Source of the DNA: Rhodobiaceae bacterium
GTDB taxonomy: Bacteria; Pseudomonadota; Alphaproteobacteria; MED-G09
Reading direction: 5' to 3'
Assembly (NCBI GenBank): GCA_002726005.1
Contig: PBRS01000045.1
Location: 1-61,093, forward strand
Length of the DNA: 61,093 bases
Shown: positions 1-61,093 of the stretch, piece by piece
How positions within the stretch are numbered: the stretch's first letter is position 1
Layout of the letters: the number at the start of each line of letters is the position of its first letter
Translations under genes and position numbers: made by a program
The notes under the pieces: model-generated
Databases searched by the model: none
What the model was told of the DNA's origin: nothing
The model's input: only the letters and a program-made list of their open reading frames with translations

Positions 1-61
1 AATCACGTAACGAGCTGAAAGCTAAATCAGGTCTAACAAGTTTAATTAAAAAGTCACCCAT
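1..61 (-). CDS. Start of a third gene in the ExbB/DUF3450 operon (partial, product not identified)
   Basis: Only the first 20 codons lie in the window. An ATG at 61 opens a frame with no stop to the window edge, giving MGDFLIKLVRPDLAFSSLRD. An AAGG ribosome binding site lies 8 bases upstream. The ATG at 65 is ruled out because it meets TGA after three codons. The gene follows the long ExbB-like gene by 27 bases, so cotranscription is likely. In comparable DUF3450 operons the next gene is a short ExbB/TolQ protein, but these residues are too few to prove that. Confidence 0.35.
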   Translation of the reverse strand, partial: MGDFLIKLVRPDLAFSSLRD

Positions 62-88
62 TCATATAACCTTTAAGTATCCTTAATA

Positions 89-1480
89 TTATCTAGATTC
101 TGCTTTCGCAGCAATTAAACCTGCGCTTTGCTCTTCTAACACTTGCTGGATAGACCTGCTTCTTTGTTGAGCAACAGAGTGTAATAAAACAAGAGGAATA
201 GCAGCAGTTAACCCTAATACGGTTGTAACCAATGCCTGAGAAATACCACCAGCCATTAATTTTGGATCACCTGTACCGAATAATGTAATTGCCTGGAATG
301 TAACAATCATACCGGTAACAGTTCCGAGCAAACCTAATAATGGAGCTACAGATGACAATAATTTAATGAAATTAATACCTCTTTCTAAAGCAGGTAACTC
401 CTTTAAAATTGCATCATCAAGTTTTAACTCCAATGTTTCAACATCAGCACTTTGATTCGAATGATATGCAGAGAGAACTCTCCCAAGTGGGTTATCATCA
501 TTTGGATTGTCTACATCTTTTGATTGAGCATTAACAGATCTAGAAACAATAGTTAATCTAAATATCCTCTCACCTGAGAGAAGAAGCCCTATAATCAAAA
601 GCGCAATAATAATATAACCTACTACTCCACCCTGACTAACTCTTTCCGATAAACCTGGAGTTTGAATTAATAATCCAAGAATTGCACCTCTAGATGGATC
701 AATAGCGCCTTTAACAATATCACCTGTATCGCCATCAACAACATTATCTCCTAAGTCAAGAAATCTTGCCTGAGGTTGTCTACCAAGAACTCTAAATCTT
801 TCATCATCAGGAAGATAACCTAAAAAATTACCTCTTCTATCAAATGCCGTCCAAGGACCAACCCTAATAACATCTTCTTCTGAAAAGCTGCCATCCGTAT
901 CAACAATAGTGCCTGTAAAACGCTTTACTTCTCCTTGTGCTTTCATTTCCTCAAGAAGATGGAACCATAATAATTCAAGCTCCTCGTTAGATGGAAGTTT
1001 CTTTGATTTAGCAAGATTTGTTAATGTTTCGCTTCTCCCTGATAATTCACCACTAATAATGGATTCTTTAATTTGAGCGCCCATTTCACTAGCAGTACCG
1101 CGAACGACACCAAACAATTCTCCAAAAGCTCCTAGTCTTTCAGCTTTAAGATCTTCTAATTCACTTAACTTAACATCATTTTCATCAAATTCTTTTTCAA
1201 GAACAACAGCTCTATCCTCCTGAACTTTTAGATCAGCAAGAGTTTTATTAAGAATTGTTTGTTGTGAGTCTTTTTCAGCAACAAATTTAGCAATTCTTTG
1301 ACGGTTTTCTTCAGTATCATAAAGAGCTTCCTCTTGAACTTGAAGAATTAATTGCTCTAAAGACGTAACTTCAGCTGGAGTTTCATTTTCCTCTTTTTGA
1401 GCAAAAGAACTTAAGGGAAAAGCAACTATTGATAAAAAAGAAATTAATATAATTATTTTATTTTCTGTAAATTTTTTCAT
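89..1480 (-). CDS. Long MotA/TolQ/ExbB-family proton channel protein
   Basis: Inner-membrane protein of the ExbB/TolQ family, thought to use the proton gradient to energise TonB and outer-membrane transport. Residues 1-27 form a signal peptide ending SFA. A long periplasmic part with heptad-like, charged sequence follows (about 30-170), then three membrane segments near 285-302, 375-397 and 413-434. The C-terminal MotA_TolQ_ExbB domain contains the GLLGTVTGMIVTF stretch and a conserved Thr/Ala-rich last helix. At 463 residues it is about twice the length of E. coli ExbB; this long form typically pairs with DUF3450 proteins in TonB clusters. It lies 14 bases downstream of the DUF3450 gene. It probably helps drive the three TonB receptors at 25-33 kb, but this is inferred from function, not linkage. 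Confidence 0.88.
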   Translation of the reverse strand: MKKFTENKIIILISFLSIVAFPLSSFAQKEENETPAEVTSLEQLILQVQEEALYDTEENRQRIAKFVAEKDSQQTILNKTLADLKVQEDRAVVLEKEFDENDVKLSELEDLKAERLGAFGELFGVVRGTASEMGAQIKESIISGELSGRSETLTNLAKSKKLPSNEELELLWFHLLEEMKAQGEVKRFTGTIVDTDGSFSEEDVIRVGPWTAFDRRGNFLGYLPDDERFRVLGRQPQARFLDLGDNVVDGDTGDIVKGAIDPSRGAILGLLIQTPGLSERVSQGGVVGYIIIALLIIGLLLSGERIFRLTIVSRSVNAQSKDVDNPNDDNPLGRVLSAYHSNQSADVETLELKLDDAILKELPALERGINFIKLLSSVAPLLGLLGTVTGMIVTFQAITLFGTGDPKLMAGGISQALVTTVLGLTAAIPLVLLHSVAQQRSRSIQQVLEEQSAGLIAAKAESR

Positions 1481-1494
1481 TTTATTCCCCTTAT

Positions 1495-2280
1495 TTATTC
1501 TGAAGTGATCTCAAGCGGAACTACCATTAGATCTGGTGCAGCTTGTTCATTAGCAATTCTTATTCCAACCTGAATAGGTAGACGGTAAGATCCACCTAAC
1601 CTAGTCCATTCTCCATCTGCTTTATTCCAAACAGCAGCATCATCTCCATCTAGAGTTTGATATATATATGAGTTTCTTCCAATTCTAAGGAAGTTAACTG
1701 TTCTATCATCATCTGGACTAACTTTACCGGTGTAAGCTTCAATTGTACGACCATACTCATTCTCAATTTCATAAGCTTCAGAAATTTTTCTATATTTTTC
1801 AGCTGGTGAAGCATCCGGGTTATTCATAAGAGTTCTTAAGCCTTGAACTCTTTGTCTTCTTTCATCTATTAAAAATGGGACATCAAGTTCAACAAAAGTA
1901 TCTAATGCATCTATCATTTTAAACATTAAAGGCATAACTGATCTTGTTAAACTACTAATACGAGCAACATCTTGTTCAATTCTAACCATTTTTCTCTCTT
2001 GTCTATCGATAAGAATTTCCAGTTGGTCGTTGTATGCTGTTAGATCAATAAATTGCTGGTAGTTTTGTCTAAACTCTTGAACAATAACATTTGTAGTATC
2101 ATCTAAAGCATCTATTTGTCCTTGAGCTTCTTTACCAGAATTATTTGATTGAGCAAAAAGTGATCTTACTGGATCTAATTGTCTAGCCAGATCATCATTT
2201 TTCTGAGCACTTGCTCCATTTGATAATAAAAATATCAATGAAACTAATGTGATTATTTTAATATTTACATTTAAAGACAT
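1495..2280 (-). CDS. DUF3450 family periplasmic coiled-coil protein
   Basis: A 261-residue secreted protein with a signal peptide (residues 1-25, ending ASA) and no other membrane segment. Residues 30-115 are rich in Gln, Asp, Glu and Arg with heptad spacing, suggesting a coiled coil. The rest matches DUF3450 in pattern, including a conserved region near YRKISEAYEIENEYGRTIEA and a tyrosine-rich strand near RIGRNSYIYQT. Known members are the first gene of TonB/ExbB/ExbD operons, mostly in marine gammaproteobacteria. Here it also precedes the long ExbB-like gene by 14 bases. A role as periplasmic partner of the ExbB complex is inferred from this context; no enzymatic residues are evident. Confidence 0.8.
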   Translation of the reverse strand: MSLNVNIKIITLVSLIFLLSNGASAQKNDDLARQLDPVRSLFAQSNNSGKEAQGQIDALDDTTNVIVQEFRQNYQQFIDLTAYNDQLEILIDRQERKMVRIEQDVARISSLTRSVMPLMFKMIDALDTFVELDVPFLIDERRQRVQGLRTLMNNPDASPAEKYRKISEAYEIENEYGRTIEAYTGKVSPDDDRTVNFLRIGRNSYIYQTLDGDDAAVWNKADGEWTRLGGSYRLPIQVGIRIANEQAAPDLMVVPLEITSE

Positions 2281-2509
2281 AGCGTCCCCTTCATCATTAA
2301 GATTATAGAATTAAAAAATACATATTCTATTATAATTAATTTATACAATTTTAAAATTTTACTGAATTGTCAACCTGATTTTTTTTCCCCTCTTATCATT
2401 AGACCAAAAATTATTAGCAGTCTGAAACAATATAATCAATTTAGAAATTAAAAAAATTAATATTTTTATCTTGCAAAGATAACAATAGATTATTATATCC
2501 ATAATAAAT

Positions 2510-2525
2510 ATGACGCTCGCGTCAT
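2510..2525. promoter_or_regulatory. Small perfect inverted repeat upstream of the efflux operon (possible operator)
   Basis: ATGACG-CTCG-CGTCAT is a 6-bp inverted repeat with a 4-base centre, ending 7 bases before the first ATG of the adaptor gene. It is unusually GC-rich for this intergenic region. Its size would suit a dimeric repressor of the kind that often controls RND pumps, but no regulator gene lies nearby, so this is a guess from position. Confidence 0.3.
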
Positions 2526-2532
2526 TTTTAAT

Positions 2533-3633
2533 ATGCTATTTATTATGCTATTTATCATGAGTAAAACAGTAAAAACATCGCTAATAACTCTTTCTCTCCT
2601 TATTTTTTGGATGTTCACAGGTATTTTTTCAGGTGATGAAGGATCGAACTCAATAATTGAAATTGAAGGCAACAATACTTTAAATAACTCTACCCTAGTA
2701 AGTGCTAGAATTTTTACTGCAAAACCTAAAGTATCATTTGTTGTTTTAAGAGGTAGGACTGAGTCAGATAGAAATGTTTACATTGCAGCTGAGACAATCG
2801 GTATTGTAGAAAATATTTATTTCGAGAAAGGAGATAAGGTAAAAAAAGGTCAAATAATCTGCAAACAATCAGTAGATGCCCGAAAAGCCAAACTCGATGA
2901 AGCCAATGCATTAATGAAACAAAAAGAACTAGAGTGGCAAGCTTCTAAAACATTAGTAGAAAAAGGATATAGATCCAAAACACAATTAGCAGCCTCCTCA
3001 GCATCATATGATGCTTCAAAAGCATTAGTTAAACAAATGGAGCAAGAGCTCGATAATATAAATATTAGAGCGCCATTTGATGGTATATTTAATGAAAAAC
3101 TTGCTGAAATAGGTGATTTTTTATCTATAGGAAAACCTTGCGGTAAAGTGGTTGACTACAATCCAATTAAAATAACCGCTCAAGTTTCAGAAAAAGAAAT
3201 TCTTAATGTAAAAAATGGTCTTCAAGGTAGAGCTAATTTATCAACAGGAGAAAAAGTTGAAGGCTTAGTAACATATGTTTCAAATACCGCTGATCCAGCT
3301 ACCAGAACTTTTCGTATTGAAATGGAAGTTGAAAATAATAACCTTAGTTACAAAGATGGTTTAACAGCAGAGATTTTTATACCTACAAAAGAGATTAACG
3401 GTCATTTAATTCCCCCTTCCTCTTTAACATTAAATGAAGTGGGTGAAGTGGGTGTTCGCCATATTGTTGATGATAATAAAGCTAAATTTTCAAAAGTAGA
3501 AATCTTAGGCGATGAAAATGAGCTTATTTGGATTTCAGGATTACCAGAAAAAGTTACTATCATAACGGTAGGTCATGAATTTGTGTCAAATGGAGATTCC
3601 GTGAATTATAGATTACAGGATGAAAACAGTTGA
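2533..3633 (+). CDS. RND efflux periplasmic adaptor subunit (HlyD/AcrA-type membrane fusion protein)
   Basis: Membrane-fusion protein linking an inner-membrane RND pump to an outer-membrane channel. The N-terminus holds one hydrophobic segment (about residues 15-33) that anchors or exports it. A biotinyl-lipoyl-like half motif follows (IGIVENIYFEKGDKVKKGQI), then a coiled hairpin rich in Lys/Glu/Ala (about 115-180), the second lipoyl half (NINIRAPFDGIFNEK) and beta-barrel domains. Three in-frame ATGs (2533, 2545, 2557) lie in a tandem repeat of atgctatttatt and none has a clear ribosome binding site. The first was kept, but 2557 (MSKTVKTS...) is equally plausible. The pump gene overlaps its stop codon, so the two are translated together. 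Confidence 0.88.
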   Translation: MLFIMLFIMSKTVKTSLITLSLLIFWMFTGIFSGDEGSNSIIEIEGNNTLNNSTLVSARIFTAKPKVSFVVLRGRTESDRNVYIAAETIGIVENIYFEKGDKVKKGQIICKQSVDARKAKLDEANALMKQKELEWQASKTLVEKGYRSKTQLAASSASYDASKALVKQMEQELDNINIRAPFDGIFNEKLAEIGDFLSIGKPCGKVVDYNPIKITAQVSEKEILNVKNGLQGRANLSTGEKVEGLVTYVSNTADPATRTFRIEMEVENNNLSYKDGLTAEIFIPTKEINGHLIPPSSLTLNEVGEVGVRHIVDDNKAKFSKVEILGDENELIWISGLPEKVTIITVGHEFVSNGDSVNYRLQDENS

Positions 3634-6600
3634 TTAACATGATTGATTATATAATGGCAGCTAGAAAAACTACTGTTTTTCTTATGCTTATACTTATAAC
3701 AATTGGAACTTTTACTTTTATATCAATACCAAAGGATGCAGAACCAGATATAGATGTTCCTTTTGTTTATGTTTCAGTAGTTTTACCTGGAATATCACCT
3801 GAAGATTCAGAAAGATTATTAGTTAGACCATTAGAAACAGAATTAAAAAACATTGAAGGATTAAAAGAAATATCTGGAATGGCATCCCAAAATTATGGAT
3901 CTGTTTTATTAGAATTTGATATTAGTTTTGATAAGGATAAAGTCTTAAGTGATGTTAGGGAAAAAGTTGATCTAGCTAAATCGGAATTTCCTCAAGATGC
4001 TGAGGAACCACAAGTCTTAGAATTTAATATGGCTACGATGCCTGTAATGACTGTTTCATTATCAGGTAAAGTACCAAATAGAACTTTAATTTATCATGCG
4101 AAAGAACTTCAGAATCAAATTGAAAGAATACCCGGCATATTAGAAGCGCCAATAGTAGGCGATAAAGAGGAATTATTAGAGATACTTGTTAGTCCATCTA
4201 AACTTGAGAATTATGATGTTTCACTTGCTGACTTAATAAGATCAATAACTGGAAACAATAGAATAGTTGCAGCTGGTACAATTAATAAAGGGCAAGGAAA
4301 ATTTTCAGTAAAAGTACCAGCAGTTTATGAAAGCGCGCAAGATGTATATAATATAGGGATTATTACACGAGGTGAAGGCACTGTTAAACTTGGAGATATA
4401 GCTCAAATAAGAAGTACATTTAAGGAAAATGAGACTTATGCAAGAATTGATGGCAAGCCAGCTATTCACTTAGATGTAAAAAAAAGAATTGGCGAAAATG
4501 TAATCTTAATAAATAAAAAAATTAGAAAAGTTGGAAATAAATATAAGGAAGATAATCTTTCAAACAACATATATATAGATTTTTCTGCAGATACATCTGA
4601 TTACATAAATGAAATGCTTGGATCTTTATCTAATGCAATTTCAAATGCGATTATAAGCGTTATGCTTTTAGTTATAGCTTCATTAGGAATAAGATCAGCT
4701 TTAATGGTTGGGATATCTATTCCTACTTCTTTTCTTATGGCGATTACGCTTCTTGCTATTTCTGGTGGATATATAAACATGATGGTTATGTTTGGGTTAT
4801 TGGTTTCTGTAGGCCTACTAGTTGATGGCTCAATAGTAATGGTTGAATATGCAGATAGAAAAATGGCTGAAGGCCTAGACAGGAAAGCAGCCTATACTCA
4901 GGCTTACAAAAGAATGATATGGCCAATTATATCTTCTACTGCCACAACACTCGCAGCATTTCTACCATTGGTTTTATGGCCTGGTATACCAGGGCAATTT
5001 ATGAAATGGATGCCATTCATGGTAAGTTTGGTTTTAATATCTTCTTTAGTTTCTGCACTTATTTTCATACCGGTAATGGGTTCTCTATTTGGTAGAACAG
5101 AAAATAAAAATAAAATTAAATTAGATGAAGAGTTTAGTTTTAGTAACCTCAAGGGAATAACTCTTACATACGCAAAATTACTAGAGAAATGCCTAAAAAG
5201 ACCAATGGCAGTTTTAATGTCTGCAGTTCTTGTAGTCTTTACATTGATAATACTCTACTCAAATTTTAATGCTGGTTCACAGTATTCAGTTGACACTGAC
5301 TCTAATCAAATGCTGGTTCATGTTAACGCAAGGGGAAATTTATCACCTGAAGAAAAATTAGATCTTTCTGTAGATGTTGAAAAAATAGTGATGGGTACTG
5401 ATGGCGTTGATCGAGTTCTTACATCAATAGGCTCTGGAGATGGCTTTAATGTTTATTCTGCAATGGGTGGTTCAGGAAATAGGACAGATCAAATTGCTTC
5501 ATTGATGGTTGAATTGAAGCCAGTTCATGAAAGAAGATCGGCTGATAAAATAAAAGATGATATTTTAAGTAAATCTAAACTTTTACCTGGGATCATTGTT
5601 GAGGCTTATAAAATTGAAAATAAACCTGATACCGGAAAAGATATTCAAATGGAAATAACTTCGAATAATAAGGATAGTCTTGAAAAAGTGACAAAGCTTA
5701 TCACAGAAAGATTAGAAAATATGGATGGTGTTCAGGAAGTTGATAACACTATGCCTTTGCCTGGTATTGAATGGATAATTAATGTTGATAGAGAGCTTGC
5801 TGGTCGTTTTGGAGCAGATATATCAACTATTGGAGCGATCGTTCAGTTGGTAACGAATGGAATTTTAGTTGACAAATATAGACCTGATAATTCTGACGAT
5901 GAGGTTGATATTCGAGTTCGGTTTCCAGAAGAATACAGGATGATAGAAGAATTTGATCAACTAAGAATTCCAACAAGCGAAGGTGCTGTTCCATTATCAA
6001 ATTTTGTAACAAGAACACCGAGCTCTAAAGTTTCAACAATCGAAAGACTTGATGGTTTAAGAATTTTTAAAATAAGAGCAAATACATCTATCGACCCTTC
6101 AACAGGGAAGAAGTTTCTTGCTGTTGATAAAAGCAATGAATTAAAAAAGTGGATTTCTCAAGAAAGCCTTCCTAAAAATGTATTTATCAAATTTGCTGGT
6201 TCAGATGAAGAAAGAGAGGAATCTGCTGCTTTTCTTGGTAACGCTATGATAGGAGCACTCTTTCTAATGTTCATAATTTTGTTAACTCAGTTTAATAGTT
6301 TTTATCAAGCAGCTATAACCTTATCGACTGTAATCTTATCTACAATAGGCGCCTTAACCGGCCTTATGATTGTTGGTCAATATTTCTCAGTTATTATGAC
6401 TGGTCTAGGAATTGTTTCATTAGCAGGAATAATTGTTAACAACTCAATAGTTTTAATAGATACATATAATAGACTCAGAGCTCAACATGAAGACCCAATC
6501 GAAACAATATTGCACTCTTCCGTTCAAAGATTTAGACCTATTGTTTTAACAACTGCTACCACAATGATTGCTCTCATACCGGTTGCTATGCAGGTTACAA

Positions 6601-6809
6601 TTGGTTGGTTTGATAGGAGTATTGAATTCGGTGGATTAATGGCCGCATGGTGGGTTCCATTTTCGACTGCAGTGATTTGGGGATTAGGGTTTTCAAGTGT
6701 ATTAACTCTTTTTCTTGTACCTACACTCTTAAGTATGCCAATATACCTTGAAAGAAATAAGCATAAGATTTTAAAATTTTTTACTAATAAAATTCAACCG
6801 GCAGAGTAA
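3630..6809 (+). CDS. RND-family efflux transporter permease subunit (AcrB-type)
   Basis: Inner-membrane proton-driven exporter, 1059 residues, the usual size. The typical layout is visible: TM1 near residues 12-32, a large periplasmic loop, a group of membrane helices about 330-480, a second periplasmic loop (about 560-860) and final helices to 1040. The helix-4 motif reads GLLVDGSIVMVEY: Asp399 matches AcrB Asp407 but the next residue is Gly rather than Asp408. The AcrB Lys940 region reads IIVNNSIVLID, without the Lys. The start is TTG at 3630 with AGGA upstream, overlapping the adaptor stop; ATG at 3639 is an alternative. The substrate cannot be told from sequence. Confidence 0.92.
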   Translation: MINMIDYIMAARKTTVFLMLILITIGTFTFISIPKDAEPDIDVPFVYVSVVLPGISPEDSERLLVRPLETELKNIEGLKEISGMASQNYGSVLLEFDISFDKDKVLSDVREKVDLAKSEFPQDAEEPQVLEFNMATMPVMTVSLSGKVPNRTLIYHAKELQNQIERIPGILEAPIVGDKEELLEILVSPSKLENYDVSLADLIRSITGNNRIVAAGTINKGQGKFSVKVPAVYESAQDVYNIGIITRGEGTVKLGDIAQIRSTFKENETYARIDGKPAIHLDVKKRIGENVILINKKIRKVGNKYKEDNLSNNIYIDFSADTSDYINEMLGSLSNAISNAIISVMLLVIASLGIRSALMVGISIPTSFLMAITLLAISGGYINMMVMFGLLVSVGLLVDGSIVMVEYADRKMAEGLDRKAAYTQAYKRMIWPIISSTATTLAAFLPLVLWPGIPGQFMKWMPFMVSLVLISSLVSALIFIPVMGSLFGRTENKNKIKLDEEFSFSNLKGITLTYAKLLEKCLKRPMAVLMSAVLVVFTLIILYSNFNAGSQYSVDTDSNQMLVHVNARGNLSPEEKLDLSVDVEKIVMGTDGVDRVLTSIGSGDGFNVYSAMGGSGNRTDQIASLMVELKPVHERRSADKIKDDILSKSKLLPGIIVEAYKIENKPDTGKDIQMEITSNNKDSLEKVTKLITERLENMDGVQEVDNTMPLPGIEWIINVDRELAGRFGADISTIGAIVQLVTNGILVDKYRPDNSDDEVDIRVRFPEEYRMIEEFDQLRIPTSEGAVPLSNFVTRTPSSKVSTIERLDGLRIFKIRANTSIDPSTGKKFLAVDKSNELKKWISQESLPKNVFIKFAGSDEEREESAAFLGNAMIGALFLMFIILLTQFNSFYQAAITLSTVILSTIGALTGLMIVGQYFSVIMTGLGIVSLAGIIVNNSIVLIDTYNRLRAQHEDPIETILHSSVQRFRPIVLTTATTMIALIPVAMQVTIGWFDRSIEFGGLMAAWWVPFSTAVIWGLGFSSVLTLFLVPTLLSMPIYLERNKHKILKFFTNKIQPAE

Positions 6810-6811
6810 AA

Positions 6812-7372
6812 ATGGCTAACATAGGTGTATTTTGTTCATCACTTGATAGTAAGAAAATCTTTTCTGAAAAAGCTATAGAGTTAGGCACAATATTAGCAAA
6901 AGAAAAGCATTCACTTGTATATGGAGGTGGCAAACTTGGTCTGATGGGTGATTTAGCTAAGAGCGCTAAGAGAAACGATTCTAAAGTTATTTCAGTTATT
7001 CCAGGATATTTAAATAAACCTCATATTACCTTTAGTGAATCAGATGAAATTTATGAAACAAAGGATTTATTTGAAAGGAAAAAAAAATTAATAGAATTAT
7101 CAGATGTTTTAATTGCTCTCCCAGGAGGAGTGGGCACATTAGATGAAATATTTGATGTCATTGCATTGTTTGCTCTAGGAGAAATTAATAAATCTATTTT
7201 TTTATTAAATATTGATAATTTCTGGATGCCTTTTGATAATATGATAAAACATCTTAGAGAGAATAAGATGATTAGACCAAGTGATGACAAATTTATTGAA
7301 GCAAGAAGTTTAAAAAATTTATTTATTATAAACAGTATTGAAGAGATATTTTCTCATCCAAAATTTATTTAA
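6812..7372 (+). CDS. LOG family protein (cytokinin riboside 5'-monophosphate phosphoribohydrolase type)
   Basis: A 186-residue Rossmann-fold protein of the LOG family (TIGR00730), whose characterised members cleave nucleoside 5'-monophosphates to base and ribose 5-phosphate. The diagnostic motif PGGVGTLDE is at residues 104-112 and the N-terminal GVFCSS and YGGGKLGLMG nucleotide-binding loops are present. It starts two bases after the RND pump stop, so it is probably in the same transcript, although no functional tie to efflux is known. Its 3' end overlaps the convergent cimA gene by 8 bases. In bacteria these proteins probably salvage or detoxify nucleotides; the exact substrate is unknown. 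Confidence 0.9.
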   Translation: MANIGVFCSSLDSKKIFSEKAIELGTILAKEKHSLVYGGGKLGLMGDLAKSAKRNDSKVISVIPGYLNKPHITFSESDEIYETKDLFERKKKLIELSDVLIALPGGVGTLDEIFDVIALFALGEINKSIFLLNIDNFWMPFDNMIKHLRENKMIRPSDDKFIEARSLKNLFIINSIEEIFSHPKFI

Positions 7373-8948
7373 TATCAGATTTTATTAATTTATAATTTAT
7401 TGAGTCCATTAAAGCTTCAAATGATGCTTCAACAATATTTGGACTAATGCCAACTGTAAACCAGCTTTGATTTTTACTGTCCGAACTCTCAATTACAACC
7501 CTTGTAATAGCTTCAGTCCCGCCATCTAAAATACGAACTTTATAATCAACTAGAGTAAGGTCTTGAATATATTTATTGTATATTCCTAAATCTTTTCTTA
7601 ATGCATTATCTAATGCGTTAACTGGTCCATTACCCTCACCTGTTGAATTGATAATTCTTTCATCTACATTTAGCGCAATATTTGCTTTTGATAGAGAGCT
7701 CTTATCCTTAGAGCCGGCAATGATTACTTCGTAATTCTCAACTGAAAAAAAGCTTGGAACTTGATCCAAGACATTTTTAGCAAGAATTTCAAAAGAAGCA
7801 CCGGCGCCATCATAAGAATAACCCATATATTCTCTTTCTTTTACAATCTCTAAAAGAGTATTTATTCTTTCATCATCACTGTCAATTTTCATACCTATAG
7901 ACTTCAATCTTGATAATAAATTTGATTTTCCTGCCTGATTTGAGACTAAAATTTTTCTATTATTACCAACTAACTCTGGATTGACATGCTCATAAGTTGT
8001 TGGATCCTTCATAACGGCTGATACATGAAGCCCGCCTTTATGAGCAAATGCATTTTCACCGACATAAGGTTGGTGATTATTCGGATGTTTATTCAAGATA
8101 TCATCAACAAGTCGAGATAAATTTTTTAATTCAGATAACTTATTTGCATTAATTGAAATCTCATATTTTTCAGAATATTCTTTTTTAAGTAATAATGTTG
8201 GAATTATAGATATTAAATTAGCATTTCCACATCTTTCACCTAATCCATTTATAGTTCCTTGGAGGTGTCTTGCGCCAGCATCAATTGCTGCCAAACTATT
8301 GGCGACAGCATTTTCTGTATCATTATGACAATGAATCCCGATCTTATCGCCTGGAAATTTTTTAGTAATTTCGTCTACGATATTAAAAATCTCATTAGGA
8401 AGTGTTCCTCCATTTGTATCGCATAATACTACCCATTCAGCTCCAGATTCTAATGCGGCTTCTATACATTTGAATGAAAATTCAGAATTTGATTTGTACC
8501 CGTCAAAAAAATGCTCACAATCAATAAGCGGTTCTTTGCCGCTTGCCTTTACAGATAAAACAGATTCTTTTATTGCCTCAATATTCTCTTCTAATGAAAT
8601 GCCTAATGCCAAATCAACATGAAAATCCCAGGTCTTAGCAACTAAACAAACAGAATCAGAATGTGCATCAATTAATGATCTAAGTTGAGGGTCATTATCA
8701 GCAGATCTTCCAGATCTTTTAGTCATTCCAAAGGCTGTAAATTTAGCATTTGAAAAATTATTTTTATTTTCAAAAAACTTTGTATCAGTAGGATTTGCTC
8801 CCGGCCACCCACCTTCAATATAGTCTATCCCAATATTATCAAGGGCATTAGCAATATTAATCTTATCCTGAACTGAAAAATCTACTCCTTGGGTTTGTTG
8901 ACCATCCCTAAGTGTAGTATCAAATAAAATAACCTTTTCTCTGGACAT
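7365..8948 (-). CDS. cimA: (R)-citramalate synthase
   Basis: Condenses acetyl-CoA with pyruvate to citramalate, the threonine-independent route to 2-oxobutyrate and isoleucine. The HMGL-like TIM barrel begins with FDTTLRDGQQ (residues 8-17), which carries the catalytic Arg and metal-binding Asp. The metal-binding HCHND motif sits near residue 205. The C-terminal third is the LeuA allosteric dimerisation domain. The 527-residue length and the GVDFS...DIDYIEGGWPG-like start fit the TIGR00977 citramalate synthase group better than 2-isopropylmalate synthase. It is last in the nadE-gltX-cimA operon, one base after gltX. A homocitrate or isopropylmalate role is less likely but cannot be excluded. 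Confidence 0.88.
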   Translation of the reverse strand: MSREKVILFDTTLRDGQQTQGVDFSVQDKINIANALDNIGIDYIEGGWPGANPTDTKFFENKNNFSNAKFTAFGMTKRSGRSADNDPQLRSLIDAHSDSVCLVAKTWDFHVDLALGISLEENIEAIKESVLSVKASGKEPLIDCEHFFDGYKSNSEFSFKCIEAALESGAEWVVLCDTNGGTLPNEIFNIVDEITKKFPGDKIGIHCHNDTENAVANSLAAIDAGARHLQGTINGLGERCGNANLISIIPTLLLKKEYSEKYEISINANKLSELKNLSRLVDDILNKHPNNHQPYVGENAFAHKGGLHVSAVMKDPTTYEHVNPELVGNNRKILVSNQAGKSNLLSRLKSIGMKIDSDDERINTLLEIVKEREYMGYSYDGAGASFEILAKNVLDQVPSFFSVENYEVIIAGSKDKSSLSKANIALNVDERIINSTGEGNGPVNALDNALRKDLGIYNKYIQDLTLVDYKVRILDGGTEAITRVVIESSDSKNQSWFTVGISPNIVEASFEALMDSINYKLIKSDIK

Positions 8949-8949
8949 A

Positions 8950-10287
8950 CTATTTTCTCTTTAATCTTTCCATTACTTTATTATAGCCCATTAATAAAAT
9001 AAGTTTATTTAATTCTGGTCCATTTGTTTTTCCTGTTAAGGCAAGTCTTATTGGCATAAATAATTCTTTACCTTTTTTTTGTGTTTTTTCTTTTAATTTT
9101 GATATCCATTCATCCCATGTTTTTGAATCCCACGGCTCATTTGGCAAAAGATCCTGAGCAACAATTAAATAATTATCTTCGATATTAAAATCACCTTGAA
9201 TTGGTTCATTTAAAATTCTAATCCAGTCACTAACTTCTGATAAAGTTGTGATATTTTGTTTAATACAATCCCAAAGTTCTTCATCAAAACCATCATTATG
9301 GTCTTTAATAAGATGAGATATTTGTTGAAAATTATAATTAGAAATTAATTGTGAATTAAGTTTATCTAACTGATTATTGCTATAGCGAGCAGGCGATTTA
9401 CTAAGTGAACTAATTTCAAACTTATCAGCTAAAAGATCTAATGATTCATAAGCTTCAATATCAACTGAACTACCTATAGACGCATTAAGAGAGTTGACTG
9501 CATTAGGATCAATGCCTTTTTCTCTAATCTGCTCAATTGAGGATGCTGCATTTCTTTTTGAAAAAGGTTCACCGCTCTCTGAAACTAATAAAGAATTATG
9601 TCCAAAAATAGGTATATTTGAATCAAGAGCATTAAAAATTTCAATTTGTATTCCAGAATTTGTAATGTGATCCTCTCCTCTAATTATATGGGTTATACTC
9701 ATATCAATATCATCCACAACGCTAGGAAGATTATATAGGTAATCACCATCTTCTCTTTTTATAACAGGATCAGACTGGGCTGCTAGATCAACATTTACAT
9801 CCCCTCTAATTAAATCTTTAAATTTAACTTTTTTACTCGAAAGCTTAAATCGCCAATATGGTTTTTTTCCGGAATCCAATAATGATTTTATTTCATCTTG
9901 TTTAAGTTTTAAGGCGCCTCGGTCGTAAACAGGTGGCATTCTTCTTGTAATTAATCTTTTTCTTTTTTTATCTAATTCATCGGGCGTTTCAAAACAAGGA
10001 TAAATTAATTCTTTAGCTTTCAGAATATCAAATGCCTCATCATAAAGTTTAATTCTATTTGATTGTTGGAAACATTCATCATACTTCAATCCAAGCCAAC
10101 CAAGATCCTCTTTAATGCTATCTATATATTTATCTTTACTTCTCTCTTGATCAGTATCATCAATTCTTAAAATAAATTTTCCATTATTTTTTTTCGAAAC
10201 CAAAAAATTAAGCAATGCAGTTCTTACATTCCCTACATGCAACAAACCCGAAGGACTAGGAGCAAATCTTGTTATTGGATTATTCAA
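8950..10287 (-). CDS. gltX: Glutamyl-tRNA synthetase
   Basis: Class I aminoacyl-tRNA synthetase charging tRNA-Glu, and often tRNA-Gln in alphaproteobacteria. The N-terminal motif FAPSPSGLLHVGN has the HIGH equivalent at 17-20. The KMSKS equivalent reads GEPFSKRNAASSIEQIREKG, close to the GLSKR form seen in alphaproteobacterial GltX. At 445 residues it is slightly short. The start codon is TTG at 10287, inside the end of nadE, so translation is probably coupled. Many alphaproteobacteria carry two gltX copies and this could be either one. The window also encodes tRNA-Gln(UUG), which would need misacylation and GatCAB if no GlnRS exists. Confidence 0.93.
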   Translation of the reverse strand: MNNPITRFAPSPSGLLHVGNVRTALLNFLVSKKNNGKFILRIDDTDQERSKDKYIDSIKEDLGWLGLKYDECFQQSNRIKLYDEAFDILKAKELIYPCFETPDELDKKRKRLITRRMPPVYDRGALKLKQDEIKSLLDSGKKPYWRFKLSSKKVKFKDLIRGDVNVDLAAQSDPVIKREDGDYLYNLPSVVDDIDMSITHIIRGEDHITNSGIQIEIFNALDSNIPIFGHNSLLVSESGEPFSKRNAASSIEQIREKGIDPNAVNSLNASIGSSVDIEAYESLDLLADKFEISSLSKSPARYSNNQLDKLNSQLISNYNFQQISHLIKDHNDGFDEELWDCIKQNITTLSEVSDWIRILNEPIQGDFNIEDNYLIVAQDLLPNEPWDSKTWDEWISKLKEKTQKKGKELFMPIRLALTGKTNGPELNKLILLMGYNKVMERLKRK

Positions 10288-11929
10288 TTTTATCTCTAAA
10301 TTTATTAGTTATTGGATATCTTCTATCTCTTCCAAAGTTTCTTAAACTAATCTTAACCCCTGGGGCAGATTGTCTTCTTTTATACTCTGATACATATAAT
10401 AAATTCTCAACCTTTTTAATTTTCTCTCTAGAATAACCTTTTTTCTCAAGTTCACTTGTACTTAATTCATATTCTACTAAGCCCTCTAAAATTTGATCTA
10501 ATTCATCATAAGGAGGAAGCGAATCAGAGTCTTTTTGATTATCCCTAAGCTCGGCAGTTGGTTCTTTACTTATTACCGAAGAAGGTATGACATCTTTCTT
10601 ATCTAATAATATATTGCTTGGGAGATTGCTATTTCGCCAATTAGCTAGAGCATATAGCTCTGTCTTATAAATATCTTTTATAGGATTAAATCCTCCATTC
10701 ATATCTCCATATAAGGTTGAGTAACCAACTGAAACTTCTGATTTATTTCCTGTCGTAATTAACATCTTTCCTTTCTTATTGGATATAGCCATCAATATTG
10801 TACCTCTTATCCTTGATTGCATATTTTCCTCTGTAATATCTTTTGGTAAGCCCTTAAATGAATCCTTTAAAGACTCCTCAAGTGATAAAAAAGTATCATT
10901 TATTGATATAGTTTCTAAATTAATTTCTAGTCTATTTGCGCAATCCTTAGCGTCAATTGTGCTATTTTCAGATGTATAAGGTGAAGGCAACATATAAGCT
11001 TCAACTTTATCTTTACCAAGGGCATCTACCGCTACAGCAGCACAAAATGCAGAATCTATACCACCAGATAAACCTAAAATAACACCTGGGAAATTATTTT
11101 TACCTACATAATCTCTCAAACCAATAACTGTTGCCATATATATATTTTCTAAATCAGAAAATTTGAATTCATCAAAGGATAAATTATTAAATTTTTTTTC
11201 TTTTTCATTAAACTCAATAACAGCAGTATTCTCTTGCCATGGAGGAGCCTCATATATTATTTCTTTATCTCCATTCATTATAAGACTGCTTCCATCAAAA
11301 ACCAATTCGTCCTGACCTCCAACTTGGTTAATATATGCAAATGGAAGTCCAATCTCAGATACTCTATCTTCTATAATAGTTTTTCTCTGATTAATTTTAT
11401 ATTTGTCAAACGGAGAGCCATTTGGAGAAATTATTAATTCACACCCTTTATTCTTAAGCTCTAAACAAACATTGTCCTGCCAAATATCTTCACAAATTGG
11501 AACTCCTAACTTAATTCCTCTAAATTCAAATACTTTTGGAATATCATTTTTTTTAAAAACACGCTTTTCATCAAAAACGCTATAATTAGGTAAATTAACT
11601 TTTTTAGAAAACCCAATCAACTTACCTTTATCTACAATTGCTGCAGCATTAAATAGATTATTTTTCTCATAAATTGGCAGGCCGATAATTAAACCTAATT
11701 TTTTTATTTTTGAATAATTTATCAATTTATCCAAAGCATTTCTGCATTCTTCGACAAATGACTTTTTTAAAACTAAATCCTCAGGAGGGTAGCCAGATAA
11801 AAAAAGTTCTGAAAAAACAACTAGATCAGAATTTAATTCTTCCGCTTGATCAAGCATATCGATCGCTCTTTTAAGATTGCCATCGATGTCTCCAACAATG
11901 TTATTTATTTGTGCTAAAAATAATTTCAT
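10280..11929 (-). CDS. nadE: Glutamine-dependent NAD+ synthetase
   Basis: Final step of NAD+ synthesis: amidates nicotinate adenine dinucleotide using ammonia released from glutamine. The first 270 residues form a nitrilase-fold glutaminase domain with the Glu-Lys-Cys triad visible as Glu41 (VFSELFLSGY), Lys109/110 (GFSKK) and Cys146 (GVPICEDIW). The synthetase domain begins near 270, with the ATP-pyrophosphatase P-loop SGGIDS at 288-293. The 549-residue length fits the two-domain bacterial enzyme. It leads the minus-strand nadE-gltX-cimA operon and overlaps gltX by 8 bases. Confidence 0.94.
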   Translation of the reverse strand: MKLFLAQINNIVGDIDGNLKRAIDMLDQAEELNSDLVVFSELFLSGYPPEDLVLKKSFVEECRNALDKLINYSKIKKLGLIIGLPIYEKNNLFNAAAIVDKGKLIGFSKKVNLPNYSVFDEKRVFKKNDIPKVFEFRGIKLGVPICEDIWQDNVCLELKNKGCELIISPNGSPFDKYKINQRKTIIEDRVSEIGLPFAYINQVGGQDELVFDGSSLIMNGDKEIIYEAPPWQENTAVIEFNEKEKKFNNLSFDEFKFSDLENIYMATVIGLRDYVGKNNFPGVILGLSGGIDSAFCAAVAVDALGKDKVEAYMLPSPYTSENSTIDAKDCANRLEINLETISINDTFLSLEESLKDSFKGLPKDITEENMQSRIRGTILMAISNKKGKMLITTGNKSEVSVGYSTLYGDMNGGFNPIKDIYKTELYALANWRNSNLPSNILLDKKDVIPSSVISKEPTAELRDNQKDSDSLPPYDELDQILEGLVEYELSTSELEKKGYSREKIKKVENLLYVSEYKRRQSAPGVKISLRNFGRDRRYPITNKFRDKIE

Positions 11930-11968
11930 TTTTCTAAAATCTAATATTTATCATTAGTTTAAACAAGT

Positions 11969-11998
11969 TTGCTTATTTATTATAACATTATATATACT
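11969..11998 (+). promoter_or_regulatory. Likely sigma-70 promoter of the CurA-like reductase gene
   Basis: TTGCTT at 11969-11974 could be the -35 box, with TATACT at 11993-11998 (18-base spacer) or TATATA at 11991-11996 (16-base spacer) as the -10 box. The gene start at 12030 has an AGGAG ribosome binding site six bases before it. Read by eye in AT-rich DNA, so moderate support only. Confidence 0.4.
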
Positions 11999-12029
11999 TA
12001 TCAATATTTATATCCAAGAGGAGTTAATT

Positions 12030-13040
12030 ATGAGCAGTAATAGAAGTAAAGAAATTCATTTGGCTAGTAGGCCAACTGGATTCCCTGATGATAAAAATTT
12101 TATAGTTAAAGAAGTTGATTTAACTGATCCAAATAATAACGAAGTGTTGGTAAAAAATTTATGGATGTCTGTTGATCCCTATATGAGAGGTCGAATGATT
12201 GACAGGAAGAGTTATGTACCGCCTTTTCAAATAGATCAAGTCCTCGAAGGTGGAGCAATTGGTATCGTTGAAAAATCTAATTCTAGCGAATTAAATGAAG
12301 GTGACTATGTAATGTCAAATTATGGTTGGAGAGAATATTTTGTTGCTAATGAAAATAACTTAAAAGTAATAAATCCTGAATTTGGTCCTATTCAAGCTTA
12401 TTTAGGAGCCCTTGGTATGCCAGGTCTAACTGCATATTCGGGTTTACTTGAAGTTGGTAAGTTACAGGATGGAGAAAATGTTTTGGTTTCCGCAGCTGCA
12501 GGTGCTGTTGGATCTGTAGTATGTCAAATAGCTAAAGCAAAAGGTTGTAAGGTCTATGGAACATCAGGTTCAGATGAAAAATGCAGATGGCTTGAAGAGG
12601 AGTTAGGTATAGATAAAGCAATAAATTATAAAAAAGTAGATAGCCTAATATCAGAATATAGATCTCAAATAGCTGATGGAATAGATGTTTATTTTGAGAA
12701 TGTTGGCGGTGATCATCTTGAAGCAGCAATCAATATTTTAAATGTAGGCGGAAGAATTGCTCTTTGCGGAATGATTGATCAATATAATGACGAGGCTTTA
12801 AGAAGTGGTCCATCTAATTTGATGATGTTAATTATGAAAAATGCAAGTATGGAAGGTTTCATTGTTTCAAAATATAATCATCTTCAAGAACAATTCTTAA
12901 ATGATATGAAGGGTTGGATCGATTCTGGGAAGTTATCTTGGAAAGAGACAGTTGTTGAAGGCATTGATAATGCGCCTAAAGCTTTTATAAATTTATTTTC
13001 AGGAAAAAATACTGGTAAAATGCTTGTAAAAATATCATAA
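12030..13040 (+). CDS. NADP-dependent oxidoreductase, zinc-free MDR family (CurA / leukotriene B4 dehydrogenase-like)
   Basis: A 336-residue medium-chain reductase that probably reduces the C=C bond of alpha,beta-unsaturated carbonyl compounds with NADPH. The N-terminal signature NLWMSVDPYMRGRM and the nucleotide-binding loop AAAGAVGSVVCQIAKAKGC (about residues 154-172) are typical. The structural and catalytic zinc ligands of true alcohol dehydrogenases are absent. The late motif VGGRIALCGMIDQYN also fits. A strong AGGAG precedes the ATG. The sufE-like gene follows by 7 bases and the MFS gene after that, suggesting a three-gene operon. CurA itself reduces curcumin, but the native substrate here is unknown. 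Confidence 0.88.
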   Translation: MSSNRSKEIHLASRPTGFPDDKNFIVKEVDLTDPNNNEVLVKNLWMSVDPYMRGRMIDRKSYVPPFQIDQVLEGGAIGIVEKSNSSELNEGDYVMSNYGWREYFVANENNLKVINPEFGPIQAYLGALGMPGLTAYSGLLEVGKLQDGENVLVSAAAGAVGSVVCQIAKAKGCKVYGTSGSDEKCRWLEEELGIDKAINYKKVDSLISEYRSQIADGIDVYFENVGGDHLEAAINILNVGGRIALCGMIDQYNDEALRSGPSNLMMLIMKNASMEGFIVSKYNHLQEQFLNDMKGWIDSGKLSWKETVVEGIDNAPKAFINLFSGKNTGKMLVKIS

Positions 13041-13047
13041 GATAAAA

Positions 13048-13470
13048 ATGAGTGATTTAAAAATTGAAGATTTAATTATCGATTTTGAATTTTTTGATAA
13101 TTGGGAAGACAAATATAAATACATTATCGAATTAGGTAAAAACTGTCCTTCATTAAATGAGGATGAAAAAAATAATGATAATAAGGTTGATGGTTGCGTA
13201 AGCCAAGTCTGGTTAATTATAAAAAAAGAAAAGCTAGGTGATAAGGTTATTCTTAAATTTAGAGGCGATTCTGATGCTTTATTAGTTAAAGGCTTAGTAG
13301 TTATTCTTTTCAGTATTTTTTCAGAAAAATCACCAGATGAAATTATTAAGATTGATGCTTTTGAAAAATTGAGAAATCTTGATCTTGAAAGAAATCTTAC
13401 TATGCAAAGATCAAACGGGTTATCATCAATGGTTAAAAGAATTAAAGAGGAAGCCCAAAAATATATCTAA
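13048..13470 (+). CDS. sufE: SufE family Fe-S cluster assembly protein
   Basis: A 140-residue sulfur-acceptor protein that takes sulfane sulfur from the SufS cysteine desulfurase and passes it to the SufBCD scaffold. The conserved cysteine is Cys50 in the motif VDGCVSQVW, preceded by the family's NWEDKYKYIIELGK start. Length and motif spacing match SufE. No other suf genes are in the window, which is not unusual because sufE is often apart from the suf operon in alphaproteobacteria. It sits between a reductase and an MFS exporter in one transcript. Confidence 0.9.
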   Translation: MSDLKIEDLIIDFEFFDNWEDKYKYIIELGKNCPSLNEDEKNNDNKVDGCVSQVWLIIKKEKLGDKVILKFRGDSDALLVKGLVVILFSIFSEKSPDEIIKIDAFEKLRNLDLERNLTMQRSNGLSSMVKRIKEEAQKYI

Positions 13471-13472
13471 AT

Positions 13473-14663
13473 ATGACTAGAAATTTTTTATATTACATGA
13501 TTGGGCAAGGGTCATGGTTTCTTTCTCAAGGCCTTCAAATGGTTCTTTTTCCAACAATTCTAGTTTTAATGCTTAATGTTTCACCATCTTTCTATGGTTT
13601 GGCACAAGTATCTATTCTTGCCCCTTCAATTTTCTTAATTGTCTTAGGGGGAGCAATTGCAGATAGGGTTGATACAAGAAGATTGCTAGGAATTATTCAT
13701 CTTTTAGCTACTTTACCATTATTCCTTATATTATTTGGACTTAATTATAGTTTTCTTTCTTTTCAAATTATGATTTTGTATGGTCTAACGACTGGAACAG
13801 CTCAGGCCTTTGCTCTTCCGGCAAGAGATAGTTTGCTTAACAAGGTTGCTGATGGAAATATTCAAAAAACCGTAATAACAGCCATGCTTATTCAATTTAT
13901 TTGTCAATTAAGCGGAATGAGTATGGGTGGTTTAGCAGATGAGTGGGGAATTTTTCCTCTTGTTATTATGCAAATTGTAGCTCTTTTATTTGGTGGTTAT
14001 TTTGCTTTCCATCTTCCAAAAAAAGAGGAGACTTCCCCATTACCTAAACTTAATGAAATGTTTAAAGAAATAGCCGAAGGTTTTACTGAGGTAAAAAAGT
14101 CAAAGGAAATATTTCCAGTTGTAATGGCAATGGGTATAGTTGGTATTTGCTACATGGGAAATAACCTAGTGGCCCTTCCTTATATAACCACTGAAAGATA
14201 CGGCCTAGGTTCTGCTGGCTTTGCAATAGTTACTTCTTCTTTTTGGGCAGGAACTGTCTTTTCAAATATAGTATTAATTCTTAATCAACAATTAAAAAAC
14301 TGGGGCAAAATAATGGTATTTAATTTATTTTTTGGAACCATACTTATTTTCTTAGTATTCAATATTCCTTTTTGGCTATTTTGTTTTCTAGTTTTTGCTT
14401 GGGGGAGTGGAGCAGGTGTAGTTATATCAATAAGCAGAACAATAACACAAACTTTTGCAAAAGAGACACATAGGGGAAGGATCTTATCTATTTATTCTTT
14501 AGCAATATTTTCTTTTGGTCCATTAGGAGCTCTTATCTGTGGCTTTATAATCGAAAACTTTGGTATTGCAAATAATGTTATTATATCGTCACTGACGGCA
14601 ATGATAGCTCTTTCAATATTAGTTATAAAGACAGATTTGTATAAAATTAAATCTCCTAAATAA
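13473..14663 (+). CDS. MFS transporter (EntS-like, about 12 membrane segments)
   Basis: A 396-residue polytopic inner-membrane protein with about twelve hydrophobic segments. The loop 2-3 signature GGAIADRVDTRRLL, characteristic of major facilitator proteins, is near residues 59-72. The overall pattern, including FALPARDSLLNKV in the first half, resembles the enterobactin-exporter group, whose members export siderophores or other small molecules. It starts two bases after the sufE-like stop and is probably last in that operon. Its stop is one base from the convergent enoyl-CoA hydratase gene. The substrate cannot be told. Confidence 0.85.
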   Translation: MTRNFLYYMIGQGSWFLSQGLQMVLFPTILVLMLNVSPSFYGLAQVSILAPSIFLIVLGGAIADRVDTRRLLGIIHLLATLPLFLILFGLNYSFLSFQIMILYGLTTGTAQAFALPARDSLLNKVADGNIQKTVITAMLIQFICQLSGMSMGGLADEWGIFPLVIMQIVALLFGGYFAFHLPKKEETSPLPKLNEMFKEIAEGFTEVKKSKEIFPVVMAMGIVGICYMGNNLVALPYITTERYGLGSAGFAIVTSSFWAGTVFSNIVLILNQQLKNWGKIMVFNLFFGTILIFLVFNIPFWLFCFLVFAWGSGAGVVISISRTITQTFAKETHRGRILSIYSLAIFSFGPLGALICGFIIENFGIANNVIISSLTAMIALSILVIKTDLYKIKSPK

Positions 14664-14664
14664 A

Positions 14665-15564
14665 CTATGAATATTCTTTCTCATCCCACCAAGGATAGTA
14701 ATCTGGCATATCTTCAATTCCATCTGAAAAGTTAGCTTCTCTTTTTTCTAAAAATGAAGTAACACCCTCTTTTGCATCTTGCATTCTTCCTCTTGCAAAA
14801 ATACCTCTGCTATCAATTTTATGCGCTTCCATTGGATGATCAGCACCAGCCATTTTCCATAACATTTGTCTTGAAAGAGCAACTGATACTGGTGCGCAAT
14901 TTTGAGTTATTTCAAGTGCAATTTCTTTTGCATCATTAAGTAGATTATCAGCTTTATGAATTGATCTTACTAAACCACCTCTTAAAGCTTCTTCAGCAGG
15001 AAAAACTTTTCCAGAATAAACCCATTCAAGCGCTTGTGAAATTCCAACTATTTTTGGTAAAAACCAAGAAGAACAAGCCTCAGGAACTAACCCCCTTCTT
15101 GCAAAAACAAAGCCATATCTTGCTTCTTCAGAGGCCAATCGAATATCCATAGCAAGTTGCATTGTAATCCCAACTCCTACAGCAGGTCCATTACATGCTG
15201 AAATGACAGGCTTAAGACAATCAAAAATCCTTAATGTCACAAGACCACCCCCATCCCTTATGCTTGGATTAGACCAATCTATTCCGCCATTTTCTAAAAC
15301 AGCACCTTGTTTATCTTTTCGATCGTCACGACTCTCAAAATCAAATGTTCTTGCTCCTGCTGAAAGATCTGCTCCAGCGCAAAAACCCCTACCTGCACCG
15401 GTGACTATGATCGCTTTTACATTATCGTCTTTATCTGCTTCATCAAATGCCTTGATGAGATCATTTTGCATTTGGAAATTAAAAGCATTTAATTTATCTG
15501 GTCGATTCAGTGTGATCGTTAAAATATTATCTTCAATATCATATAACATAGTGTCAAAATTCAT
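14665..15564 (-). CDS. Enoyl-CoA hydratase/isomerase family protein (crotonase fold)
   Basis: A 299-residue crotonase-fold protein acting on acyl-CoA thioesters. It shows the oxyanion-hole segments GAGRGFCAGADLS (about 57-69) and NGPAVGVGITMQLAMDIRLAS (about 124-144), and a C-terminal segment with KREANFSDG. The usual second catalytic Glu position reads RRGLVPEACSSW, retaining a Glu. Length is somewhat above the common 260 because of an insertion near residues 70-105. The neighbouring acyl-CoA ligase and MaoC hydratase, transcribed divergently, suggest a shared fatty-acid or side-chain degradation role. Confidence 0.88.
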   Translation of the reverse strand: MNFDTMLYDIEDNILTITLNRPDKLNAFNFQMQNDLIKAFDEADKDDNVKAIIVTGAGRGFCAGADLSAGARTFDFESRDDRKDKQGAVLENGGIDWSNPSIRDGGGLVTLRIFDCLKPVISACNGPAVGVGITMQLAMDIRLASEEARYGFVFARRGLVPEACSSWFLPKIVGISQALEWVYSGKVFPAEEALRGGLVRSIHKADNLLNDAKEIALEITQNCAPVSVALSRQMLWKMAGADHPMEAHKIDSRGIFARGRMQDAKEGVTSFLEKREANFSDGIEDMPDYYPWWDEKEYS

Positions 15565-15660
15565 TTTTTCTCCAATCTATCTATATTATAGACTTTCTTT
15601 TTTAATAATTTTTATAATATGATACAGATAAAATTAATAAAATAGAAATAGGTTTTTTTA

Positions 15661-17208
15661 ATGCACCCACATATACATGCAAAAAATAATCCTGATAAAC
15701 CTGCATTTATTATGGCAAACTCGGGAGAAGTCGTAACTTATAAAGAGCTTGATGAAAGATCAAATAAGATTGCCAACTTATTTAGGTCAAAGAACCTAAT
15801 TCCAGGTGACCACATAGCAATATTTATGGAAAATAATGTAAGATTTACTGAAATCTTATGGGCAGCACAAAGATCAGGATTATATTATACTCCTATTTCA
15901 TCAAGATTAACTGCTACTGAAGTAGAATATATTATTCGTGATTGCGAGGCTAAGCTAATAATTACTTCAAATACCTTAAAGCATGTAGTAGTTGAACTAA
16001 CAAATCTTATAAATGATATTTCCGATAGATATATAATTGATGGAGAAATAGATGGCTGGAATAGTTTAGAGGAAAGTCTAATTTCCATGCCCAGCTCTCC
16101 AATAAATGATGAGATTATGGGTCAGGATATGCTTTATTCTTCTGGAACAACTGGAAAGCCAAAAGGAATTAAACTTCCTCTTAAAAATATTCCTATAGAG
16201 CAATCAGAAGATTTAATGCAAGTTGTAACAGGTCTTTATGGAATGAATCAAGACACAGTATACTTATCACCTGCTCCCTTATACCACGCTGCTCCCTTAA
16301 GATTTACAATGGGTGTGAATTATCTTGGCGGAACAAATATAATTATGGAAAACTTTGATGCTGAAAGCTCTTTAAAATTTATCGAAAAATATTCTGTTTC
16401 TACTAGCCAATGGGTTCCAACAATGTTTGTAAAAATGTTTAAGCTACCTGAGGATATTAGAAATAAATATGACTTATCATCTCATAAATGCGCTATCCAT
16501 GCTGCAGCTCCTTGTCCAATTAAAATAAAAAAAATGATGATAGAATGGTGGGGCAAAATAATTCATGAATTTTACGCAGGTTCAGAAGGTAATGGATTTA
16601 TCGCATGTAATTCGGAGGAATGGTTAGCTCATGAAGGAACCGTTGGTAAACCAATTGTAGGCGTTCCTCATATCTGTAATGATGAGGGTGCAGAATTACC
16701 TATTGGAGAGGAAGGAACAATTTGGTTTGAGGGTGATAGTGATTTTAAATATCATAAAGATGAAAAAAAAACAAAAGAGTCTAGACACCCTATTCATAGT
16801 AATTGGTCAACATTGGGTGATGTAGGAAAACTTGATGAAGATGGATATCTCTATTTAACCGATAGAAAAGCATTTATGATAATTACAGGTGGAGTAAATG
16901 TTTATCCTCAAGAAACCGAAAATTTATTAATCACACATCCAAAAGTTTCTGATTGTGCTGTCATTGGTGTTCCAAATGAAGAATTTGGAGAAGAAGTAAA
17001 AGCAGTTATAGAGCCAATTAAATGGTCAGAGCGCGGGGAAAATTTAGAGGAAGAATTAATTAATTTTTGTAAAGAAAACTTATCTTCTATCAAATGTCCA
17101 AAATCGATAGATTTTGAGAAGGAACTTCCTAGACATCCGACAGGAAAGCTCTATAAAAGATTATTGAAAGATCGATACTGGGGTAATAAAAACTCTAAAA
17201 TTGTATAA
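15661..17208 (+). CDS. AMP-dependent acyl-CoA synthetase/ligase
   Basis: A 515-residue adenylate-forming enzyme that activates a carboxylic acid with ATP and joins it to CoA. The P-loop YSSGTTGKPKG is near residue 160. The downstream adenylation motifs are visible (HEFYAGSEGNG, TLGDVGKLDEDGYLYLTDR), as are the mobile C-terminal domain hinge and the catalytic Lys in HPTGKLYKRLLK near the end. The MaoC-like hydratase follows by 14 bases with its own AAGGAG ribosome binding site. The pair looks like an acyl-CoA activation and hydration unit. Chain length or ring specificity cannot be read from the sequence. Confidence 0.9.
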   Translation: MHPHIHAKNNPDKPAFIMANSGEVVTYKELDERSNKIANLFRSKNLIPGDHIAIFMENNVRFTEILWAAQRSGLYYTPISSRLTATEVEYIIRDCEAKLIITSNTLKHVVVELTNLINDISDRYIIDGEIDGWNSLEESLISMPSSPINDEIMGQDMLYSSGTTGKPKGIKLPLKNIPIEQSEDLMQVVTGLYGMNQDTVYLSPAPLYHAAPLRFTMGVNYLGGTNIIMENFDAESSLKFIEKYSVSTSQWVPTMFVKMFKLPEDIRNKYDLSSHKCAIHAAAPCPIKIKKMMIEWWGKIIHEFYAGSEGNGFIACNSEEWLAHEGTVGKPIVGVPHICNDEGAELPIGEEGTIWFEGDSDFKYHKDEKKTKESRHPIHSNWSTLGDVGKLDEDGYLYLTDRKAFMIITGGVNVYPQETENLLITHPKVSDCAVIGVPNEEFGEEVKAVIEPIKWSERGENLEEELINFCKENLSSIKCPKSIDFEKELPRHPTGKLYKRLLKDRYWGNKNSKIV

Positions 17209-17222
17209 TAAAGGAGATTATA

Positions 17223-17675
17223 ATGAGAGAATTTAAAAATGTTGCCGAATTGGCCGATTGCGTTGGTGAAGAAATTGGAGTTAGTGAGTGGTTCTCAATT
17301 GATCAAAATAGGATAAATGATTTTGCTGATGCAACTGGAGATCATCAATGGATACATATAGATCCTGAAAGAACTGAAACAGAACTAGGAATGCCTACAA
17401 TTGCTCATGGATTTTTAACTTTGTCTCTAGTTCCTATGCTTACATCTCAAATAAGCACTATAAAAAGTGTAACTAGAGGTATAAATTATGGAACCAATAA
17501 AGTTAGATTTACCAATATGGTCCCAGTAAATTCAAAAGTTAGAGCTAAATCTGTACTTGTAGAGGCGCAATCAAAGGCTGGAGGCACACAATTAACCTCA
17601 GAAATAAGTATTGAAATCCAAGGACAAGATAGGCCTGCAATGGTTGCTGAAACAGTATCTATTGTATTTGAATAA
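17223..17675 (+). CDS. MaoC family (R)-specific enoyl-CoA hydratase/dehydratase
   Basis: A 150-residue hot-dog-fold protein that adds water to trans-2-enoyl-CoA. The hydratase motif ADATGDHQWIHIDPERT has the catalytic pair Asp40 and His45, and the later conserved GTNKVRFTNMVPVNSKVR segment is present. Single-domain length is normal. The AAAGGAG ribosome binding site is close and strong. The gene lies directly after the acyl-CoA ligase and 12 bases before oligopeptidase B, so all three may share one transcript, though the peptidase is unlikely to share the pathway. Confidence 0.92.
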   Translation: MREFKNVAELADCVGEEIGVSEWFSIDQNRINDFADATGDHQWIHIDPERTETELGMPTIAHGFLTLSLVPMLTSQISTIKSVTRGINYGTNKVRFTNMVPVNSKVRAKSVLVEAQSKAGGTQLTSEISIEIQGQDRPAMVAETVSIVFE

Positions 17676-17687
17676 AAGTTCTTAATC

Positions 17688-19799
17688 ATGGTTTCTAAAA
17701 AGAGGTTAGAACCTCCAAAAGCCAGAAAAAAAAATAAAAAAATAAAAGTCCATGGCTTGATTGTTAAAGACGATTACTCTTGGTTAAGGGATGATAATTG
17801 GCAGGAGGTACTAAGAAATCCTTCTGTTTTAAAACCAAATATTAAAAAATTTCTTGATAATGAAAATAAATGGACAAATGAAAATTTAAAACATTTAAAA
17901 AAATCAAAAAATATTATTTTTGAAGAAATTAAATCAAGAATTAATGAAAATGATAGATCTCTTCCTGTTAAGGATGGGAAATACTTATACTTAACAGAAA
18001 CAAAAAAAGGATTACAATATTCAATACTTAAAAGAAAACTATCAAATAATTCTAACTCTCGTTATCGAACAATAATTGATTGGAATATCTTAAGTAAGAA
18101 ATACAAATATTTTAAACCTGGGGGAGTTTCATATTCGCATAATCAAGAAATATTTAATTATAGCTATGATGATAAAGGATCGGAATTTTATTCAATTAAA
18201 ACCTTTGATATAAAAAACAAAAAAAGGAAATTCTCGACTCTTAAGAATACGAGCGGATCTACGATCTGGTCAAATGATTCATCTGGTTTCTATTATATTA
18301 GGATGGATAAGAATCATAGACCTTCAAGCTTATGGTTTCATGATTTAAATTCTAAACAAAATGATGATCGATTAATTTATGAGGAAAGCAACCCTGGATA
18401 TTTCTTAAATGTAAGTGAAACTCTTAGCAAAAAATATCTAGTTTTAAACATTAGTGATCATGAGACTAATGAAATATACCTTTTAAATAAAGGTGATAAT
18501 GATAGAAAGCTATCTCTATTCTGCAAAAGAAAAAAAGGAATTGAATATAGTATTGATCATGACCTAGAGAAGTCGCGTTTTATTATTTTAAATAATAACG
18601 ACAATGCCATCGATTTTAAAATTTCTTATATAGAGGAAAACAAAAAACAAGACGGAGATGAGAAATATCCTAATAAAAATTGGAAAAAATTAATTCCCCA
18701 TAAAAAGGGTGTCCTTATAACCGATTTTGCTGATTTAAAAGAATTTCTAATATTACAAGAACTAAAAGATGGTTTACCAAGAATAAAATTTATAGATAAA
18801 AGAACTAATAAAATTGAAGAAATAAAATTTGATGAAGAAGCATATCAATTGAATTTTAATGAAGGAATAGAATACAAAAGCAAAAAAATAAAAGTCAACT
18901 ACTCTGCTATGAATGTGCCTACAACTATTTATGAATACAATTTAAACACAAAGAAAAGAAAAATTCTTAAACAACAAAAAGTGCCTTCTGGATATAATAA
19001 AAATAAATATGAAACTAAAAGAATTTTCGCAAAAAGCCATGATGGAAAAAGGATTCCAATTTCTTTACTTAAATTAAAAAATACAAAAGATAATGCCCCT
19101 ACGCTTCTTTATGGTTATGGGGCATATGGGATGTCAATGACACCAGGCTTTTCAGTTGCAAGGCTATCCCTAGTTGATAGAGGCATGGTTTTTGCAATTG
19201 CTCATATTAGAGGAGGTATGGAAAAAGGACGCCAATGGTATTTAGACGGAAAATTAAAAAAGAAGAAAAATACTTTTAAAGATTTCATAAGCTGTGCAAA
19301 ATTTTTAAAAAAATCTAAATTATCTGGTGATTTAACCATACATGGGGGTAGTGCTGGTGGACTTTTAATTGGTGCAACGCTTAACATTGCACCTCAACTC
19401 TTCAAGTCAGCGGTCGCTGATGTGCCTTTTGTAGATGTCTTAAATACAATCCTAGATTCATCTTTACCATTAACTCCACCTGAATGGGAGGAATGGGGCA
19501 ATCCAATTCTAAATAAAAATGATTTTTTAAATATTCAATCATACTCACCATACGATAATGTAAAAAAACAAGATTACCCTTCTCTTTTAGTAACAGCAGG
19601 TCTAACTGATCCAAGGGTTACATATTGGGAAGCTGCAAAATGGGTTGCTAAACTAAGAGAATTAAAAACAGATAAAAATAATCTATATTTAAAAACAAAT
19701 ATGGAAGCTGGTCATGCAGGAAAAGCTGGTAGATATCATCAAATAGACGAAGTCGCATTTATGTATGCATTTATTTTAGATAGTCATGACCTTTTATGA
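17688..19799 (+). CDS. ptrB: Oligopeptidase B-type S9 serine peptidase
   Basis: A prolyl-oligopeptidase-family enzyme of 703 residues that would cut short peptides after basic residues. The N-terminal part (to about 400) has the repeats of a seven-bladed propeller; the rest is an alpha/beta hydrolase domain. The catalytic triad is visible: Ser555 in HGGSAGG, Asp641 in GLTDPRVTYWEA and His676 in EAGHAGKAGRYHQ. The GGSAGG form marks oligopeptidase B rather than prolyl oligopeptidase. The protein is very rich in Lys and Asn, reflecting AT pressure. No signal peptide is seen, so it should be cytoplasmic. Its 3' end overlaps the convergent dioxygenase gene by six bases. Confidence 0.93.
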   Translation: MVSKKRLEPPKARKKNKKIKVHGLIVKDDYSWLRDDNWQEVLRNPSVLKPNIKKFLDNENKWTNENLKHLKKSKNIIFEEIKSRINENDRSLPVKDGKYLYLTETKKGLQYSILKRKLSNNSNSRYRTIIDWNILSKKYKYFKPGGVSYSHNQEIFNYSYDDKGSEFYSIKTFDIKNKKRKFSTLKNTSGSTIWSNDSSGFYYIRMDKNHRPSSLWFHDLNSKQNDDRLIYEESNPGYFLNVSETLSKKYLVLNISDHETNEIYLLNKGDNDRKLSLFCKRKKGIEYSIDHDLEKSRFIILNNNDNAIDFKISYIEENKKQDGDEKYPNKNWKKLIPHKKGVLITDFADLKEFLILQELKDGLPRIKFIDKRTNKIEEIKFDEEAYQLNFNEGIEYKSKKIKVNYSAMNVPTTIYEYNLNTKKRKILKQQKVPSGYNKNKYETKRIFAKSHDGKRIPISLLKLKNTKDNAPTLLYGYGAYGMSMTPGFSVARLSLVDRGMVFAIAHIRGGMEKGRQWYLDGKLKKKKNTFKDFISCAKFLKKSKLSGDLTIHGGSAGGLLIGATLNIAPQLFKSAVADVPFVDVLNTILDSSLPLTPPEWEEWGNPILNKNDFLNIQSYSPYDNVKKQDYPSLLVTAGLTDPRVTYWEAAKWVAKLRELKTDKNNLYLKTNMEAGHAGKAGRYHQIDEVAFMYAFILDSHDLL

Positions 19800-20645
19800 A
19801 GGTTGTTCTCCAGCAATAGTTATTCTATGTAGCAATCTATCATATCCATCATAGCCACCTGTAGCTTGGTGCATTACTGCCCTATTATCCCACATAATTA
19901 ACATATCCTCTTCCCAAACATGTCTATAAATATATTGCTCCTGTGTCATATGAGAGAATAGATCACCAAGTAACGCGTCTGACTCATTTTTTTCTAGACC
20001 ATCTATAAGTAAAGAATAAACTGGATTAATAAATAAACCTTTCCTTTTTGAATCTGGATGAGTTCTTACTAGAGGATGTGTAAAAGTTTTCTTTGCATCT
20101 TTCGAAGGTCTAATTTTCATTGACCTATCTTTTTCTTTTTCTAAAGCATAAAATCCGTCATCAGCATAAGGCAGAGCTGCAGAATGAATTACATTAAGAT
20201 TATCAATATTTTTTTTTGTTGAATTAGGCAAACCTTCATAAGCTAGAATTGTATTTGCAAAAAGAGTGTCTCCACCAATTGGAGGAATTGTCTTTGAATG
20301 AAGCAAAGTAGCAGATGGAGGTTTTTGCTGGAAAGACCAATCAGAGTGCCAAGAGCCACCAAAGTGTGAGGCCTTTTCATTTGCCTCTTTCTTTACTTCG
20401 ATAATATTTGGATGATCATCAATGGACTCTATGAAAGGATCTTCTCCAAATTCTCCGAATATTAAACTAAATCTTTCAAAATCTTTATGTTGTAATTTTT
20501 GATTAGGAAAAATTAATACTGAACACTCACACCATAGTGATTTTAAAAATTCTTTGTCTTTAGATTTTATATCCTGAGATATATCAATACCTGAAACTCT
20601 TGCGCCAAGATTTGAAATAGATTGTGATCGGTCAATTTTTAGCAT
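19794..20645 (-). CDS. TauD/TfdA family Fe(II)/2-oxoglutarate-dependent dioxygenase
   Basis: A 283-residue non-haem iron enzyme that couples 2-oxoglutarate decarboxylation to hydroxylation of a substrate. The iron ligands are visible as His100-x-Asp102 in HSDWSF and His259 or His273 near the C-terminus (MHQATGG...LLHRITIAG). The 2-oxoglutarate-binding Arg is most likely Arg274. Characterised relatives act on taurine, 2,4-D, alkyl sulfates and similar compounds; sequence does not decide between them. It is a single gene, read toward oligopeptidase B, with divergent nitronate monooxygenase 99 bases upstream. Confidence 0.9.
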   Translation of the reverse strand: MLKIDRSQSISNLGARVSGIDISQDIKSKDKEFLKSLWCECSVLIFPNQKLQHKDFERFSLIFGEFGEDPFIESIDDHPNIIEVKKEANEKASHFGGSWHSDWSFQQKPPSATLLHSKTIPPIGGDTLFANTILAYEGLPNSTKKNIDNLNVIHSAALPYADDGFYALEKEKDRSMKIRPSKDAKKTFTHPLVRTHPDSKRKGLFINPVYSLLIDGLEKNESDALLGDLFSHMTQEQYIYRHVWEEDMLIMWDNRAVMHQATGGYDGYDRLLHRITIAGEQPS

Positions 20646-20744
20646 TATTGTTCTTTCAAAAGATAAAATAATTATGTAAAAACATTATTTAAATCTATAG
20701 AAACATATTTAAAACTCAATTTAATTATTGAATAGGAGATTATT

Positions 20745-21719
20745 ATGGCATTAGTTCCTCATCTTAAAGGCAAGTTAAAAATACCAGTTGTTGGAGCACC
20801 GCTCTTCATAGTTTCAGGACCAGAGCTTGTTATTAGTCAATGTAAAGCAGGTGTTGTTGGTTCTTTTCCAGCTCTAAATGCAAGACCTCAAGAGGTCTTG
20901 GATGAATGGTTAATTCAAATAAAAGAGGAATTAGACAAACATAACCAAGAAAACCCTGATAGCCCTGCGGCTCCATTTGCAGTTAATCAAATATGTCATG
21001 CCTCTAATGACCGTTTAATGCAAGATATGGAATCATGCGTAAGACATGAAGTTCCAATAATAATTACAAGTTTAAGACCTCCTCTTGAAATAGTTGAGGC
21101 AGCACACAGTTACGGTGGGGTTGTTTTTCATGATGTCATTAATGTAAGACATGCAAAAAAAGCTGCTGAACAAGGAGTCGATGGATTGATACTTGTTTGT
21201 GCTGGCGCTGGTGGTCATGCAGGAACTCATTCACCTTTTGCTTTGGTTCGCGAAGTAAAGGAATGGTTTGATGGAACAATATTGCTATCTGGATCAATAT
21301 CAGATGGGCATTCAATTGCTTCATCTTTAGCTCTTGGGGCTGACCTAGCTTATATTGGAACAAGATTTATTGCTACAAAAGAAGCAAATGCTGATCAAGG
21401 GTATAAAGATATGCTTATTGAATCATCAGCTTCAGATATAGTTTATTCATCATTATTTACAGGTGTTAATGGTAATTACCTTAAACCTTCTATTGAAAAA
21501 GCCGGTTTAGATCCTGATAATTTACCTGGAGCAGATAAATCAAAAATGAATTTTGGTTCAGGCGGAAACACCAAATCAAAAGCCTGGAAAGATATTTGGG
21601 GCTCAGGGCAAGGTATTGGTAGCATAAAAAGTGAACCAACTGTTCAAGAGTTAGTAAATGAATTAACCGAGCAGTACGAGCAAGCTTATGGAGAAATGCA
21701 GGAAAAGAAAACTGGCTAA
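20745..21719 (+). CDS. Nitronate monooxygenase (2-nitropropane dioxygenase-like flavoprotein)
   Basis: A 324-residue FMN-dependent TIM-barrel protein. Class I nitronate monooxygenases oxidise toxic alkyl nitronates such as propionate 3-nitronate. Diagnostic segments are VVGAPLFIVSGPELV at the start, the flavin and active-site loop LVCAGAGGHAGTHSPFAL (about 149-166) and LLSGSISDGHSIASSLALGAD plus GTRFIATKEA. An AGGAG ribosome binding site lies 6-7 bases before the ATG. The gene stands alone between divergent and convergent neighbours and its stop abuts the gmd stop directly. Together with the nitroreductase at 38.7 kb it hints at nitro-compound metabolism, but that link is inference. Confidence 0.9.
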   Translation: MALVPHLKGKLKIPVVGAPLFIVSGPELVISQCKAGVVGSFPALNARPQEVLDEWLIQIKEELDKHNQENPDSPAAPFAVNQICHASNDRLMQDMESCVRHEVPIIITSLRPPLEIVEAAHSYGGVVFHDVINVRHAKKAAEQGVDGLILVCAGAGGHAGTHSPFALVREVKEWFDGTILLSGSISDGHSIASSLALGADLAYIGTRFIATKEANADQGYKDMLIESSASDIVYSSLFTGVNGNYLKPSIEKAGLDPDNLPGADKSKMNFGSGGNTKSKAWKDIWGSGQGIGSIKSEPTVQELVNELTEQYEQAYGEMQEKKTG

Positions 21720-22754
21720 CTAAAAACCATAGACATCATTTTCAACTCTATCCAAATCTTTCTTAACCATCATTTCAACAAGAGTATTAAAATTTACTTG
21801 TGGTTTCCAATTAAGTTCTTCTTTTGCTTTCGTTGCATCTCCTAGGAGATAATCTGTTTCTGCGGGTCTATTGAAATCTTTATTTATATCTACAAGAATA
21901 CTTCCAGTCTTTTTGCAACGACCATACTCTTCTCCATCATCAACAACCCAATCTATTTCTGTATCAACAGCATTAAACGCCTTTTCAACAAATTCTCTAA
22001 CACTATACATTTCTCCTGTTGCGATTACATAATCACTTGGTATTTTCTTTTGAAGCATAAGCCACATCGCATGAACATAATCTCCTGCATAACCCCAATC
22101 TCTCTTGGCATTTAGATTACCAAGGCTAATACTTTTCTTTCTTTTCTTTGTAATCTCTGCAACGCCCAAAGTAATTTTTCTTGTTACAAACTCTATTCCT
22201 CTTAAAGGTGATTCATGATTAAAAAGTATTCCTGAGCAAGCATGTAAATCCCAAGCCTCCCTATAATTTATTGTCATCCAATGACCGTATAATTTTGAAA
22301 CACCATATGGACTTCTTGGATAAAAGGGAGTTTCTTCATTTTGAGGCGAGGATTGAACTTTGCCAAACATTTCTGATGTGGAGGCTTGATAAAATTTAGT
22401 ATTACCTCCCAACATTCTTATTGTTTCCAGAATTCTTGTTACACCTATTGCATCAATTTCAGATGTATAGATTGGTTGATCAAAAGATGTCTGTACAAAA
22501 CTTTGGGCGGCCAAGTTATAAACTTCGTCAGGCTTAATTTCTTCGATAATTCTTTGGATATTTGTGATCTCTGCAAGGTCCATAGCAACTAGATTTATTT
22601 TATTTAAAATATCTAACTCAGATAGTCTTCCAGTATTTATAGATGAAGTCCTTCGAACTGCTCCATAAACCTCATAACCCTTATTTATTAAAAATTCAGA
22701 TAGATAGGATCCATCCTGTCCTGTTATGCCAGTAATTAAAGCTCTTTTAATCAT
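21720..22754 (-). CDS. gmd: GDP-mannose 4,6-dehydratase
   Basis: Converts GDP-mannose to GDP-4-keto-6-deoxymannose, the precursor of GDP-fucose, GDP-rhamnose or GDP-perosamine for surface polysaccharide. An extended SDR of 344 residues, with the NAD(P) loop GITGQDGSYLSEFL at 8-21, the active-site STSEMFG segment and the YxxxK pair in SPYGVSKLYG. The fold and length match Gmd closely. No GDP-fucose synthase or glycosyltransferase is adjacent, so the end product is unknown. Such isolation is uncommon because gmd usually sits in polysaccharide clusters. Confidence 0.94.
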   Translation of the reverse strand: MIKRALITGITGQDGSYLSEFLINKGYEVYGAVRRTSSINTGRLSELDILNKINLVAMDLAEITNIQRIIEEIKPDEVYNLAAQSFVQTSFDQPIYTSEIDAIGVTRILETIRMLGGNTKFYQASTSEMFGKVQSSPQNEETPFYPRSPYGVSKLYGHWMTINYREAWDLHACSGILFNHESPLRGIEFVTRKITLGVAEITKKRKKSISLGNLNAKRDWGYAGDYVHAMWLMLQKKIPSDYVIATGEMYSVREFVEKAFNAVDTEIDWVVDDGEEYGRCKKTGSILVDINKDFNRPAETDYLLGDATKAKEELNWKPQVNFNTLVEMMVKKDLDRVENDVYGF

Positions 22755-22841
22755 TATTTATCAAATTTAAGTTAATAATACTTTTAATAGTCTAATATAG
22801 TCTTTACTAATAGTTTAATTTAAAAAAAATTTGAGGATAAT

Positions 22842-23255
22842 ATGAAACAAATTATTGCTAGAATTTTAAGTTTTCTTCCTGGGTTACTGTTCTTATCTAA
22901 TGCATACACTTGGATAACAAATCCATTAGCGGCATCGAATGGTCTTGGAATGCAGTATCTTGAAGGTATTGGCAGAAGCACCCAAATTGGAGATTTCTCT
23001 GCATTTTTTATAGGTGTGGGTATTTTTTGTTTGCTTGGCAGTATTTTTAAAAATATTACCTTTCTAATTTCTGCAGTCATTATTTTATTTTCAGCAGCGG
23101 CAATGAGAATAGTTGCTTGGCAAATATATAATGCTGACTTTGCAACTATATTTATTAGTGTTGAAATAGTTTCGTCTATTATGATTCTTGCTAGTGTCTT
23201 TTTATTCAGAAAAAAAGAAAATACAATTGAATCTTCTGAAACAGAAGATTCTTAA
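22842..23255 (+). CDS. Small four-helix membrane protein of unknown function
   Basis: A 137-residue protein with about four hydrophobic segments (about 8-26, 45-64, 70-90 and 98-121) and a charged C-terminal tail (RKKENTIESSETEDS) likely facing the cytoplasm. GAGG-type ribosome binding sequence precedes the ATG. The layout resembles DUF4345-type small membrane proteins, but no catalytic motif is evident and the family was not confirmed. Its stop codon interlocks with that of the convergent hydroxylase gene in a TTAA tetranucleotide. Confidence 0.7.
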   Translation: MKQIIARILSFLPGLLFLSNAYTWITNPLAASNGLGMQYLEGIGRSTQIGDFSAFFIGVGIFCLLGSIFKNITFLISAVIILFSAAAMRIVAWQIYNADFATIFISVEIVSSIMILASVFLFRKKENTIESSETEDS

Positions 23256-23920
23256 TATTTACTATGGGTTTTAAAAATAGTATCCCAAAAAGAAAATAGA
23301 GAAGCAAAATGATTGCTGTGATATTTATGATGTAAAGCATGATATTCATTAACCCCTGCAAATGGGAAATATTTATATAGCGATGATTTAATTCCAGAAT
23401 GAATATCAAGCTCGTGCAGAATTCTAATAATTAAGTAAAGCACAATAGTCTCAAAATAAACCTCTCCAAGAATCAAAAAGGCAATAAAAGGACCTAATAA
23501 ACCCATCATCCATTCAAGTGGGTGCTCATATAGATAATCAGCTGGAAAAGGATTGCTGGCCTTGTGATGAATTATATGAATTCTCTCATAAAGAAATTTA
23601 CTTTTATGCAAAAGCCTATGAAACCAATAGAAATAGAAATCATCAATGATCAATATTACTGTAATTTGAAATAGAAATATTAAAAGATTATTATAAGGAA
23701 CAATCATCAAGTCGCTTATAGCCAAAATTCCTAATGGAAATAACAAACACATAATTGATAAATTAATTAAAATTAAGGGAAGATGTTTTTTAAATTTAGA
23801 AAAATTATAATTATGATTTTTTATAAATTTAAAAGGAAAGGAATCAATAATAATTATTCTCGAAAATAATATCCCGAACAAATTTAACGATAAACACAGA
23901 CCTCCAATTAAAGAAGCCAT
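23252..23920 (-). CDS. Sterol desaturase / fatty acid hydroxylase superfamily membrane protein
   Basis: An integral membrane di-iron oxygenase. The histidine clusters of the superfamily are visible: HRLLH, HIIHHKASNP and HALHHKYHSNH, eight or more His ligands in the C-terminal two thirds. Hydrophobic segments flank them. Characterised relatives hydroxylate or desaturate sterols, fatty acids, carotenoids or ether lipids; the substrate here is unknown. The ATG at 23920 (MASLIGGL...) was chosen. The frame stays open to a TTG at 23965, which would add 15 residues, but neither has a good ribosome binding site. Confidence 0.85.
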   Translation of the reverse strand: MASLIGGLCLSLNLFGILFSRIIIIDSFPFKFIKNHNYNFSKFKKHLPLILINLSIMCLLFPLGILAISDLMIVPYNNLLIFLFQITVILIIDDFYFYWFHRLLHKSKFLYERIHIIHHKASNPFPADYLYEHPLEWMMGLLGPFIAFLILGEVYFETIVLYLIIRILHELDIHSGIKSSLYKYFPFAGVNEYHALHHKYHSNHFASLFSFWDTIFKTHSKY

Positions 23921-24047
23921 AAAAATATAAGAATAATTATCTCCCACAAATATAATATAACACAAAATTTTGAAGGAAAATTTATTTTATAGAATAAAAA
24001 TAAAATTCATCTAATATTAAATTACTAAATATCGATGAGGACATAAA

Positions 24048-24584
24048 ATGGAAAAATTCTTTGGGCCTATGGAGCAAATAGGTATTGTAGTTGATGATTT
24101 TAATGATCCAATTAATCATTGGACAAAAAATTTAAATGTAGGACCCTTTATCATATTGGAGCATCTTGATTTAAATGATGTCTATTATAATGGAAATAAT
24201 ACAAACATCGATTTTTCAGTAGCTCTCGCATACTCAGGCGATATACAAATTGAGCTAATTAAACAGCATTGCGAAACACCATCGATTTATAATGATTATG
24301 TGAACAATAAAAAAAATACTGTTCATCATTTTTGCACTTTCTCAAAAGATATAAATAAGGATATTAGGGATTTTGAAGATTCTGGGTATAAAAATATTCA
24401 AGGAGGAAGGACTCGAGATGGAGGAAGTTTTGCATATTTAGATAAAGAAAATAATTTTGGAGCAATACTAGAGATTGCTCAACTATCTGAGGGTGGATAC
24501 GCCATGTTTGAGATGATAAAAAATGCATCAAAAAACTGGGATGGTAAAAATGCTATTATGGATATAGGTGAAATTTCAATATGA
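24048..24584 (+). CDS. VOC family protein (glyoxalase/bleomycin-resistance fold)
   Basis: A 178-residue single-chain protein with the paired beta-alpha-beta modules of the vicinal oxygen chelate fold. Metal-ligand-like residues include the early MEQIGIVVDDF and later IELIKQHCETPS and HHFCTFSKD segments, the last His and acidic residues fitting a metal site. It resembles the Glyoxalase_4 type group, which includes methylmalonyl-CoA epimerase-like and lactoylglutathione lyase-like proteins. The actual reaction is unknown. The gene is alone, with GAGGAC before the ATG, and ends five bases before the tRNA-Gln gene read in the opposite direction. Confidence 0.82.
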   Translation: MEKFFGPMEQIGIVVDDFNDPINHWTKNLNVGPFIILEHLDLNDVYYNGNNTNIDFSVALAYSGDIQIELIKQHCETPSIYNDYVNNKKNTVHHFCTFSKDINKDIRDFEDSGYKNIQGGRTRDGGSFAYLDKENNFGAILEIAQLSEGGYAMFEMIKNASKNWDGKNAIMDIGEISI

Positions 24585-24589
24585 ATATT

Positions 24590-24664
24590 TGGCTGGGGCG
24601 GTAGGGATCGAACCTACGAATCACGGGATCAAAACCCGTTGCCTTACCGCTTGGCTACGCCCCA
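24590..24664 (-). tRNA. tRNA-Gln (anticodon UUG)
   Basis: Full 75-base cloverleaf including an encoded CCA. The acceptor stem starts TGGGGCG and pairs with CGCCCCA. The anticodon stem is ACGGG/CCCGT around the loop TTTTGAT, placing TTG as anticodon. The T arm is GTAGG-TTCGATC-CCTAC. It is read opposite to the VOC gene that ends next to it, and the 150 bases beyond hold no other gene. Confidence 0.96.
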
Positions 24665-24817
24665 ACAGTTATAAAACTTTTAACCCTGTAGTGGTCTTGT
24701 TTGCAAGCCCTTTATATATTTTTGTGGCAAAAAATTTTTAAAAACTAACAATTATTATCTTTACATCAAACAGGTTATATGACGAGATAAATTATTAATC
24801 TTTTTGGAGGAAAAATA

Positions 24818-25234
24818 ATGAGTGAAGTAGAAATATATGCACAATTAAGTAATTCAACAATTTCAACAGCATTATGGGCAATGGTTTTTGCCTTTTTATT
24901 ATGGGTTGCAGGAAGAGCAGCAACAGTTGCTTTGGAGAGCAATGCTGGAATTATAATGAAAATTGCTGTCACAGTTTTTGGTTTAGTAAATTTATGGCAA
25001 TTTAATCTGTCGGGCAGCTTCTTCAGATTTAACTTTGATAGCGCTGGCCATTCTTTAGCTGTTTTAAAAGATACAGGGGAAACAATTTCTGCTAGAGCCG
25101 AACAATTAATATCTAACACTGGCGCAACTACAGATGTTCCAACTATTTCTTTAATGCCTGATCTAATTGGTGGCTTATTTGTTTTGTCTGCAGCGTATTT
25201 AATAATTGGAAGATTATGGGTAGGTAATAAATAA
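24818..25234 (+). CDS. Small membrane protein of unknown function upstream of the TonB receptor cluster
   Basis: A 138-residue protein not recognised as any family. It has three hydrophobic segments (about 18-40, 46-68 and 113-134), with a polar loop rich in Ser, Thr and Ala between the second and third that begins FRFNFDSAGHS. The GGAGG ribosome binding site is 7 bases before the ATG and among the strongest in the window, and the gene has its own terminator at 25273-25307, so it is probably an abundant, singly transcribed product. It lies between tRNA-Gln and the first TonB receptor. A membrane structural or transport-accessory role is possible but not shown. Confidence 0.75.
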   Translation: MSEVEIYAQLSNSTISTALWAMVFAFLLWVAGRAATVALESNAGIIMKIAVTVFGLVNLWQFNLSGSFFRFNFDSAGHSLAVLKDTGETISARAEQLISNTGATTDVPTISLMPDLIGGLFVLSAAYLIIGRLWVGNK

Positions 25235-25272
25235 TTTGATAATTTTGTTGTAATAATACAACATTTTTACAT

Positions 25273-25307
25273 AAACGGCTCTATATAAGGGCCGTTTTTC
25301 TTTTTTT
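25273..25307 (+). terminator. Rho-independent terminator after the 138-residue membrane protein gene
   Basis: Stem AAACGGC/GCCGTTT (25273-25279 with 25291-25297) around an 11-base loop, followed by a T-rich run to 25307. It separates the small membrane protein from the first TonB receptor. Confidence 0.9.
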
Positions 25308-25363
25308 AGTAGTAAATTTAAATTAATTATTGATTGTATTTATGTCTAAAATTTGCACAATAA

Positions 25364-25403
25364 CCTCATAATATTATTAATATAATAATAAAATTTTATG
25401 AGG
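25364..25403 (+). promoter_or_regulatory. Inverted repeat that would mask the ribosome binding site of the first TonB receptor
   Basis: CCTCATAA (25364-25371) is the exact complement of TTATGAGG (25396-25403), which contains the start of the receptor's Shine-Dalgarno run. Between them TATTATT (25372-25378) pairs with AATAATA (25384-25390) around a 5-base loop. The folded leader could hide the ribosome binding site. A TATAAT box lies inside the repeat at 25381-25386. If that is the real -10, transcription would start after most of the left arm and the hairpin would not form in RNA. Confidence 0.4.
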
Positions 25404-25410
25404 GGGTTTT

Positions 25411-27777
25411 ATGAAAAACTTACATAAACTAGTATTTTTGTTTGCGTCTTTTTTAGTTGCAAGCACATTTACTTCAACAGGTTATTCTCAAGATGAGAGT
25501 GGATCAAGTCTTCAAATTGAAGAAATTATTGTTACAGCTCAAAAAAGAGAACAATCTGCACAAGATGTTCCAATATCAATTACAGCTATGGACGAAGAAC
25601 TTCTAAGTTCAACAATTAGAAATATTTCAGATGTTACTGGATATGCTCCTAATGTTGTTCTTGGCGGTGAAGGGCGTAGAGGTGGTGCTACAGCTATACA
25701 GATTAGAGGTATTGCTGCTGCTACTAATACTGATAATACTTTTGACTCGCCAATCGCTGTTAATGTTGATGGCATTTATCTCGGTCAGAACGCTGGATCA
25801 TTATTAGATAATTTTGATATGGAAAGAATTGAAATTCTAAGAGGTCCGCAAGGTACTCTATTTGGTAAAAATACAACTGGTGGTGTGATAAATGTTATCA
25901 GAACTCGTCCAACTGGAGAGTTTGGTGGTAAAGTAAAAGCAACTATCGGTGAAGATGGGCGTCAAGAATTAAGAGCTGTAATAAATACTAAATTATCAGA
26001 TAATTTAGCAGCTAAATTCTTTGCAACTTCTAGACAAAGTGATGGCTGGATTCCAAATATTACTATTGGTGGCCATAATGGTGAAGAAGATTACCAAGCA
26101 TATGGTGTAACACTATTATTTACACCAAATGATAGATTTGAAGCTCTTTTAACTTTAGAATCAATGCATGATAAAAGTGCATTAAAAGCTTATAACCAAA
26201 ACTTTAATGTTGCGCCAGGAGTAATACCTCCTCCACCTCCAGGTCCAAATGTAACGGATTTCAGTGGTGGGCTATTAGCTTGTGCGATTTACGCTGAAGC
26301 TTGTAGAACTTCTCCTGATCAACTTCCTTATGCTGAAAATGATACACAGCATGATGCCGATGTTGAGACAGATGCAATTACACTTCAAATGACTTATGAG
26401 TTAAATGAGAATGTAACACTTAAATACATTGGTGGTTATAGAGATGTAAGTGAGGATCGTATTTATGACTATGATGGATCTGCAGCTCCTTTCATTACAC
26501 TTGAAAGATGGAATGTTTATGATCAAACAAGTCATGAGTTTCAACTTAATGGCTCATTTGCTAATGTTGAATTAACTGCTGGTCTTTATATGTTTGAAAA
26601 AGAACATACTCAGGATTGGGCAACAGGCGGAACATTCTGGGGAGTTCTTTTTGGAGGAGCTTTATCTGCTCCAGGTCAATGGGAACTATGTCAGGACTTT
26701 TTTGAGCCTACTTATTCCGTAGCTTGTGATCCTACAGAACCAGCCTATCCTACAGGTACTCTTTATCAAATCCTTTATTCTACACAAAAAACAGAATCTA
26801 AGGCTGCATATGCTCAAGCTGATTGGGCTGTGAATGACCGATGGACACTTACAGGTGGCGTTAGATATACTGAAGAAGAAAAGGATTTCTATGCCGGTCA
26901 GGCTTATCTTGCTGGTCATGATATAGGTGAAGGACGTAACTTCCCTGATTATGCTGATCTTCAAAAGAAATGGGATGATACATCTATTAAAGTAGGCGCA
27001 TCATATCAAATCAATGACGATGCTCTTGCATACCTAACATATACAGAAGGCTTTCACTCAGGTGGTTTCTATGCTGTTGTTCAGCAAACAAAACATATGA
27101 GAAGAAACCAATATGATCCTGAATATTCAGAAAGCACTGAGTTAGGTATCAAAACTTTCTTATTTGATAGAAGAGTTCAACTTAATGCAGCCTACTTCAT
27201 GAATGATTATGCTGGTAAGCAAGAAGAATCAACGCAAGTTGATCCTCAAACAAAAACTGTTGCTTCCTTCTGGTCTAATGTTGCTGCTGCAGAATATGAA
27301 GGCTTTGAAATCGATATTCAATGGCTTGTAAATGAGTATCTACGTGTTTTTGCTAATTACGGAACTCTAGATGCTTCATATCAAGGTTTCTTTACAGATA
27401 TCAATGAAAGTGATGGAATTACAAAAATTGAATCTGCTGATTTCTTAACACCAAGATTTGCTCCTGAAGAATCATGGGGTATTGGCGGAACATTATCTAT
27501 TCCTGCTGGAAATGGCACTGTAGATGTTTTTGCAAAATACAATAGAATTGGTGAGCAAGAAACAGATCTTCTTAATGCTGCTCTCGCTAGAGCGCCAGAA
27601 ACAGAAAATCTGACAGCATCTATTGGATACTTCCAAGATGGTTGGTCAATTGTTGCATATGGTAGAAATCTTACTGATGAACAATATGAAGTTGTTGATC
27701 CGATTATGCCTCTATTCGCAATTGGTACAATTAATGAAGGACGTAAGTTTGGAGTTGAATTAACTTACGAATTCTAA
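25411..27777 (+). CDS. TonB-dependent outer-membrane receptor (1 of 3)
   Basis: Outer-membrane active transporter of 788 residues. A signal peptide (about 1-26, ending GYSQ) is followed by the TonB-box-like IEEIIVTAQKR, a plug domain with VNVDGIYLGQN and the ERIEILRGPQGTLFGKNTTGGVINV signature (about 145-170), then a 22-strand-type beta barrel ending in Phe (LTYEF). Two Cys pairs occur in probable extracellular loops (LLACAIYAEAC; ELCQDFF...VAC). Sequence is clearly paralogous to the third receptor of the cluster. The ligand is unknown; this group includes receptors for complex carbohydrates, siderophores and vitamin-like compounds. Confidence 0.94.
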   Translation: MKNLHKLVFLFASFLVASTFTSTGYSQDESGSSLQIEEIIVTAQKREQSAQDVPISITAMDEELLSSTIRNISDVTGYAPNVVLGGEGRRGGATAIQIRGIAAATNTDNTFDSPIAVNVDGIYLGQNAGSLLDNFDMERIEILRGPQGTLFGKNTTGGVINVIRTRPTGEFGGKVKATIGEDGRQELRAVINTKLSDNLAAKFFATSRQSDGWIPNITIGGHNGEEDYQAYGVTLLFTPNDRFEALLTLESMHDKSALKAYNQNFNVAPGVIPPPPPGPNVTDFSGGLLACAIYAEACRTSPDQLPYAENDTQHDADVETDAITLQMTYELNENVTLKYIGGYRDVSEDRIYDYDGSAAPFITLERWNVYDQTSHEFQLNGSFANVELTAGLYMFEKEHTQDWATGGTFWGVLFGGALSAPGQWELCQDFFEPTYSVACDPTEPAYPTGTLYQILYSTQKTESKAAYAQADWAVNDRWTLTGGVRYTEEEKDFYAGQAYLAGHDIGEGRNFPDYADLQKKWDDTSIKVGASYQINDDALAYLTYTEGFHSGGFYAVVQQTKHMRRNQYDPEYSESTELGIKTFLFDRRVQLNAAYFMNDYAGKQEESTQVDPQTKTVASFWSNVAAAEYEGFEIDIQWLVNEYLRVFANYGTLDASYQGFFTDINESDGITKIESADFLTPRFAPEESWGIGGTLSIPAGNGTVDVFAKYNRIGEQETDLLNAALARAPETENLTASIGYFQDGWSIVAYGRNLTDEQYEVVDPIMPLFAIGTINEGRKFGVELTYEF

Positions 27778-27800
27778 TTAATAATTAAATAATTAATTAA

Positions 27801-27830
27801 AAAGGGCCATTTCAATTGGCCCTTTTTTTT
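27801..27830 (+). terminator. Rho-independent terminator after TonB receptor 1
   Basis: Stem AAAGGGCCA/TGGCCCTTT (27801-27809 with 27817-27825), 7-base loop, then Ts to 27830. A weaker AT-rich hairpin with a T-run follows at 27846-27868. The remaining gap up to 27947 shows no other clear element. Confidence 0.93.
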
Positions 27831-27947
27831 ATCCACAACTTAAAAATCAATAAATATTGATCTTTTTTTAAAAATGGTCATTAATATGATTGTAGATTTA
27901 TAAAATAAAAATAAAAAAAATTTAAATTACAAAAATTTGAGGAAAAA

Positions 27948-30401
27948 ATGAAAACATTCAACCGCCTTTTAATAGGCTCTTCGTTAATGATATTATCATT
28001 AACTTCTCTCTCTTCTTATGCTCAAGAAGTTGAAAATTCTGGAATAGAAGAAATTATAGTAACTGCAAGACAGCAAGATGAAAGCTTACAAGATGTTCCT
28101 GTTGCTGTTTCGGTGATGTCAGAAGTTGATCTTGATCGTTATAATATAACAAGCTTAACTGATGCTGCAAAAATGGTTCCGAATTTTAGAATTAATGCTG
28201 GAGGTTCTGGAAATGGATCCAATATTTATTTAAGAGGAATTGGCTCGAGCTCAATCTCTGCCGCTTTTGATCAATCAGTTGCAATTAATATCGACGGTGT
28301 AGTGGTTAATAGAGGGCGATTTATTCACAATGCTTATCTTGATATGTCACAAATCGAAGTTCTTAAAGGACCTCAATCTTTATACTTCGGTAAATCTGCG
28401 ACGGCTGGGGTGATATCAATCAAAACAAATGACCCTACGGATGAATTTGAAGCTGAATTTGGTGTTGGTGTTGAAACTGAGCACGAAACAACATTTTTTG
28501 AAGGAGTTATATCTGGACCAATAAGTGATAATTTACTAGCTAGACTTGCATTTGGTACAAGTGAAACAGATGAACTTCGTGAAAATTATTCATTCGGTAA
28601 TGATCCTATGCCTTATGGAAACGGTACTAAACCTTTTTTTGGTGAGGAGTCAACAAATGCAAGATTAACTCTTCTATGGACACCCACTGAAACCTTAACG
28701 GCAAAATTAAAGTATCAATATTCAAAATATGAAAATGATGGTGGTGGAACAATGTATCAAGAGGAATGGTGCGCTGATGGACTTGGTAATCCTCTTGCTC
28801 ATCAAATAACAGGAGTTCCAGGTGCAACAGCTGCTTTCACAACTAGGGTTGGTGTTGATGATTGTGTCGTCAATGGTAACACTTCTAAGATTAATTTAGA
28901 GCCTGGATTAAGGGCTGGACTTCCTTATGGTTTTGATAATGGAGAGCCTGGACTAGATCAAGAAACTGATTTGATTTCTTTACAAGTAAATTGGGATATT
29001 AATGATGATCTTTCTTTAACATCCATTACAAGTATCGTTGAATTAGATCATGTTGAATTAGATGACTATAGTTATGGTGCAGGTGTTTATGGTGGTTTGC
29101 ATAGAAATGTATACGAACATACATCGCAAGAGTTAAGGCTTACTAGTGATTTTGATGGAGCATTTAACTTCCAAGCAGGTTTATTCGTTCAAGAAATCGA
29201 GCAAAGATTTGATGCTCATCAATATGCTTTTAACCTTCCAATTACACCAAATATATTTGGTCCAGTTTTAGCGGTTTTTGGTGCTTTTGATCCAACATCT
29301 GCCCTTGTAGGACCAGACCCAGCTACAGGAAATGCATATGACTATAATAAAGATCATTATCTTGATACTGATGTAAGGTCAGCTAGTATTGCTATTTATG
29401 TTGATGTCAATGAAAGAACTGAATTATCATTTGGTGCACGATATACTGAAGAAGAAAAGACAGGATATATTAAGATTCCTTATATTCATGCTGCTGCTGC
29501 TGCTTTTGGTTTTGGCGCTCCTCCTTTAATTGAAGGTTTAGAGTTTGAGGATGACAATCTATCTCCTGAAGTTGCTATAAATTACTATATCAATGAAGAT
29601 ACTAGTATTTATGTTGCTTATAAAAAAGCGTTTAAATCTGGTGGAATTGATAATAGTGCCTTACCAACAGCATCTATTAATCCTTTATCTCCTACTTTCG
29701 AAGGCTTCGATGCATTGATTTATGATTCTGAAGAAGTAGATGGCTTTGAAATTGGTTTAAAATCTAATCTTCTTGATAATAATATGAGATTAAACGCTAC
29801 ATACTATAAGTATGAATACACTAATCTTCAGGTCCAACTTTTCGATGCGGCAATTATCCAGTTCAGCACTTTTAATGCAGGTGCAGTTGAAACTGAGGGA
29901 TTTGAAGCAGATTTACTCTGGTATACAGATATACCTGGACTATCTTTAAGGGGACAATTTGCATGGACAGATGCTACTAATACTGGTGATTTTATAACTC
30001 CTGGCGGAGAAAATCTTAAAGGTAGTAAAAGATCTTATAGCCCTGAAATAGCTGGATCCTTTGGTTTAAGTTATGACTCTGGACTATCAAATGGTTGGAG
30101 ATATAATATTTCGACTGATGCAAGATATAGTGATGAATACGGTTGGGGAACTTACATAGATTCACCAATGCAGGATTCTTTCTGGATTAATGATATTGCA
30201 TTAAGCTTATACTCCGAAGATGGTAAACATTCGTTTAATCTAATTGGAAGAAACCTTGGTGATGAAATCGTTATTATTACAGGTGGTGCAATTCCAGGAA
30301 GAATTTCAACACAAACTGGTACTTCTGCTCTTATTCAAGACCAAGCTGTAACAACTCAACAAGGTAAGACTTTTACATTGCAATATAAATATAAAATGTA
30401 A
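27948..30401 (+). CDS. TonB-dependent outer-membrane receptor (2 of 3)
   Basis: An 817-residue receptor with a signal peptide (about 1-25, ending SYAQ), TonB-box region GIEEIIVTARQQ, plug domain with VAINIDGVVVNRGRF and the variant signature SQIEVLKGPQSLYFGKSATAGVISI, then the beta barrel. It belongs to a different subgroup from receptors 1 and 3, reading LKGPQSLYFGKS where they read LRGPQGTLFGKN. The chain ends QYKYKM, with Met where outer-membrane barrels normally end in Phe or Trp. A GAGG ribosome binding site is present. The ligand is unknown. Confidence 0.93.
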   Translation: MKTFNRLLIGSSLMILSLTSLSSYAQEVENSGIEEIIVTARQQDESLQDVPVAVSVMSEVDLDRYNITSLTDAAKMVPNFRINAGGSGNGSNIYLRGIGSSSISAAFDQSVAINIDGVVVNRGRFIHNAYLDMSQIEVLKGPQSLYFGKSATAGVISIKTNDPTDEFEAEFGVGVETEHETTFFEGVISGPISDNLLARLAFGTSETDELRENYSFGNDPMPYGNGTKPFFGEESTNARLTLLWTPTETLTAKLKYQYSKYENDGGGTMYQEEWCADGLGNPLAHQITGVPGATAAFTTRVGVDDCVVNGNTSKINLEPGLRAGLPYGFDNGEPGLDQETDLISLQVNWDINDDLSLTSITSIVELDHVELDDYSYGAGVYGGLHRNVYEHTSQELRLTSDFDGAFNFQAGLFVQEIEQRFDAHQYAFNLPITPNIFGPVLAVFGAFDPTSALVGPDPATGNAYDYNKDHYLDTDVRSASIAIYVDVNERTELSFGARYTEEEKTGYIKIPYIHAAAAAFGFGAPPLIEGLEFEDDNLSPEVAINYYINEDTSIYVAYKKAFKSGGIDNSALPTASINPLSPTFEGFDALIYDSEEVDGFEIGLKSNLLDNNMRLNATYYKYEYTNLQVQLFDAAIIQFSTFNAGAVETEGFEADLLWYTDIPGLSLRGQFAWTDATNTGDFITPGGENLKGSKRSYSPEIAGSFGLSYDSGLSNGWRYNISTDARYSDEYGWGTYIDSPMQDSFWINDIALSLYSEDGKHSFNLIGRNLGDEIVIITGGAIPGRISTQTGTSALIQDQAVTTQQGKTFTLQYKYKM

Positions 30402-30414
30402 TTAAAAGGAAAAC

Positions 30415-30447
30415 AAAAAAAGGCCGCAATTTACGGCCTTTTTTTTT
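30415..30447 (+). terminator. Rho-independent terminator after TonB receptor 2
   Basis: The A-run plus AGGCCG (to 30426) pairs with CGGCCT plus the T-run (30434-30447) around a short CAATTTA-type loop. It isolates receptor 2 from receptor 3. The rest of the gap to 30553 is AT-rich with no other clear element. Confidence 0.93.
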
Positions 30448-30553
30448 GTGGTTTAATTTATTTATAAAATAATTGCTATTAATTAAATAAATAGTAATAT
30501 TTTTGTTATATTGAAAAAATAAAAATAAGAATTTTTTTTCGGGGAGATAAATA

Positions 30554-32953
30554 ATGTCTAATTTATTCAGTCAAATTAAATATGTTTTTTTTGGTTTATG
30601 CTTTTCTTTAATTTTACCAATGTTCTTAAACACTGCACTTGCACAAGAATCATCAAGTTTAGAAATTGAAGAAATAATTGTTACAGCCCAAAAAAGAGAG
30701 GAATCTCTTCAGGATGTTCCCATAGCTATAACCGCTATAACTGAACAGCTTGAAGATGCTACAATACGTAACATTGCCGATTTAAGTGCATTTGCACCAA
30801 ATGTTATTATTGGTGAAACATCAGTTCGGGCAAGAGGTTCGGCTATTACCATCAGAGGTATTAACTCAAGTGAATCTGATAAATCATTTGATCCCAAAAT
30901 TCTTGTTGAATTAGATGGCGTTGCTATTGGTACGAACTCTGGCCAAGTTATTGAAAACTTTGACTTAGAAAGAATTGAGATTCTTAGGGGTCCTCAAGGT
31001 ACTCTTTTCGGTAAAAATACTAATGGTGGTGTTATTAGAGTTATGAGAAGCAAGCCCACTGGTGAATTTGGCGGTAAAGTTCAAGCTACTCTTGGTGATA
31101 ATGGACAAGAAGAATTAAGAGCTATTATTAATACCTCGATTATTGATGATACTCTTGCTCTTAAACTTTTTGGAACATCTATCAAAAATGATGGTCACCT
31201 TTACAATACCTATGTGCAAACAGATGGACCAAAGAAAGATTATACTAATTATGGCGCATCATTATTATTTACAACAGATAGATTTGAAGCCCATTTAACT
31301 CTTGAGACATATGATGATGGCAGTGATGTTGGCGCATGGACTAATAAAAATGATGCAACAACTGTGATCTGTAATGTATATGATCCTCTTTATCCTGATG
31401 GCACACCAAAAACAGGTGCTGCATTAGGACCTGTAATGGCTTTCAACCCTGGAATGCACAATACATGCGAATCTAATGATAAAACTGCTAGCCCAACAAC
31501 ATATAACACTAATAGCACTAATCCGGGTCAATTTGATACCGATGCAATTACACTAAATATGTCGTATGAATTAAATGATAACAGTAGGCTAGTTTATACT
31601 GGTGGTTATCGTGACGAAGAAGAAGATACTTACTGGGAATATGACGGAACTCCAATGCCATGGATTTGGATTGAGGCAACAAATTATTATGAGCAAGAAA
31701 GTCATGAAATAAGATATGAAACTGTCCAAGATAATTATAATCTAACAGTTGGGGCTTATTTTTGGGACAGCACATATCATCAGGACTGGATTACTAGAGG
31801 TTCATTTTGGTCAACTCTAGTTCCGCCATTTTTATATGAAGCAATGCTTGTAGGTGCTGTTGGGGCTTTAAGAGCTGAACCGGGTCTTGAAAATGGACTT
31901 GGACCAAATTATGTTCAAAAGCTTCTTCAAGAACAACAAACTGAATCACAAGCAGTATTTGCAAATCTTGATTATCAAGTAAACGATAAAGTAATGCTTA
32001 CTTTTGGCATTAGATATACTGAGGAAGAAAAAGCATTTATTGGTGGGCAGTCTTATTTCACAACAAATGAAAGAGCATACATAAATAACTTTGCAAATAT
32101 TGGACTTCCTGGCGAAGCCAGCATAGCTAATCTTGTAAAGAAATATGATGAAATTTCAGGAAAAATTGGCTTAACTTATCAAGTTAGTGAAGATGTAATG
32201 ACATATGTAACTTACTCAGAAGGCTTCCAAAGCGGTGGTTTCTTCGGAAGAAATCAGAATGTTCAAGATTTCAAGAATACATATGATCCTGAATTTGCAA
32301 GAACACTTTCAGTTGGTGTAAAAAGTTTACTTCTTGATAAAAGAGTCCAGCTAAATGCTGAGTATTTTAGAAATGACTTTGAAGATAAGCAGGAAGACAC
32401 TATTAAACTTGATCCAACTACAAGAACAGTTGTTACAGTAATTGATAATGTGGCCGGTGTTCTTTATGAAGGATTAGAAGTCGAAATGAGAGCTTTAGTT
32501 TCCGAAAATTTAGAAGCATTTGTGAATGTAGGTTTTCTTGATGCCGAATATGATGGCTTTATAGCTGATCTAGATGGAGCTAATGCTGAAGGTTTAATCG
32601 AGCCTACAAATAATGATGCATTAACACCTAAATATTCACCAGAAGTAACTTTCTCTGTTGGAGGAACATATACTGCGACGGTTGGTCCGGGTGAATTAAG
32701 TATATTTGCAAAATATAGCTTTATTGATGAGCAGGAATCTACCACTACAAATATTGCAGTGGGTAAAGTTCCTTCTCAAGATCGAGTAGATGCATCAGTA
32801 ACATATAGTTGGTCAAATTATAGAATTTCTGCTTTTGGTAGAAACTTAACAGATGAAATTGTTGCTCCTGTTAGAGATATATCAAGCTTGATGATTTTTG
32901 GTTCACCAACTGTTGGAAAAGTATTTGGTGTAAACCTTACAGCAGAATTTTAA
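30554..32953 (+). CDS. TonB-dependent outer-membrane receptor (3 of 3)
   Basis: A 799-residue receptor with a signal peptide (about 1-30, ending ALAQ), TonB-box region EIEEIIVTAQKRE, a plug with VELDGVAIGTNSG and the signature ERIEILRGPQGTLFGKNTNGGVIRV, and a barrel ending NLTAEF with the expected terminal Phe. It matches receptor 1 closely through the plug (TIRNI, PTGEFGGKV, EGFxSGGF), so the two are tandem-type paralogues that diverged mainly in extracellular loops. A CGGGGAG ribosome binding site is 8 bases before the ATG. Receptors 1 and 3 may bind related ligands. Confidence 0.94.
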   Translation: MSNLFSQIKYVFFGLCFSLILPMFLNTALAQESSSLEIEEIIVTAQKREESLQDVPIAITAITEQLEDATIRNIADLSAFAPNVIIGETSVRARGSAITIRGINSSESDKSFDPKILVELDGVAIGTNSGQVIENFDLERIEILRGPQGTLFGKNTNGGVIRVMRSKPTGEFGGKVQATLGDNGQEELRAIINTSIIDDTLALKLFGTSIKNDGHLYNTYVQTDGPKKDYTNYGASLLFTTDRFEAHLTLETYDDGSDVGAWTNKNDATTVICNVYDPLYPDGTPKTGAALGPVMAFNPGMHNTCESNDKTASPTTYNTNSTNPGQFDTDAITLNMSYELNDNSRLVYTGGYRDEEEDTYWEYDGTPMPWIWIEATNYYEQESHEIRYETVQDNYNLTVGAYFWDSTYHQDWITRGSFWSTLVPPFLYEAMLVGAVGALRAEPGLENGLGPNYVQKLLQEQQTESQAVFANLDYQVNDKVMLTFGIRYTEEEKAFIGGQSYFTTNERAYINNFANIGLPGEASIANLVKKYDEISGKIGLTYQVSEDVMTYVTYSEGFQSGGFFGRNQNVQDFKNTYDPEFARTLSVGVKSLLLDKRVQLNAEYFRNDFEDKQEDTIKLDPTTRTVVTVIDNVAGVLYEGLEVEMRALVSENLEAFVNVGFLDAEYDGFIADLDGANAEGLIEPTNNDALTPKYSPEVTFSVGGTYTATVGPGELSIFAKYSFIDEQESTTTNIAVGKVPSQDRVDASVTYSWSNYRISAFGRNLTDEIVAPVRDISSLMIFGSPTVGKVFGVNLTAEF

Positions 32954-32973
32954 TCAAATAACTAATTATAATT

Positions 32974-33003
32974 AAAAAGGCCATTTTTAAATGGCCTTTT
33001 TTT
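32974..33003 (+). terminator. Rho-independent terminator after TonB receptor 3
   Basis: Stem AAAAAGGCCAT/ATGGCCTTTTT (32974-32984 with 32991 onward), short T/A loop, then Ts to 33003. It lies just upstream of the glyoxalase I gene and argues against starting that gene at 32991. Confidence 0.93.
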
Positions 33004-33056
33004 ATACCTTTGTTAATAATATATCATATAAATTAAAAATTAATTGGAGCCTTACT

Positions 33057-33572
33057 ATGCAAGAAATGTCTCAAAACCCTGATCAAGAAACACTAGAATA
33101 TGTATTTAACCAAACTATGCTTCGGATAAAAGACCCTATAAAATCAATTGATTTCTATACTAAAGTCCTTGGTATGACTATTTTAAAAAAATTAGACTTC
33201 CCAGATTTTAAATTCTCTTTATATTTTCTTGCCTACCTTAGAGATGGAGATGATCCAGTTCCTGAAAATAACCAGGATAGATTTGCTTATACTCTAAGCC
33301 AAAAGGCTGTTTTAGAATTAACTCATAACTGGGGAACAGAAAATGATGAAAACTTCTCTCATCATGACGGCAATTCTGATCCTAGAGGATTTGGCCATAT
33401 TGGCATAACTGTCCCAGATGTTTATGAAGCATGCGAAAGATTTGAATCGCTTGGCGTAGAGTTCCAAAAAAAACCAGATGATGGAAATATGAAAGGACTT
33501 GCTTTTATAAAAGATCCTGATGGATATTGGATAGAAGTTCTCTCGGCTAAAGGCCTCGCTAGCACAATCTAG
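33057..33572 (+). CDS. gloA: Lactoylglutathione lyase (glyoxalase I)
   Basis: Converts the hemithioacetal of methylglyoxal and glutathione to S-lactoylglutathione. A VOC-fold protein of 171 residues with [22 protein letters not shown] near the start, the [10 protein letters not shown] metal-binding strand and the [11 protein letters not shown] and [11 protein letters not shown] segments, giving the usual Gln/Glu/His/Glu-type metal set. The ATG at 33057 was chosen because a GGAG ribosome binding site sits 7 bases upstream. The frame is open back to an ATG at 32991, but that lies inside the preceding terminator. The stop interlocks with that of the convergent hydrolase in CTAG. Confidence 0.94.
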
Positions 33573-34486
33573 TCATTTAAATCACTAGATTTAAAATCAT
33601 TAATAAGAGAAACAATCTCTTCAGTTCTAGAATTTATAATATTATGACCGCCTTCAAACGAAAATGTTCTAGCATCAGGAACCAATTCAATTGCTTTTAG
33701 TATTGAATCTATCGGGACATCTTCGTCATCTGGAGCATAAGTAATATGAACTGGGATTTCATAATCACTGATTAATTGATAATCATTATAAAAATCATGC
33801 TTTGAGAAGTTCTTCATAAGAGAACTAAATGAATATTGAGTCCCTATTACATTAAATTGCTCAATAAAATGATCTGGATCTTGGTTATCATCAGTTAAAC
33901 CATATCCCCTTTCCACTAACCTATTAATAATAAAAAATCTCAAATAGAAATCCCAAAAAATTGGGAAAGATGCAAAATTTTCTAACCCAATTGTCTGTGA
34001 TCCTACAAAAGGTACATTTAAAATTAAGGCTTTAACTTTGGCAGGGTTTTTAGCTGCATAATTAGATGCTAAAGCGCCTCCCATAGACACTCCCATTAAG
34101 GTAACATTATCTAGCGATAAATAATTAATAAAATCATTTAGTTGGTTTTGATAAGTATGCATATTATATTTTATTTTTGGTCTATCAGAATAACCTCTTC
34201 CGAAATGATCATAAACATAAACCTTATAGCCAATTTCAGATAAGCTAGTAGCAATCTTTTTATAATAATACGAAGGAACAGTAACACCATGAATAAGAAT
34301 TAAAGGCTCACTGCTATCCTTACCAATTGAATAATAAGCAGTTTTACCTTGGCTATTATCAAAAAAAGAATATTCACTATCTATTTCCAGATCATTTATA
34401 TCAATTGTTTCTCTATTTCCAAAAACATAAACAAAGGACAATATTAGAAAAAAAACGAAAAAAATATATATAAACCAATTGACCAT
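33569..34486 (-). CDS. Membrane-anchored alpha/beta hydrolase
   Basis: A 305-residue serine hydrolase. Residues 4-24 are a single hydrophobic anchor, so the domain probably sits on the outer face of the inner membrane. The oxyanion loop [11 protein letters not shown], nucleophile elbow GVSMGG (Ser near 138), the acid in [10 protein letters not shown] and the final His in EGGHNI make a complete triad. The closest recognisable group is small-molecule ester or epoxide-type hydrolases; the substrate is unknown. It is divergent from the SDR gene 41 bases away and interlocks with gloA at the 3' end. Confidence 0.87.
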
Positions 34487-34527
34487 AACTTTTCTCTAAA
34501 CAATTATAACATAAGGAGGACAATAAT

Positions 34528-35304
34528 ATGCCAATTTTAGAATTATTTAATTTAAAAGATGATGTAGCTGTTGTAACGGGTGCAGGCAAAGGTATAGGAA
34601 AAGGAATTGCAATTGCTTTAGCTGAAGCTGGGTCAAATGTTGTCCTTGCCTCCAGAACAGAAAATGATCTTAACGAAGTACAAAAGGAAATTAAGAAATT
34701 AGGAAGAGAGGCAATAGTAGTGCCGATAGATGTTACAAACCCAAATTCTTTTGAAAACTTAAGTGAAAAAGCCCTTAAAGAGTTTGGTAAAATAAGTACA
34801 TGGGTAAATAACGCTGGAGGTTTACCTGATGGAACTCCGCGCTATCTTACTAAGACTTCAATTGAGGAGTTTGAGGCACAAATAAACCTTAACTTCACTG
34901 CTGTTTTTAATGGCTGTGTTACTGCAGCCAAGAAAATGCAGGAGGGAGGTGCAATAATTAATATCTCTTCTAGTTCATCAAAAAATATGCAAGGAAATTT
35001 AAAAAATGGCCCGTATGGCGCCTCGAAAGCTGCTGTCAACAGTTTGACATCAACTCTTGCATTGGAGTTAGCTCCTAAAATTAGGGTTAATGCTATTGCA
35101 CCAGGTCCGATACCAACAGAAAACTTTAAGGATTCAATGAACATGCATACAGAAGAAAGAGAGAAAGAATTAAAAAAATATATTCCTATTCCGCTCAATA
35201 GATGGGGATCTCCTGAAGATATAGGTGCAGCAGTAGTCTTTATGGCATCAAATGCGTCAAGCTGGGTGACTGGACAGTGTCTTTTTGTTGATGGCGGTAC
35301 TTAG
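34528..35304 (+). CDS. SDR family oxidoreductase
   Basis: A classical short-chain dehydrogenase of 258 residues, NAD(P)-dependent. It shows the cofactor loop TGAGKGIGKG (about 17-26), the NNAGG motif, Ser in INISSSSSK, the catalytic YGASK, and the C-terminal SWVTGQCLFVDGGT. The Arg at SRTEND in the second strand suggests NADP preference. The AAGGAGG ribosome binding site is near-perfect. It lies between divergent hydrolase and convergent histidine-kinase genes. The substrate is unknown. Confidence 0.92.
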   Translation: MPILELFNLKDDVAVVTGAGKGIGKGIAIALAEAGSNVVLASRTENDLNEVQKEIKKLGREAIVVPIDVTNPNSFENLSEKALKEFGKISTWVNNAGGLPDGTPRYLTKTSIEEFEAQINLNFTAVFNGCVTAAKKMQEGGAIINISSSSSKNMQGNLKNGPYGASKAAVNSLTSTLALELAPKIRVNAIAPGPIPTENFKDSMNMHTEEREKELKKYIPIPLNRWGSPEDIGAAVVFMASNASSWVTGQCLFVDGGT

Positions 35305-36680
35305 GATTCTATAGGAATTTCAATCAATATAATCAACCCTGAAGGCTTAGCATTTATTAATTTTAAAGTACCTTCATGGAATTTAACAGCTGAACTAACA
35401 AGATTTAAACCCAATCCAGAACCTTTTAAACTTCTACTAGAATCAAGTCTCACAAATCTCTCTAATACTTTATCTTTGTCCGCATCTCTAATTCCAATAC
35501 CATTATCGCTTACCCATAAAGATAAAAGGTTTTCATTTTGTTTTGCTCCAACATTTATAGATGGATTATCATTTGAGCAACCATAATTAATAGCATTTTC
35601 AATTAAATTGGCTAAAGCCTGAGAGAGTAAATTATAATTGCCATTAATAATAATATCTTCATTAACTTCGTAATTTAATTTAATTCCATCTGAATCAGCA
35701 ATAGGTTCATATAACTCATGCATATTTAAAATTAATTCTTTTAGACTTACTTGGTTTCTGTCTAAATCTGATGTACCTGATTCAACTTTTGATATAGATA
35801 AAATCGAATTAAAAGTTTTAATCAAATTATCAGTTTCTACAAGCGCATCTTCAAATGATTTCTTATATTGATCTATATCTGGGTTTGACATTAATGTGAC
35901 TTCTAAATTTGTTCTAATTCTGTTTAGAGGAGTTCTTAAATCATGAGCAACATTATCAGAGACCTCTTTCATATTGCTCATTAGAGAGTCTAACCTATCT
36001 AACATTTCATTTAAATTAGATGATAATTGATTTAATTCATCTTTACCTTTTGTAGTTGGTAAGCGCTCTTTTAGATTGCCATCCATGATTTTTTTGCTAG
36101 TTTTATTTATATCTGAAATTCTTTTTAAAAAATTTCTACTTAGGATATAACCTCCAAATATTCCAAGAAAAATAATTATTAGAATTGACCATAAAGAGCT
36201 ATAAAGAAACCTCTCTTTCAGAATCTTTTCATCATTTACTACTCTCCCAACAATTAATCTTAAATTCCTGCGTGGAGTTATAAAATTTCTTCCTCTACCG
36301 TAATGAACCTTTTCAACTCCATTTTCATTTACTTGATATGCAAACTCTATCCATCCATCATCATTGATTTTAATATCTTTAGGCTCAGTCTTAATATTGC
36401 CTGCTATATAATTATTTTGTGAGTCATAAAGTCTATAAATATCAAGTGTTGCCCTAGATGTTTCACTTCTTATGTAATTTAAGAGACCTTGTTCCCTATA
36501 TCTTAAATAAATATTATTTAAATCCTCAACCTTCTCAATTATTTTTTGATCAGCCTCCAACTCAATATCTCTTGCTGTTGTAAAGAACAAAAACATCAGA
36601 ACAAGTCCAACTGACAACCCTAAAAGCATTGTATAGATAAAAATTAGTCTAAAACTAGCTAAATTAAATGGATTATTCAT
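35301..36680 (-). CDS. Two-component sensor histidine kinase
   Basis: A 459-residue membrane kinase. TM1 spans about 11-34 and TM2 about 160-181, with a 125-residue periplasmic sensor region between them, then a HAMP linker (182-235). The phosphoacceptor is His246 in VAHDLRTPLNR. The ATPase domain shows the N box NLIENAINYG, G1 box DNGIGI and G2 box GSGLGLNLV. It overlaps the response-regulator gene by 8 bases and is translated after it. The signal sensed is unknown; the periplasmic domain has no recognised fold. Confidence 0.94.
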   Translation of the reverse strand: MNNPFNLASFRLIFIYTMLLGLSVGLVLMFLFFTTARDIELEADQKIIEKVEDLNNIYLRYREQGLLNYIRSETSRATLDIYRLYDSQNNYIAGNIKTEPKDIKINDDGWIEFAYQVNENGVEKVHYGRGRNFITPRRNLRLIVGRVVNDEKILKERFLYSSLWSILIIIFLGIFGGYILSRNFLKRISDINKTSKKIMDGNLKERLPTTKGKDELNQLSSNLNEMLDRLDSLMSNMKEVSDNVAHDLRTPLNRIRTNLEVTLMSNPDIDQYKKSFEDALVETDNLIKTFNSILSISKVESGTSDLDRNQVSLKELILNMHELYEPIADSDGIKLNYEVNEDIIINGNYNLLSQALANLIENAINYGCSNDNPSINVGAKQNENLLSLWVSDNGIGIRDADKDKVLERFVRLDSSRSLKGSGLGLNLVSSAVKFHEGTLKLINAKPSGLIILIEIPIES

Positions 36681-37353
36681 CGTATCTTAAAGCATACCCA
36701 GCACCACGCTCAGTGAAGAGCATTTGCTTCCCTTTAAAAGGTTTATCTATTTTTGAGCGTAATCTGGATATATGAACATCAATAACATTTGTTTGAGGAT
36801 CAAAATGATATTCCCAAACGCCCTCTAAGAGCATAGTCCTTGTAACAACTTGATTGGGCCTTCTAAGTAAAAATTCCAAGAGTTTATATTCCCTAGGCTG
36901 TAAATCAATAATTTGCCCCTCCCTTTCAACTCTTCTACTTAACAAATCAAGTTTTAAATCACCTAACTCAAGCAAACTATTGTTATTCTCATGTTGATTT
37001 CTTCTTATTACAGCATCTAAACGGGCTAATAATTCTGAAAAGGAAAACGGTTTCGCTAGATAGTCATCTGCGCCATATTTAAGACCCTTTACACGCTCAT
37101 CTACTTCGCCTAAGGCAGAAAGAATAATTATTGGTATATCTGAATTTTTTTCCCTAATTTTAGTAATTAAAGTTAAACCATCTAATTCTGGAAGCATCCT
37201 ATCGACAATTAATGCATCAAAATTTGAGTCAAAAGCCATAAACAGACCTTCTTTTCCGTCACTAGCCCTATCTACTACATGACCACTTTCTTTGAGACCC
37301 TTTATTAAATAAGATGCAGTCTCATTATCGTCTTCTACAAGCAATATATGCAT
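36673..37353 (-). CDS. OmpR/PhoB-family response regulator
   Basis: A 226-residue transcription factor. The receiver domain has the acidic pair EDD (7-9), phosphoacceptor Asp51 in LIVDRMLPELDG and Lys101 in YLAKPFSF. The winged-helix domain follows from about 128, with LQPREYKLLEFLLRRPNQVVTR and NVIDVHISRLRSKID. AGGAG lies six bases before the ATG. It is first in a two-gene operon with the kinase. The structured intergenic region to its right (37408-37460) may be a target, but OmpR-type regulators normally bind direct rather than inverted repeats. Confidence 0.95.
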   Translation of the reverse strand: MHILLVEDDNETASYLIKGLKESGHVVDRASDGKEGLFMAFDSNFDALIVDRMLPELDGLTLITKIREKNSDIPIIILSALGEVDERVKGLKYGADDYLAKPFSFSELLARLDAVIRRNQHENNNSLLELGDLKLDLLSRRVEREGQIIDLQPREYKLLEFLLRRPNQVVTRTMLLEGVWEYHFDPQTNVIDVHISRLRSKIDKPFKGKQMLFTERGAGYALRYDE

Positions 37354-37407
37354 AAATTACTCCTCTTGTAAGAATAATTCAATTTAACCAATTATGTCAT
37401 TATTTTA

Positions 37408-37460
37408 ATTTGGCCTCATCTATATGATGGGGGAGGCTTCTAATATAGATGTGGCCAAAT
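37408..37460. promoter_or_regulatory. Long near-perfect inverted repeat with a competing inner hairpin, between regulator and CoA-transferase
   Basis: ATTTGGCCTCATCTATAT (37408-37425) pairs with ATATAGATGTGGCCAAAT (37443-37460) at 17 of 18 positions, leaving a 17-base spacer rich in G. Part of the left arm, GCCTCATC (37413-37420), can instead pair with GATG...GAGGC in the spacer (37426-37437), so the two structures exclude each other. On the plus strand the long stem is followed by a short T-run. This could be a transcription attenuator or a large operator; position alone cannot decide. Confidence 0.55.
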
Positions 37461-37550
37461 ATTTTTCAATCAAACCATTATCTAATAGTTTCTTTTACCA
37501 GAACATTTCTTTAATATTAATTTTTTTTAATGTTCATAAAGGAGTTTAAG

Positions 37551-38735
37551 TTGAATATTTTAAATGGAATTAGAGTTTTAGATTTTGGAAGGTATATTGC
37601 TGGTCCTTATTGTGCTGCGCTTCTAGGAGATCTAGGTGCGGAAGTTATAAGGGTTGAAAGAATTGATGGATCCGAAGATAGATATATACATCCTATAGGA
37701 AACCCCAATGGCGAAGGTGCCATGTTCATGCAAATGAATAGAAATAAAAAAGGATTAACATTAAATCCTACAAAGGATGGATCTCAAGAAATAGTTAAAA
37801 AGCTCATTGAATCAGCAGATGTCGTAGTAGCTAATCTTCCTCCTCAAACCCTAAAAAGAATGGGTATAGATTATGAAACTATCAAAAAATATAATGATAA
37901 AATAATACTAACCACTGTTTCTGCTTTTGGTCATGGTGGACCATATTCTGAAAGGGTTGGATTTGATGGTGTTGGTCAGGCTATGTCCGGAGCAACGCAT
38001 TTAACCGGCTATGAAGATGAACCAATAAAAGCCTATTCTCCTTATGTTGATTATGGAACTGCATCACTTACAGCTATGGGTACCCTGGCTGCAATTATTG
38101 ACAGAGAAAAAACCGGTAGAGGGCAAGTTGTTGAAGGAGCTCTTTTTGCTACATCTCTAGCATTCATGAATACTCATCTCATCGAAGAGGCTATAACAAA
38201 TAAAAACAGAAAAGCAATTGGAAATAAAAGTCCTTATGCAGGACCTGTAGATATAGTTAAAACAAAAGATGGATGGATTGTTGTCCAAGTTCTTGGGGAG
38301 CCATTGTTTAAAAGATGGGCAAAACTAGTAGAAGCGGAAGATTTTCTTGATGATGATAGATTTTCTACTGATATCAAAAGAGGAGAAAACTCTCAAATTC
38401 TAAGTGATAAAACTCAAGATTGGTGCAAAGATTTATCATCAAAAGATGCTCTAAATTTACTTTCTGAAGCCCAGGTGCCTGCTGGGCCAGTTAATAATTT
38501 AGCTGATGTTTTAAAAGATGAGCATGTTGATCAGATGAATTTTTTTCAAGAAGTAGAATATCCAGGATTAAATAAACCTGCGCCAGTTATGGGATTACCG
38601 ATAAACCTCTCAAATTCAGAAAATAAAATTAAAAAGAGACCTCCAACTCTAGGTGAAGATACAAATCAAATTCTAACTGAACTAGGTTTCTCTGAAGAGG
38701 AAATTAATATATTTAGAGATAAACGAATTATTTAA
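37551..38735 (+). CDS. Family III CoA-transferase (CaiB/BaiF type)
   Basis: Moves CoA between carboxylic acids. A 394-residue protein beginning with the typical LNGIRVLDFGRYIAGPYCAALLGDLGAEVIRVE, then the MQMNRNKKGLTLN and PPQTLKRMGIDYE blocks; the catalytic Asp expected near GVGQAMSGATHLTGYEDEP is plausible but not proven. The TTG at 37551 was chosen because AAAGGAG lies six bases upstream and homologues begin here; an ATG at 37530 would precede the ribosome binding site. The upstream region also has GAACATT (37501) pairing with AATGTTC (37529). The donor and acceptor acids are unknown. Confidence 0.9.
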   Translation: MNILNGIRVLDFGRYIAGPYCAALLGDLGAEVIRVERIDGSEDRYIHPIGNPNGEGAMFMQMNRNKKGLTLNPTKDGSQEIVKKLIESADVVVANLPPQTLKRMGIDYETIKKYNDKIILTTVSAFGHGGPYSERVGFDGVGQAMSGATHLTGYEDEPIKAYSPYVDYGTASLTAMGTLAAIIDREKTGRGQVVEGALFATSLAFMNTHLIEEAITNKNRKAIGNKSPYAGPVDIVKTKDGWIVVQVLGEPLFKRWAKLVEAEDFLDDDRFSTDIKRGENSQILSDKTQDWCKDLSSKDALNLLSEAQVPAGPVNNLADVLKDEHVDQMNFFQEVEYPGLNKPAPVMGLPINLSNSENKIKKRPPTLGEDTNQILTELGFSEEEINIFRDKRII

Positions 38736-39427
38736 AACCCTATAAAGTCTGTAAAATCTTCAATATCTACTCTTTTACTCCTAAATGTATTTATTGGGTC
38801 ATCTTCATCAGCGTAACCAATACCCATTCCACAAAATAGCATTAATTCTTCAGGTATATTTAAGAATTTATTTACGGTTTTATACCAAATTGCCCACGCC
38901 TCTTGTGGTGCTGTATGCAAGCCCTCTTCTCTTGCTAAAAGCATAATTGATTGCATAAACATTCCTAAATCTGACCATTGACCTTCTTGCATCTGCCTGT
39001 CGATTGCAAAAAATATTGCTACAGGAGCGCCAAAAAATTCAAAATTTCTTTTAAATTGATTAAGCCTTCCAGCTTTATCTTCTTTAGGTATATTCAAAAC
39101 ATCATACATAGACCTTCCGACTTCCCTTCGTCTTGACTCATATGGCTCTTTCAGATTTGGTGGATAAATATTATATTCTGTTCCTTCTCCCATAGGATTT
39201 TCTTTAATTTTATTGGCAACATCTTCAATAAAATCTTTTAGAGGATTTCCTGAGACTACCCATATTTTCCATGGTTGAAGATTCCCGCCTGAGGGGGCTC
39301 TTTTAGCTTTTTCTAAAAGATCAATAATTACTCTCTTTTCTGGAACTTTGTTGGTGAAAGCCCTACATGTCAAACGAGTATCTAAAGCTTCACTAACTGT
39401 AGACGCTTTTTTAGATAATTTTTTCAT
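38732..39427 (-). CDS. Nitroreductase family flavoprotein
   Basis: A 231-residue FMN-dependent NAD(P)H oxidoreductase. The FMN-binding start RLTCRAFTNKVPEKR and RAPSGGNLQPWKIWVV (about 50-65) and the later LGMFMQSIMLLAREEGLHTAPQ block are typical. The enzyme family reduces nitroaromatics, quinones or flavins, and some members do other redox chemistry. It is last in the minus-strand operon with the ABC transporter and the VOC protein, four bases from the permease gene, so it probably modifies the imported compound. Its stop interlocks with the convergent CoA-transferase stop in TTAA. Confidence 0.9.
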   Translation of the reverse strand: MKKLSKKASTVSEALDTRLTCRAFTNKVPEKRVIIDLLEKAKRAPSGGNLQPWKIWVVSGNPLKDFIEDVANKIKENPMGEGTEYNIYPPNLKEPYESRRREVGRSMYDVLNIPKEDKAGRLNQFKRNFEFFGAPVAIFFAIDRQMQEGQWSDLGMFMQSIMLLAREEGLHTAPQEAWAIWYKTVNKFLNIPEELMLFCGMGIGYADEDDPINTFRSKRVDIEDFTDFIGF

Positions 39428-39430
39428 CTT

Positions 39431-40216
39431 TTAACTTTCATTTTCTTTTACGCTTTGATGCCAACGCCTCAAAATACTATATTCTATGGTAGACATTAAT
39501 AAAAATAGAAATATTCCAGATAATACAAGCAATATTAAGGCGGAAAATAGCTTAGCTATATCTAATCTGTTACCAGATTCAATAATAATCCAAGATAAAC
39601 CAGCAGATGAGCCAGTGCCAGCTACAAATTCTGCTACAACAGTTCCAATTAATGCCAAACCTATTGAAGTCTTCATCCCAGTTAAAATATAAGGTGTTGC
39701 ATAAGGTAAATTCAATTTCATTAAAGTTTGCCACTTTGAGGCTCTATTAATAAGAAACAGTTCTTTTAAATTTTTATCAACTGAACGAAAACCTAAATTA
39801 GTATTTGCTAGTACAGGAAAAAAGGCAACAATTACTGATAAAATTAGTATTGCCATTTCAGCATTATCAAGACCTACCCATATTATAATTAATGGTGCAA
39901 TTGCAACAACAGGGGTCACTTGAAAGATTACTGTAATTGGATAAAGAGAGATTTCTAAAATCTTTGATAAGGAAAAAATTATAGCTAAACCTATAGCTAT
40001 AAGTGTAGCAATTAAAAATGCAAATAATGTAATTTTAAGTGTATTTAATGTTGCTAGTAGTAATTCCCTTAAATTATCATTTAAAGAGAGAAAAATATCT
40101 GTTGGAGCTGGTAAAATATAGAGTTGTATAGAAAATAAATTAACTAGAAGCTCCCATATTATAAAAATAATACTTAGAGCTATTATTGGAGAAAAATAAG
40201 TAGATAATTTATTCAT
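39431..40216 (-). CDS. ABC transporter permease (NitT/TauT type, SsuC/ThiX-like)
   Basis: A 261-residue inner-membrane protein with about six hydrophobic segments. The BPD_transp_1 EAA-type loop is near residues 145-175 (NLKELFLINRASKWQTLMKLNLPYATPYIL). Homologous permeases import sulfonates, nitrate, taurine or thiamine precursors. It overlaps the ATPase gene by 8 bases and precedes the nitroreductase. It forms the channel of the importer with the substrate-binding protein at 40937-41932. Confidence 0.91.
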   Translation of the reverse strand: MNKLSTYFSPIIALSIIFIIWELLVNLFSIQLYILPAPTDIFLSLNDNLRELLLATLNTLKITLFAFLIATLIAIGLAIIFSLSKILEISLYPITVIFQVTPVVAIAPLIIIWVGLDNAEMAILILSVIVAFFPVLANTNLGFRSVDKNLKELFLINRASKWQTLMKLNLPYATPYILTGMKTSIGLALIGTVVAEFVAGTGSSAGLSWIIIESGNRLDIAKLFSALILLVLSGIFLFLLMSTIEYSILRRWHQSVKENES

Positions 40217-40934
40217 TATTTACTCCACTTTTTAATTTTTCAAAAATTTCACTATTTATAGTTTGGAATTCTTTACTTCCTATAAATTCTTCTTTTGAAT
40301 TGTATTGACTAATATTTTTTTCGTACACTAACTTGCCCGGCCCAGATGAAAGAACGAGCACTCTTTGAGATAAATAAATTGCCTCAGATACAGAATGAGT
40401 CACAAACAATACAGTAAACTTTTCTTTTTCCCATATTTCTAGAAGATCATCCTCAAGTTTCCTTCTTGTGATCTCATCTAAGGCTGCAAAAGGTTCATCA
40501 AGCAATAAAAGATTACATCCATTGATGAGTGAACGAGCGATAGAAACTCTCATCATTTGGCCACCGGATAATTCATTAGGGTAACTCTTTTCTTTGTCTT
40601 TTAAACCTACTCTCGCTAGCCACATTAAAGCTTCTTCCCTTGAAGATTTCTTCTTATTTAATTCTAGAGGCAAAGTGACGTTCTCCAGAACAGTACGCCA
40701 TGGCATTAATGTTGGGTTTTGAAAGACAAACCCAATTGATAAATCTTTATGAGAGGTATAATCCACAAGACCTTTAGTAGGCTTCGCTAAATTTGATGCT
40801 AATCTTAATAATGTAGACTTTCCGCATCCCGATGGACCTAAAATTGATACAAATTCTCCAGAATCTATTTTTAGATTTATATCGGAAAGAACATCCTTAT
40901 CAAATTTCATATGAACATTAGAAAAATTTAACAT
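40209..40934 (-). CDS. ABC transporter ATP-binding protein (NitT/TauT type)
   Basis: A 241-residue ATPase of the nitrate/sulfonate/taurine group. Walker A GPSGCGKST is at 33-41, the signature ELSGGQMMRVSIARSL near 122-137, Walker B LLLLDEPFAALDE near 143-155 and the switch His in FVTHSVSEA. It lies two bases after the binding-protein gene and overlaps the permease gene. It powers import of an unidentified ligand. Confidence 0.94.
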   Translation of the reverse strand: MLNFSNVHMKFDKDVLSDINLKIDSGEFVSILGPSGCGKSTLLRLASNLAKPTKGLVDYTSHKDLSIGFVFQNPTLMPWRTVLENVTLPLELNKKKSSREEALMWLARVGLKDKEKSYPNELSGGQMMRVSIARSLINGCNLLLLDEPFAALDEITRRKLEDDLLEIWEKEKFTVLFVTHSVSEAIYLSQRVLVLSSGPGKLVYEKNISQYNSKEEFIGSKEFQTINSEIFEKLKSGVNNE

Positions 40935-40936
40935 GT

Positions 40937-41932
40937 TTATCTTCTATTAATAAATTCAAGGGAGTATGAGTCTTTCCAGTTAAGCTCTTTATTATAAACA
41001 TTATAATCTGACATTGTTTTAAAGAATTCTTCCCATCTTTTATTTTCCATCAAACCTATATCTATATACCCATCCATACTTGAAATTAAATTATATTCTC
41101 TGATTTTATCAATCGCTTGAGAAATAATTTCATTTGTCATTTCTTTATTTTCTTTAAGAATAAGTTCATTGCCAGCATCCGGGTTTTCATAAATATATTT
41201 CCTCCAGCCTAAAATACTTGCCTCGACAAAAGCCCTTACAACTTCTGGTTTTCTCTCAATTATATCATTCCTAGCTAGAATCATTGCTCCATATCCTGGA
41301 AAACCATAATCAGATAAGAGAAATATATTTGGCGCCATACCTAATTCCTTTTCTACAAGATAAGGTTCTGATGTTAAATAGCCTTGCAATATTGCTTCTT
41401 GATTAACTAAAAAAGGAGCCAAACTAAAAGTTTTTCTTCTTATTTGTTTATCGTTAAATAAATATTTTGATTTTAACCAAACCCAAAAAGCACCAATACT
41501 ATTCTCAGAAATCATGATTGGTTTATCTACCATTTCATTTAAACTCTCAATAGAAGAAGAGTTATGCGTTATAATGACTTGTGGATCTTTTTGAAATGAA
41601 GCCATAACTGCTTTTGCTGGTATTCCATTACTAAGTATATTAAGAGGTACAAAGCTATTTGATCCAATGCCAAAATCTATTTCTTTAGCCGCAAGGAGTC
41701 TTGGAATATTAATACCAGCATTGCCTTGAATAATTTCAACATCTAAACCCCTCTCTTCATATAACCCAAGCGCCAAAGCATGGTAGAAACCACCCTGTTC
41801 TGCTTGAGCTCGCCAATCCGTTGCAAATTTAATCTTTATTAATTCTCTATTTTCTTCAGCAATAATTGAAACATGTATTGAATTCAAAAGTATTATTAAT
41901 GAAAAAGTAATTATTTTAAGAAATTTAATCAT
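40937..41932 (-). CDS. ABC transporter substrate-binding protein (NMT1/THI5-like)
   Basis: A periplasmic solute-binding protein of 331 residues with a signal peptide (about 1-25). The start of the mature part, IKFATDWRAQAEQGGFYHALALG (residue run split here: YEERGLDVEI), is the NMT1/THI5-like pattern, followed by LLAAKEIDFGIGSN and the hinge segment QKDPQVIITHNSS. Relatives bind hydroxymethylpyrimidine or formyl-aminopyrimidine, taurine, sulfonates or aromatic acids; the residues do not decide which. It overlaps the preceding VOC gene by 8 bases. No thiamine-pyrophosphate riboswitch is seen upstream. Confidence 0.88.
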   Translation of the reverse strand: MIKFLKIITFSLIILLNSIHVSIIAEENRELIKIKFATDWRAQAEQGGFYHALALGLYEERGLDVEIIQGNAGINIPRLLAAKEIDFGIGSNSFVPLNILSNGIPAKAVMASFQKDPQVIITHNSSSIESLNEMVDKPIMISENSIGAFWVWLKSKYLFNDKQIRRKTFSLAPFLVNQEAILQGYLTSEPYLVEKELGMAPNIFLLSDYGFPGYGAMILARNDIIERKPEVVRAFVEASILGWRKYIYENPDAGNELILKENKEMTNEIISQAIDKIREYNLISSMDGYIDIGLMENKRWEEFFKTMSDYNVYNKELNWKDSYSLEFINRR

Positions 41933-42755
41933 CTAAACCTATAATTATAGTTGGCATCTTTAAAGGTGCATTTCTTATTGTTGCAACGATTGTACCAGGC
42001 TTTCTTCCCTTTCTTATCTCAGAAAGCTCAAAATTAGAATCAATTAATCTTTTGTGACATTTAGAGATATTTTCACTATGCCACCCTATTCCTCCATAAG
42101 ATAAAGATTCAGAATCAGGATTTTCAATTACTTCTAGCGTAACACCGCCAATGCGAAAAAACATCATTCTTATATCCTTTTCGCCAAAATTAAAAACCTT
42201 ATCTAACGCCAGTCTAATTCCAAGTTTTTCAGTGAATAAATCTCTTAGATGTTCGATATCAGGAGTATAGATGATTATTTGATTAAACTTTGAAATAGTA
42301 TCATCTTCATAATTCCCTTTATCATTTAAAGCTGTGTCTTGATCAAAAACTAATAAATTTAAATCAGAAGGATTAGTCTTTTTCAGTGAGAAAAATCTAG
42401 ATTTTATATTTTTTTTATTTCTGAAATTGAAGTCAATTTCTTCAATATCACTTATATTTAAATTCATTTCTTTAAATTTTCTATGATCTTCAAAAATATC
42501 GTCAGATACAATTGATAAAGCTTGAATTCCATTATCCAGATTATGTTTTTTTAACTGCGAATAATAAAAAATATCTTCTTGGTTTTTGTTTTCGCATAGC
42601 TCAATAGATCCATTTTTTAAATTATGGCTATATATCTTTAAATCGCTATCGTTACCTATATCACTTGTGTCATGACCAAATAATTTATGAAACTGCTCAT
42701 GGCTTTCTTCAATATTTCCAGATGTAATTAGTATACTTTTAAAATGTGTAAGCAT
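41925..42755 (-). CDS. Two-domain VOC family protein, first gene of the ABC-nitroreductase operon
   Basis: A 276-residue protein made of two VOC halves. The first (about 3-135) starts THFKSILITSGNIEESHEQFHKLFG; the second (about 155-275) starts NQIIIYTPDIEHLRDLFTEKLG and contains MMFFRIGGVTLEVIENP and IGWHSENISKCHKRL. The second half is the better preserved and has His and Glu residues where metal ligands usually lie. It could be a lyase or dioxygenase-like enzyme or a binding protein. It is the first gene of a five-gene operon, so it probably acts on or binds the transported compound. Confidence 0.8.
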   Translation of the reverse strand: MLTHFKSILITSGNIEESHEQFHKLFGHDTSDIGNDSDLKIYSHNLKNGSIELCENKNQEDIFYYSQLKKHNLDNGIQALSIVSDDIFEDHRKFKEMNLNISDIEEIDFNFRNKKNIKSRFFSLKKTNPSDLNLLVFDQDTALNDKGNYEDDTISKFNQIIIYTPDIEHLRDLFTEKLGIRLALDKVFNFGEKDIRMMFFRIGGVTLEVIENPDSESLSYGGIGWHSENISKCHKRLIDSNFELSEIRKGRKPGTIVATIRNAPLKMPTIIIGLDD

Positions 42756-42771
42756 GTTTTTTTAAATCTAT

Positions 42772-42791
42772 AATTTAAATAAGTTTAAATT
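42772..42791. promoter_or_regulatory. AT-only inverted repeat between divergent VOC and dehydrogenase genes
   Basis: AATTTAAA-TAAG-TTTAAATT is a perfect 8-bp inverted repeat in the 63-base gap shared by the two divergent promoters. It is a candidate operator, but AT-only repeats arise easily by chance in this DNA. Confidence 0.2.
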
Positions 42792-42818
42792 AATTTTTAT
42801 AATGGTTAAAATTATAAC

Positions 42819-44225
42819 ATGAAGAACAATATCATCAAAAAAATTGAAGAGATAATAGGAAAAAAGAATGTATTGCTATCAAGTGAAGATAAAAGCAAAT
42901 ACCTTGTTGAGTGGAGAAATAGGTACCCCGGAAAAGCGCAGGCGATATTAAGACCAAAATCTACTAAAGAAATATCTTTGTTGCTTAAATTATTTAATAA
43001 AAATAATATTTCAGTTACCCCTCAAGGTGGGAATACTGGGCTTGTAGGTGGCCAAATAACATACAGCAGTAAAGATTTTATAGTTTCTTTAGAAAGAATG
43101 AAAAAACTATTATCTTTCAATAAGATAGATGAAACAATGGCTGTACAATCTGGTATGTTACTGTCTGAAATTCATACAATATGCGAGGAAAATGATATGT
43201 TATTTCCTCTTTCTTTAGCCTCGGAAGGAAGCTGCACAATAGGAGGTAACTTAGCTACAAATGCTGGAGGTGTAGGTGTTTTATATTATGGTAATACAAG
43301 GGAGTTAACTTTAGGGCTTGAGGTCGTTTTATCAGATGGAAGTATTATTAATCTTCTAAAAACATTAAAAAAAGACAATACTGGCTATTCTTTAAAGGAT
43401 CTATTTGTTGGATCAGAAGGAACATTAGGTATAATTACCGCTGCAAGCCTAAAGATATTTCCAAAGCCTAGGGAAAAATTTACTTTTTTGGCATCTTCAA
43501 AAAGTCCAAAAAAATCATTAGAATTTCTTAGAATGCTCCAAAAAAATACATCAACCCCATTAACCTCTTTTGAGATTATGAATAATAATTCTATCAATAC
43601 AGTTTTGAAAAATATCAACGGGGCTATATTGCCAATTTCTGAAGAGGCAGAATGGTATATATTGTTTGAATTTTCTTCTTATGAAAAAAATTTAGATGTT
43701 ATTGATAAAATTAATAAGATTGTAAATCTAGGTTTAGAGAAGAAAATAATATCAAATGCAGTTTTTGCTAACTCAAAAAAACAATCAAAGCAAATTTGGA
43801 ATTTAAGGGAGAACATATCTGAGGCTCAGAAAAAAGATGGAGCAAGCATAAAAAATGACATATCTGTTCCTATTTTTGCAGTGGATGAATTTATCAGAAA
43901 AGCAGATTTAATAGTTTCAAAAGAAATTCCAAATGCTAAAAAGATTACTTTTGGTCATTTAGGGGATGGAAATATTCATTATAATATTGGTCAACCAGAA
44001 AATATAAGCCATGATAGTTTTTTTAAGTTAGAAAAACCGCTTAGAAAAAAACTTCTATCTCTAATAGTTAAAATGGAAGGCTCTTTTAGCGCCGAGCATG
44101 GTATTGGTATCGTTAGAAAAAAAGATGCTCTAAAAATTAAAGGTGATGAAATAAAAGTTATGAAAAGCATTAAAAGATCACTTGATCCAAAAAATATTCT
44201 TAACCCTGGTAAGATTTTTGATTAG
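42819..44225 (+). CDS. FAD-linked 2-hydroxyacid dehydrogenase (GlcD / D-2-hydroxyglutarate or D-lactate type)
   Basis: A 468-residue flavoprotein oxidising a 2-hydroxyacid to a 2-oxoacid. The PCMH-type FAD-binding segment is TPQGGNTGLVGGQI (about 67-80), with GSCTIGGNLATNAGG following. The FAD_linked_oxidase_C domain has FGHLGDGNIHYNI and SAEHGIGIVRKKD. Both halves are complete. It resembles D-2-hydroxyglutarate dehydrogenase, glycolate oxidase GlcD and D-lactate dehydrogenase, and the sequence does not choose between them. It is divergent from the VOC operon and convergent with the Lrp-type gene. Confidence 0.92.
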   Translation: MKNNIIKKIEEIIGKKNVLLSSEDKSKYLVEWRNRYPGKAQAILRPKSTKEISLLLKLFNKNNISVTPQGGNTGLVGGQITYSSKDFIVSLERMKKLLSFNKIDETMAVQSGMLLSEIHTICEENDMLFPLSLASEGSCTIGGNLATNAGGVGVLYYGNTRELTLGLEVVLSDGSIINLLKTLKKDNTGYSLKDLFVGSEGTLGIITAASLKIFPKPREKFTFLASSKSPKKSLEFLRMLQKNTSTPLTSFEIMNNNSINTVLKNINGAILPISEEAEWYILFEFSSYEKNLDVIDKINKIVNLGLEKKIISNAVFANSKKQSKQIWNLRENISEAQKKDGASIKNDISVPIFAVDEFIRKADLIVSKEIPNAKKITFGHLGDGNIHYNIGQPENISHDSFFKLEKPLRKKLLSLIVKMEGSFSAEHGIGIVRKKDALKIKGDEIKVMKSIKRSLDPKNILNPGKIFD

Positions 44226-44229
44226 ATTT

Positions 44230-44700
44230 TTACTTTAAAGGAACACCGGGCAAATATTTTGATTGTCTTATAGTTAAAGAAGTTTTCACACTTGCTACAT
44301 TTGGAGCTGAAGTTAATTCGTTAGTAAGAAAATTTTGAAAACTAGATAAATCTGGGGCCACACACTTTAAAATAAAATCAATTTCTCCATTAAGCATATG
44401 ACATTCTCTAACATAATCTAAATTGCTAACATGCTCCTCAAAACTTAATAAATCTGCTTCAGCCTGGTTGTGTAAACCAACCATCGCAAAGACAGTAACC
44501 TCAAATCCTAATTTTTCTGGATATAATTCTGCATGATATCCTCTGATATAACCTTCATTTTCAAGTGCTTTTACTCTTCTTAGGCAAGGGGGTGCTGAAA
44601 GCTCAACAAACTCTGATAGCTCAACATTAGTAGTTCGGCCATTTTCTTGCAGTTTATTAAGTATTTTAATATCTATGAAATCTAAATTATCTCGTTTCAT
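44230..44700 (-). CDS. Lrp/AsnC family transcriptional regulator
   Basis: A small feast/famine regulator. The N-terminal helix-turn-helix reads LDFIDIKILNKLQENGRTTNVELSE (two blocks) followed by SAPPCLRRVKALENEGYIRGY, the family hallmark. The C-terminal RAM ligand-binding domain covers about 75-150, with MVGLHNQAE and VRECHMLNGEIDFILKC. The ATG at 44700 (MKRDNLD...) was chosen because homology begins there; the frame continues to an ATG at 44736, which would add 12 unrelated-looking residues. The adjacent ELM1-like and trxB genes, transcribed divergently, may be targets. Such Lrp-trxB adjacency is common in alphaproteobacteria. Confidence 0.93.
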   Translation of the reverse strand: MKRDNLDFIDIKILNKLQENGRTTNVELSEFVELSAPPCLRRVKALENEGYIRGYHAELYPEKLGFEVTVFAMVGLHNQAEADLLSFEEHVSNLDYVRECHMLNGEIDFILKCVAPDLSSFQNFLTNELTSAPNVASVKTSLTIRQSKYLPGVPLK

Positions 44701-44762
44701 GAAATTTATGTTATAGATTATATTGTTAATACGCAAGATTATTACAATAATCGATAATAACT

Positions 44763-45698
44763 ATGGTTTTAAAAGAAATAAAAAATAGCTGGATACTTTC
44801 TTCAGGTTTAATTGGGTGTGAAAACCAGTGCCTTGGTGTGATTGAACGATTAGGAATAGAGACAGAAATTAAAAAAATAAAGCCATCAATGGCTGTTTCT
44901 GTTTTTGCTCCTTATGGGACTGCATTTCTTAATCCTCAAGTTCGTGAACCATGGCCTGATCTTGTGATAGCAGCTGGAAGAAAAACAATTCCCTATCTTA
45001 GATACATAAGAAGAGCTTCTAAAAAAGAATGCAAAACAATATATCTTCAAGATCCAAGAATAGATTCAAAAGAATTTGATATAGTTTGGGCGCCAGAACA
45101 TGACTCAATAAAAGGAAACAATGTTATAAAAACTATAACATCACCAAACAGAGTAACAAACGAACTACTTAATTATCACCACGATAAATGGTTAGATAAA
45201 TTATCAAAATTTAAAGGACCTTTTATAGGTTTTTTGATTGGAGGAAAAAGTAAGGCTTATAATTTTAATGATGACGAGTGTGAAAAAATCATTCAAGCCT
45301 TAAATTTTGTCATTATTAATGGATATACTCCGTTAATTACATTATCTAGACGATCGCCCAAAGTTTTATCCGACAGAATTAAAAATTTATTAATCGATAA
45401 AGAAAGTTTATTTTACGATGGACAAGGTGATAATCCATATTTTGCTATTTTGAAAGCTTCAGAAATAATAATCACAACACCAGATTCGGCAAATATGATA
45501 AGTGAGGCAATAAATGTTCCAAAACCGGTTTATTATATTGATATAAAAAGTAACTCAAAAAGATTTAATAAATTTATTAATACATTAGTAAATTCTGGAC
45601 ATATAAGACCTTTTGAAAACAAAATTGATTATTTTCAAAATAAAAAATTAGATCCTACAAAAGAAATAGTTGACTATATCTATAAGAATCTTTTTTAA
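44763..45698 (+). CDS. ELM1/DUF1022 family protein (mitochondrial-fission-ELM1-like)
   Basis: A 311-residue protein of the ELM1-like family (PF06258), found in alphaproteobacteria and, as a mitochondrial fission factor, in plants. Characteristic blocks are [40 protein letters not shown] and [11 protein letters not shown], with the late [15 protein letters not shown] pattern of GT-B-like nucleotide-sugar-binding folds. The bacterial role is not established; a glycosyltransferase-like function is inferred from the fold. It heads an operon with trxB and the MutL-like gene, 20 bases and then 14 bases apart. Confidence 0.88.
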
Positions 45699-45718
45699 AT
45701 GAAATAAAGCTAATTAAA

Positions 45719-46657
45719 ATGACAGATAACAATCATTCAAAATTATTAATTCTTGGTTCTGGACCTGCTGGCTATACTGCTGCCATCTATTCTTCAAGAG
45801 CAATGTTAGAGCCTACTCTTCTAACGGGGATTGAACCAGGCGGTCAAATGACAATAACTACAGATGTAGAAAATTATCCAGGTTTTGCAGATATTATTCA
45901 AGGTCCATGGTTAATGGATCAGATGAAAGAACAAGCTATAAGCGTTGGAACAAATATAGTCTTTGATACCATTGTAGATGTCGATTTATCAAATAAACCT
46001 TTTAAATTAAGATCTGACTCAGGAAAAGAATATACATGCGATGCTTTAATCATTGCAACTGGCGCTCAAGCAAAATGGTTAGGGCTAGAATCAGAAAATA
46101 AATTTAAGGGATATGGTGTATCAGCATGTGCAACTTGTGATGGTTTTTTTTATAAAGATAAAACAGTTGTTGTGGTTGGAGGAGGAAACACTGCTGCTGA
46201 AGAAGCAATTTTTTTAACTAACTTTGCAAGTGAGGTTAAATTAATTCATAGAAGAGACTCATTGCGTGCTGAAAAAATTCTTCAAAAAAGATTGGTAGAA
46301 AATAAAAAAATTGAAATCATTTGGGATACAGAAATTACAGAAATAATTGGCGATGAAGATCCCTTAAGTGTAAACCAAGTTGTTTTAAAAAATAAGAAAA
46401 CAAATAGTATAGAGAATCTTAAGGCTGATGGTGTTTTTGTTGCAATTGGACACAGCCCTTCCTCACTAATATTTCAAAATCAATTAGATATGAATGAAGC
46501 GGGTTATATTTTTACTGCGGCAGATTCAACTAAAACAAACATTAATGGTGTTTTTGCAGCTGGTGATGTTACAGATGATAAATATAGACAAGCCGTTACA
46601 GCTGCAGGTATGGGCTGCATGGCAGCACTTGAAGTTGAAGAATATTTATCTGAATAA
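45719..46657 (+). CDS. trxB: Thioredoxin-disulfide reductase
   Basis: NADPH-dependent FAD enzyme that keeps thioredoxin reduced. The 312-residue length is normal. The FAD loop [17 protein letters not shown] is at 13-29, the redox-active CATC at Cys137 and Cys140, the NADPH loop [10 protein letters not shown] near 158-167 and the C-terminal FAD segment [18 protein letters not shown]. All catalytic residues are intact. It follows the ELM1-like gene in a short operon and sits near the Lrp-type regulator, a common arrangement in alphaproteobacteria. Confidence 0.96.
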
Positions 46658-46671
46658 AAAGGAAAAGATTA

Positions 46672-47754
46672 TTGAGCAATACTCCTTTAGCCGAATATTC
46701 AAAACCAAAAAATACAGAATATGAGGAATATGGCGCTTCAAATATATTAAAGAACCTGATTGAATTCTCAATTAATGATAGCGCTAATAAAATTAACATT
46801 AAGATTGAAAGAAATGGCTTAAGCCTAATTGAAATTAAAAATAATGGAAATGGATTAAGCTCAAAAGATCTTGCTGATTCAGTTGAGAATAATTCTGCTA
46901 CCTTAAACAACAATAAGAATATATTTTTGAATTTGTCTAAAATTAGTAATTTAGAAATAATTAGCAAAGAAAAAAACAAAACAAGAGGATCTTTATTAAA
47001 AATTACTAATGATAAAATACAACCAATTAAAGAGTGCTATGCAGATATAGGAACAAAAATATCATTAAAAGATATTTTTTATAATGATAATGAAAAGAGG
47101 ACTAATCCAGATAATTTTATTGAAGATGATATAAAAAATATAATATTTAATTATGCTTTAGCTTTTCCGAATATTGATTTCTTAGCTAAGCTAAATAATA
47201 CATCAATAATTAATGCTCCTATAGAAGATAAACTTTCTAAAGACAAAATAATTTCAAGAATAAGCAAATTATTTGATAATAAAATTGCTAAATCTTTAAT
47301 AAAAGAACAATTAGAAACAGAACAAATAAAAATTAAGATTTATTACAGTAGTAAAAAACAAGTATCGAAAAAGAAGAATAATCAATACATTATTGTAAAC
47401 AATAAGCCAGCAAGATTTTTAGGAATTAAAAGAGCGTTTAATGATATTTACAGGAAGTCGTTCGAAGTTGATGGATATCCATCTTTCTTCATTTTTTTAA
47501 ACTATAATGAAAATTTAGTTGAAAGAAAAAAGGTTGAAAAAATGACAAAAGGGTTAATATTAAAATCATTTTCAAAACAAATATACGAATTTGCTAACGA
47601 AGAAAGGAATAAAAACAATTTAATTAAGTCAGTTTTCAATTTTCACAAAAACTTTCAACTTACTGAATCGAAAAACGGAATAATTATAAAAAATAATAAG
47701 AATAATAAAAAAATTGAAATATCAATTTCAAATATTAAGAATCTTTTTAAATAA
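46672..47754 (+). CDS. Degenerate MutL-like protein lacking ATPase residues and C-terminal domain
   Basis: A 360-residue protein whose order of segments follows the N-terminal half of the mismatch-repair ATPase MutL: ILKNLIEFSINDSANKINI against VKELVENSLDAGATRIDI, SLIEIKNNGNGLSSKDL against KLIRIRDNGCGIKKDEL, KDIFYNDNEKR against LDLFYNTPARR, and YIIVNNKPARF against YCYVNGRMMRD. The residues needed for ATP and magnesium are changed: E. coli Glu29, Asn33 and Asp58 correspond to Asn28, Phe32 and Asn57. The GFRGEAL lid motif and the IAAGEV start are missing, and there is no dimerisation or endonuclease domain. The frame is open throughout. It starts at TTG with AAGGA upstream, directly after trxB. 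This is either a decaying or a repurposed mutL. Confidence 0.7.
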   Translation: MSNTPLAEYSKPKNTEYEEYGASNILKNLIEFSINDSANKINIKIERNGLSLIEIKNNGNGLSSKDLADSVENNSATLNNNKNIFLNLSKISNLEIISKEKNKTRGSLLKITNDKIQPIKECYADIGTKISLKDIFYNDNEKRTNPDNFIEDDIKNIIFNYALAFPNIDFLAKLNNTSIINAPIEDKLSKDKIISRISKLFDNKIAKSLIKEQLETEQIKIKIYYSSKKQVSKKKNNQYIIVNNKPARFLGIKRAFNDIYRKSFEVDGYPSFFIFLNYNENLVERKKVEKMTKGLILKSFSKQIYEFANEERNKNNLIKSVFNFHKNFQLTESKNGIIIKNNKNNKKIEISISNIKNLFK

Positions 47755-47755
47755 T

Positions 47756-48172
47756 TTAATTAATTTTTTTTGATGGAGTATTTATAATTTGTGTTTCAAG
47801 GTTTGCATTAACCTCTTCTACATCACGCATCTCTGAATCCAAAACTTCTTTTATATTTGGTATAGATTCTGCAACATCAGCGCCTGTCATTAAATTAATC
47901 TCTGACTGACTAAAATCTTCTGAACTATTTGAATTATTAAATAATATTGCCTGCAGTTCTCTGCTTGGTTGTTGAGGCGTTGGCCTAACCTCTCCTTCAG
48001 CAGGAGGTCTTAAATTATATTCTGGAGGTATAATTAAATTAGGTTTTGTTAAAATTGTAAATTCATCTGGAGGCATTTTATCAGTACCCAAAACTTTGGC
48101 AAGTTCACTTCCGCAGCTAATTAAAAAGATCGGCGTTAATAAAACTAACATAACTATAAAATTTTTTACCAT
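47756..48172 (-). CDS. DUF3035 lipoprotein (BamF-like)
   Basis: A 138-residue secreted lipoprotein. The signal peptide ends in a lipobox FLISC (Cys20), followed by LAKVLGTDKMPPDEFTILTKP and PPEYNLRPP, the pattern of the alphaproteobacterial DUF3035/BamF family. BamF is a non-essential lipoprotein of the outer-membrane beta-barrel assembly complex in Caulobacter. The tail NIKEVLDSEM also matches. It follows lspA, whose product would mature this lipoprotein, by three bases. In many alphaproteobacteria M16 peptidase genes follow, but here the neighbour is the convergent MutL-like gene. Confidence 0.8.
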   Translation of the reverse strand: MVKNFIVMLVLLTPIFLISCGSELAKVLGTDKMPPDEFTILTKPNLIIPPEYNLRPPAEGEVRPTPQQPSRELQAILFNNSNSSEDFSQSEINLMTGADVAESIPNIKEVLDSEMRDVEEVNANLETQIINTPSKKIN

Positions 48173-48175
48173 AAT

Positions 48176-48670
48176 TTAATTTCCTACATTATTTTTAGAT
48201 AAAATAAATTGGCTAAGAATAAAAAGAATTACCCCTACAACAATAAACATATCTGCAATATTAAATATATACCAAGAAAAACCTCTCGCATGAAGAGAAA
48301 TAAAGTCTACTACTGCACCATATGTAAATCTATCTAATACATTTCCTAGGGCACCTCCGATTATGAAGGATATACTTAGCTTTGAAACAATTGAAGATTC
48401 ATTTCTAATAAAGTTTAAAAGAAAAATTATAATTAAAATGGAAAGTGAAATTAGTATCCATTTCTGAAAATCACCTCCTCCAGAAAATAGACCATAGGAA
48501 ATACCTGTATTAAAAACTAAAATAAAGTCCAAATACTCATTAACGTAAATTTTTTCAACAACACCGTCTTTGAAAATTGATATAATTTTATTTTTACTTA
48601 AGAGATCAATTAAAAAGACACTACTAGATGATAATATAACAACAAGATATTCTTTAATTACCTTTATCAT
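48176..48670 (-). CDS. lspA: Lipoprotein signal peptidase (signal peptidase II)
   Basis: Cleaves signal peptides from diacylglyceryl-prolipoproteins. A 164-residue membrane aspartyl protease with four hydrophobic segments. The catalytic-Asp motifs GGALGNVLDRFTYGAVVDFISLH (read in two parts: GNVLDRF and VVDF) and YIFNIADMFI are intact, and VFNTGISYGLFSGG matches the conserved N-terminal loop. It overlaps the end of ileS by 17 bases, an ordinary arrangement. Normal length. Confidence 0.95.
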   Translation of the reverse strand: MIKVIKEYLVVILSSSSVFLIDLLSKNKIISIFKDGVVEKIYVNEYLDFILVFNTGISYGLFSGGGDFQKWILISLSILIIIFLLNFIRNESSIVSKLSISFIIGGALGNVLDRFTYGAVVDFISLHARGFSWYIFNIADMFIVVGVILFILSQFILSKNNVGN

Positions 48671-51500
48671 TAATTTCTCTCATTACTTCTGCATCACGAA
48701 GACTTAAATCTGGGTATTCCTTGTCCGTCCCCACTTCTGGCAAAATTTTCCAAGATCTACTACATTTATTACCTTCAGCAATATCACATATTACAGCAAC
48801 ATCATTAATTTCATCCAAAGTAAATGCATTTTCAGGACCTTTTTCATTTCTCAACTCTGCTTGAGAAGTGATAAATATCTCAGGTAAATCAATATCTCTT
48901 AATGTATCCGCATAATCATCATTTGAAATAAAAACTATTGGTTTTGCTTCAAGGCTTGAGCCAATCCTTTTTTCTTTTCTTTCAAGCTCAATTGCTCCAG
49001 TAACTACCCTTCGTATTGATCTAATTCTCTCCCATTTTTCAAATAATTCTGAATTATTCCATTCATCTTTAACATTTAAAAATTGCATTTCATGGATAGA
49101 ATTATTTAGGTCAGGAAATCTAGATTTTCTGACTTCTTCAGCAGTAAAACATAAAATTGGAGCAAACCACCTAACCAAATAATTAAAAAGGAGATCAAGA
49201 ACAGTCCTAGTTGATTTTCTGATATTGCTTTTTGGACTGTCGCAGTATAAGGAATCCTTTCTTATGTCAAAATAAAATGAAGAAAGATCAAGGTTTGAAA
49301 AATTTAATAATATTTGAAATACTGATTTTAAATCAAAATTTTCATAAGACTCTCTAACTTCATTATCTATTAAGCAAAGCTTGTGAAGAATATATCTTTC
49401 TAACTCTGGCATATCTTTATAATCTACAACTTCGTCTTCAGAAAAATTATCAAGGTTTCCGAGTAAAAAACGAAAAGTATTTCTAATTTTCCTATAAGAC
49501 TCAACATTTGCTTTCATTATATCCTGACCAACTCTTAGATCATCTGTAAAGTCAGAAGAAACTACCCACAATCTGATAACATCAGCACCATATTGTTGAA
49601 TTAAATCTTCAGGTTTTGTAACATTTCCAAGCGATTTAGATTCTTTTTTTCCATCTTTATCAACTACAAACCCATGAGTTAATACCTTTTTAAATGGAGC
49701 TTTACCTCTTGTTCCGCAACCAACAAGTAACGAAGACTGGAACCAACCACGGTGTTGGTCTGATCCTTCAAGATACAAATCTGCAGGAAAGCCTATTCCT
49801 TGATTTCCCTCTAATACAAAAGCTTGCGTTGACCCTGAGTCAAACCAAACATCTAAAATATCATCAATTTTTTCCCATTCATCAGAATTATATTTTTTAC
49901 CCAGAATTTCTTCTGAAGATAATTCAAACCAAGAATCTGAACCATTTTTTTTAAAATTATTAAATATTCTTTCATTGATTTCTTTATCTTTAAGAATTTC
50001 TCCTGTTTTTTTGTTTAAAAATATTGCTAAAGGTACTCCCCATGCTCTTTGACGTGATATAACCCAATCTGGTCTGTTATCTACCATGGATTTAATTCTA
50101 TTTTTTCCTCTCTTAGGTATCCATTCGACACTCTCGATCTCAGATAAAGATTTATCTCTAAGATTATTTTTTTCCATAGAAATAAACCACTGTGGCGTAT
50201 TTCTAAATAACAAGGGTGCTTTAGATCTCCAACTATGCGGGTATTGATGACGAAGTTTTCCTTTTGCAAATAAAGCATTGCTATTAATTAATTCTCTAAT
50301 TACTGCACCATTACCATCACCGTAAGAACCATCATCCTCATACACTTTTTTTCCAGCAAAAATTTTTACATTTGGCAAATAAACACCTTCATCATCAATC
50401 ATAAAAGGTGCTTCAATCCCATTTTTAGATGCTAATTCGTAATCATCCTGGCCATGACTTGGAGCAATATGCACAAAACCTGTCCCTGTTTCATCAGTTA
50501 CAAACTCACCTTCTAGAAGGGGAATATCAAATTCATACCCGAGAGAATTAAAAGGATGTTTACAAATTAAGTTTTCAATCTCATCAACATTTTGAATAAA
50601 CTTTATTTTAGCTTTGGATGCGCTTTCTAAATTATCTTTAAGAGAATTATTAATAATAATCTTTTCTCCAATTTTTGCCAAACTGCCTTCTTCTATTTCC
50701 ATAACCTCGTAAAGTCCGTATTCATACTTTGAAGAAAAAGCAATTGCTCTATTCGCAGGTATAGTCCATGGGGTTGTTGTCCAGATAAGAATATTAGAGT
50801 CTTTATATGGTTTTTTTTGAGTAATTATAGGAAATTTAACCCAAACAGTTGGTGATACATGTTCTTTATATTCTACCTCAGCCTCAGCCAAAGCAGTTTT
50901 TTCTACAACTGACCACATAACCGGCTTAGATCCACAATACAAATCATCATTCATTAGAAATTTATGAAATTCTCTAACAATAATAGCCTCAGAGTCAAAT
51001 TCCATTGTGGTATAAGGATTACCCCAATCTCCAAAAACTCCTAATCTTCTAAATTCTTTTTTTTGAATATCAATCCATTTTTTTGCAAATAGTCTGCACT
51101 CACTTCTGAATTCATTTATTGGCACTTCTTCCTTTGATTTTCCTTGCTCCCTGTACTGCTCTTCAATCTTCCATTCAATGGGAAGGCCATGACAATCCCA
51201 ACCTGGTCTATAAATTGCGTCAAAACCTGCCATTTGTTTAGATTTTATAATTATATCTTTGAGAATTTTATTTAACGCTGTGCCCATATGCACATTCCCA
51301 TTTGCGTAAGGCGGTCCATCATGAAGAATAAATTTTTCCTTACCTGTAGAAGCTTTTCTTATAGAGCCATAAGTATCAATTTTATCCCAATTATCTAAAA
51401 GCTTAGGTTCATTTTCAGATAATTTAGCTTTCATAGGAAGATCTGTCTTTGGTAAAAGAAGTGTATCCCTATAATCCTTGATATTTTTTTCTTCTGACAT
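48654..51500 (-). CDS. ileS: Isoleucyl-tRNA synthetase
   Basis: Class Ia synthetase charging tRNA-Ile, 948 residues. The catalytic Rossmann fold starts with GPPYANGNVHMGTALNKILK, where the HIGH position reads HMGT (71-74). The editing domain follows, and the KMSKS loop reads KESKS (Lys619-Ser623), with Glu620 where Met is usual. The anticodon-binding helical domain is complete. The C-terminus EGNKCSRSWKILPEVG lacks a full zinc-finger Cys set, as in alphaproteobacterial enzymes. It sits between ribF (one base apart) and lspA. Both signature changes deserve attention but the essential Lys622 is kept. Confidence 0.95.
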   Translation of the reverse strand: MSEEKNIKDYRDTLLLPKTDLPMKAKLSENEPKLLDNWDKIDTYGSIRKASTGKEKFILHDGPPYANGNVHMGTALNKILKDIIIKSKQMAGFDAIYRPGWDCHGLPIEWKIEEQYREQGKSKEEVPINEFRSECRLFAKKWIDIQKKEFRRLGVFGDWGNPYTTMEFDSEAIIVREFHKFLMNDDLYCGSKPVMWSVVEKTALAEAEVEYKEHVSPTVWVKFPIITQKKPYKDSNILIWTTTPWTIPANRAIAFSSKYEYGLYEVMEIEEGSLAKIGEKIIINNSLKDNLESASKAKIKFIQNVDEIENLICKHPFNSLGYEFDIPLLEGEFVTDETGTGFVHIAPSHGQDDYELASKNGIEAPFMIDDEGVYLPNVKIFAGKKVYEDDGSYGDGNGAVIRELINSNALFAKGKLRHQYPHSWRSKAPLLFRNTPQWFISMEKNNLRDKSLSEIESVEWIPKRGKNRIKSMVDNRPDWVISRQRAWGVPLAIFLNKKTGEILKDKEINERIFNNFKKNGSDSWFELSSEEILGKKYNSDEWEKIDDILDVWFDSGSTQAFVLEGNQGIGFPADLYLEGSDQHRGWFQSSLLVGCGTRGKAPFKKVLTHGFVVDKDGKKESKSLGNVTKPEDLIQQYGADVIRLWVVSSDFTDDLRVGQDIMKANVESYRKIRNTFRFLLGNLDNFSEDEVVDYKDMPELERYILHKLCLIDNEVRESYENFDLKSVFQILLNFSNLDLSSFYFDIRKDSLYCDSPKSNIRKSTRTVLDLLFNYLVRWFAPILCFTAEEVRKSRFPDLNNSIHEMQFLNVKDEWNNSELFEKWERIRSIRRVVTGAIELERKEKRIGSSLEAKPIVFISNDDYADTLRDIDLPEIFITSQAELRNEKGPENAFTLDEINDVAVICDIAEGNKCSRSWKILPEVGTDKEYPDLSLRDAEVMREINDKGN

Positions 51501-52418
51501 CTATTTATCCAATATTTCAATTGCTTTTTTTGAATCCAATGCAATTTGTTTTTTTAATAAATCAATACTATCAAATTTTTTTTCTTTTCTAATAAACTCA
51601 ATAAATGAAATCACTATATCCTTACCATAAATGTCTTTTGAAAAGTCAAATAAATAGGTCTCAAGAAGCAATTTATCGTCATTAAAAGTTGGTCTAATAC
51701 CATAATTAGATATTCCATTGTAACTAATGCCATCTACATCAACTTTAACAGCATAAACACCAAAATTAATTTTTAGGAAATTATTAACTTCTAGATTGGC
51801 AGTTGGAAAACCAATTTCTCTTCCACGCTTATCTCCTGATACCACTTTTCCTTTTATTAACCATTTATGACCAAGCATCTTTTCGGCAGATTTGAAATCA
51901 CCAGCCTTTAAAAGATCTCTGACATTTGATGAAGAGAGAACAGTTTCGTCCTTTTTTTGTTTCTCTACAACCTTAACAAAAATATCATTCTGTGAACAAA
52001 TTCTGTTTAAATCGTCAGTATCGCCAGCTCTATTTTTACCAAACCGAAAGTCATAGCCAACAATTATGACTGATGGCTTGATTGTTTCAATTATAATATC
52101 ATTAATGAATTCCTCGGGAGTCCTATCGGCCATATCTTTATCAAAATCTAAAACAACAAAGCATTCCATACCAAGTTTACTCAGCAAATACTCTTTTGTT
52201 TTTAAATCAGATAAATAAAAATCATCAGAGTTTTTACTGAAAAATTTTCTTGGATGCGGTTCAAATACGATAACACCTGCATAAGAAGAGTTCTTAATGG
52301 AAGCTTCCTTAGTAATTTCAATAATTTCTTTATGACCTAGATGCACTCCATCAAAATTACCTAATGCAAAAACTCCTCCAGGTTTAATAACTTTGGTATT
52401 ATTTTTTACAACTAACAT
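51501..52418 (-). CDS. ribF: Bifunctional riboflavin kinase / FAD synthetase
   Basis: Makes FMN and then FAD from riboflavin. Residues 1-185 form the FAD synthetase (nucleotidyltransferase) domain, with FALGNFDGVHLGHKEII (about 16-32), the DYDFRFG-type VGYDFRFGKNRAGD and the SSSNVRDLL motif. The kinase domain follows, with GDKRGREIGFPTANLEV and the C-terminal barrel. Length 305 is normal. It directly precedes ileS and follows the HAD hydrolase gene by 9 bases, as in many alphaproteobacteria. Confidence 0.95.
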   Translation of the reverse strand: MLVVKNNTKVIKPGGVFALGNFDGVHLGHKEIIEITKEASIKNSSYAGVIVFEPHPRKFFSKNSDDFYLSDLKTKEYLLSKLGMECFVVLDFDKDMADRTPEEFINDIIIETIKPSVIIVGYDFRFGKNRAGDTDDLNRICSQNDIFVKVVEKQKKDETVLSSSNVRDLLKAGDFKSAEKMLGHKWLIKGKVVSGDKRGREIGFPTANLEVNNFLKINFGVYAVKVDVDGISYNGISNYGIRPTFNDDKLLLETYLFDFSKDIYGKDIVISFIEFIRKEKKFDSIDLLKKQIALDSKKAIEILDK

Positions 52419-52427
52419 TAGGGATAT

Positions 52428-53279
52428 CTACCAGTTAACTTCATCTATAAAAAAATTAGGATAAATGCCCTTATTTTCTATCGATTCTAAAATTTTATCT
52501 TTACTATTATTAGAAAATAATCCTCCAAGAACTAAAATAGAGTCTAAACCAATTAAATTTGCGCCTTTTATATCTGTTTCCAGACCATCGCCTACAACTA
52601 ATATATTTTGCTCATTTGAACTGCTAATTTTTTTTATTATTTCAATGGCTTCAGTAAAAATTGGTGAGTAAGGTTTCCCAATATTTATGACTTTTCCACC
52701 AATTTCTTCATAAGTTTTTGAAATTAACCCAGCACATGGTATTAATTTTTTTCCACGTTGAACTAGAAGATCGGGATTTGCACATACTAAAGTCATTTTT
52801 CTTTCTTTAGCAGAATTTAAAAGATCCAAATAATCATTTTCATCCTCATTTTCGTCATCAAAAAGTCCGGTAACAAAAATAAAGTCTGAATCATCGAAAT
52901 CTACTCTTTTAACACTTGTGCCTTCAAAAATATTCAAATCTCTATCAGGTCCAATATGATAACAACTATCACCAAAAACTTTTTCATTAAGTGATTTTCT
53001 TGTTAAATCTCCAGATGTTATAATGTCATCATAACAATCACTTTTAAAACCAAAATTATCTAAAACCGTCTTAACATATGATGATGGCCTTGGAGCATTA
53101 GATAATAGAACAACAATATTATTTTGCTCTTTATAATTAAGCAGACATTCATTTATACCTGGAAATAATTCTTGCCCATTATGAATTACCCCCCATATAT
53201 CACATATCAAAGCATTATATTGATATGAAATATCCGAAAATTTGTTAACCTCTTGTAATTCTTCAAAATTATTTTCCAT
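52428..53279 (-). CDS. HAD-superfamily subfamily IIA hydrolase (TIGR01459-like)
   Basis: A phosphatase-like protein of the HAD IIA subgroup, here 283 residues. The nucleophile motif is ALICDIWGVIHNG, motif II is VLLSNAPRPSS, and the C-terminal acidic motif is LVVGDGLETDIKGA with a catalytic Lys in INIGKPYSP. It is the leading gene of the ribF-ileS-lspA set typical of alphaproteobacteria; its substrate is not known. The ATG at 53279 (MENNFEE...) was chosen. A TTG at 53315 would add 12 residues, and neither site has a good ribosome binding site. Confidence 0.88.
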   Translation of the reverse strand: MENNFEELQEVNKFSDISYQYNALICDIWGVIHNGQELFPGINECLLNYKEQNNIVVLLSNAPRPSSYVKTVLDNFGFKSDCYDDIITSGDLTRKSLNEKVFGDSCYHIGPDRDLNIFEGTSVKRVDFDDSDFIFVTGLFDDENEDENDYLDLLNSAKERKMTLVCANPDLLVQRGKKLIPCAGLISKTYEEIGGKVINIGKPYSPIFTEAIEIIKKISSSNEQNILVVGDGLETDIKGANLIGLDSILVLGGLFSNNSKDKILESIENKGIYPNFFIDEVNW

Positions 53280-53374
53280 TTGCAATTCACTAATGTAACT
53301 ATCATATTCAGTCAACTATTGGTTCATTTAGTTTTAAAGCTCTGATAAGTTATAGTTGTTAAAAGGAGGGAGTA

Positions 53375-54139
53375 ATGGGTTTATTTGATTTAAATGGTAA
53401 AAATGCCTTAATCACAGGCTCAACAAAAGGTATTGGTGAAGCTATAGCAAGGCAATTTTCAAATCATGGAGCAAAAGTAGTTATATCTAGCAGAAAAGAA
53501 GATTTGTGTGAGCAGGTAAAGGATGACATAAACAATAAAAACCCTGAAAGCGCAGTTTCAATACCTTGCAACATTAACCATAAAGAACAATTAGAAAATC
53601 TAGTTAATGAAACAAATAAACAACTTGGAGGAGTTGATGTCCTTGTTTGTAATGCAGCAGTTAATCCCTTTTTCGGTTCATCCTTAGATATACCGGATGA
53701 TGCATTCGATAAAATATTAAGTGCAAATATAAAATCCAATCACTGGCTTTGTAATCTTGTATTACCTCAAATGATTGAAAAAAAAGATGGCGTAATCATA
53801 ATTATTTCATCTGTCGGAGGCTTAAAGGGGTCAGAACTTCTTGGCGCTTACAGTATATCTAAAGCAGCAGATATGCAATTAGCTAGAAATATAGCAGTTG
53901 AACATGGTCCCAGTAATATTAGAGCAAATTGTATTTCACCGGGATTAGTAAAAACCTACTTTGCAAAGGCTCTTTGGGATAATCCTGAAATTCTTGAAAA
54001 TACGACATCAAAAGCACCTTTAAGAAGAATAGGTATGCCAGATGAAATTGCTGGTGCTGCAGTTTTCTTAGCAAGTGGTGCGGGTGCATTTACAACCGGA
54101 CAGAACTTTGTGATTGATGGCGGAGTAACTATTACATAG
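53375..54139 (+). CDS. SDR family oxidoreductase
   Basis: A classical short-chain dehydrogenase of 254 residues. The cofactor loop is TGSTKGIGEAIA (about 15-26), with VCNAAVNPF, catalytic Ser in IIISSVGG, Tyr-Lys in YSISKAAD and the end GQNFVIDGGVTIT. The SSRKEDLC segment after the second strand suggests NADP use. AAGGAGG precedes the ATG. The 2-hydroxyacid dehydrogenase follows by 10 bases and the 72-residue protein after that, so a three-gene operon is likely. Relatives resemble 3-oxoacyl and dehydrogenase/reductase SDR family member 4-like enzymes; the substrate is unknown. Confidence 0.92.
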   Translation: MGLFDLNGKNALITGSTKGIGEAIARQFSNHGAKVVISSRKEDLCEQVKDDINNKNPESAVSIPCNINHKEQLENLVNETNKQLGGVDVLVCNAAVNPFFGSSLDIPDDAFDKILSANIKSNHWLCNLVLPQMIEKKDGVIIIISSVGGLKGSELLGAYSISKAADMQLARNIAVEHGPSNIRANCISPGLVKTYFAKALWDNPEILENTTSKAPLRRIGMPDEIAGAAVFLASGAGAFTTGQNFVIDGGVTIT

Positions 54140-54149
54140 GAATACAATA

Positions 54150-55181
54150 ATGAAAGTTTTATTATTAGGTGAGAAATGCATCCCATATTTATCTATATTC
54201 AGAAATAATTTAGATGAAAGTTGGACAATCTCTACTTGGCGCCCTGAAGAGGGAAGCGATATTCTTATTGAAAAATATAAAACAGCAGAAATAATTGTTA
54301 CTGGCTTTGATGCTATGAATACGGGTAATGTCTTTAAATATATTCCAGAAGCAAAAAAATTAAAATTACTTCAAATACCTTTTGTTGGCGTAGATTGGCT
54401 TGATAAATCATTTATACCCTCAAATGTTATGGTAGCTAACGCATCAGGCCATGAAATAGCTATGGCCGAGTACTGTATTGGGACTATGTTATCTTTAGCA
54501 TTAGACCTATTTAATGTTGATAAATCATTTAGAAATGGCTCTTGGGAAAATTGGCCTGGGCTTACACATACAAAATCAATAAACAATGAAATTTTTGGAA
54601 AAACACTTGGTATTGTAGGTTATGGATTAATTGGCAAAGAATGTGCAAAAAGAGCAAAAAGCCTAGGAATGAAAGTTATGGGAGTAAATAGAAAAACAAA
54701 GAAAAAGCTTCCATCAAACCTTGATTGGCATGGATCAACTGACGAAATAGATAAACTACTCAAAGAAAGCGATTATGTTTTATTAGCCTGCGATTTAAAT
54801 GAAACAACGCATAACCTTATTAATAAGAAAACACTTAATAAAATGAAAAAAACTTCATTTCTAATTAATATTGCTAGAGGGAATGTCTGCAATGAAGATG
54901 ATTTATACAATTGTCTTAAAACTAATAAAATCGCTGGTGCAGCAATAGATACCTGGTGGGTATATCCATATTCTGATAAAGAAAATAAAAATCCAATGCC
55001 TTCAAATTTACCTTTTCATGAATTAAATAATTTAATTATGTCTCCACACAACTCTTCAAATTCATTGGAATCTGATATAAGAAGAGCTGAATTTATGTCT
55101 AAAAACTTTTTGGCATTTAAAGATAATAATAATGTTCCTGGTTTCGTTTTCTATGGAACAGGCGATAAAGTAGAGGTATAA
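54150..55181 (+). CDS. D-isomer-specific 2-hydroxyacid dehydrogenase family protein
   Basis: A 343-residue NAD(P)-dependent dehydrogenase of the phosphoglycerate/glyoxylate reductase fold. The NAD loop is GKTLGIVGYGLIGKECAKRA (about 150-169). The catalytic set appears as Arg in INIARGNVCNEDDL, Glu/Asp in AGAAIDTWW and His in MSPHNSS, in the expected order. The N-terminal catalytic domain lacks recognisable specificity features. It lies in the SDR operon. The identity of the 2-oxoacid is unknown. Confidence 0.9.
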   Translation: MKVLLLGEKCIPYLSIFRNNLDESWTISTWRPEEGSDILIEKYKTAEIIVTGFDAMNTGNVFKYIPEAKKLKLLQIPFVGVDWLDKSFIPSNVMVANASGHEIAMAEYCIGTMLSLALDLFNVDKSFRNGSWENWPGLTHTKSINNEIFGKTLGIVGYGLIGKECAKRAKSLGMKVMGVNRKTKKKLPSNLDWHGSTDEIDKLLKESDYVLLACDLNETTHNLINKKTLNKMKKTSFLINIARGNVCNEDDLYNCLKTNKIAGAAIDTWWVYPYSDKENKNPMPSNLPFHELNNLIMSPHNSSNSLESDIRRAEFMSKNFLAFKDNNNVPGFVFYGTGDKVEV

Positions 55182-55189
55182 TAATTGTT

Positions 55190-55408
55190 ATGAATAATTC
55201 AGATAAAAAAATTGAAAGAATAACTGTTTTAGCAAAAGATTTTACACCCGCTGCTATGGAATTTCATAAAAAGAATATGAGCGCAAAAGGATATAGAATG
55301 GAAGGCACTATAGTTCCAAGAAGATTTCAGATTATTGAAGGTGTTGATGATGCAAAAGATTTATTTGAAGGTGAAGAGTATTATGCAGTTACCTTTGTAA
55401 AAGAATAA
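55190..55408 (+). CDS. Small protein of unknown function (72 residues)
   Basis: A short cytoplasmic protein, MNNSDKKIERITVLAK at the start and EYYAVTFVKE at the end, with no signal peptide and no recognised motif. Predicted alternating strands (ERITVLAK, GTIVPRRFQIIEG, YYAVTFVKE) suggest a small ferredoxin-like or swapped-hairpin fold. It starts 8 bases after the 2-hydroxyacid dehydrogenase stop, so it is probably translated in the same operon. Coding is supported by this spacing and by the phosphatase gene beginning its convergent end two bases away. A role as partner of the dehydrogenase is only a guess. Confidence 0.65.
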   Translation: MNNSDKKIERITVLAKDFTPAAMEFHKKNMSAKGYRMEGTIVPRRFQIIEGVDDAKDLFEGEEYYAVTFVKE

Positions 55409-55410
55409 TT

Positions 55411-56154
55411 CTATTCAAGTATCTTATTCTTTATCTTATCAATTATACTCGGTTTTATATTTAATTCCTTCATCACAAAATCATCAATCTTTATGTGCCT
55501 GCTCTCAATTTCATTAAATGCGGCATTTATATAATCTATTCTTGCTTCAAAGAGAGGTTTAATTTTTTCTGAAATCTCATCATTCCAGTTATTTCCCGAT
55601 GTAGGGCCTTTATAATATTCATTAGTCAACAAATAATCCTCAATAATTACATCTTTTTTAACACCCATTAAACCGAGCAAAAGTAATGATGCAAAACCAG
55701 TTCTATCTTTTCCTGCAAAGCAATGAAACACTATTGGTATTTCTCCAAGGGCAACATTTTCAAGAAATGAAGAGTATTTTTCTTTATGCTGATTTACATA
55801 TAAAACATAATGACTTTGAAGCGCATTGGCGAGCTCCTGACTAGTAACATCTTCTCTAGATGATAACTCCTGAAGATCTTGTGTCCCAAGTGTTTTAATG
55901 GGTATATGAAGTAACTTAGGAGAAGATGATTGAATGAATGGAGATGGATTCTCGACCATTTCAATATCACTTCTAAAATCACAAACAGTTTTTATTCCTA
56001 ATGTTTCAAGAATATTAAAATCTGATGAGGTAAGATTTGATAAATGATCAGATCTAAAAACTAAACCTTTTCTAATTTTCGATCCTTCTGAAGCCTCATA
56101 CCCACCTAAATCTCTAAAATTAGTTGCACCTTCAAGTTTAATATTTCTTCCCAA
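55411..56154 (-). CDS. Tyrosine-protein phosphatase-like (Y_phosphatase3)
   Basis: A 247-residue Cys-dependent phosphatase of the bacterial LMW-like/lipid phosphatase LipA group. The N-terminal NFRDLGGY block and the P-loop HCFAGKDRTG, with Cys145 and Arg151, are the hallmarks. Targets may be phosphotyrosine or phosphoinositide-like lipids. The start is TTG at 56154 because AGGAGG (56160-56165) lies five bases upstream. That ribosome binding site begins two bases after the tRNA-Met 3' end, so the two genes are probably cotranscribed. The next gene upstream is mnmA. Confidence 0.9.
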   Translation of the reverse strand: MGRNIKLEGATNFRDLGGYEASEGSKIRKGLVFRSDHLSNLTSSDFNILETLGIKTVCDFRSDIEMVENPSPFIQSSSPKLLHIPIKTLGTQDLQELSSREDVTSQELANALQSHYVLYVNQHKEKYSSFLENVALGEIPIVFHCFAGKDRTGFASLLLLGLMGVKKDVIIEDYLLTNEYYKGPTSGNNWNDEISEKIKPLFEARIDYINAAFNEIESRHIKIDDFVMKELNIKPSIIDKIKNKILE

Positions 56155-56166
56155 CTAAACCTCCTA

Positions 56167-56243
56167 TGGTAGCGGGGGAGGGATTTGAACCCCCGACACG
56201 CGGATTATGATTCCGCTGCTCTAACCAACTGAGCTACCCCGCC
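56167..56243 (-). tRNA. tRNA-Met (anticodon CAU, elongator type)
   Basis: A 77-base cloverleaf with encoded CCA. The acceptor stem starts GGCGGGG and ends CCCCGCT-A-CCA, the D arm has GCTCAGTTGGTTAGAGC, and the anticodon loop ATCATAA within GCGGA/TCCGC places CAT. The pattern is that of elongator tRNA-Met in alphaproteobacteria; a lysidine-type tRNA-Ile2 also has CAT and cannot be wholly excluded. It lies between mnmA and the phosphatase on the same strand. Confidence 0.93.
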
Positions 56244-56290
56244 ATGAGATGTCATCATTAATCCTTTAGGGATATTAATGTCAACAATAC

Positions 56291-57415
56291 TTATTGGGTT
56301 ATCCAACCTCCTCCAAGGACTCTTGATGAATTATTCGCATCATAAAATACACATGCTTGGCCAGGAGAAACACCCTCGACATCTTCATCAAAGTTTATAC
56401 ATAACCTTTTATTTGAGAAAAACAAATTAGCTAATTTTGGCTCTTGGGATGAGCGTATCTTTGCCTTTATTCTAATTTTTTTATTTTCTATTTGAGTGAT
56501 ATCATCATCACCAATCCAATTTACATCTCTGACATAAATATCTCTTCTTCTTAAGTCATCTTTTGAACCAAGAATAACATCGTAAGTATCTGAATTAATA
56601 TCAATTACATATAATGGAGTTCCAGTTGCAACTCCTAGACCTTTTCTTTGTCCAATAGTAAAATTAACTATACCTTCATGTTGGCCAAGAATACTACCAT
56701 CAACAGATTTTAAGTAACCTGGTTTGAGATTATTAGGATCGATTTTTTTTAAAACATCAGCATACTTACCATCAGGAACAAAGCATATATCTTGACTATC
56801 AGGTTTATCTGAAACAGATAAACCAATTTCCTTTGCAAAAGACCTTATTTCAGATTTTTTAAAAGCTCCCAAAGGAAATCTTAAAAATTCTAATTGTTCT
56901 TTTGTTGTTTTAAATAAAAAATAGCTTTGATCTTTTTCTGAGTCTTTTGCACGATACATTTGACGGTTATGATCATAGCCTTGTGTTATGATATAATGTC
57001 CAGTGACAAGAGCTTTGGCATTTAAACCTTTTGCAGCTTCAAATAAATCATCAAATTTAACTCTTTCATTACATAAAACACATGGGATTGGAGTTTCACC
57101 TTTTTGATAGGACTCTGAAAAACTATTAATAACTTTTTCTTTAAAAACATCTTCATAGTTTAAAACATAATGTGAAATTTCGAGATCTGCAGCCACTTTC
57201 CTGGCATCTTGAATATCCTGCCCTGCGCAACAACTCCCTTTTTTACCATTTGAGGGTCCTGAGTCATATAACTGCAAGGTTATCCCTATGGTAGAATATC
57301 CGGCATTCTTAACCAACGCAGCTGCAACAGATGAGTCAACGCCCCCACTCATTGCCACAACCACTTTAGTCTCTTCTGGCTTTCCCTTTATATCTAAATC
57401 AATAATCGGTAACAT
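56291..57415 (-). CDS. mnmA: tRNA 2-thiouridine(34) synthase
   Basis: Thiolates U34 of tRNA-Glu, -Gln and -Lys. A 374-residue ATP-pyrophosphatase protein: P-loop SGGVDSS at 23-29, catalytic Cys in IPCVLCNERVKFD (near 99-102) and second Cys in DSQDICFVPDG. The HEGIVNFTIGQRKGLGVATG segment and beta-barrel C-terminus are present. The start with a short extra N-terminus (DIKGKPEETKVVVAMSGG) fits alphaproteobacterial forms. It stands upstream of tRNA-Met. The tRNA-Gln(UUG) in this window is one of its likely substrates. Confidence 0.96.
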   Translation of the reverse strand: MLPIIDLDIKGKPEETKVVVAMSGGVDSSVAAALVKNAGYSTIGITLQLYDSGPSNGKKGSCCAGQDIQDARKVAADLEISHYVLNYEDVFKEKVINSFSESYQKGETPIPCVLCNERVKFDDLFEAAKGLNAKALVTGHYIITQGYDHNRQMYRAKDSEKDQSYFLFKTTKEQLEFLRFPLGAFKKSEIRSFAKEIGLSVSDKPDSQDICFVPDGKYADVLKKIDPNNLKPGYLKSVDGSILGQHEGIVNFTIGQRKGLGVATGTPLYVIDINSDTYDVILGSKDDLRRRDIYVRDVNWIGDDDITQIENKKIRIKAKIRSSQEPKLANLFFSNKRLCINFDEDVEGVSPGQACVFYDANNSSRVLGGGWITQ

Positions 57416-57525
57416 TTAAAAAAAACCTTAATATTTTAAACTCTTATAAAGCACTATAGGTTAATTATTCAATAATTTATAAATAATTTATTGATTTGAA
57501 ATATGTTATATAACTAACTAATAAA

Positions 57526-58314
57526 ATGAACCAATATAATGATATAATCAATGAAATGGCTTCTTTGTCTTTTTTTGCGGGTGAAGAAATAATGAAGTTT
57601 TATCCAAATAAGATTGTTTCAGAAAAAAAAGATGACTTTTCTCCAGTTACAGAAGCTGATAGAGCATCAGATAAATTAATTTGCGATAGACTTGAAAAAA
57701 AATTTCCTGAAATATTATGTATTTCTGAAGAAAGCTATAAAAGTAAAAATTTAACTAAAATTAGTGATATTTTTTTTCTTATAGATCCTCTTGATGGAAC
57801 GAAAGAATTCATCGAAAAAAATGATGAATTTACAGTCAATATTGCATTAATTATAAATAACAAGACTGAATTAGGTGTTATTTATGCGCCAGCAAAAAGA
57901 GAGTTATATTATACAAATAATGAGAAGAGATCATATCAATTAAACATAAATAACAATGAAAATGATGTGAAATTAGAAAATTCAAAACAAATAAATGTTT
58001 CTAATGAAAGAAAATATCTCATTTCAACTACTAGTAGGTCACATAATAATAAAAAAACTGACAACTATTTGAAAAATTATAAAATCAAAAACAAAATAAT
58101 ATGCGGATCCTCTCTTAAGTTTTGTCTTATAGCAAATGGTACTGCTGATATTTACCCGAGACTTGGTCCTACATGTGAATGGGATACTGCAGCAGGTCAT
58201 GCAATACTAAATGGCGCAGGCGGATCTTTAAAAAAACTTAATGGTGATAATTTTCTATATGGAAAACTTGATAAAGATTTTTTAAATCCAGAATTTATTG
58301 CAACCAATTTTTAA
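57526..58314 (+). CDS. cysQ: 3'(2'),5'-bisphosphate nucleotidase
   Basis: Hydrolyses 3'-phosphoadenosine 5'-phosphate, the by-product of sulfate activation. A 262-residue FIG-fold protein with EADRASDK (metal-binding Asp), the signature DPLDGTKEFIEKNDEFTVNIAL and the late CEWDTAAGHAIL. GTKEF in the metal motif separates CysQ from inositol monophosphatases. Length is normal. No cys genes are adjacent. The gene precedes the PQQ dehydrogenase by 34 bases; a shared transcript is possible. Confidence 0.93.
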   Translation: MNQYNDIINEMASLSFFAGEEIMKFYPNKIVSEKKDDFSPVTEADRASDKLICDRLEKKFPEILCISEESYKSKNLTKISDIFFLIDPLDGTKEFIEKNDEFTVNIALIINNKTELGVIYAPAKRELYYTNNEKRSYQLNINNNENDVKLENSKQINVSNERKYLISTTSRSHNNKKTDNYLKNYKIKNKIICGSSLKFCLIANGTADIYPRLGPTCEWDTAAGHAILNGAGGSLKKLNGDNFLYGKLDKDFLNPEFIATNF

Positions 58315-58348
58315 GTCCTATAATATTTTTATAAATTTGGAGTAACTT

Positions 58349-60547
58349 ATGAAATTTAGAAATTACCTTTATACTTTTATCATAGTAATTGCTGGGGGTT
58401 ACATATTTACACAAATAAACACAGGCAATAAAGAATTAGAAAATAAAAAAGATCAAATTATTAAATCAGATATAGCAAATCCTATATTTGCAAATATTAA
58501 TCAGGAAAGAATAATAAATGCAGATAATGAACCCGGTTCATGGTTATCGCATGGAAGAAACTACGAAGAGCAAAGATATTCTCCTTTAGTTCAGATAAAT
58601 AAAGACAATATAGACAATCTTGAGTTAGCTTGGTCATTTGATATGAGCAGCACTAGAGCTCTTGAATCAACGCCAATAGTTGTTGACGGCATTATGTTTC
58701 TAACAAGTGAATGGAGTATTGTTTACGCGATAGATGCAAAGACAGGTACTGAAGTTTGGTACTATGATCCCGAAGTTCCAAAAGATTGGGGTAGAAAAGC
58801 CTGTTGTGATGTTGTTAACAGAGGAGTAGCAGTTTGGAAAGGTTATGTATATTCTGCAACACTTGATGGCAGATTAATAAAGTTAGATGCTAAGACTGGC
58901 GAACTAGTATGGGAAATAGACACCCTTATAGATAGAGCAAGAGATTACACCATTACTGGTGCTCCAAGAATTGCCAATAATTTAATTTTTATTGGTAATG
59001 GTGGTGCGGAATATGGAGTAAGAGGTTATGTATCAGCTTTTGATGTTGATACAGGTCAATTGGCTTGGAGATTTTATACAGTACCTGGCGATCCTTCCCT
59101 ACCCTTCGAACATCCAGAAATGGAACTTGCTGCTGAAACCTGGAAAGGTGGTGAATGGTGGAAAATTGGAGGCGGGGGCACCGTTTGGAATTCAATAGTT
59201 TATGACCCTGAATTTAATCAAGTATATATAGGTGTTGGTAACGGTACGCCTTGGACAAGAGTAATAAGATCACCTGGCGGTGGAGATAATTTATTTTTAT
59301 CATCAATGATTGCCTTAGATGCAGATACTGGAAAGATGAATTGGCACTATCAAACTACACCAGGAGATAATTGGGATTACACGGCTGTACAGGATATGAT
59401 GTTAGCTGAAATTGAGATTGATGGTGACAAAAGAAAAGTTATTATGCAGGCTCCAAAAAATGGTTTCTTTTATGTTTTGGATAGAAAAAATGGTGAGCTC
59501 TTAAGGGCACACAAATATGCAGAAGTAAATTGGGCCACTCATGTTGATATGGAAACCGGGAGACCTGTTGAAAATAAAGATAAGGATTATCTAGAAGAAA
59601 AACAATGGATTCTACCTGGGGCCCTAGGGGGCCATAACTGGCAAGCAATGTCATTTGATCCTGATTTGGGATTAGTCTATATCCCTACTCAAATTGCACC
59701 AACTATATATAAAATGACTGAAGAATGGCAGAAAACAGGAAAACTAAAATACAAACCAAACTCATGGAATACAGGCGTTGAGTTAGGAAAATATCTAGAT
59801 TTAGCCTTAACAACTCCTGATGTACCTATTCCTACTGGCTCATTACAGGCATTTGATCCAATAAGTGGCGAAACTAAATGGGAGGTCATGTACCCCCAAC
59901 ATTGGAATGGTGGAACTATGTCAACAAAATCTGGTATTACATTTCAAGGTAATGGAATGGGCGCTCTTAACGCATATGACTCTTTTTCAGGTGAGCTATT
60001 ATGGTCAAAAGATATTCAGACAAGTATGTTAGCTCCTCCAATAACCTTTATGATAGATGGAGAACAATATATTGCTATTTTAGCTGGAACTGGTGGAGGG
60101 AACAATCATGGTGGAGATACCCTAGGTTTTCATGCTGAGCACTTGGCATCATTAAAATATGGAAATGCTGGTAGATTATTAGCATTTAAATTAAATGGTG
60201 AACTAACTTTACCAAGATTAGATTTACTAGAAAAGATAATACCTGAGCAACCACTTTTACAATCAACTGAATTTCAGATTTCAAGAGGAACGGAACTTTA
60301 TGGAGAATATTGTGCTTTTTGTCATGGTACAGCTGTAAGAGCAGGACCAGCTCTACCGGATTTACGCATGATGAATAACGATAGTCATGAATTATTTAAA
60401 AAAATAGTTTATGAAGGAATTTTAAGTGAAAATGGTATGTCATCTTTTTCTGATGTTTTATCAGAAAATGATGTTGAAAGCATTTATCATTACATTGTAA
60501 AAACAGCTTCAGTAGATAGACAAATTCAATTAGAACAAAATAATTAG
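58349..60547 (+). CDS. PQQ-dependent quinohaemoprotein alcohol dehydrogenase with cytochrome c domain
   Basis: A periplasmic enzyme oxidising alcohols, with electrons passed from PQQ to a fused cytochrome c. A hydrophobic segment (6-22) anchors or exports it. The eight-bladed propeller holds the vicinal Cys pair of the family in RKACCDVVNRGVA (the disulfide near PQQ) and the catalytic-base region GDNWDYTAV. The residue two after the Asp is Thr, not the Asp that marks lanthanide-dependent enzymes, so calcium is expected. The C-terminal haem site is Cys655-A-F-Cys658-His659, with Met697 a plausible axial ligand (GMSSF). Length 732 fits type II enzymes. The next gene is a paralogue. Confidence 0.92.
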   Translation: MKFRNYLYTFIIVIAGGYIFTQINTGNKELENKKDQIIKSDIANPIFANINQERIINADNEPGSWLSHGRNYEEQRYSPLVQINKDNIDNLELAWSFDMSSTRALESTPIVVDGIMFLTSEWSIVYAIDAKTGTEVWYYDPEVPKDWGRKACCDVVNRGVAVWKGYVYSATLDGRLIKLDAKTGELVWEIDTLIDRARDYTITGAPRIANNLIFIGNGGAEYGVRGYVSAFDVDTGQLAWRFYTVPGDPSLPFEHPEMELAAETWKGGEWWKIGGGGTVWNSIVYDPEFNQVYIGVGNGTPWTRVIRSPGGGDNLFLSSMIALDADTGKMNWHYQTTPGDNWDYTAVQDMMLAEIEIDGDKRKVIMQAPKNGFFYVLDRKNGELLRAHKYAEVNWATHVDMETGRPVENKDKDYLEEKQWILPGALGGHNWQAMSFDPDLGLVYIPTQIAPTIYKMTEEWQKTGKLKYKPNSWNTGVELGKYLDLALTTPDVPIPTGSLQAFDPISGETKWEVMYPQHWNGGTMSTKSGITFQGNGMGALNAYDSFSGELLWSKDIQTSMLAPPITFMIDGEQYIAILAGTGGGNNHGGDTLGFHAEHLASLKYGNAGRLLAFKLNGELTLPRLDLLEKIIPEQPLLQSTEFQISRGTELYGEYCAFCHGTAVRAGPALPDLRMMNNDSHELFKKIVYEGILSENGMSSFSDVLSENDVESIYHYIVKTASVDRQIQLEQNN

Positions 60548-60566
60548 AAAATTTTAGAGGTACATT

Positions 60567-61093
60567 ATGGGACATCCAAGCTTAGGAAAAAGGTCAGCTA
60601 CTGCAATAAATTTTATTGCAATACTAACCTTATGTTTACTTGTTTTATATAAGATTGTTTTAAGTACTGAAAAAAATGCCGTTAAAGAAATTAACATCAA
60701 TAAAGAAATATCTCTTAAAAAAGATGAACTATACGGAAATATCAACACTCAAAGGATAATCAATTCAAATAGTGAACCACATAACTGGCTCTCACATGGT
60801 AGAAATTATTATGAGCAACGTTACTCTCCACTTAATAAAATAAATACTGAAACAGTCAATAATTTGGAATTAGAATGGTCATTAGATATGGGCACAACTC
60901 GAGGTCTTGAAGCAACACCTATAGTAGATAATGGTATAATGTTTGTGTCCAGCACATGGAGTGTTGTTCATGCAGTTGATGCTAGAACTGGTGAAGAATT
61001 ATGGGTTTATGATCCAAATGTCCCAAGAAGTTGGGCGCGTAAAGTCTGCTGTGATGTTGTCAATAGAGGTGTCGCTGTATGGGAAGGAAAAGT
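60567..61093 (+). CDS. Second PQQ-dependent alcohol dehydrogenase (partial, runs off the window end)
   Basis: Only the first 175 codons are present. The ATG at 60567 has AGAGG six bases upstream and lies 20 bases after the first PQQ gene stop. The chain has an N-terminal membrane segment (about 16-35), then PHNWLSHGRNYYEQRYSPL, GTTRGLEATPIVDNG, the WSVVHAVDARTGEELWVYDP repeat and the vicinal Cys pair in RKVCCDVVNRGVAVWEG. It is a close paralogue of the preceding enzyme (SHGRNYEEQRYSPL there). Its catalytic centre and any cytochrome domain lie beyond the window. Confidence 0.9.
   Translation, partial: MGHPSLGKRSATAINFIAILTLCLLVLYKIVLSTEKNAVKEININKEISLKKDELYGNINTQRIINSNSEPHNWLSHGRNYYEQRYSPLNKINTETVNNLELEWSLDMGTTRGLEATPIVDNGIMFVSSTWSVVHAVDARTGEELWVYDPNVPRSWARKVCCDVVNRGVAVWEGK

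Follow-up and report, generated by a model that had tools for sequence, protein, structure and literature searches.

What kind of element is the long inverted repeat at 37408-37460, lying between a two-component regulator and a CoA-transferase, and for which of the two genes does it work? The window, that is, the whole stretch of DNA analysed here (61,093 nucleotides), comes from a 1.26-Mb draft genome of the marine PS1/OCS116 clade (Alphaproteobacteria). Bacteria of this clade are streamlined plankton of the ocean with small genomes. The repeat lies between the minus-strand genes of an OmpR-type regulator and its kinase and the divergent, plus-strand gene of a family III CoA-transferase (Table 1). 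The named relatives of this CoA-transferase (75–98% identity) come from single cells of the PS1 clade/OCS116 and from related MAGs of Alphaproteobacteria. Its start is probably a TTG, as judged from the alignment, where G008 has an ATG at the same place; a nitroreductase and an NMT1/SsuA-type ABC transporter adjoin it (38732-42755). The response regulator scored above the cut-offs for both PF00072 and PF00486, the receiver and Trans_reg_C domains by which the OmpR family is recognized. The nearest NCBIfam model is that of the copper/heavy-metal type (TIGR01387; CztR/SilR/CopR), and the score against it (243.9 bits) is below its cut-off of 279.2. A first-pass annotation had described the repeat as a pair of nested, mutually exclusive folds next to a T-run, in the manner of an attenuator or a structured operator.

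Table 1. Coordinates of the features at the regulator/CoA-transferase locus (positions in the window)
Feature	Position	Strand	Evidence or remark
Sensor histidine kinase	35301..36680	-	HAMP, HisKA, HATPase_c; overlaps regulator end
OmpR-type response regulator	36673..37353	-	Response_reg and Trans_reg_C domains
Remaining regulator leader	37354..37407	-	Conserved TTATTCTT-type stretch ahead of the Shine-Dalgarno
GGAG Shine-Dalgarno of response regulator	37360..37363	-	Invariant in 15/15
3' arm of leader hairpin	37408..37425	-	Inverted repeat, folding, covariation
Loop motif CUCCCC (plus strand GGGGAG)	37430..37435	-	Invariant in 15/15 relatives with the locus
5' arm of leader hairpin (transcribed first)	37443..37460	-	Inverted repeat, folding, covariation
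Second conserved block (TTTACCAnnACATTTCT..TATTAATT..TAATGT)	37494..37534	.	Sequence conservation; includes the second inverted repeat
CoA-transferase family III (CaiB/BaiF)	37551..38735	+	Domain search; Shine-Dalgarno AAGGAG

The 18-nt arms were found as originally described; they mismatch at one position (T·T) and enclose a spacer of 17 nt. The hairpin folds far better than its shuffled versions on either strand (z -5.1 for the plus and z -4.8 for the minus strand; 0/200 shuffles in each case). Four repeats with arms of at least 14 nt and at most one mismatch are present in the window, and this one is the longest. An 18-nt arm, however, was also obtained in 1 of 12 simulated Markov windows. 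Length alone is therefore insufficient, and we place the repeat above chance because it is conserved in 15 genomes with compensatory change.

The family sample consisted of 18 genomes from only three genera. The head-to-head pair of regulator and CoA-transferase co-occurs with the hairpin in 15 of them, and in all 15 intact loci the hairpin lies between the same two genes, at a fixed position ahead of the regulator. Two genomes (G001 and G015) are without close copies of the regulator and the CoA-transferase, and in G002 the copies are broken. At this G002 locus (L052; G002:C21:4611-8462), the kinase sequence joins the middle of the CoA-transferase directly, with the regulator start and the spacer missing; the junction is either a rearrangement or an assembly error. 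The 15 loci were used to build a covariance model, which they match by construction; it gave one strong match in each of these genomes (62–84 bits), while the remaining matches in the family had E-values of 0.014 or worse and were on the opposite strand or at chance level. A repeat element or mobile DNA was rejected on the ground of one copy per genome in a syntenic place. The class-wide search of 385 genomes, run with stricter filters at which weak matches are lost, returned five matches, all in the family, and none in the 380 genomes outside it. Among 28 other named loci outside the family, the regulator was never beside the CoA-transferase. A distant relative of the regulator (~39% identical) lies at least 3 kb away in L124-L126, and L107-L109 have a distant kinase match. 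By eye, no comparable hairpin was seen ahead of the outgroup regulators (L022-L036), a comparison weakened by their G+C-rich DNA.

Across the relatives, the stem is 15–18 bp long and carries an open loop of 17–25 nt. The outer TTTG/CAAA is constant, while the inner bases differ among the three genera with both arms changing jointly. When the 15 pairs of the stem were compared between genera, 98.1% of 210 cells were paired and 8 of the 15 pairs showed two-sided change. In neither paired cells nor covariation score did any of 500 shuffles do as well as the stem; in the number of additional pair types, the stem did not exceed the shuffles. Control stems slid along the alignment were only 25–40% paired. 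RNAalifold, given the whole spacer, arrived at the same stem without prompting, with 13 pairs of which 6 showed two-sided change. On the CoA-transferase tree, 24 pair changes were counted, of which 22 end in Watson-Crick or G·U pairs, and six were independent two-sided Watson-Crick replacements. The covariation check that the first-pass annotation had called for thus came out on the side of an RNA structure. Because the bases of a protein site would stay the same, whereas here both arms change together, a nucleic-acid hairpin is favoured. That the inverted repeat is the stem of a structured RNA, kept by compensatory change, is well supported by these alignments.

The strand on which this RNA is made could be approached from the imperfect pairs, because a G·U mismatch on one strand is a C·A on the opposite strand. 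In the reading toward the regulator, 13 G·U and one A·C occur among the 11 distinct arm pairs, and the plus-strand reading brings the paired cells down to 91.4%. Parsimony gives eight changes that end in G·U, against no more than one A·C state. A bias of this kind arises by chance about once in 50 cases for 8 versus 1 (binomial) and with a probability of 0.035 for 7 versus 1, on a base of about eight or nine independent changes in three genera. Imperfect pairs that are G·U only in the leftward reading point to a hairpin in the leader of the mRNA for regulator and kinase and not to an attenuator of the CoA-transferase. The RNA is most likely the 5' leader of this mRNA, the strand evidence being moderate. 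The position and strand of the hairpin would fit a cis-regulatory 5' leader RNA, as does its compensated stem. A stand-alone RNA instead of a leader is possible; no terminator follows the hairpin. No clear sigma-70 promoter for a leftward leader was found in the right place (three promoter-like sites versus 1.9 expected).

Between the hairpin and the CoA-transferase lies the second conserved block, which is almost invariant across the three genera. The second repeat reported at the first pass, GAACATT/AATGTTC, is present there with all 7 of 7 bases matching (37501-37507 and 37529-37535). Its inner bases are constant and its outer bases change mostly without compensation. By the first-pass annotation's own reasoning, bases kept without compensation indicate a protein or promoter site and not an RNA, and the repeat has the look of promoter or operator DNA. 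The block is likely to be the promoter/operator of the CoA-transferase, and it is possibly the regulator's own site. Matches to the block elsewhere (L002 and L145) were dropped, as by eye they are apparently coding sequence.

These observations bear on three other explanations of the locus. The main repeat could be a DNA element to which the regulator itself binds, as an operator or a cruciform. In favour of this, it lies between divergent genes, one of which encodes a DNA-binding regulator, and in G005 it is perfectly symmetric. Yet its half-sites change jointly between genera, its tolerance of G·U is RNA-like, the usual binding sites of OmpR-type regulators are direct repeats, and the block at 37494-37534 is a better operator candidate, which makes this explanation very unlikely. 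It is just as hard to maintain that a plus-strand RNA controls the CoA-transferase as a terminator hairpin or through exclusive folds, although this RNA folds strongly (-26.9 kcal/mol) and a T-run does follow the hairpin in the source genome. The T-run (TATTTTT) is not conserved among the relatives (for example, in G008), and no terminator-like site was called in the region. Pairing of the spacer with the left arm (GCCTC/GAGGC; 37413-37417 with 37433-37437) exists here as described; but all five of its pairs occur in only 3 of 15 sequences, from a single genus, and the ten sequences of the other genera have two or fewer, so the mutually exclusive folds are not conserved beyond one genus. The G·U bias favours the opposite strand, and, with the promoter-like block lying between hairpin and CoA-transferase, transcription of this gene probably begins beyond the hairpin. 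The locus does not show the combination that marks a transcription attenuator, a stem then a U-run with a conserved, exclusive antiterminator, and we regard the attenuator as highly improbable.

The third explanation keeps the leader but shifts its function to a second hairpin, in which UUAUUCUU pairs with the GGAG region and hides the Shine-Dalgarno, the whole leader being a switch or a thermometer. In the source genus, the regulator's Shine-Dalgarno lies within a stem of 12 pairs (pairing probability 0.99), and the stretch is conserved. On the other hand, the stem is weaker or irregular in other genera (irregular in G007, G008 and G014), and, when a shorter span is folded, the Shine-Dalgarno pairing is ordinary beside other genes of the window and is equalled by shuffles in most genomes. 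As shuffles and other genes do similarly, we do not claim a sequestering hairpin, and a switch of this kind appears unlikely.

We therefore turn to the loop of the main hairpin. Its invariant core, CUCCCC, is usually followed by A-rich sequence and is mostly exposed in the folded leaders, where its mean pairing probability is 0.00–0.29 (at most 0.10 in 13/15). CUCCCC is anti-Shine-Dalgarno-like, the complement of a strong Shine-Dalgarno. A conserved partner in cis was not found: GGGGAG is absent from the leader, regulator and kinase in 15/15 loci. Pairing of the loop with the regulator's own Shine-Dalgarno was rejected, as GGAG/CUCC gives only 4 bp (5 in G013) with an extension that, by eye, is unconserved. 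A leader peptide after GGGGAG on the plus strand was also rejected; an ATG follows in some relatives, and by eye neither frame nor start is kept.

In the source genome, the GGGGAG pattern occurs at 21 sites versus 11 for the reversed control. It starts seven genes with frames of at least 100 aa, and 4 of these 7 encode TonB-dependent receptors, an enrichment with a chance probability of about 1e-6 (hypergeometric, assuming 1000–1300 genes). GGGGAG-type Shine-Dalgarno sequences are concentrated in the TonB-dependent receptors of this genome, and the motif is present in the start region of 6 of 18 receptor genes (30535-30556; L079, L085, L087, L088 and L090). Three receptor genes stand in tandem in the window (25411-32953); a G+C-rich inverted repeat between A- and T-runs after the second (30415-30445) is probably a terminator. 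The nitroreductase of G007 also begins with GGGGAG (L210). In three other genomes, 30 of 67 GGGGAG sites were examined; 11 of them have frames of at least 60 aa, four being receptors. One receptor start in G008 matches the loop of its own genome over about 13 consecutive pairs. The duplex energy of the loop was lower at the 18 receptors (median -12.0) than at 35 other start sites (-5.5; p 0.001). However, receptors were preferred equally by the 16S anti-Shine-Dalgarno tail, by loops with shuffled flanks and by most loops shuffled throughout. As the 16S tail and shuffled loops that keep the core do as well, the preference reflects strong Shine-Dalgarno sequences, and we rejected it as evidence of specific targeting. 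The GGGGAG start sites of TonB receptors are plausible candidate partners of the loop. Hfq was detected in 14 of 18 family genomes, including the source genome; G008 gave no match.

Our leading guess is a base-pairing role, because the loop is anti-Shine-Dalgarno. We give an even chance to a leader hairpin of the regulator/kinase mRNA that works through pairing of its loop, in trans, with a G-rich RNA. Leftward transcription from a promoter immediately to the right of the hairpin would put the repeat into the 5' leader of the response-regulator/kinase mRNA. The stem would display an open loop with CUCCCC, often followed by an A-run, and the loop may then pair in trans either with a G-rich regulatory RNA that controls regulator synthesis or with target mRNAs, for example those of TonB-dependent receptors, at their Shine-Dalgarno regions. 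In a dual-use version, the CUCCCC and A-run loop, in the mRNA or in a released 5' fragment, would block GGGGAG-type Shine-Dalgarnos of TonB receptors. This version is rather unlikely; if true, regulator synthesis would directly reshape outer-membrane uptake, and envelope sensing would be joined to receptor choice through the leader. Alternatively, the 5' structure may be bound by a protein or stabilize the mRNA, the C-rich loop being recognized or the 5' end protected with no RNA-RNA pairing. We consider this possible, though doubtful. Covariation serves it equally, an invariant loop on a stem of free sequence suits a protein ligand equally well, and neither the missing conserved partner in cis nor the unspecific receptor preference speaks for pairing. 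It would leave to coincidence both the perfect anti-Shine-Dalgarno-type string in the loop core and the receptors among the GGGGAG-started genes. Returning to the base-pairing role, a conserved anti-Shine-Dalgarno leader on a two-component system would show RNA-level control surviving genome reduction, and the conserved loop and strand bias provide a concrete, testable seed and strand.

Consistent with the earlier statement that no known riboswitch matches, the only Rfam matches in the window at curated cut-offs are two tRNAs. With permissive settings, the only matches were to eukaryotic, viral or Listeria families, at chance level and well short of cut-off. The hairpin itself reaches no Rfam gathering cut-off, and a riboswitch or other known RNA was rejected. 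Searches of open-licence papers brought up nothing that describes a leader of this sort in the PS1/OCS116 clade. On the sequence evidence, the hairpin is real, conserved and covarying; it is new as a specific element, of a kind already known. Single-hairpin leader motifs of streamlined marine bacteria, such as the ffh motif of Pelagibacter, likewise show covariation and precede a single gene of a small marine genome, and they differ in gene, loop and clade (PMC2704228); a text search of the main text of that paper gave no mention of two-component systems or response regulators. Riboregulation tied to an OmpR-type system and outer-membrane receptors is represented by OmrA/OmrB of OmpR-EnvZ (excerpts of PMC12559287). 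These sRNAs, in contrast, are separate genes induced by OmpR. OmrA/OmrB also act on the ompR leader.

A close resemblance in the same class is to the aR8 sRNAs (SisA-D of Caulobacter and MmgR of Sinorhizobium), alphaproteobacterial RNAs with an exposed, C-rich anti-Shine-Dalgarno stretch (PMC12559287, as excerpted). The sequence UUUCCUCCCU is shared by SisA-D, and TonB-receptor mRNAs are repressed by SisA, a precedent for a pairing role of the PS1 loop (same excerpts). By the same source, aR8 RNAs are stand-alone and end in a terminator, with UUUCCUCCCU downstream of a weak hairpin. The PS1 hairpin, on the other hand, is strong, lies in an mRNA leader and presents CUCCCC in its apical loop; the loop does not contain UUUCCUCCCU, no Rho-independent terminator was called, and the neighbours are the regulator and the CoA-transferase instead of the FGase gene found beside aR8. 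The G-rich second stem-loop of the Caulobacter sponge RNA CrfA resembles what the opposite strand of the PS1 hairpin would show (PMC12559287, in part), whereas the strand evidence in PS1 favours the C-rich side.

Follow-up and report, generated by a model that had tools for sequence, protein, structure and literature searches.

MutL is regarded as an ATP-driven matchmaker that connects MutS to the repair machinery, and the helicase UvrD is a known MutL partner. In MutL, Mg, adenine and phosphate are contacted mainly by Glu29, Asn33, Asp58 and Lys79, by the lid and by a loop containing Lys307. GHKL pseudo-ATPases are proteins in which the GHKL fold has been kept after loss of ATPase activity. 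The N-terminal domain of E. coli MutL binds 3′ resected ends, and its DNA-contacting residues have been described (PMC9226502). In SAR11 subclades Ic and IIa.A, mutS and mutL are reported to be jointly absent (PMC12374537).

The window analyzed here, 61,093 nucleotides of contig PBRS01000045.1, encodes a protein, called mini-MutL below, that resembles bacterial MutL in domain order, in the predicted fold of its N-terminal half, in its ileS/lspA neighborhood and in a recognizable start of the C-terminal domain. It differs in lacking the ATP-site residues, the lid, the long linker and the DQHAxxE and GQCNHGRP motifs, in its length (360 vs ∼600 residues) and in having no MutS partner in the genome. 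Like the GHKL pseudo-ATPases, mini-MutL has a GHKL fold without catalytic residues. Its genus (g1) shares with SAR11 Ic and IIa.A membership in the marine Alphaproteobacteria, small genomes and the lack of MutS; however, those subclades reportedly lack both genes, whereas g1 retains a mutL derivative under selection. Mini-MutL is a pseudo-ATPase descended from MutL, in a lineage that has no mismatch repair, and for such a protein without MutS no precedent was found in the open literature searched.

The mini-MutL frame consists of 360 codons and a stop, begins with TTG 14 nt past the trxB stop and is preceded by AAGGA at a distance of 8 nt (Table 1), in keeping with the intact frame and ribosome binding site after trxB reported in the preliminary description. 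Only 1 nt separates its stop from the convergent lipoprotein gene, which rules out a hidden frameshifted C-terminal domain downstream. An assembly artefact was ruled out by the presence of the gene in independent single-cell genomes. In 14 other alphaproteobacterial genomes mutL lies ≤9 kb from ileS on the same strand, and mini-MutL therefore occupies the common mutL locus, but inverted. Elsewhere in the window (25411–32953), three large ORFs in succession resemble TonB-dependent receptors.

Table 1. Coordinates of mini-MutL, its parts and its neighbors in the window
Feature	Position	Strand	Remarks
mini-MutL gene	46672..47754	+	360-aa MutL-derived protein, TTG start
Ribosome binding site, AAAGGA region	46658..46663	+	directly 3′ of trxB stop; predicted from sequence
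GHKL-type domain, residues 23–165	46738..47166	+	catalytic residues replaced, lid deleted
Asn28 codon, at position of E. coli MutL catalytic Glu29	46753..46755	+	from alignment
Phe32 codon, at position of Mg-binding Asn33	46765..46767	+	from alignment
Asn57 codon, at position of Asp58	46840..46842	+	from alignment
Second (S5-type) domain, residues 166–283	47167..47520	+	PF01119 match at 197–283; NVHPxK loop after domain deleted
Residues 284–318	47521..47625	+	long helix and short linker instead of usual long linker; omega ∼0.29
C-terminal tail, residues 319–360	47626..47751	+	among best conserved parts between two genera
trxB, upstream gene	45719..46657	+	same strand as mini-MutL gene
Small lipoprotein gene, convergent	47756..48172	-	adjoins trxB in g2, a genus that has lost mutL
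lspA and ileS	48176..51500	-	neighbors of mutL in other Alphaproteobacteria

Profile searching and structure prediction, both proposed in the preliminary description, bore out its assignment of GHKL and S5-type domains in MutL order. Mini-MutL matched TIGR00585 with 111 bits (E 5.5e-32), below the curated cut-off of 180 bits that a homologue in genome G008, described below, exceeds (272 bits), and matched PF01119 with 39.8 bits (cut-off 26). The PDB sequences matched were MLH1/MutL N-terminal domains, with a best E of 3.4e-12. An AlphaFold2 model built from a 56-sequence alignment had a mean pLDDT of 85, and MutL N-terminal domains ranked first when it was searched with Foldseek (E 9e-24); the input alignment included MutLs, and the fold match thus agrees with the sequence homology without being independent evidence. 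By these sequence comparisons, the homology to the N-terminal region of MutL is far above chance.

Residues were compared in a 29-sequence alignment that included the MutL of E. coli and a further 21 full-length MutLs from Alphaproteobacteria. Where the full-length MutLs of this alignment invariably have Glu29, Asn33, Asp58 and Lys79, all six full-length g1 members carry Asn, Phe, Asn and Leu, respectively, and mini-MutL has lost the lid (residues 92–97, LGFRGE) and the loop that contains Lys307 by deletion. The replacement of the first three residues and the loss of the GFRGEAL lid, as initially described, were thus confirmed. The equivalents of Gly60, Gly62, Gly142 and Thr143 are retained, and those of R22, K159, R162 and R177, DNA-contact positions in E. 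coli (PMC9226502), are lost. As read from the alignment, every main ATP-contacting element has been lost in g1, and mini-MutL is without the GHKL ATP-site residues and lid of a functional MutL.

The C-terminal domain had been described as gone. No complete dimerization/endonuclease domain is present and the middle has been cut out, but the 42-residue tail (319–360) matches the first strands of the MutL C-terminal domain and, with weaker support, its last strand and helix. The first block, FHKNFxLxxxxxGIxI vs LHETYIVAQTEDGLVI, beat every one of ∼1000 shuffles (10.7 bits vs a shuffle maximum of 5.0 for the G008 homologue, and 7.6 vs 6.8 for the window protein); in G004, a genome rich in ambiguous bases, this block failed the shuffle test. 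The last block, IEISISNIKNLF vs VELKLADIEKLF, gave p values of 0.00005–0.02 in a gapless profile test with free offset on four sequences, in which some unrelated C-termini scored higher in absolute terms and the shuffle comparison carries the result. HMMER with the extreme C-terminus alone gave no significance. In a 61-residue model the tail was predicted with confidence, and Foldseek returned no significant PDB match for this very short query. The second half of the tail probably derives from the extreme C-terminus of the MutL C-terminal domain, which thus appears to have been gutted and reduced to its ends rather than to be absent.

Among named records, the nearest are single-cell genomes from the PS1 clade/OCS116 cluster, and the genomes studied are those of PS1/OCS116-clade marine Alphaproteobacteria. 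Eighteen genomes of the order were examined: seven from g1, ten from g2 and one, G008, from g3. MutS1, the MutS_V domain and NucS were found in none of the 18, with positive search controls, and UvrD was found in 15. A search for mutS and for a second intact mutL had been suggested at the outset: the former is lacking in all genomes of the order, and none of the latter was found in the window's genome, where the other matches were short hits to GHKL sequence within ORFs unrelated to MutL. NucS was likewise rejected as a substitute for repair, as none was found in the 18 genomes. Mini-MutL does not, then, show the co-occurrence with MutS that marks a MutL. Mismatch repair has been lost in the lineage. 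That repair is instead intact, with mutS missing merely from draft assemblies, is barely credible: all of the genomes are drafts, but none of the 18 has mutS, six of them being at least 90% complete; 180 of 192 sampled Alphaproteobacteria (≥90% complete) score with the same MutS model; and mini-MutL itself could not support ATP-dependent repair.

Among the 12 sampled genomes without MutS, eight besides that of the window have no MutL match above a weak GHKL hit, and G100, G181 and G213 keep a MutL that scores as ordinary. G181 (genus g67; 99% complete, 7 contigs) lacks MutS, its congener G082 has MutS, and both have an ordinary-scoring MutL. For G100 and G213, assembly gaps are possible, and one congener of G100 has mutS.

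The mini-MutL gene is present in all seven g1 genomes, full length and without stops in six and cut by the contig end in G006. The G008 homologue (393 aa, 38% identical) has the same cut C-terminus and a near-intact ATP site (KELIENSIDAG, DNGKGM and Lys307 kept), with the exception of the lid, which reads GFRGLAL for GFRGEAL (E97 to L). No mutL was found in any of the ten g2 genomes; in the nine with an assembled locus, no more than a few bases separate the trxB stop from the convergent lipoprotein gene. An IleS tree with 14 other families as its root placed g3 outside g1 plus g2 (SH-aLRT 96). Together with the gene states of the three genera, this tree, of one gene and made by a quick method, gives the order of events: truncation of MutL before g1 and g3 split, then loss of the ATP site towards g1 and deletion towards g2, with the intermediate stage resting on the single genome G008.

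Two further observations concern other Alphaproteobacteria. A MutL match in a 379-aa open frame (G133:C9:25873-26877) may represent a further case of MutL truncation, a frameshift or a frame cut at the end of a contig, and a full-length mutL of another family (L021, G055:C30:69552-71174) is read through one in-frame TGA.

Selection was estimated with IQ-TREE (GY+F3X4). Omega for mini-MutL was 0.170 in five close genomes and 0.134 in six, with G004 added; fixing omega at 1, with kappa scanned over four values, made the likelihood ∼40 and ∼90 log units worse, respectively, and neutrality was rejected. Neighboring genes gave values (five/six genomes) of 0.03/0.03 for trxB, 0.06/0.04 for ileS, 0.20/0.10 for lspA and 0.11/0.06 for the lipoprotein gene. 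Within mini-MutL, omega was 0.09/0.04 for residues 73–165, 0.14/0.08 for the tail, 0.29/0.29 for the linker and 0.21/0.37 for the first 22 residues, all segments being below 0.4. Neutral drift simulated to the observed third-position divergence produced a mean of 7 stops for the pair G000–G001 and 15 for G000–G004, and none of 200 runs per pair was free of stops; the observed number is zero. Mini-MutL is 63% identical between G000 and G004 vs ∼79%–88% for its neighbors, and this faster evolution indicates that constraint is moderate. The marks of a pseudogene (dN/dS near 1, stops, frameshifts) were not found.

The preliminary description had left two outcomes to be separated by dN/dS and length, loss of repair with a gene that is still unbroken, and retention of a non-ATPase MutL for some other task. 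The omega values of 0.13–0.17, the near-identical lengths and the absence of stops across g1 disfavor the first and favor retention, with the task itself putative. A dying gene, eroding now that repair is gone, with a frame that is open for lack of time and with g2 as the end point, would account for the absence of MutS, the parts bearing function that are gone already, the deletion in g2 and evolution faster than that of the neighbors. Because the ATP-site losses are common to the whole of g1 and hence older than the genus, however, purifying constraint acted after the ATPase was lost, and this is the central argument against decay: since then, synonymous divergence has reached ∼0.9 per site with no stop or frameshift. 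Simple decay is unlikely.

Purifying selection on the remnant implies that it does something without MutS, ATP hydrolysis or nuclease activity. In the tail, identity is 81% between G000 and G004 and 52% between g1 and G008; with residues 100–140 (49%) and the first GHKL segment (54%), the tail forms the best conserved part between g1 and G008. Identity of G008 to full MutLs is only 22% in the tail and 26% at residues 100–140, and forty g1-invariant residues are common to G008 and rare in other MutLs. This conservation, low towards full MutLs, suggests that a role centered on the tail and residues 100–140, which may form a binding surface, had been established by the stage of the truncated ancestor.

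In the explanation considered probable, MutL was dismantled stepwise and the remnant was selected, most likely as an ATP-independent adaptor. Mini-MutL would be the product of a mutL passed down vertically in a lineage that lost MutS-based mismatch repair. Removal of the linker and most of the C-terminal (dimerization/endonuclease) domain would have come first and left a GHKL protein that, like the one in g3, could in principle still bind ATP; all main ATP-contacting elements would then have been lost in g1 and the gene deleted in g2. The g1 remnant would be a folded adaptor that binds another protein via the residual tail and the strand region 100–140, with UvrD as a candidate partner and no more. 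Against this explanation, g2 lives without the gene, which is therefore dispensable in relatives, and several E. coli DNA-binding positions are changed, removing one obvious residual function; against UvrD as the partner, g2 keeps UvrD without mini-MutL.

Two other uses of the remnant were weighed, each of low probability. A nucleotide or other ligand could bind non-canonically in the GHKL pocket and work a ligand-gated switch, for which the core fold, the retained glycines and threonine and the strong constraint on residues 73–165 speak; yet with Glu29, Asn33, Asp58 and Lys79 replaced and both the lid and the Lys307 loop deleted, the main Mg, adenine and phosphate contacts of MutL are gone. 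Equally doubtful is that bare dimerization or DNA-end binding was kept and serves, without MutS, to block polymerase or recombination at 3′ ends. The E. coli N-domain does bind such ends, the tail derives from the C-terminal domain and the protein is lysine-rich, but the R22, K159, R162 and R177 equivalents are lost, and blocking in E. coli requires MutS loading and was observed with a nucleotide-bound N-domain dimer (PMC9226502).

On the reading of stepwise dismantling and an adaptor role, a mismatch-repair ATPase would have become a MutS- and ATP-independent protein with a new role, the intermediate (ATP site intact, C-terminus gutted, MutS gone) being alive in a sister genus; for this wider claim the balance is even. 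A MutL fold that is selected after loss of MutS, the nuclease part and the ATPase would mean that the fold can carry another useful function, and mini-MutL is a natural minimal construct for finding it. The living relatives document the order in which a repair pathway was dismantled in small-genome ocean bacteria, an order that bears on their mutation and recombination rates.
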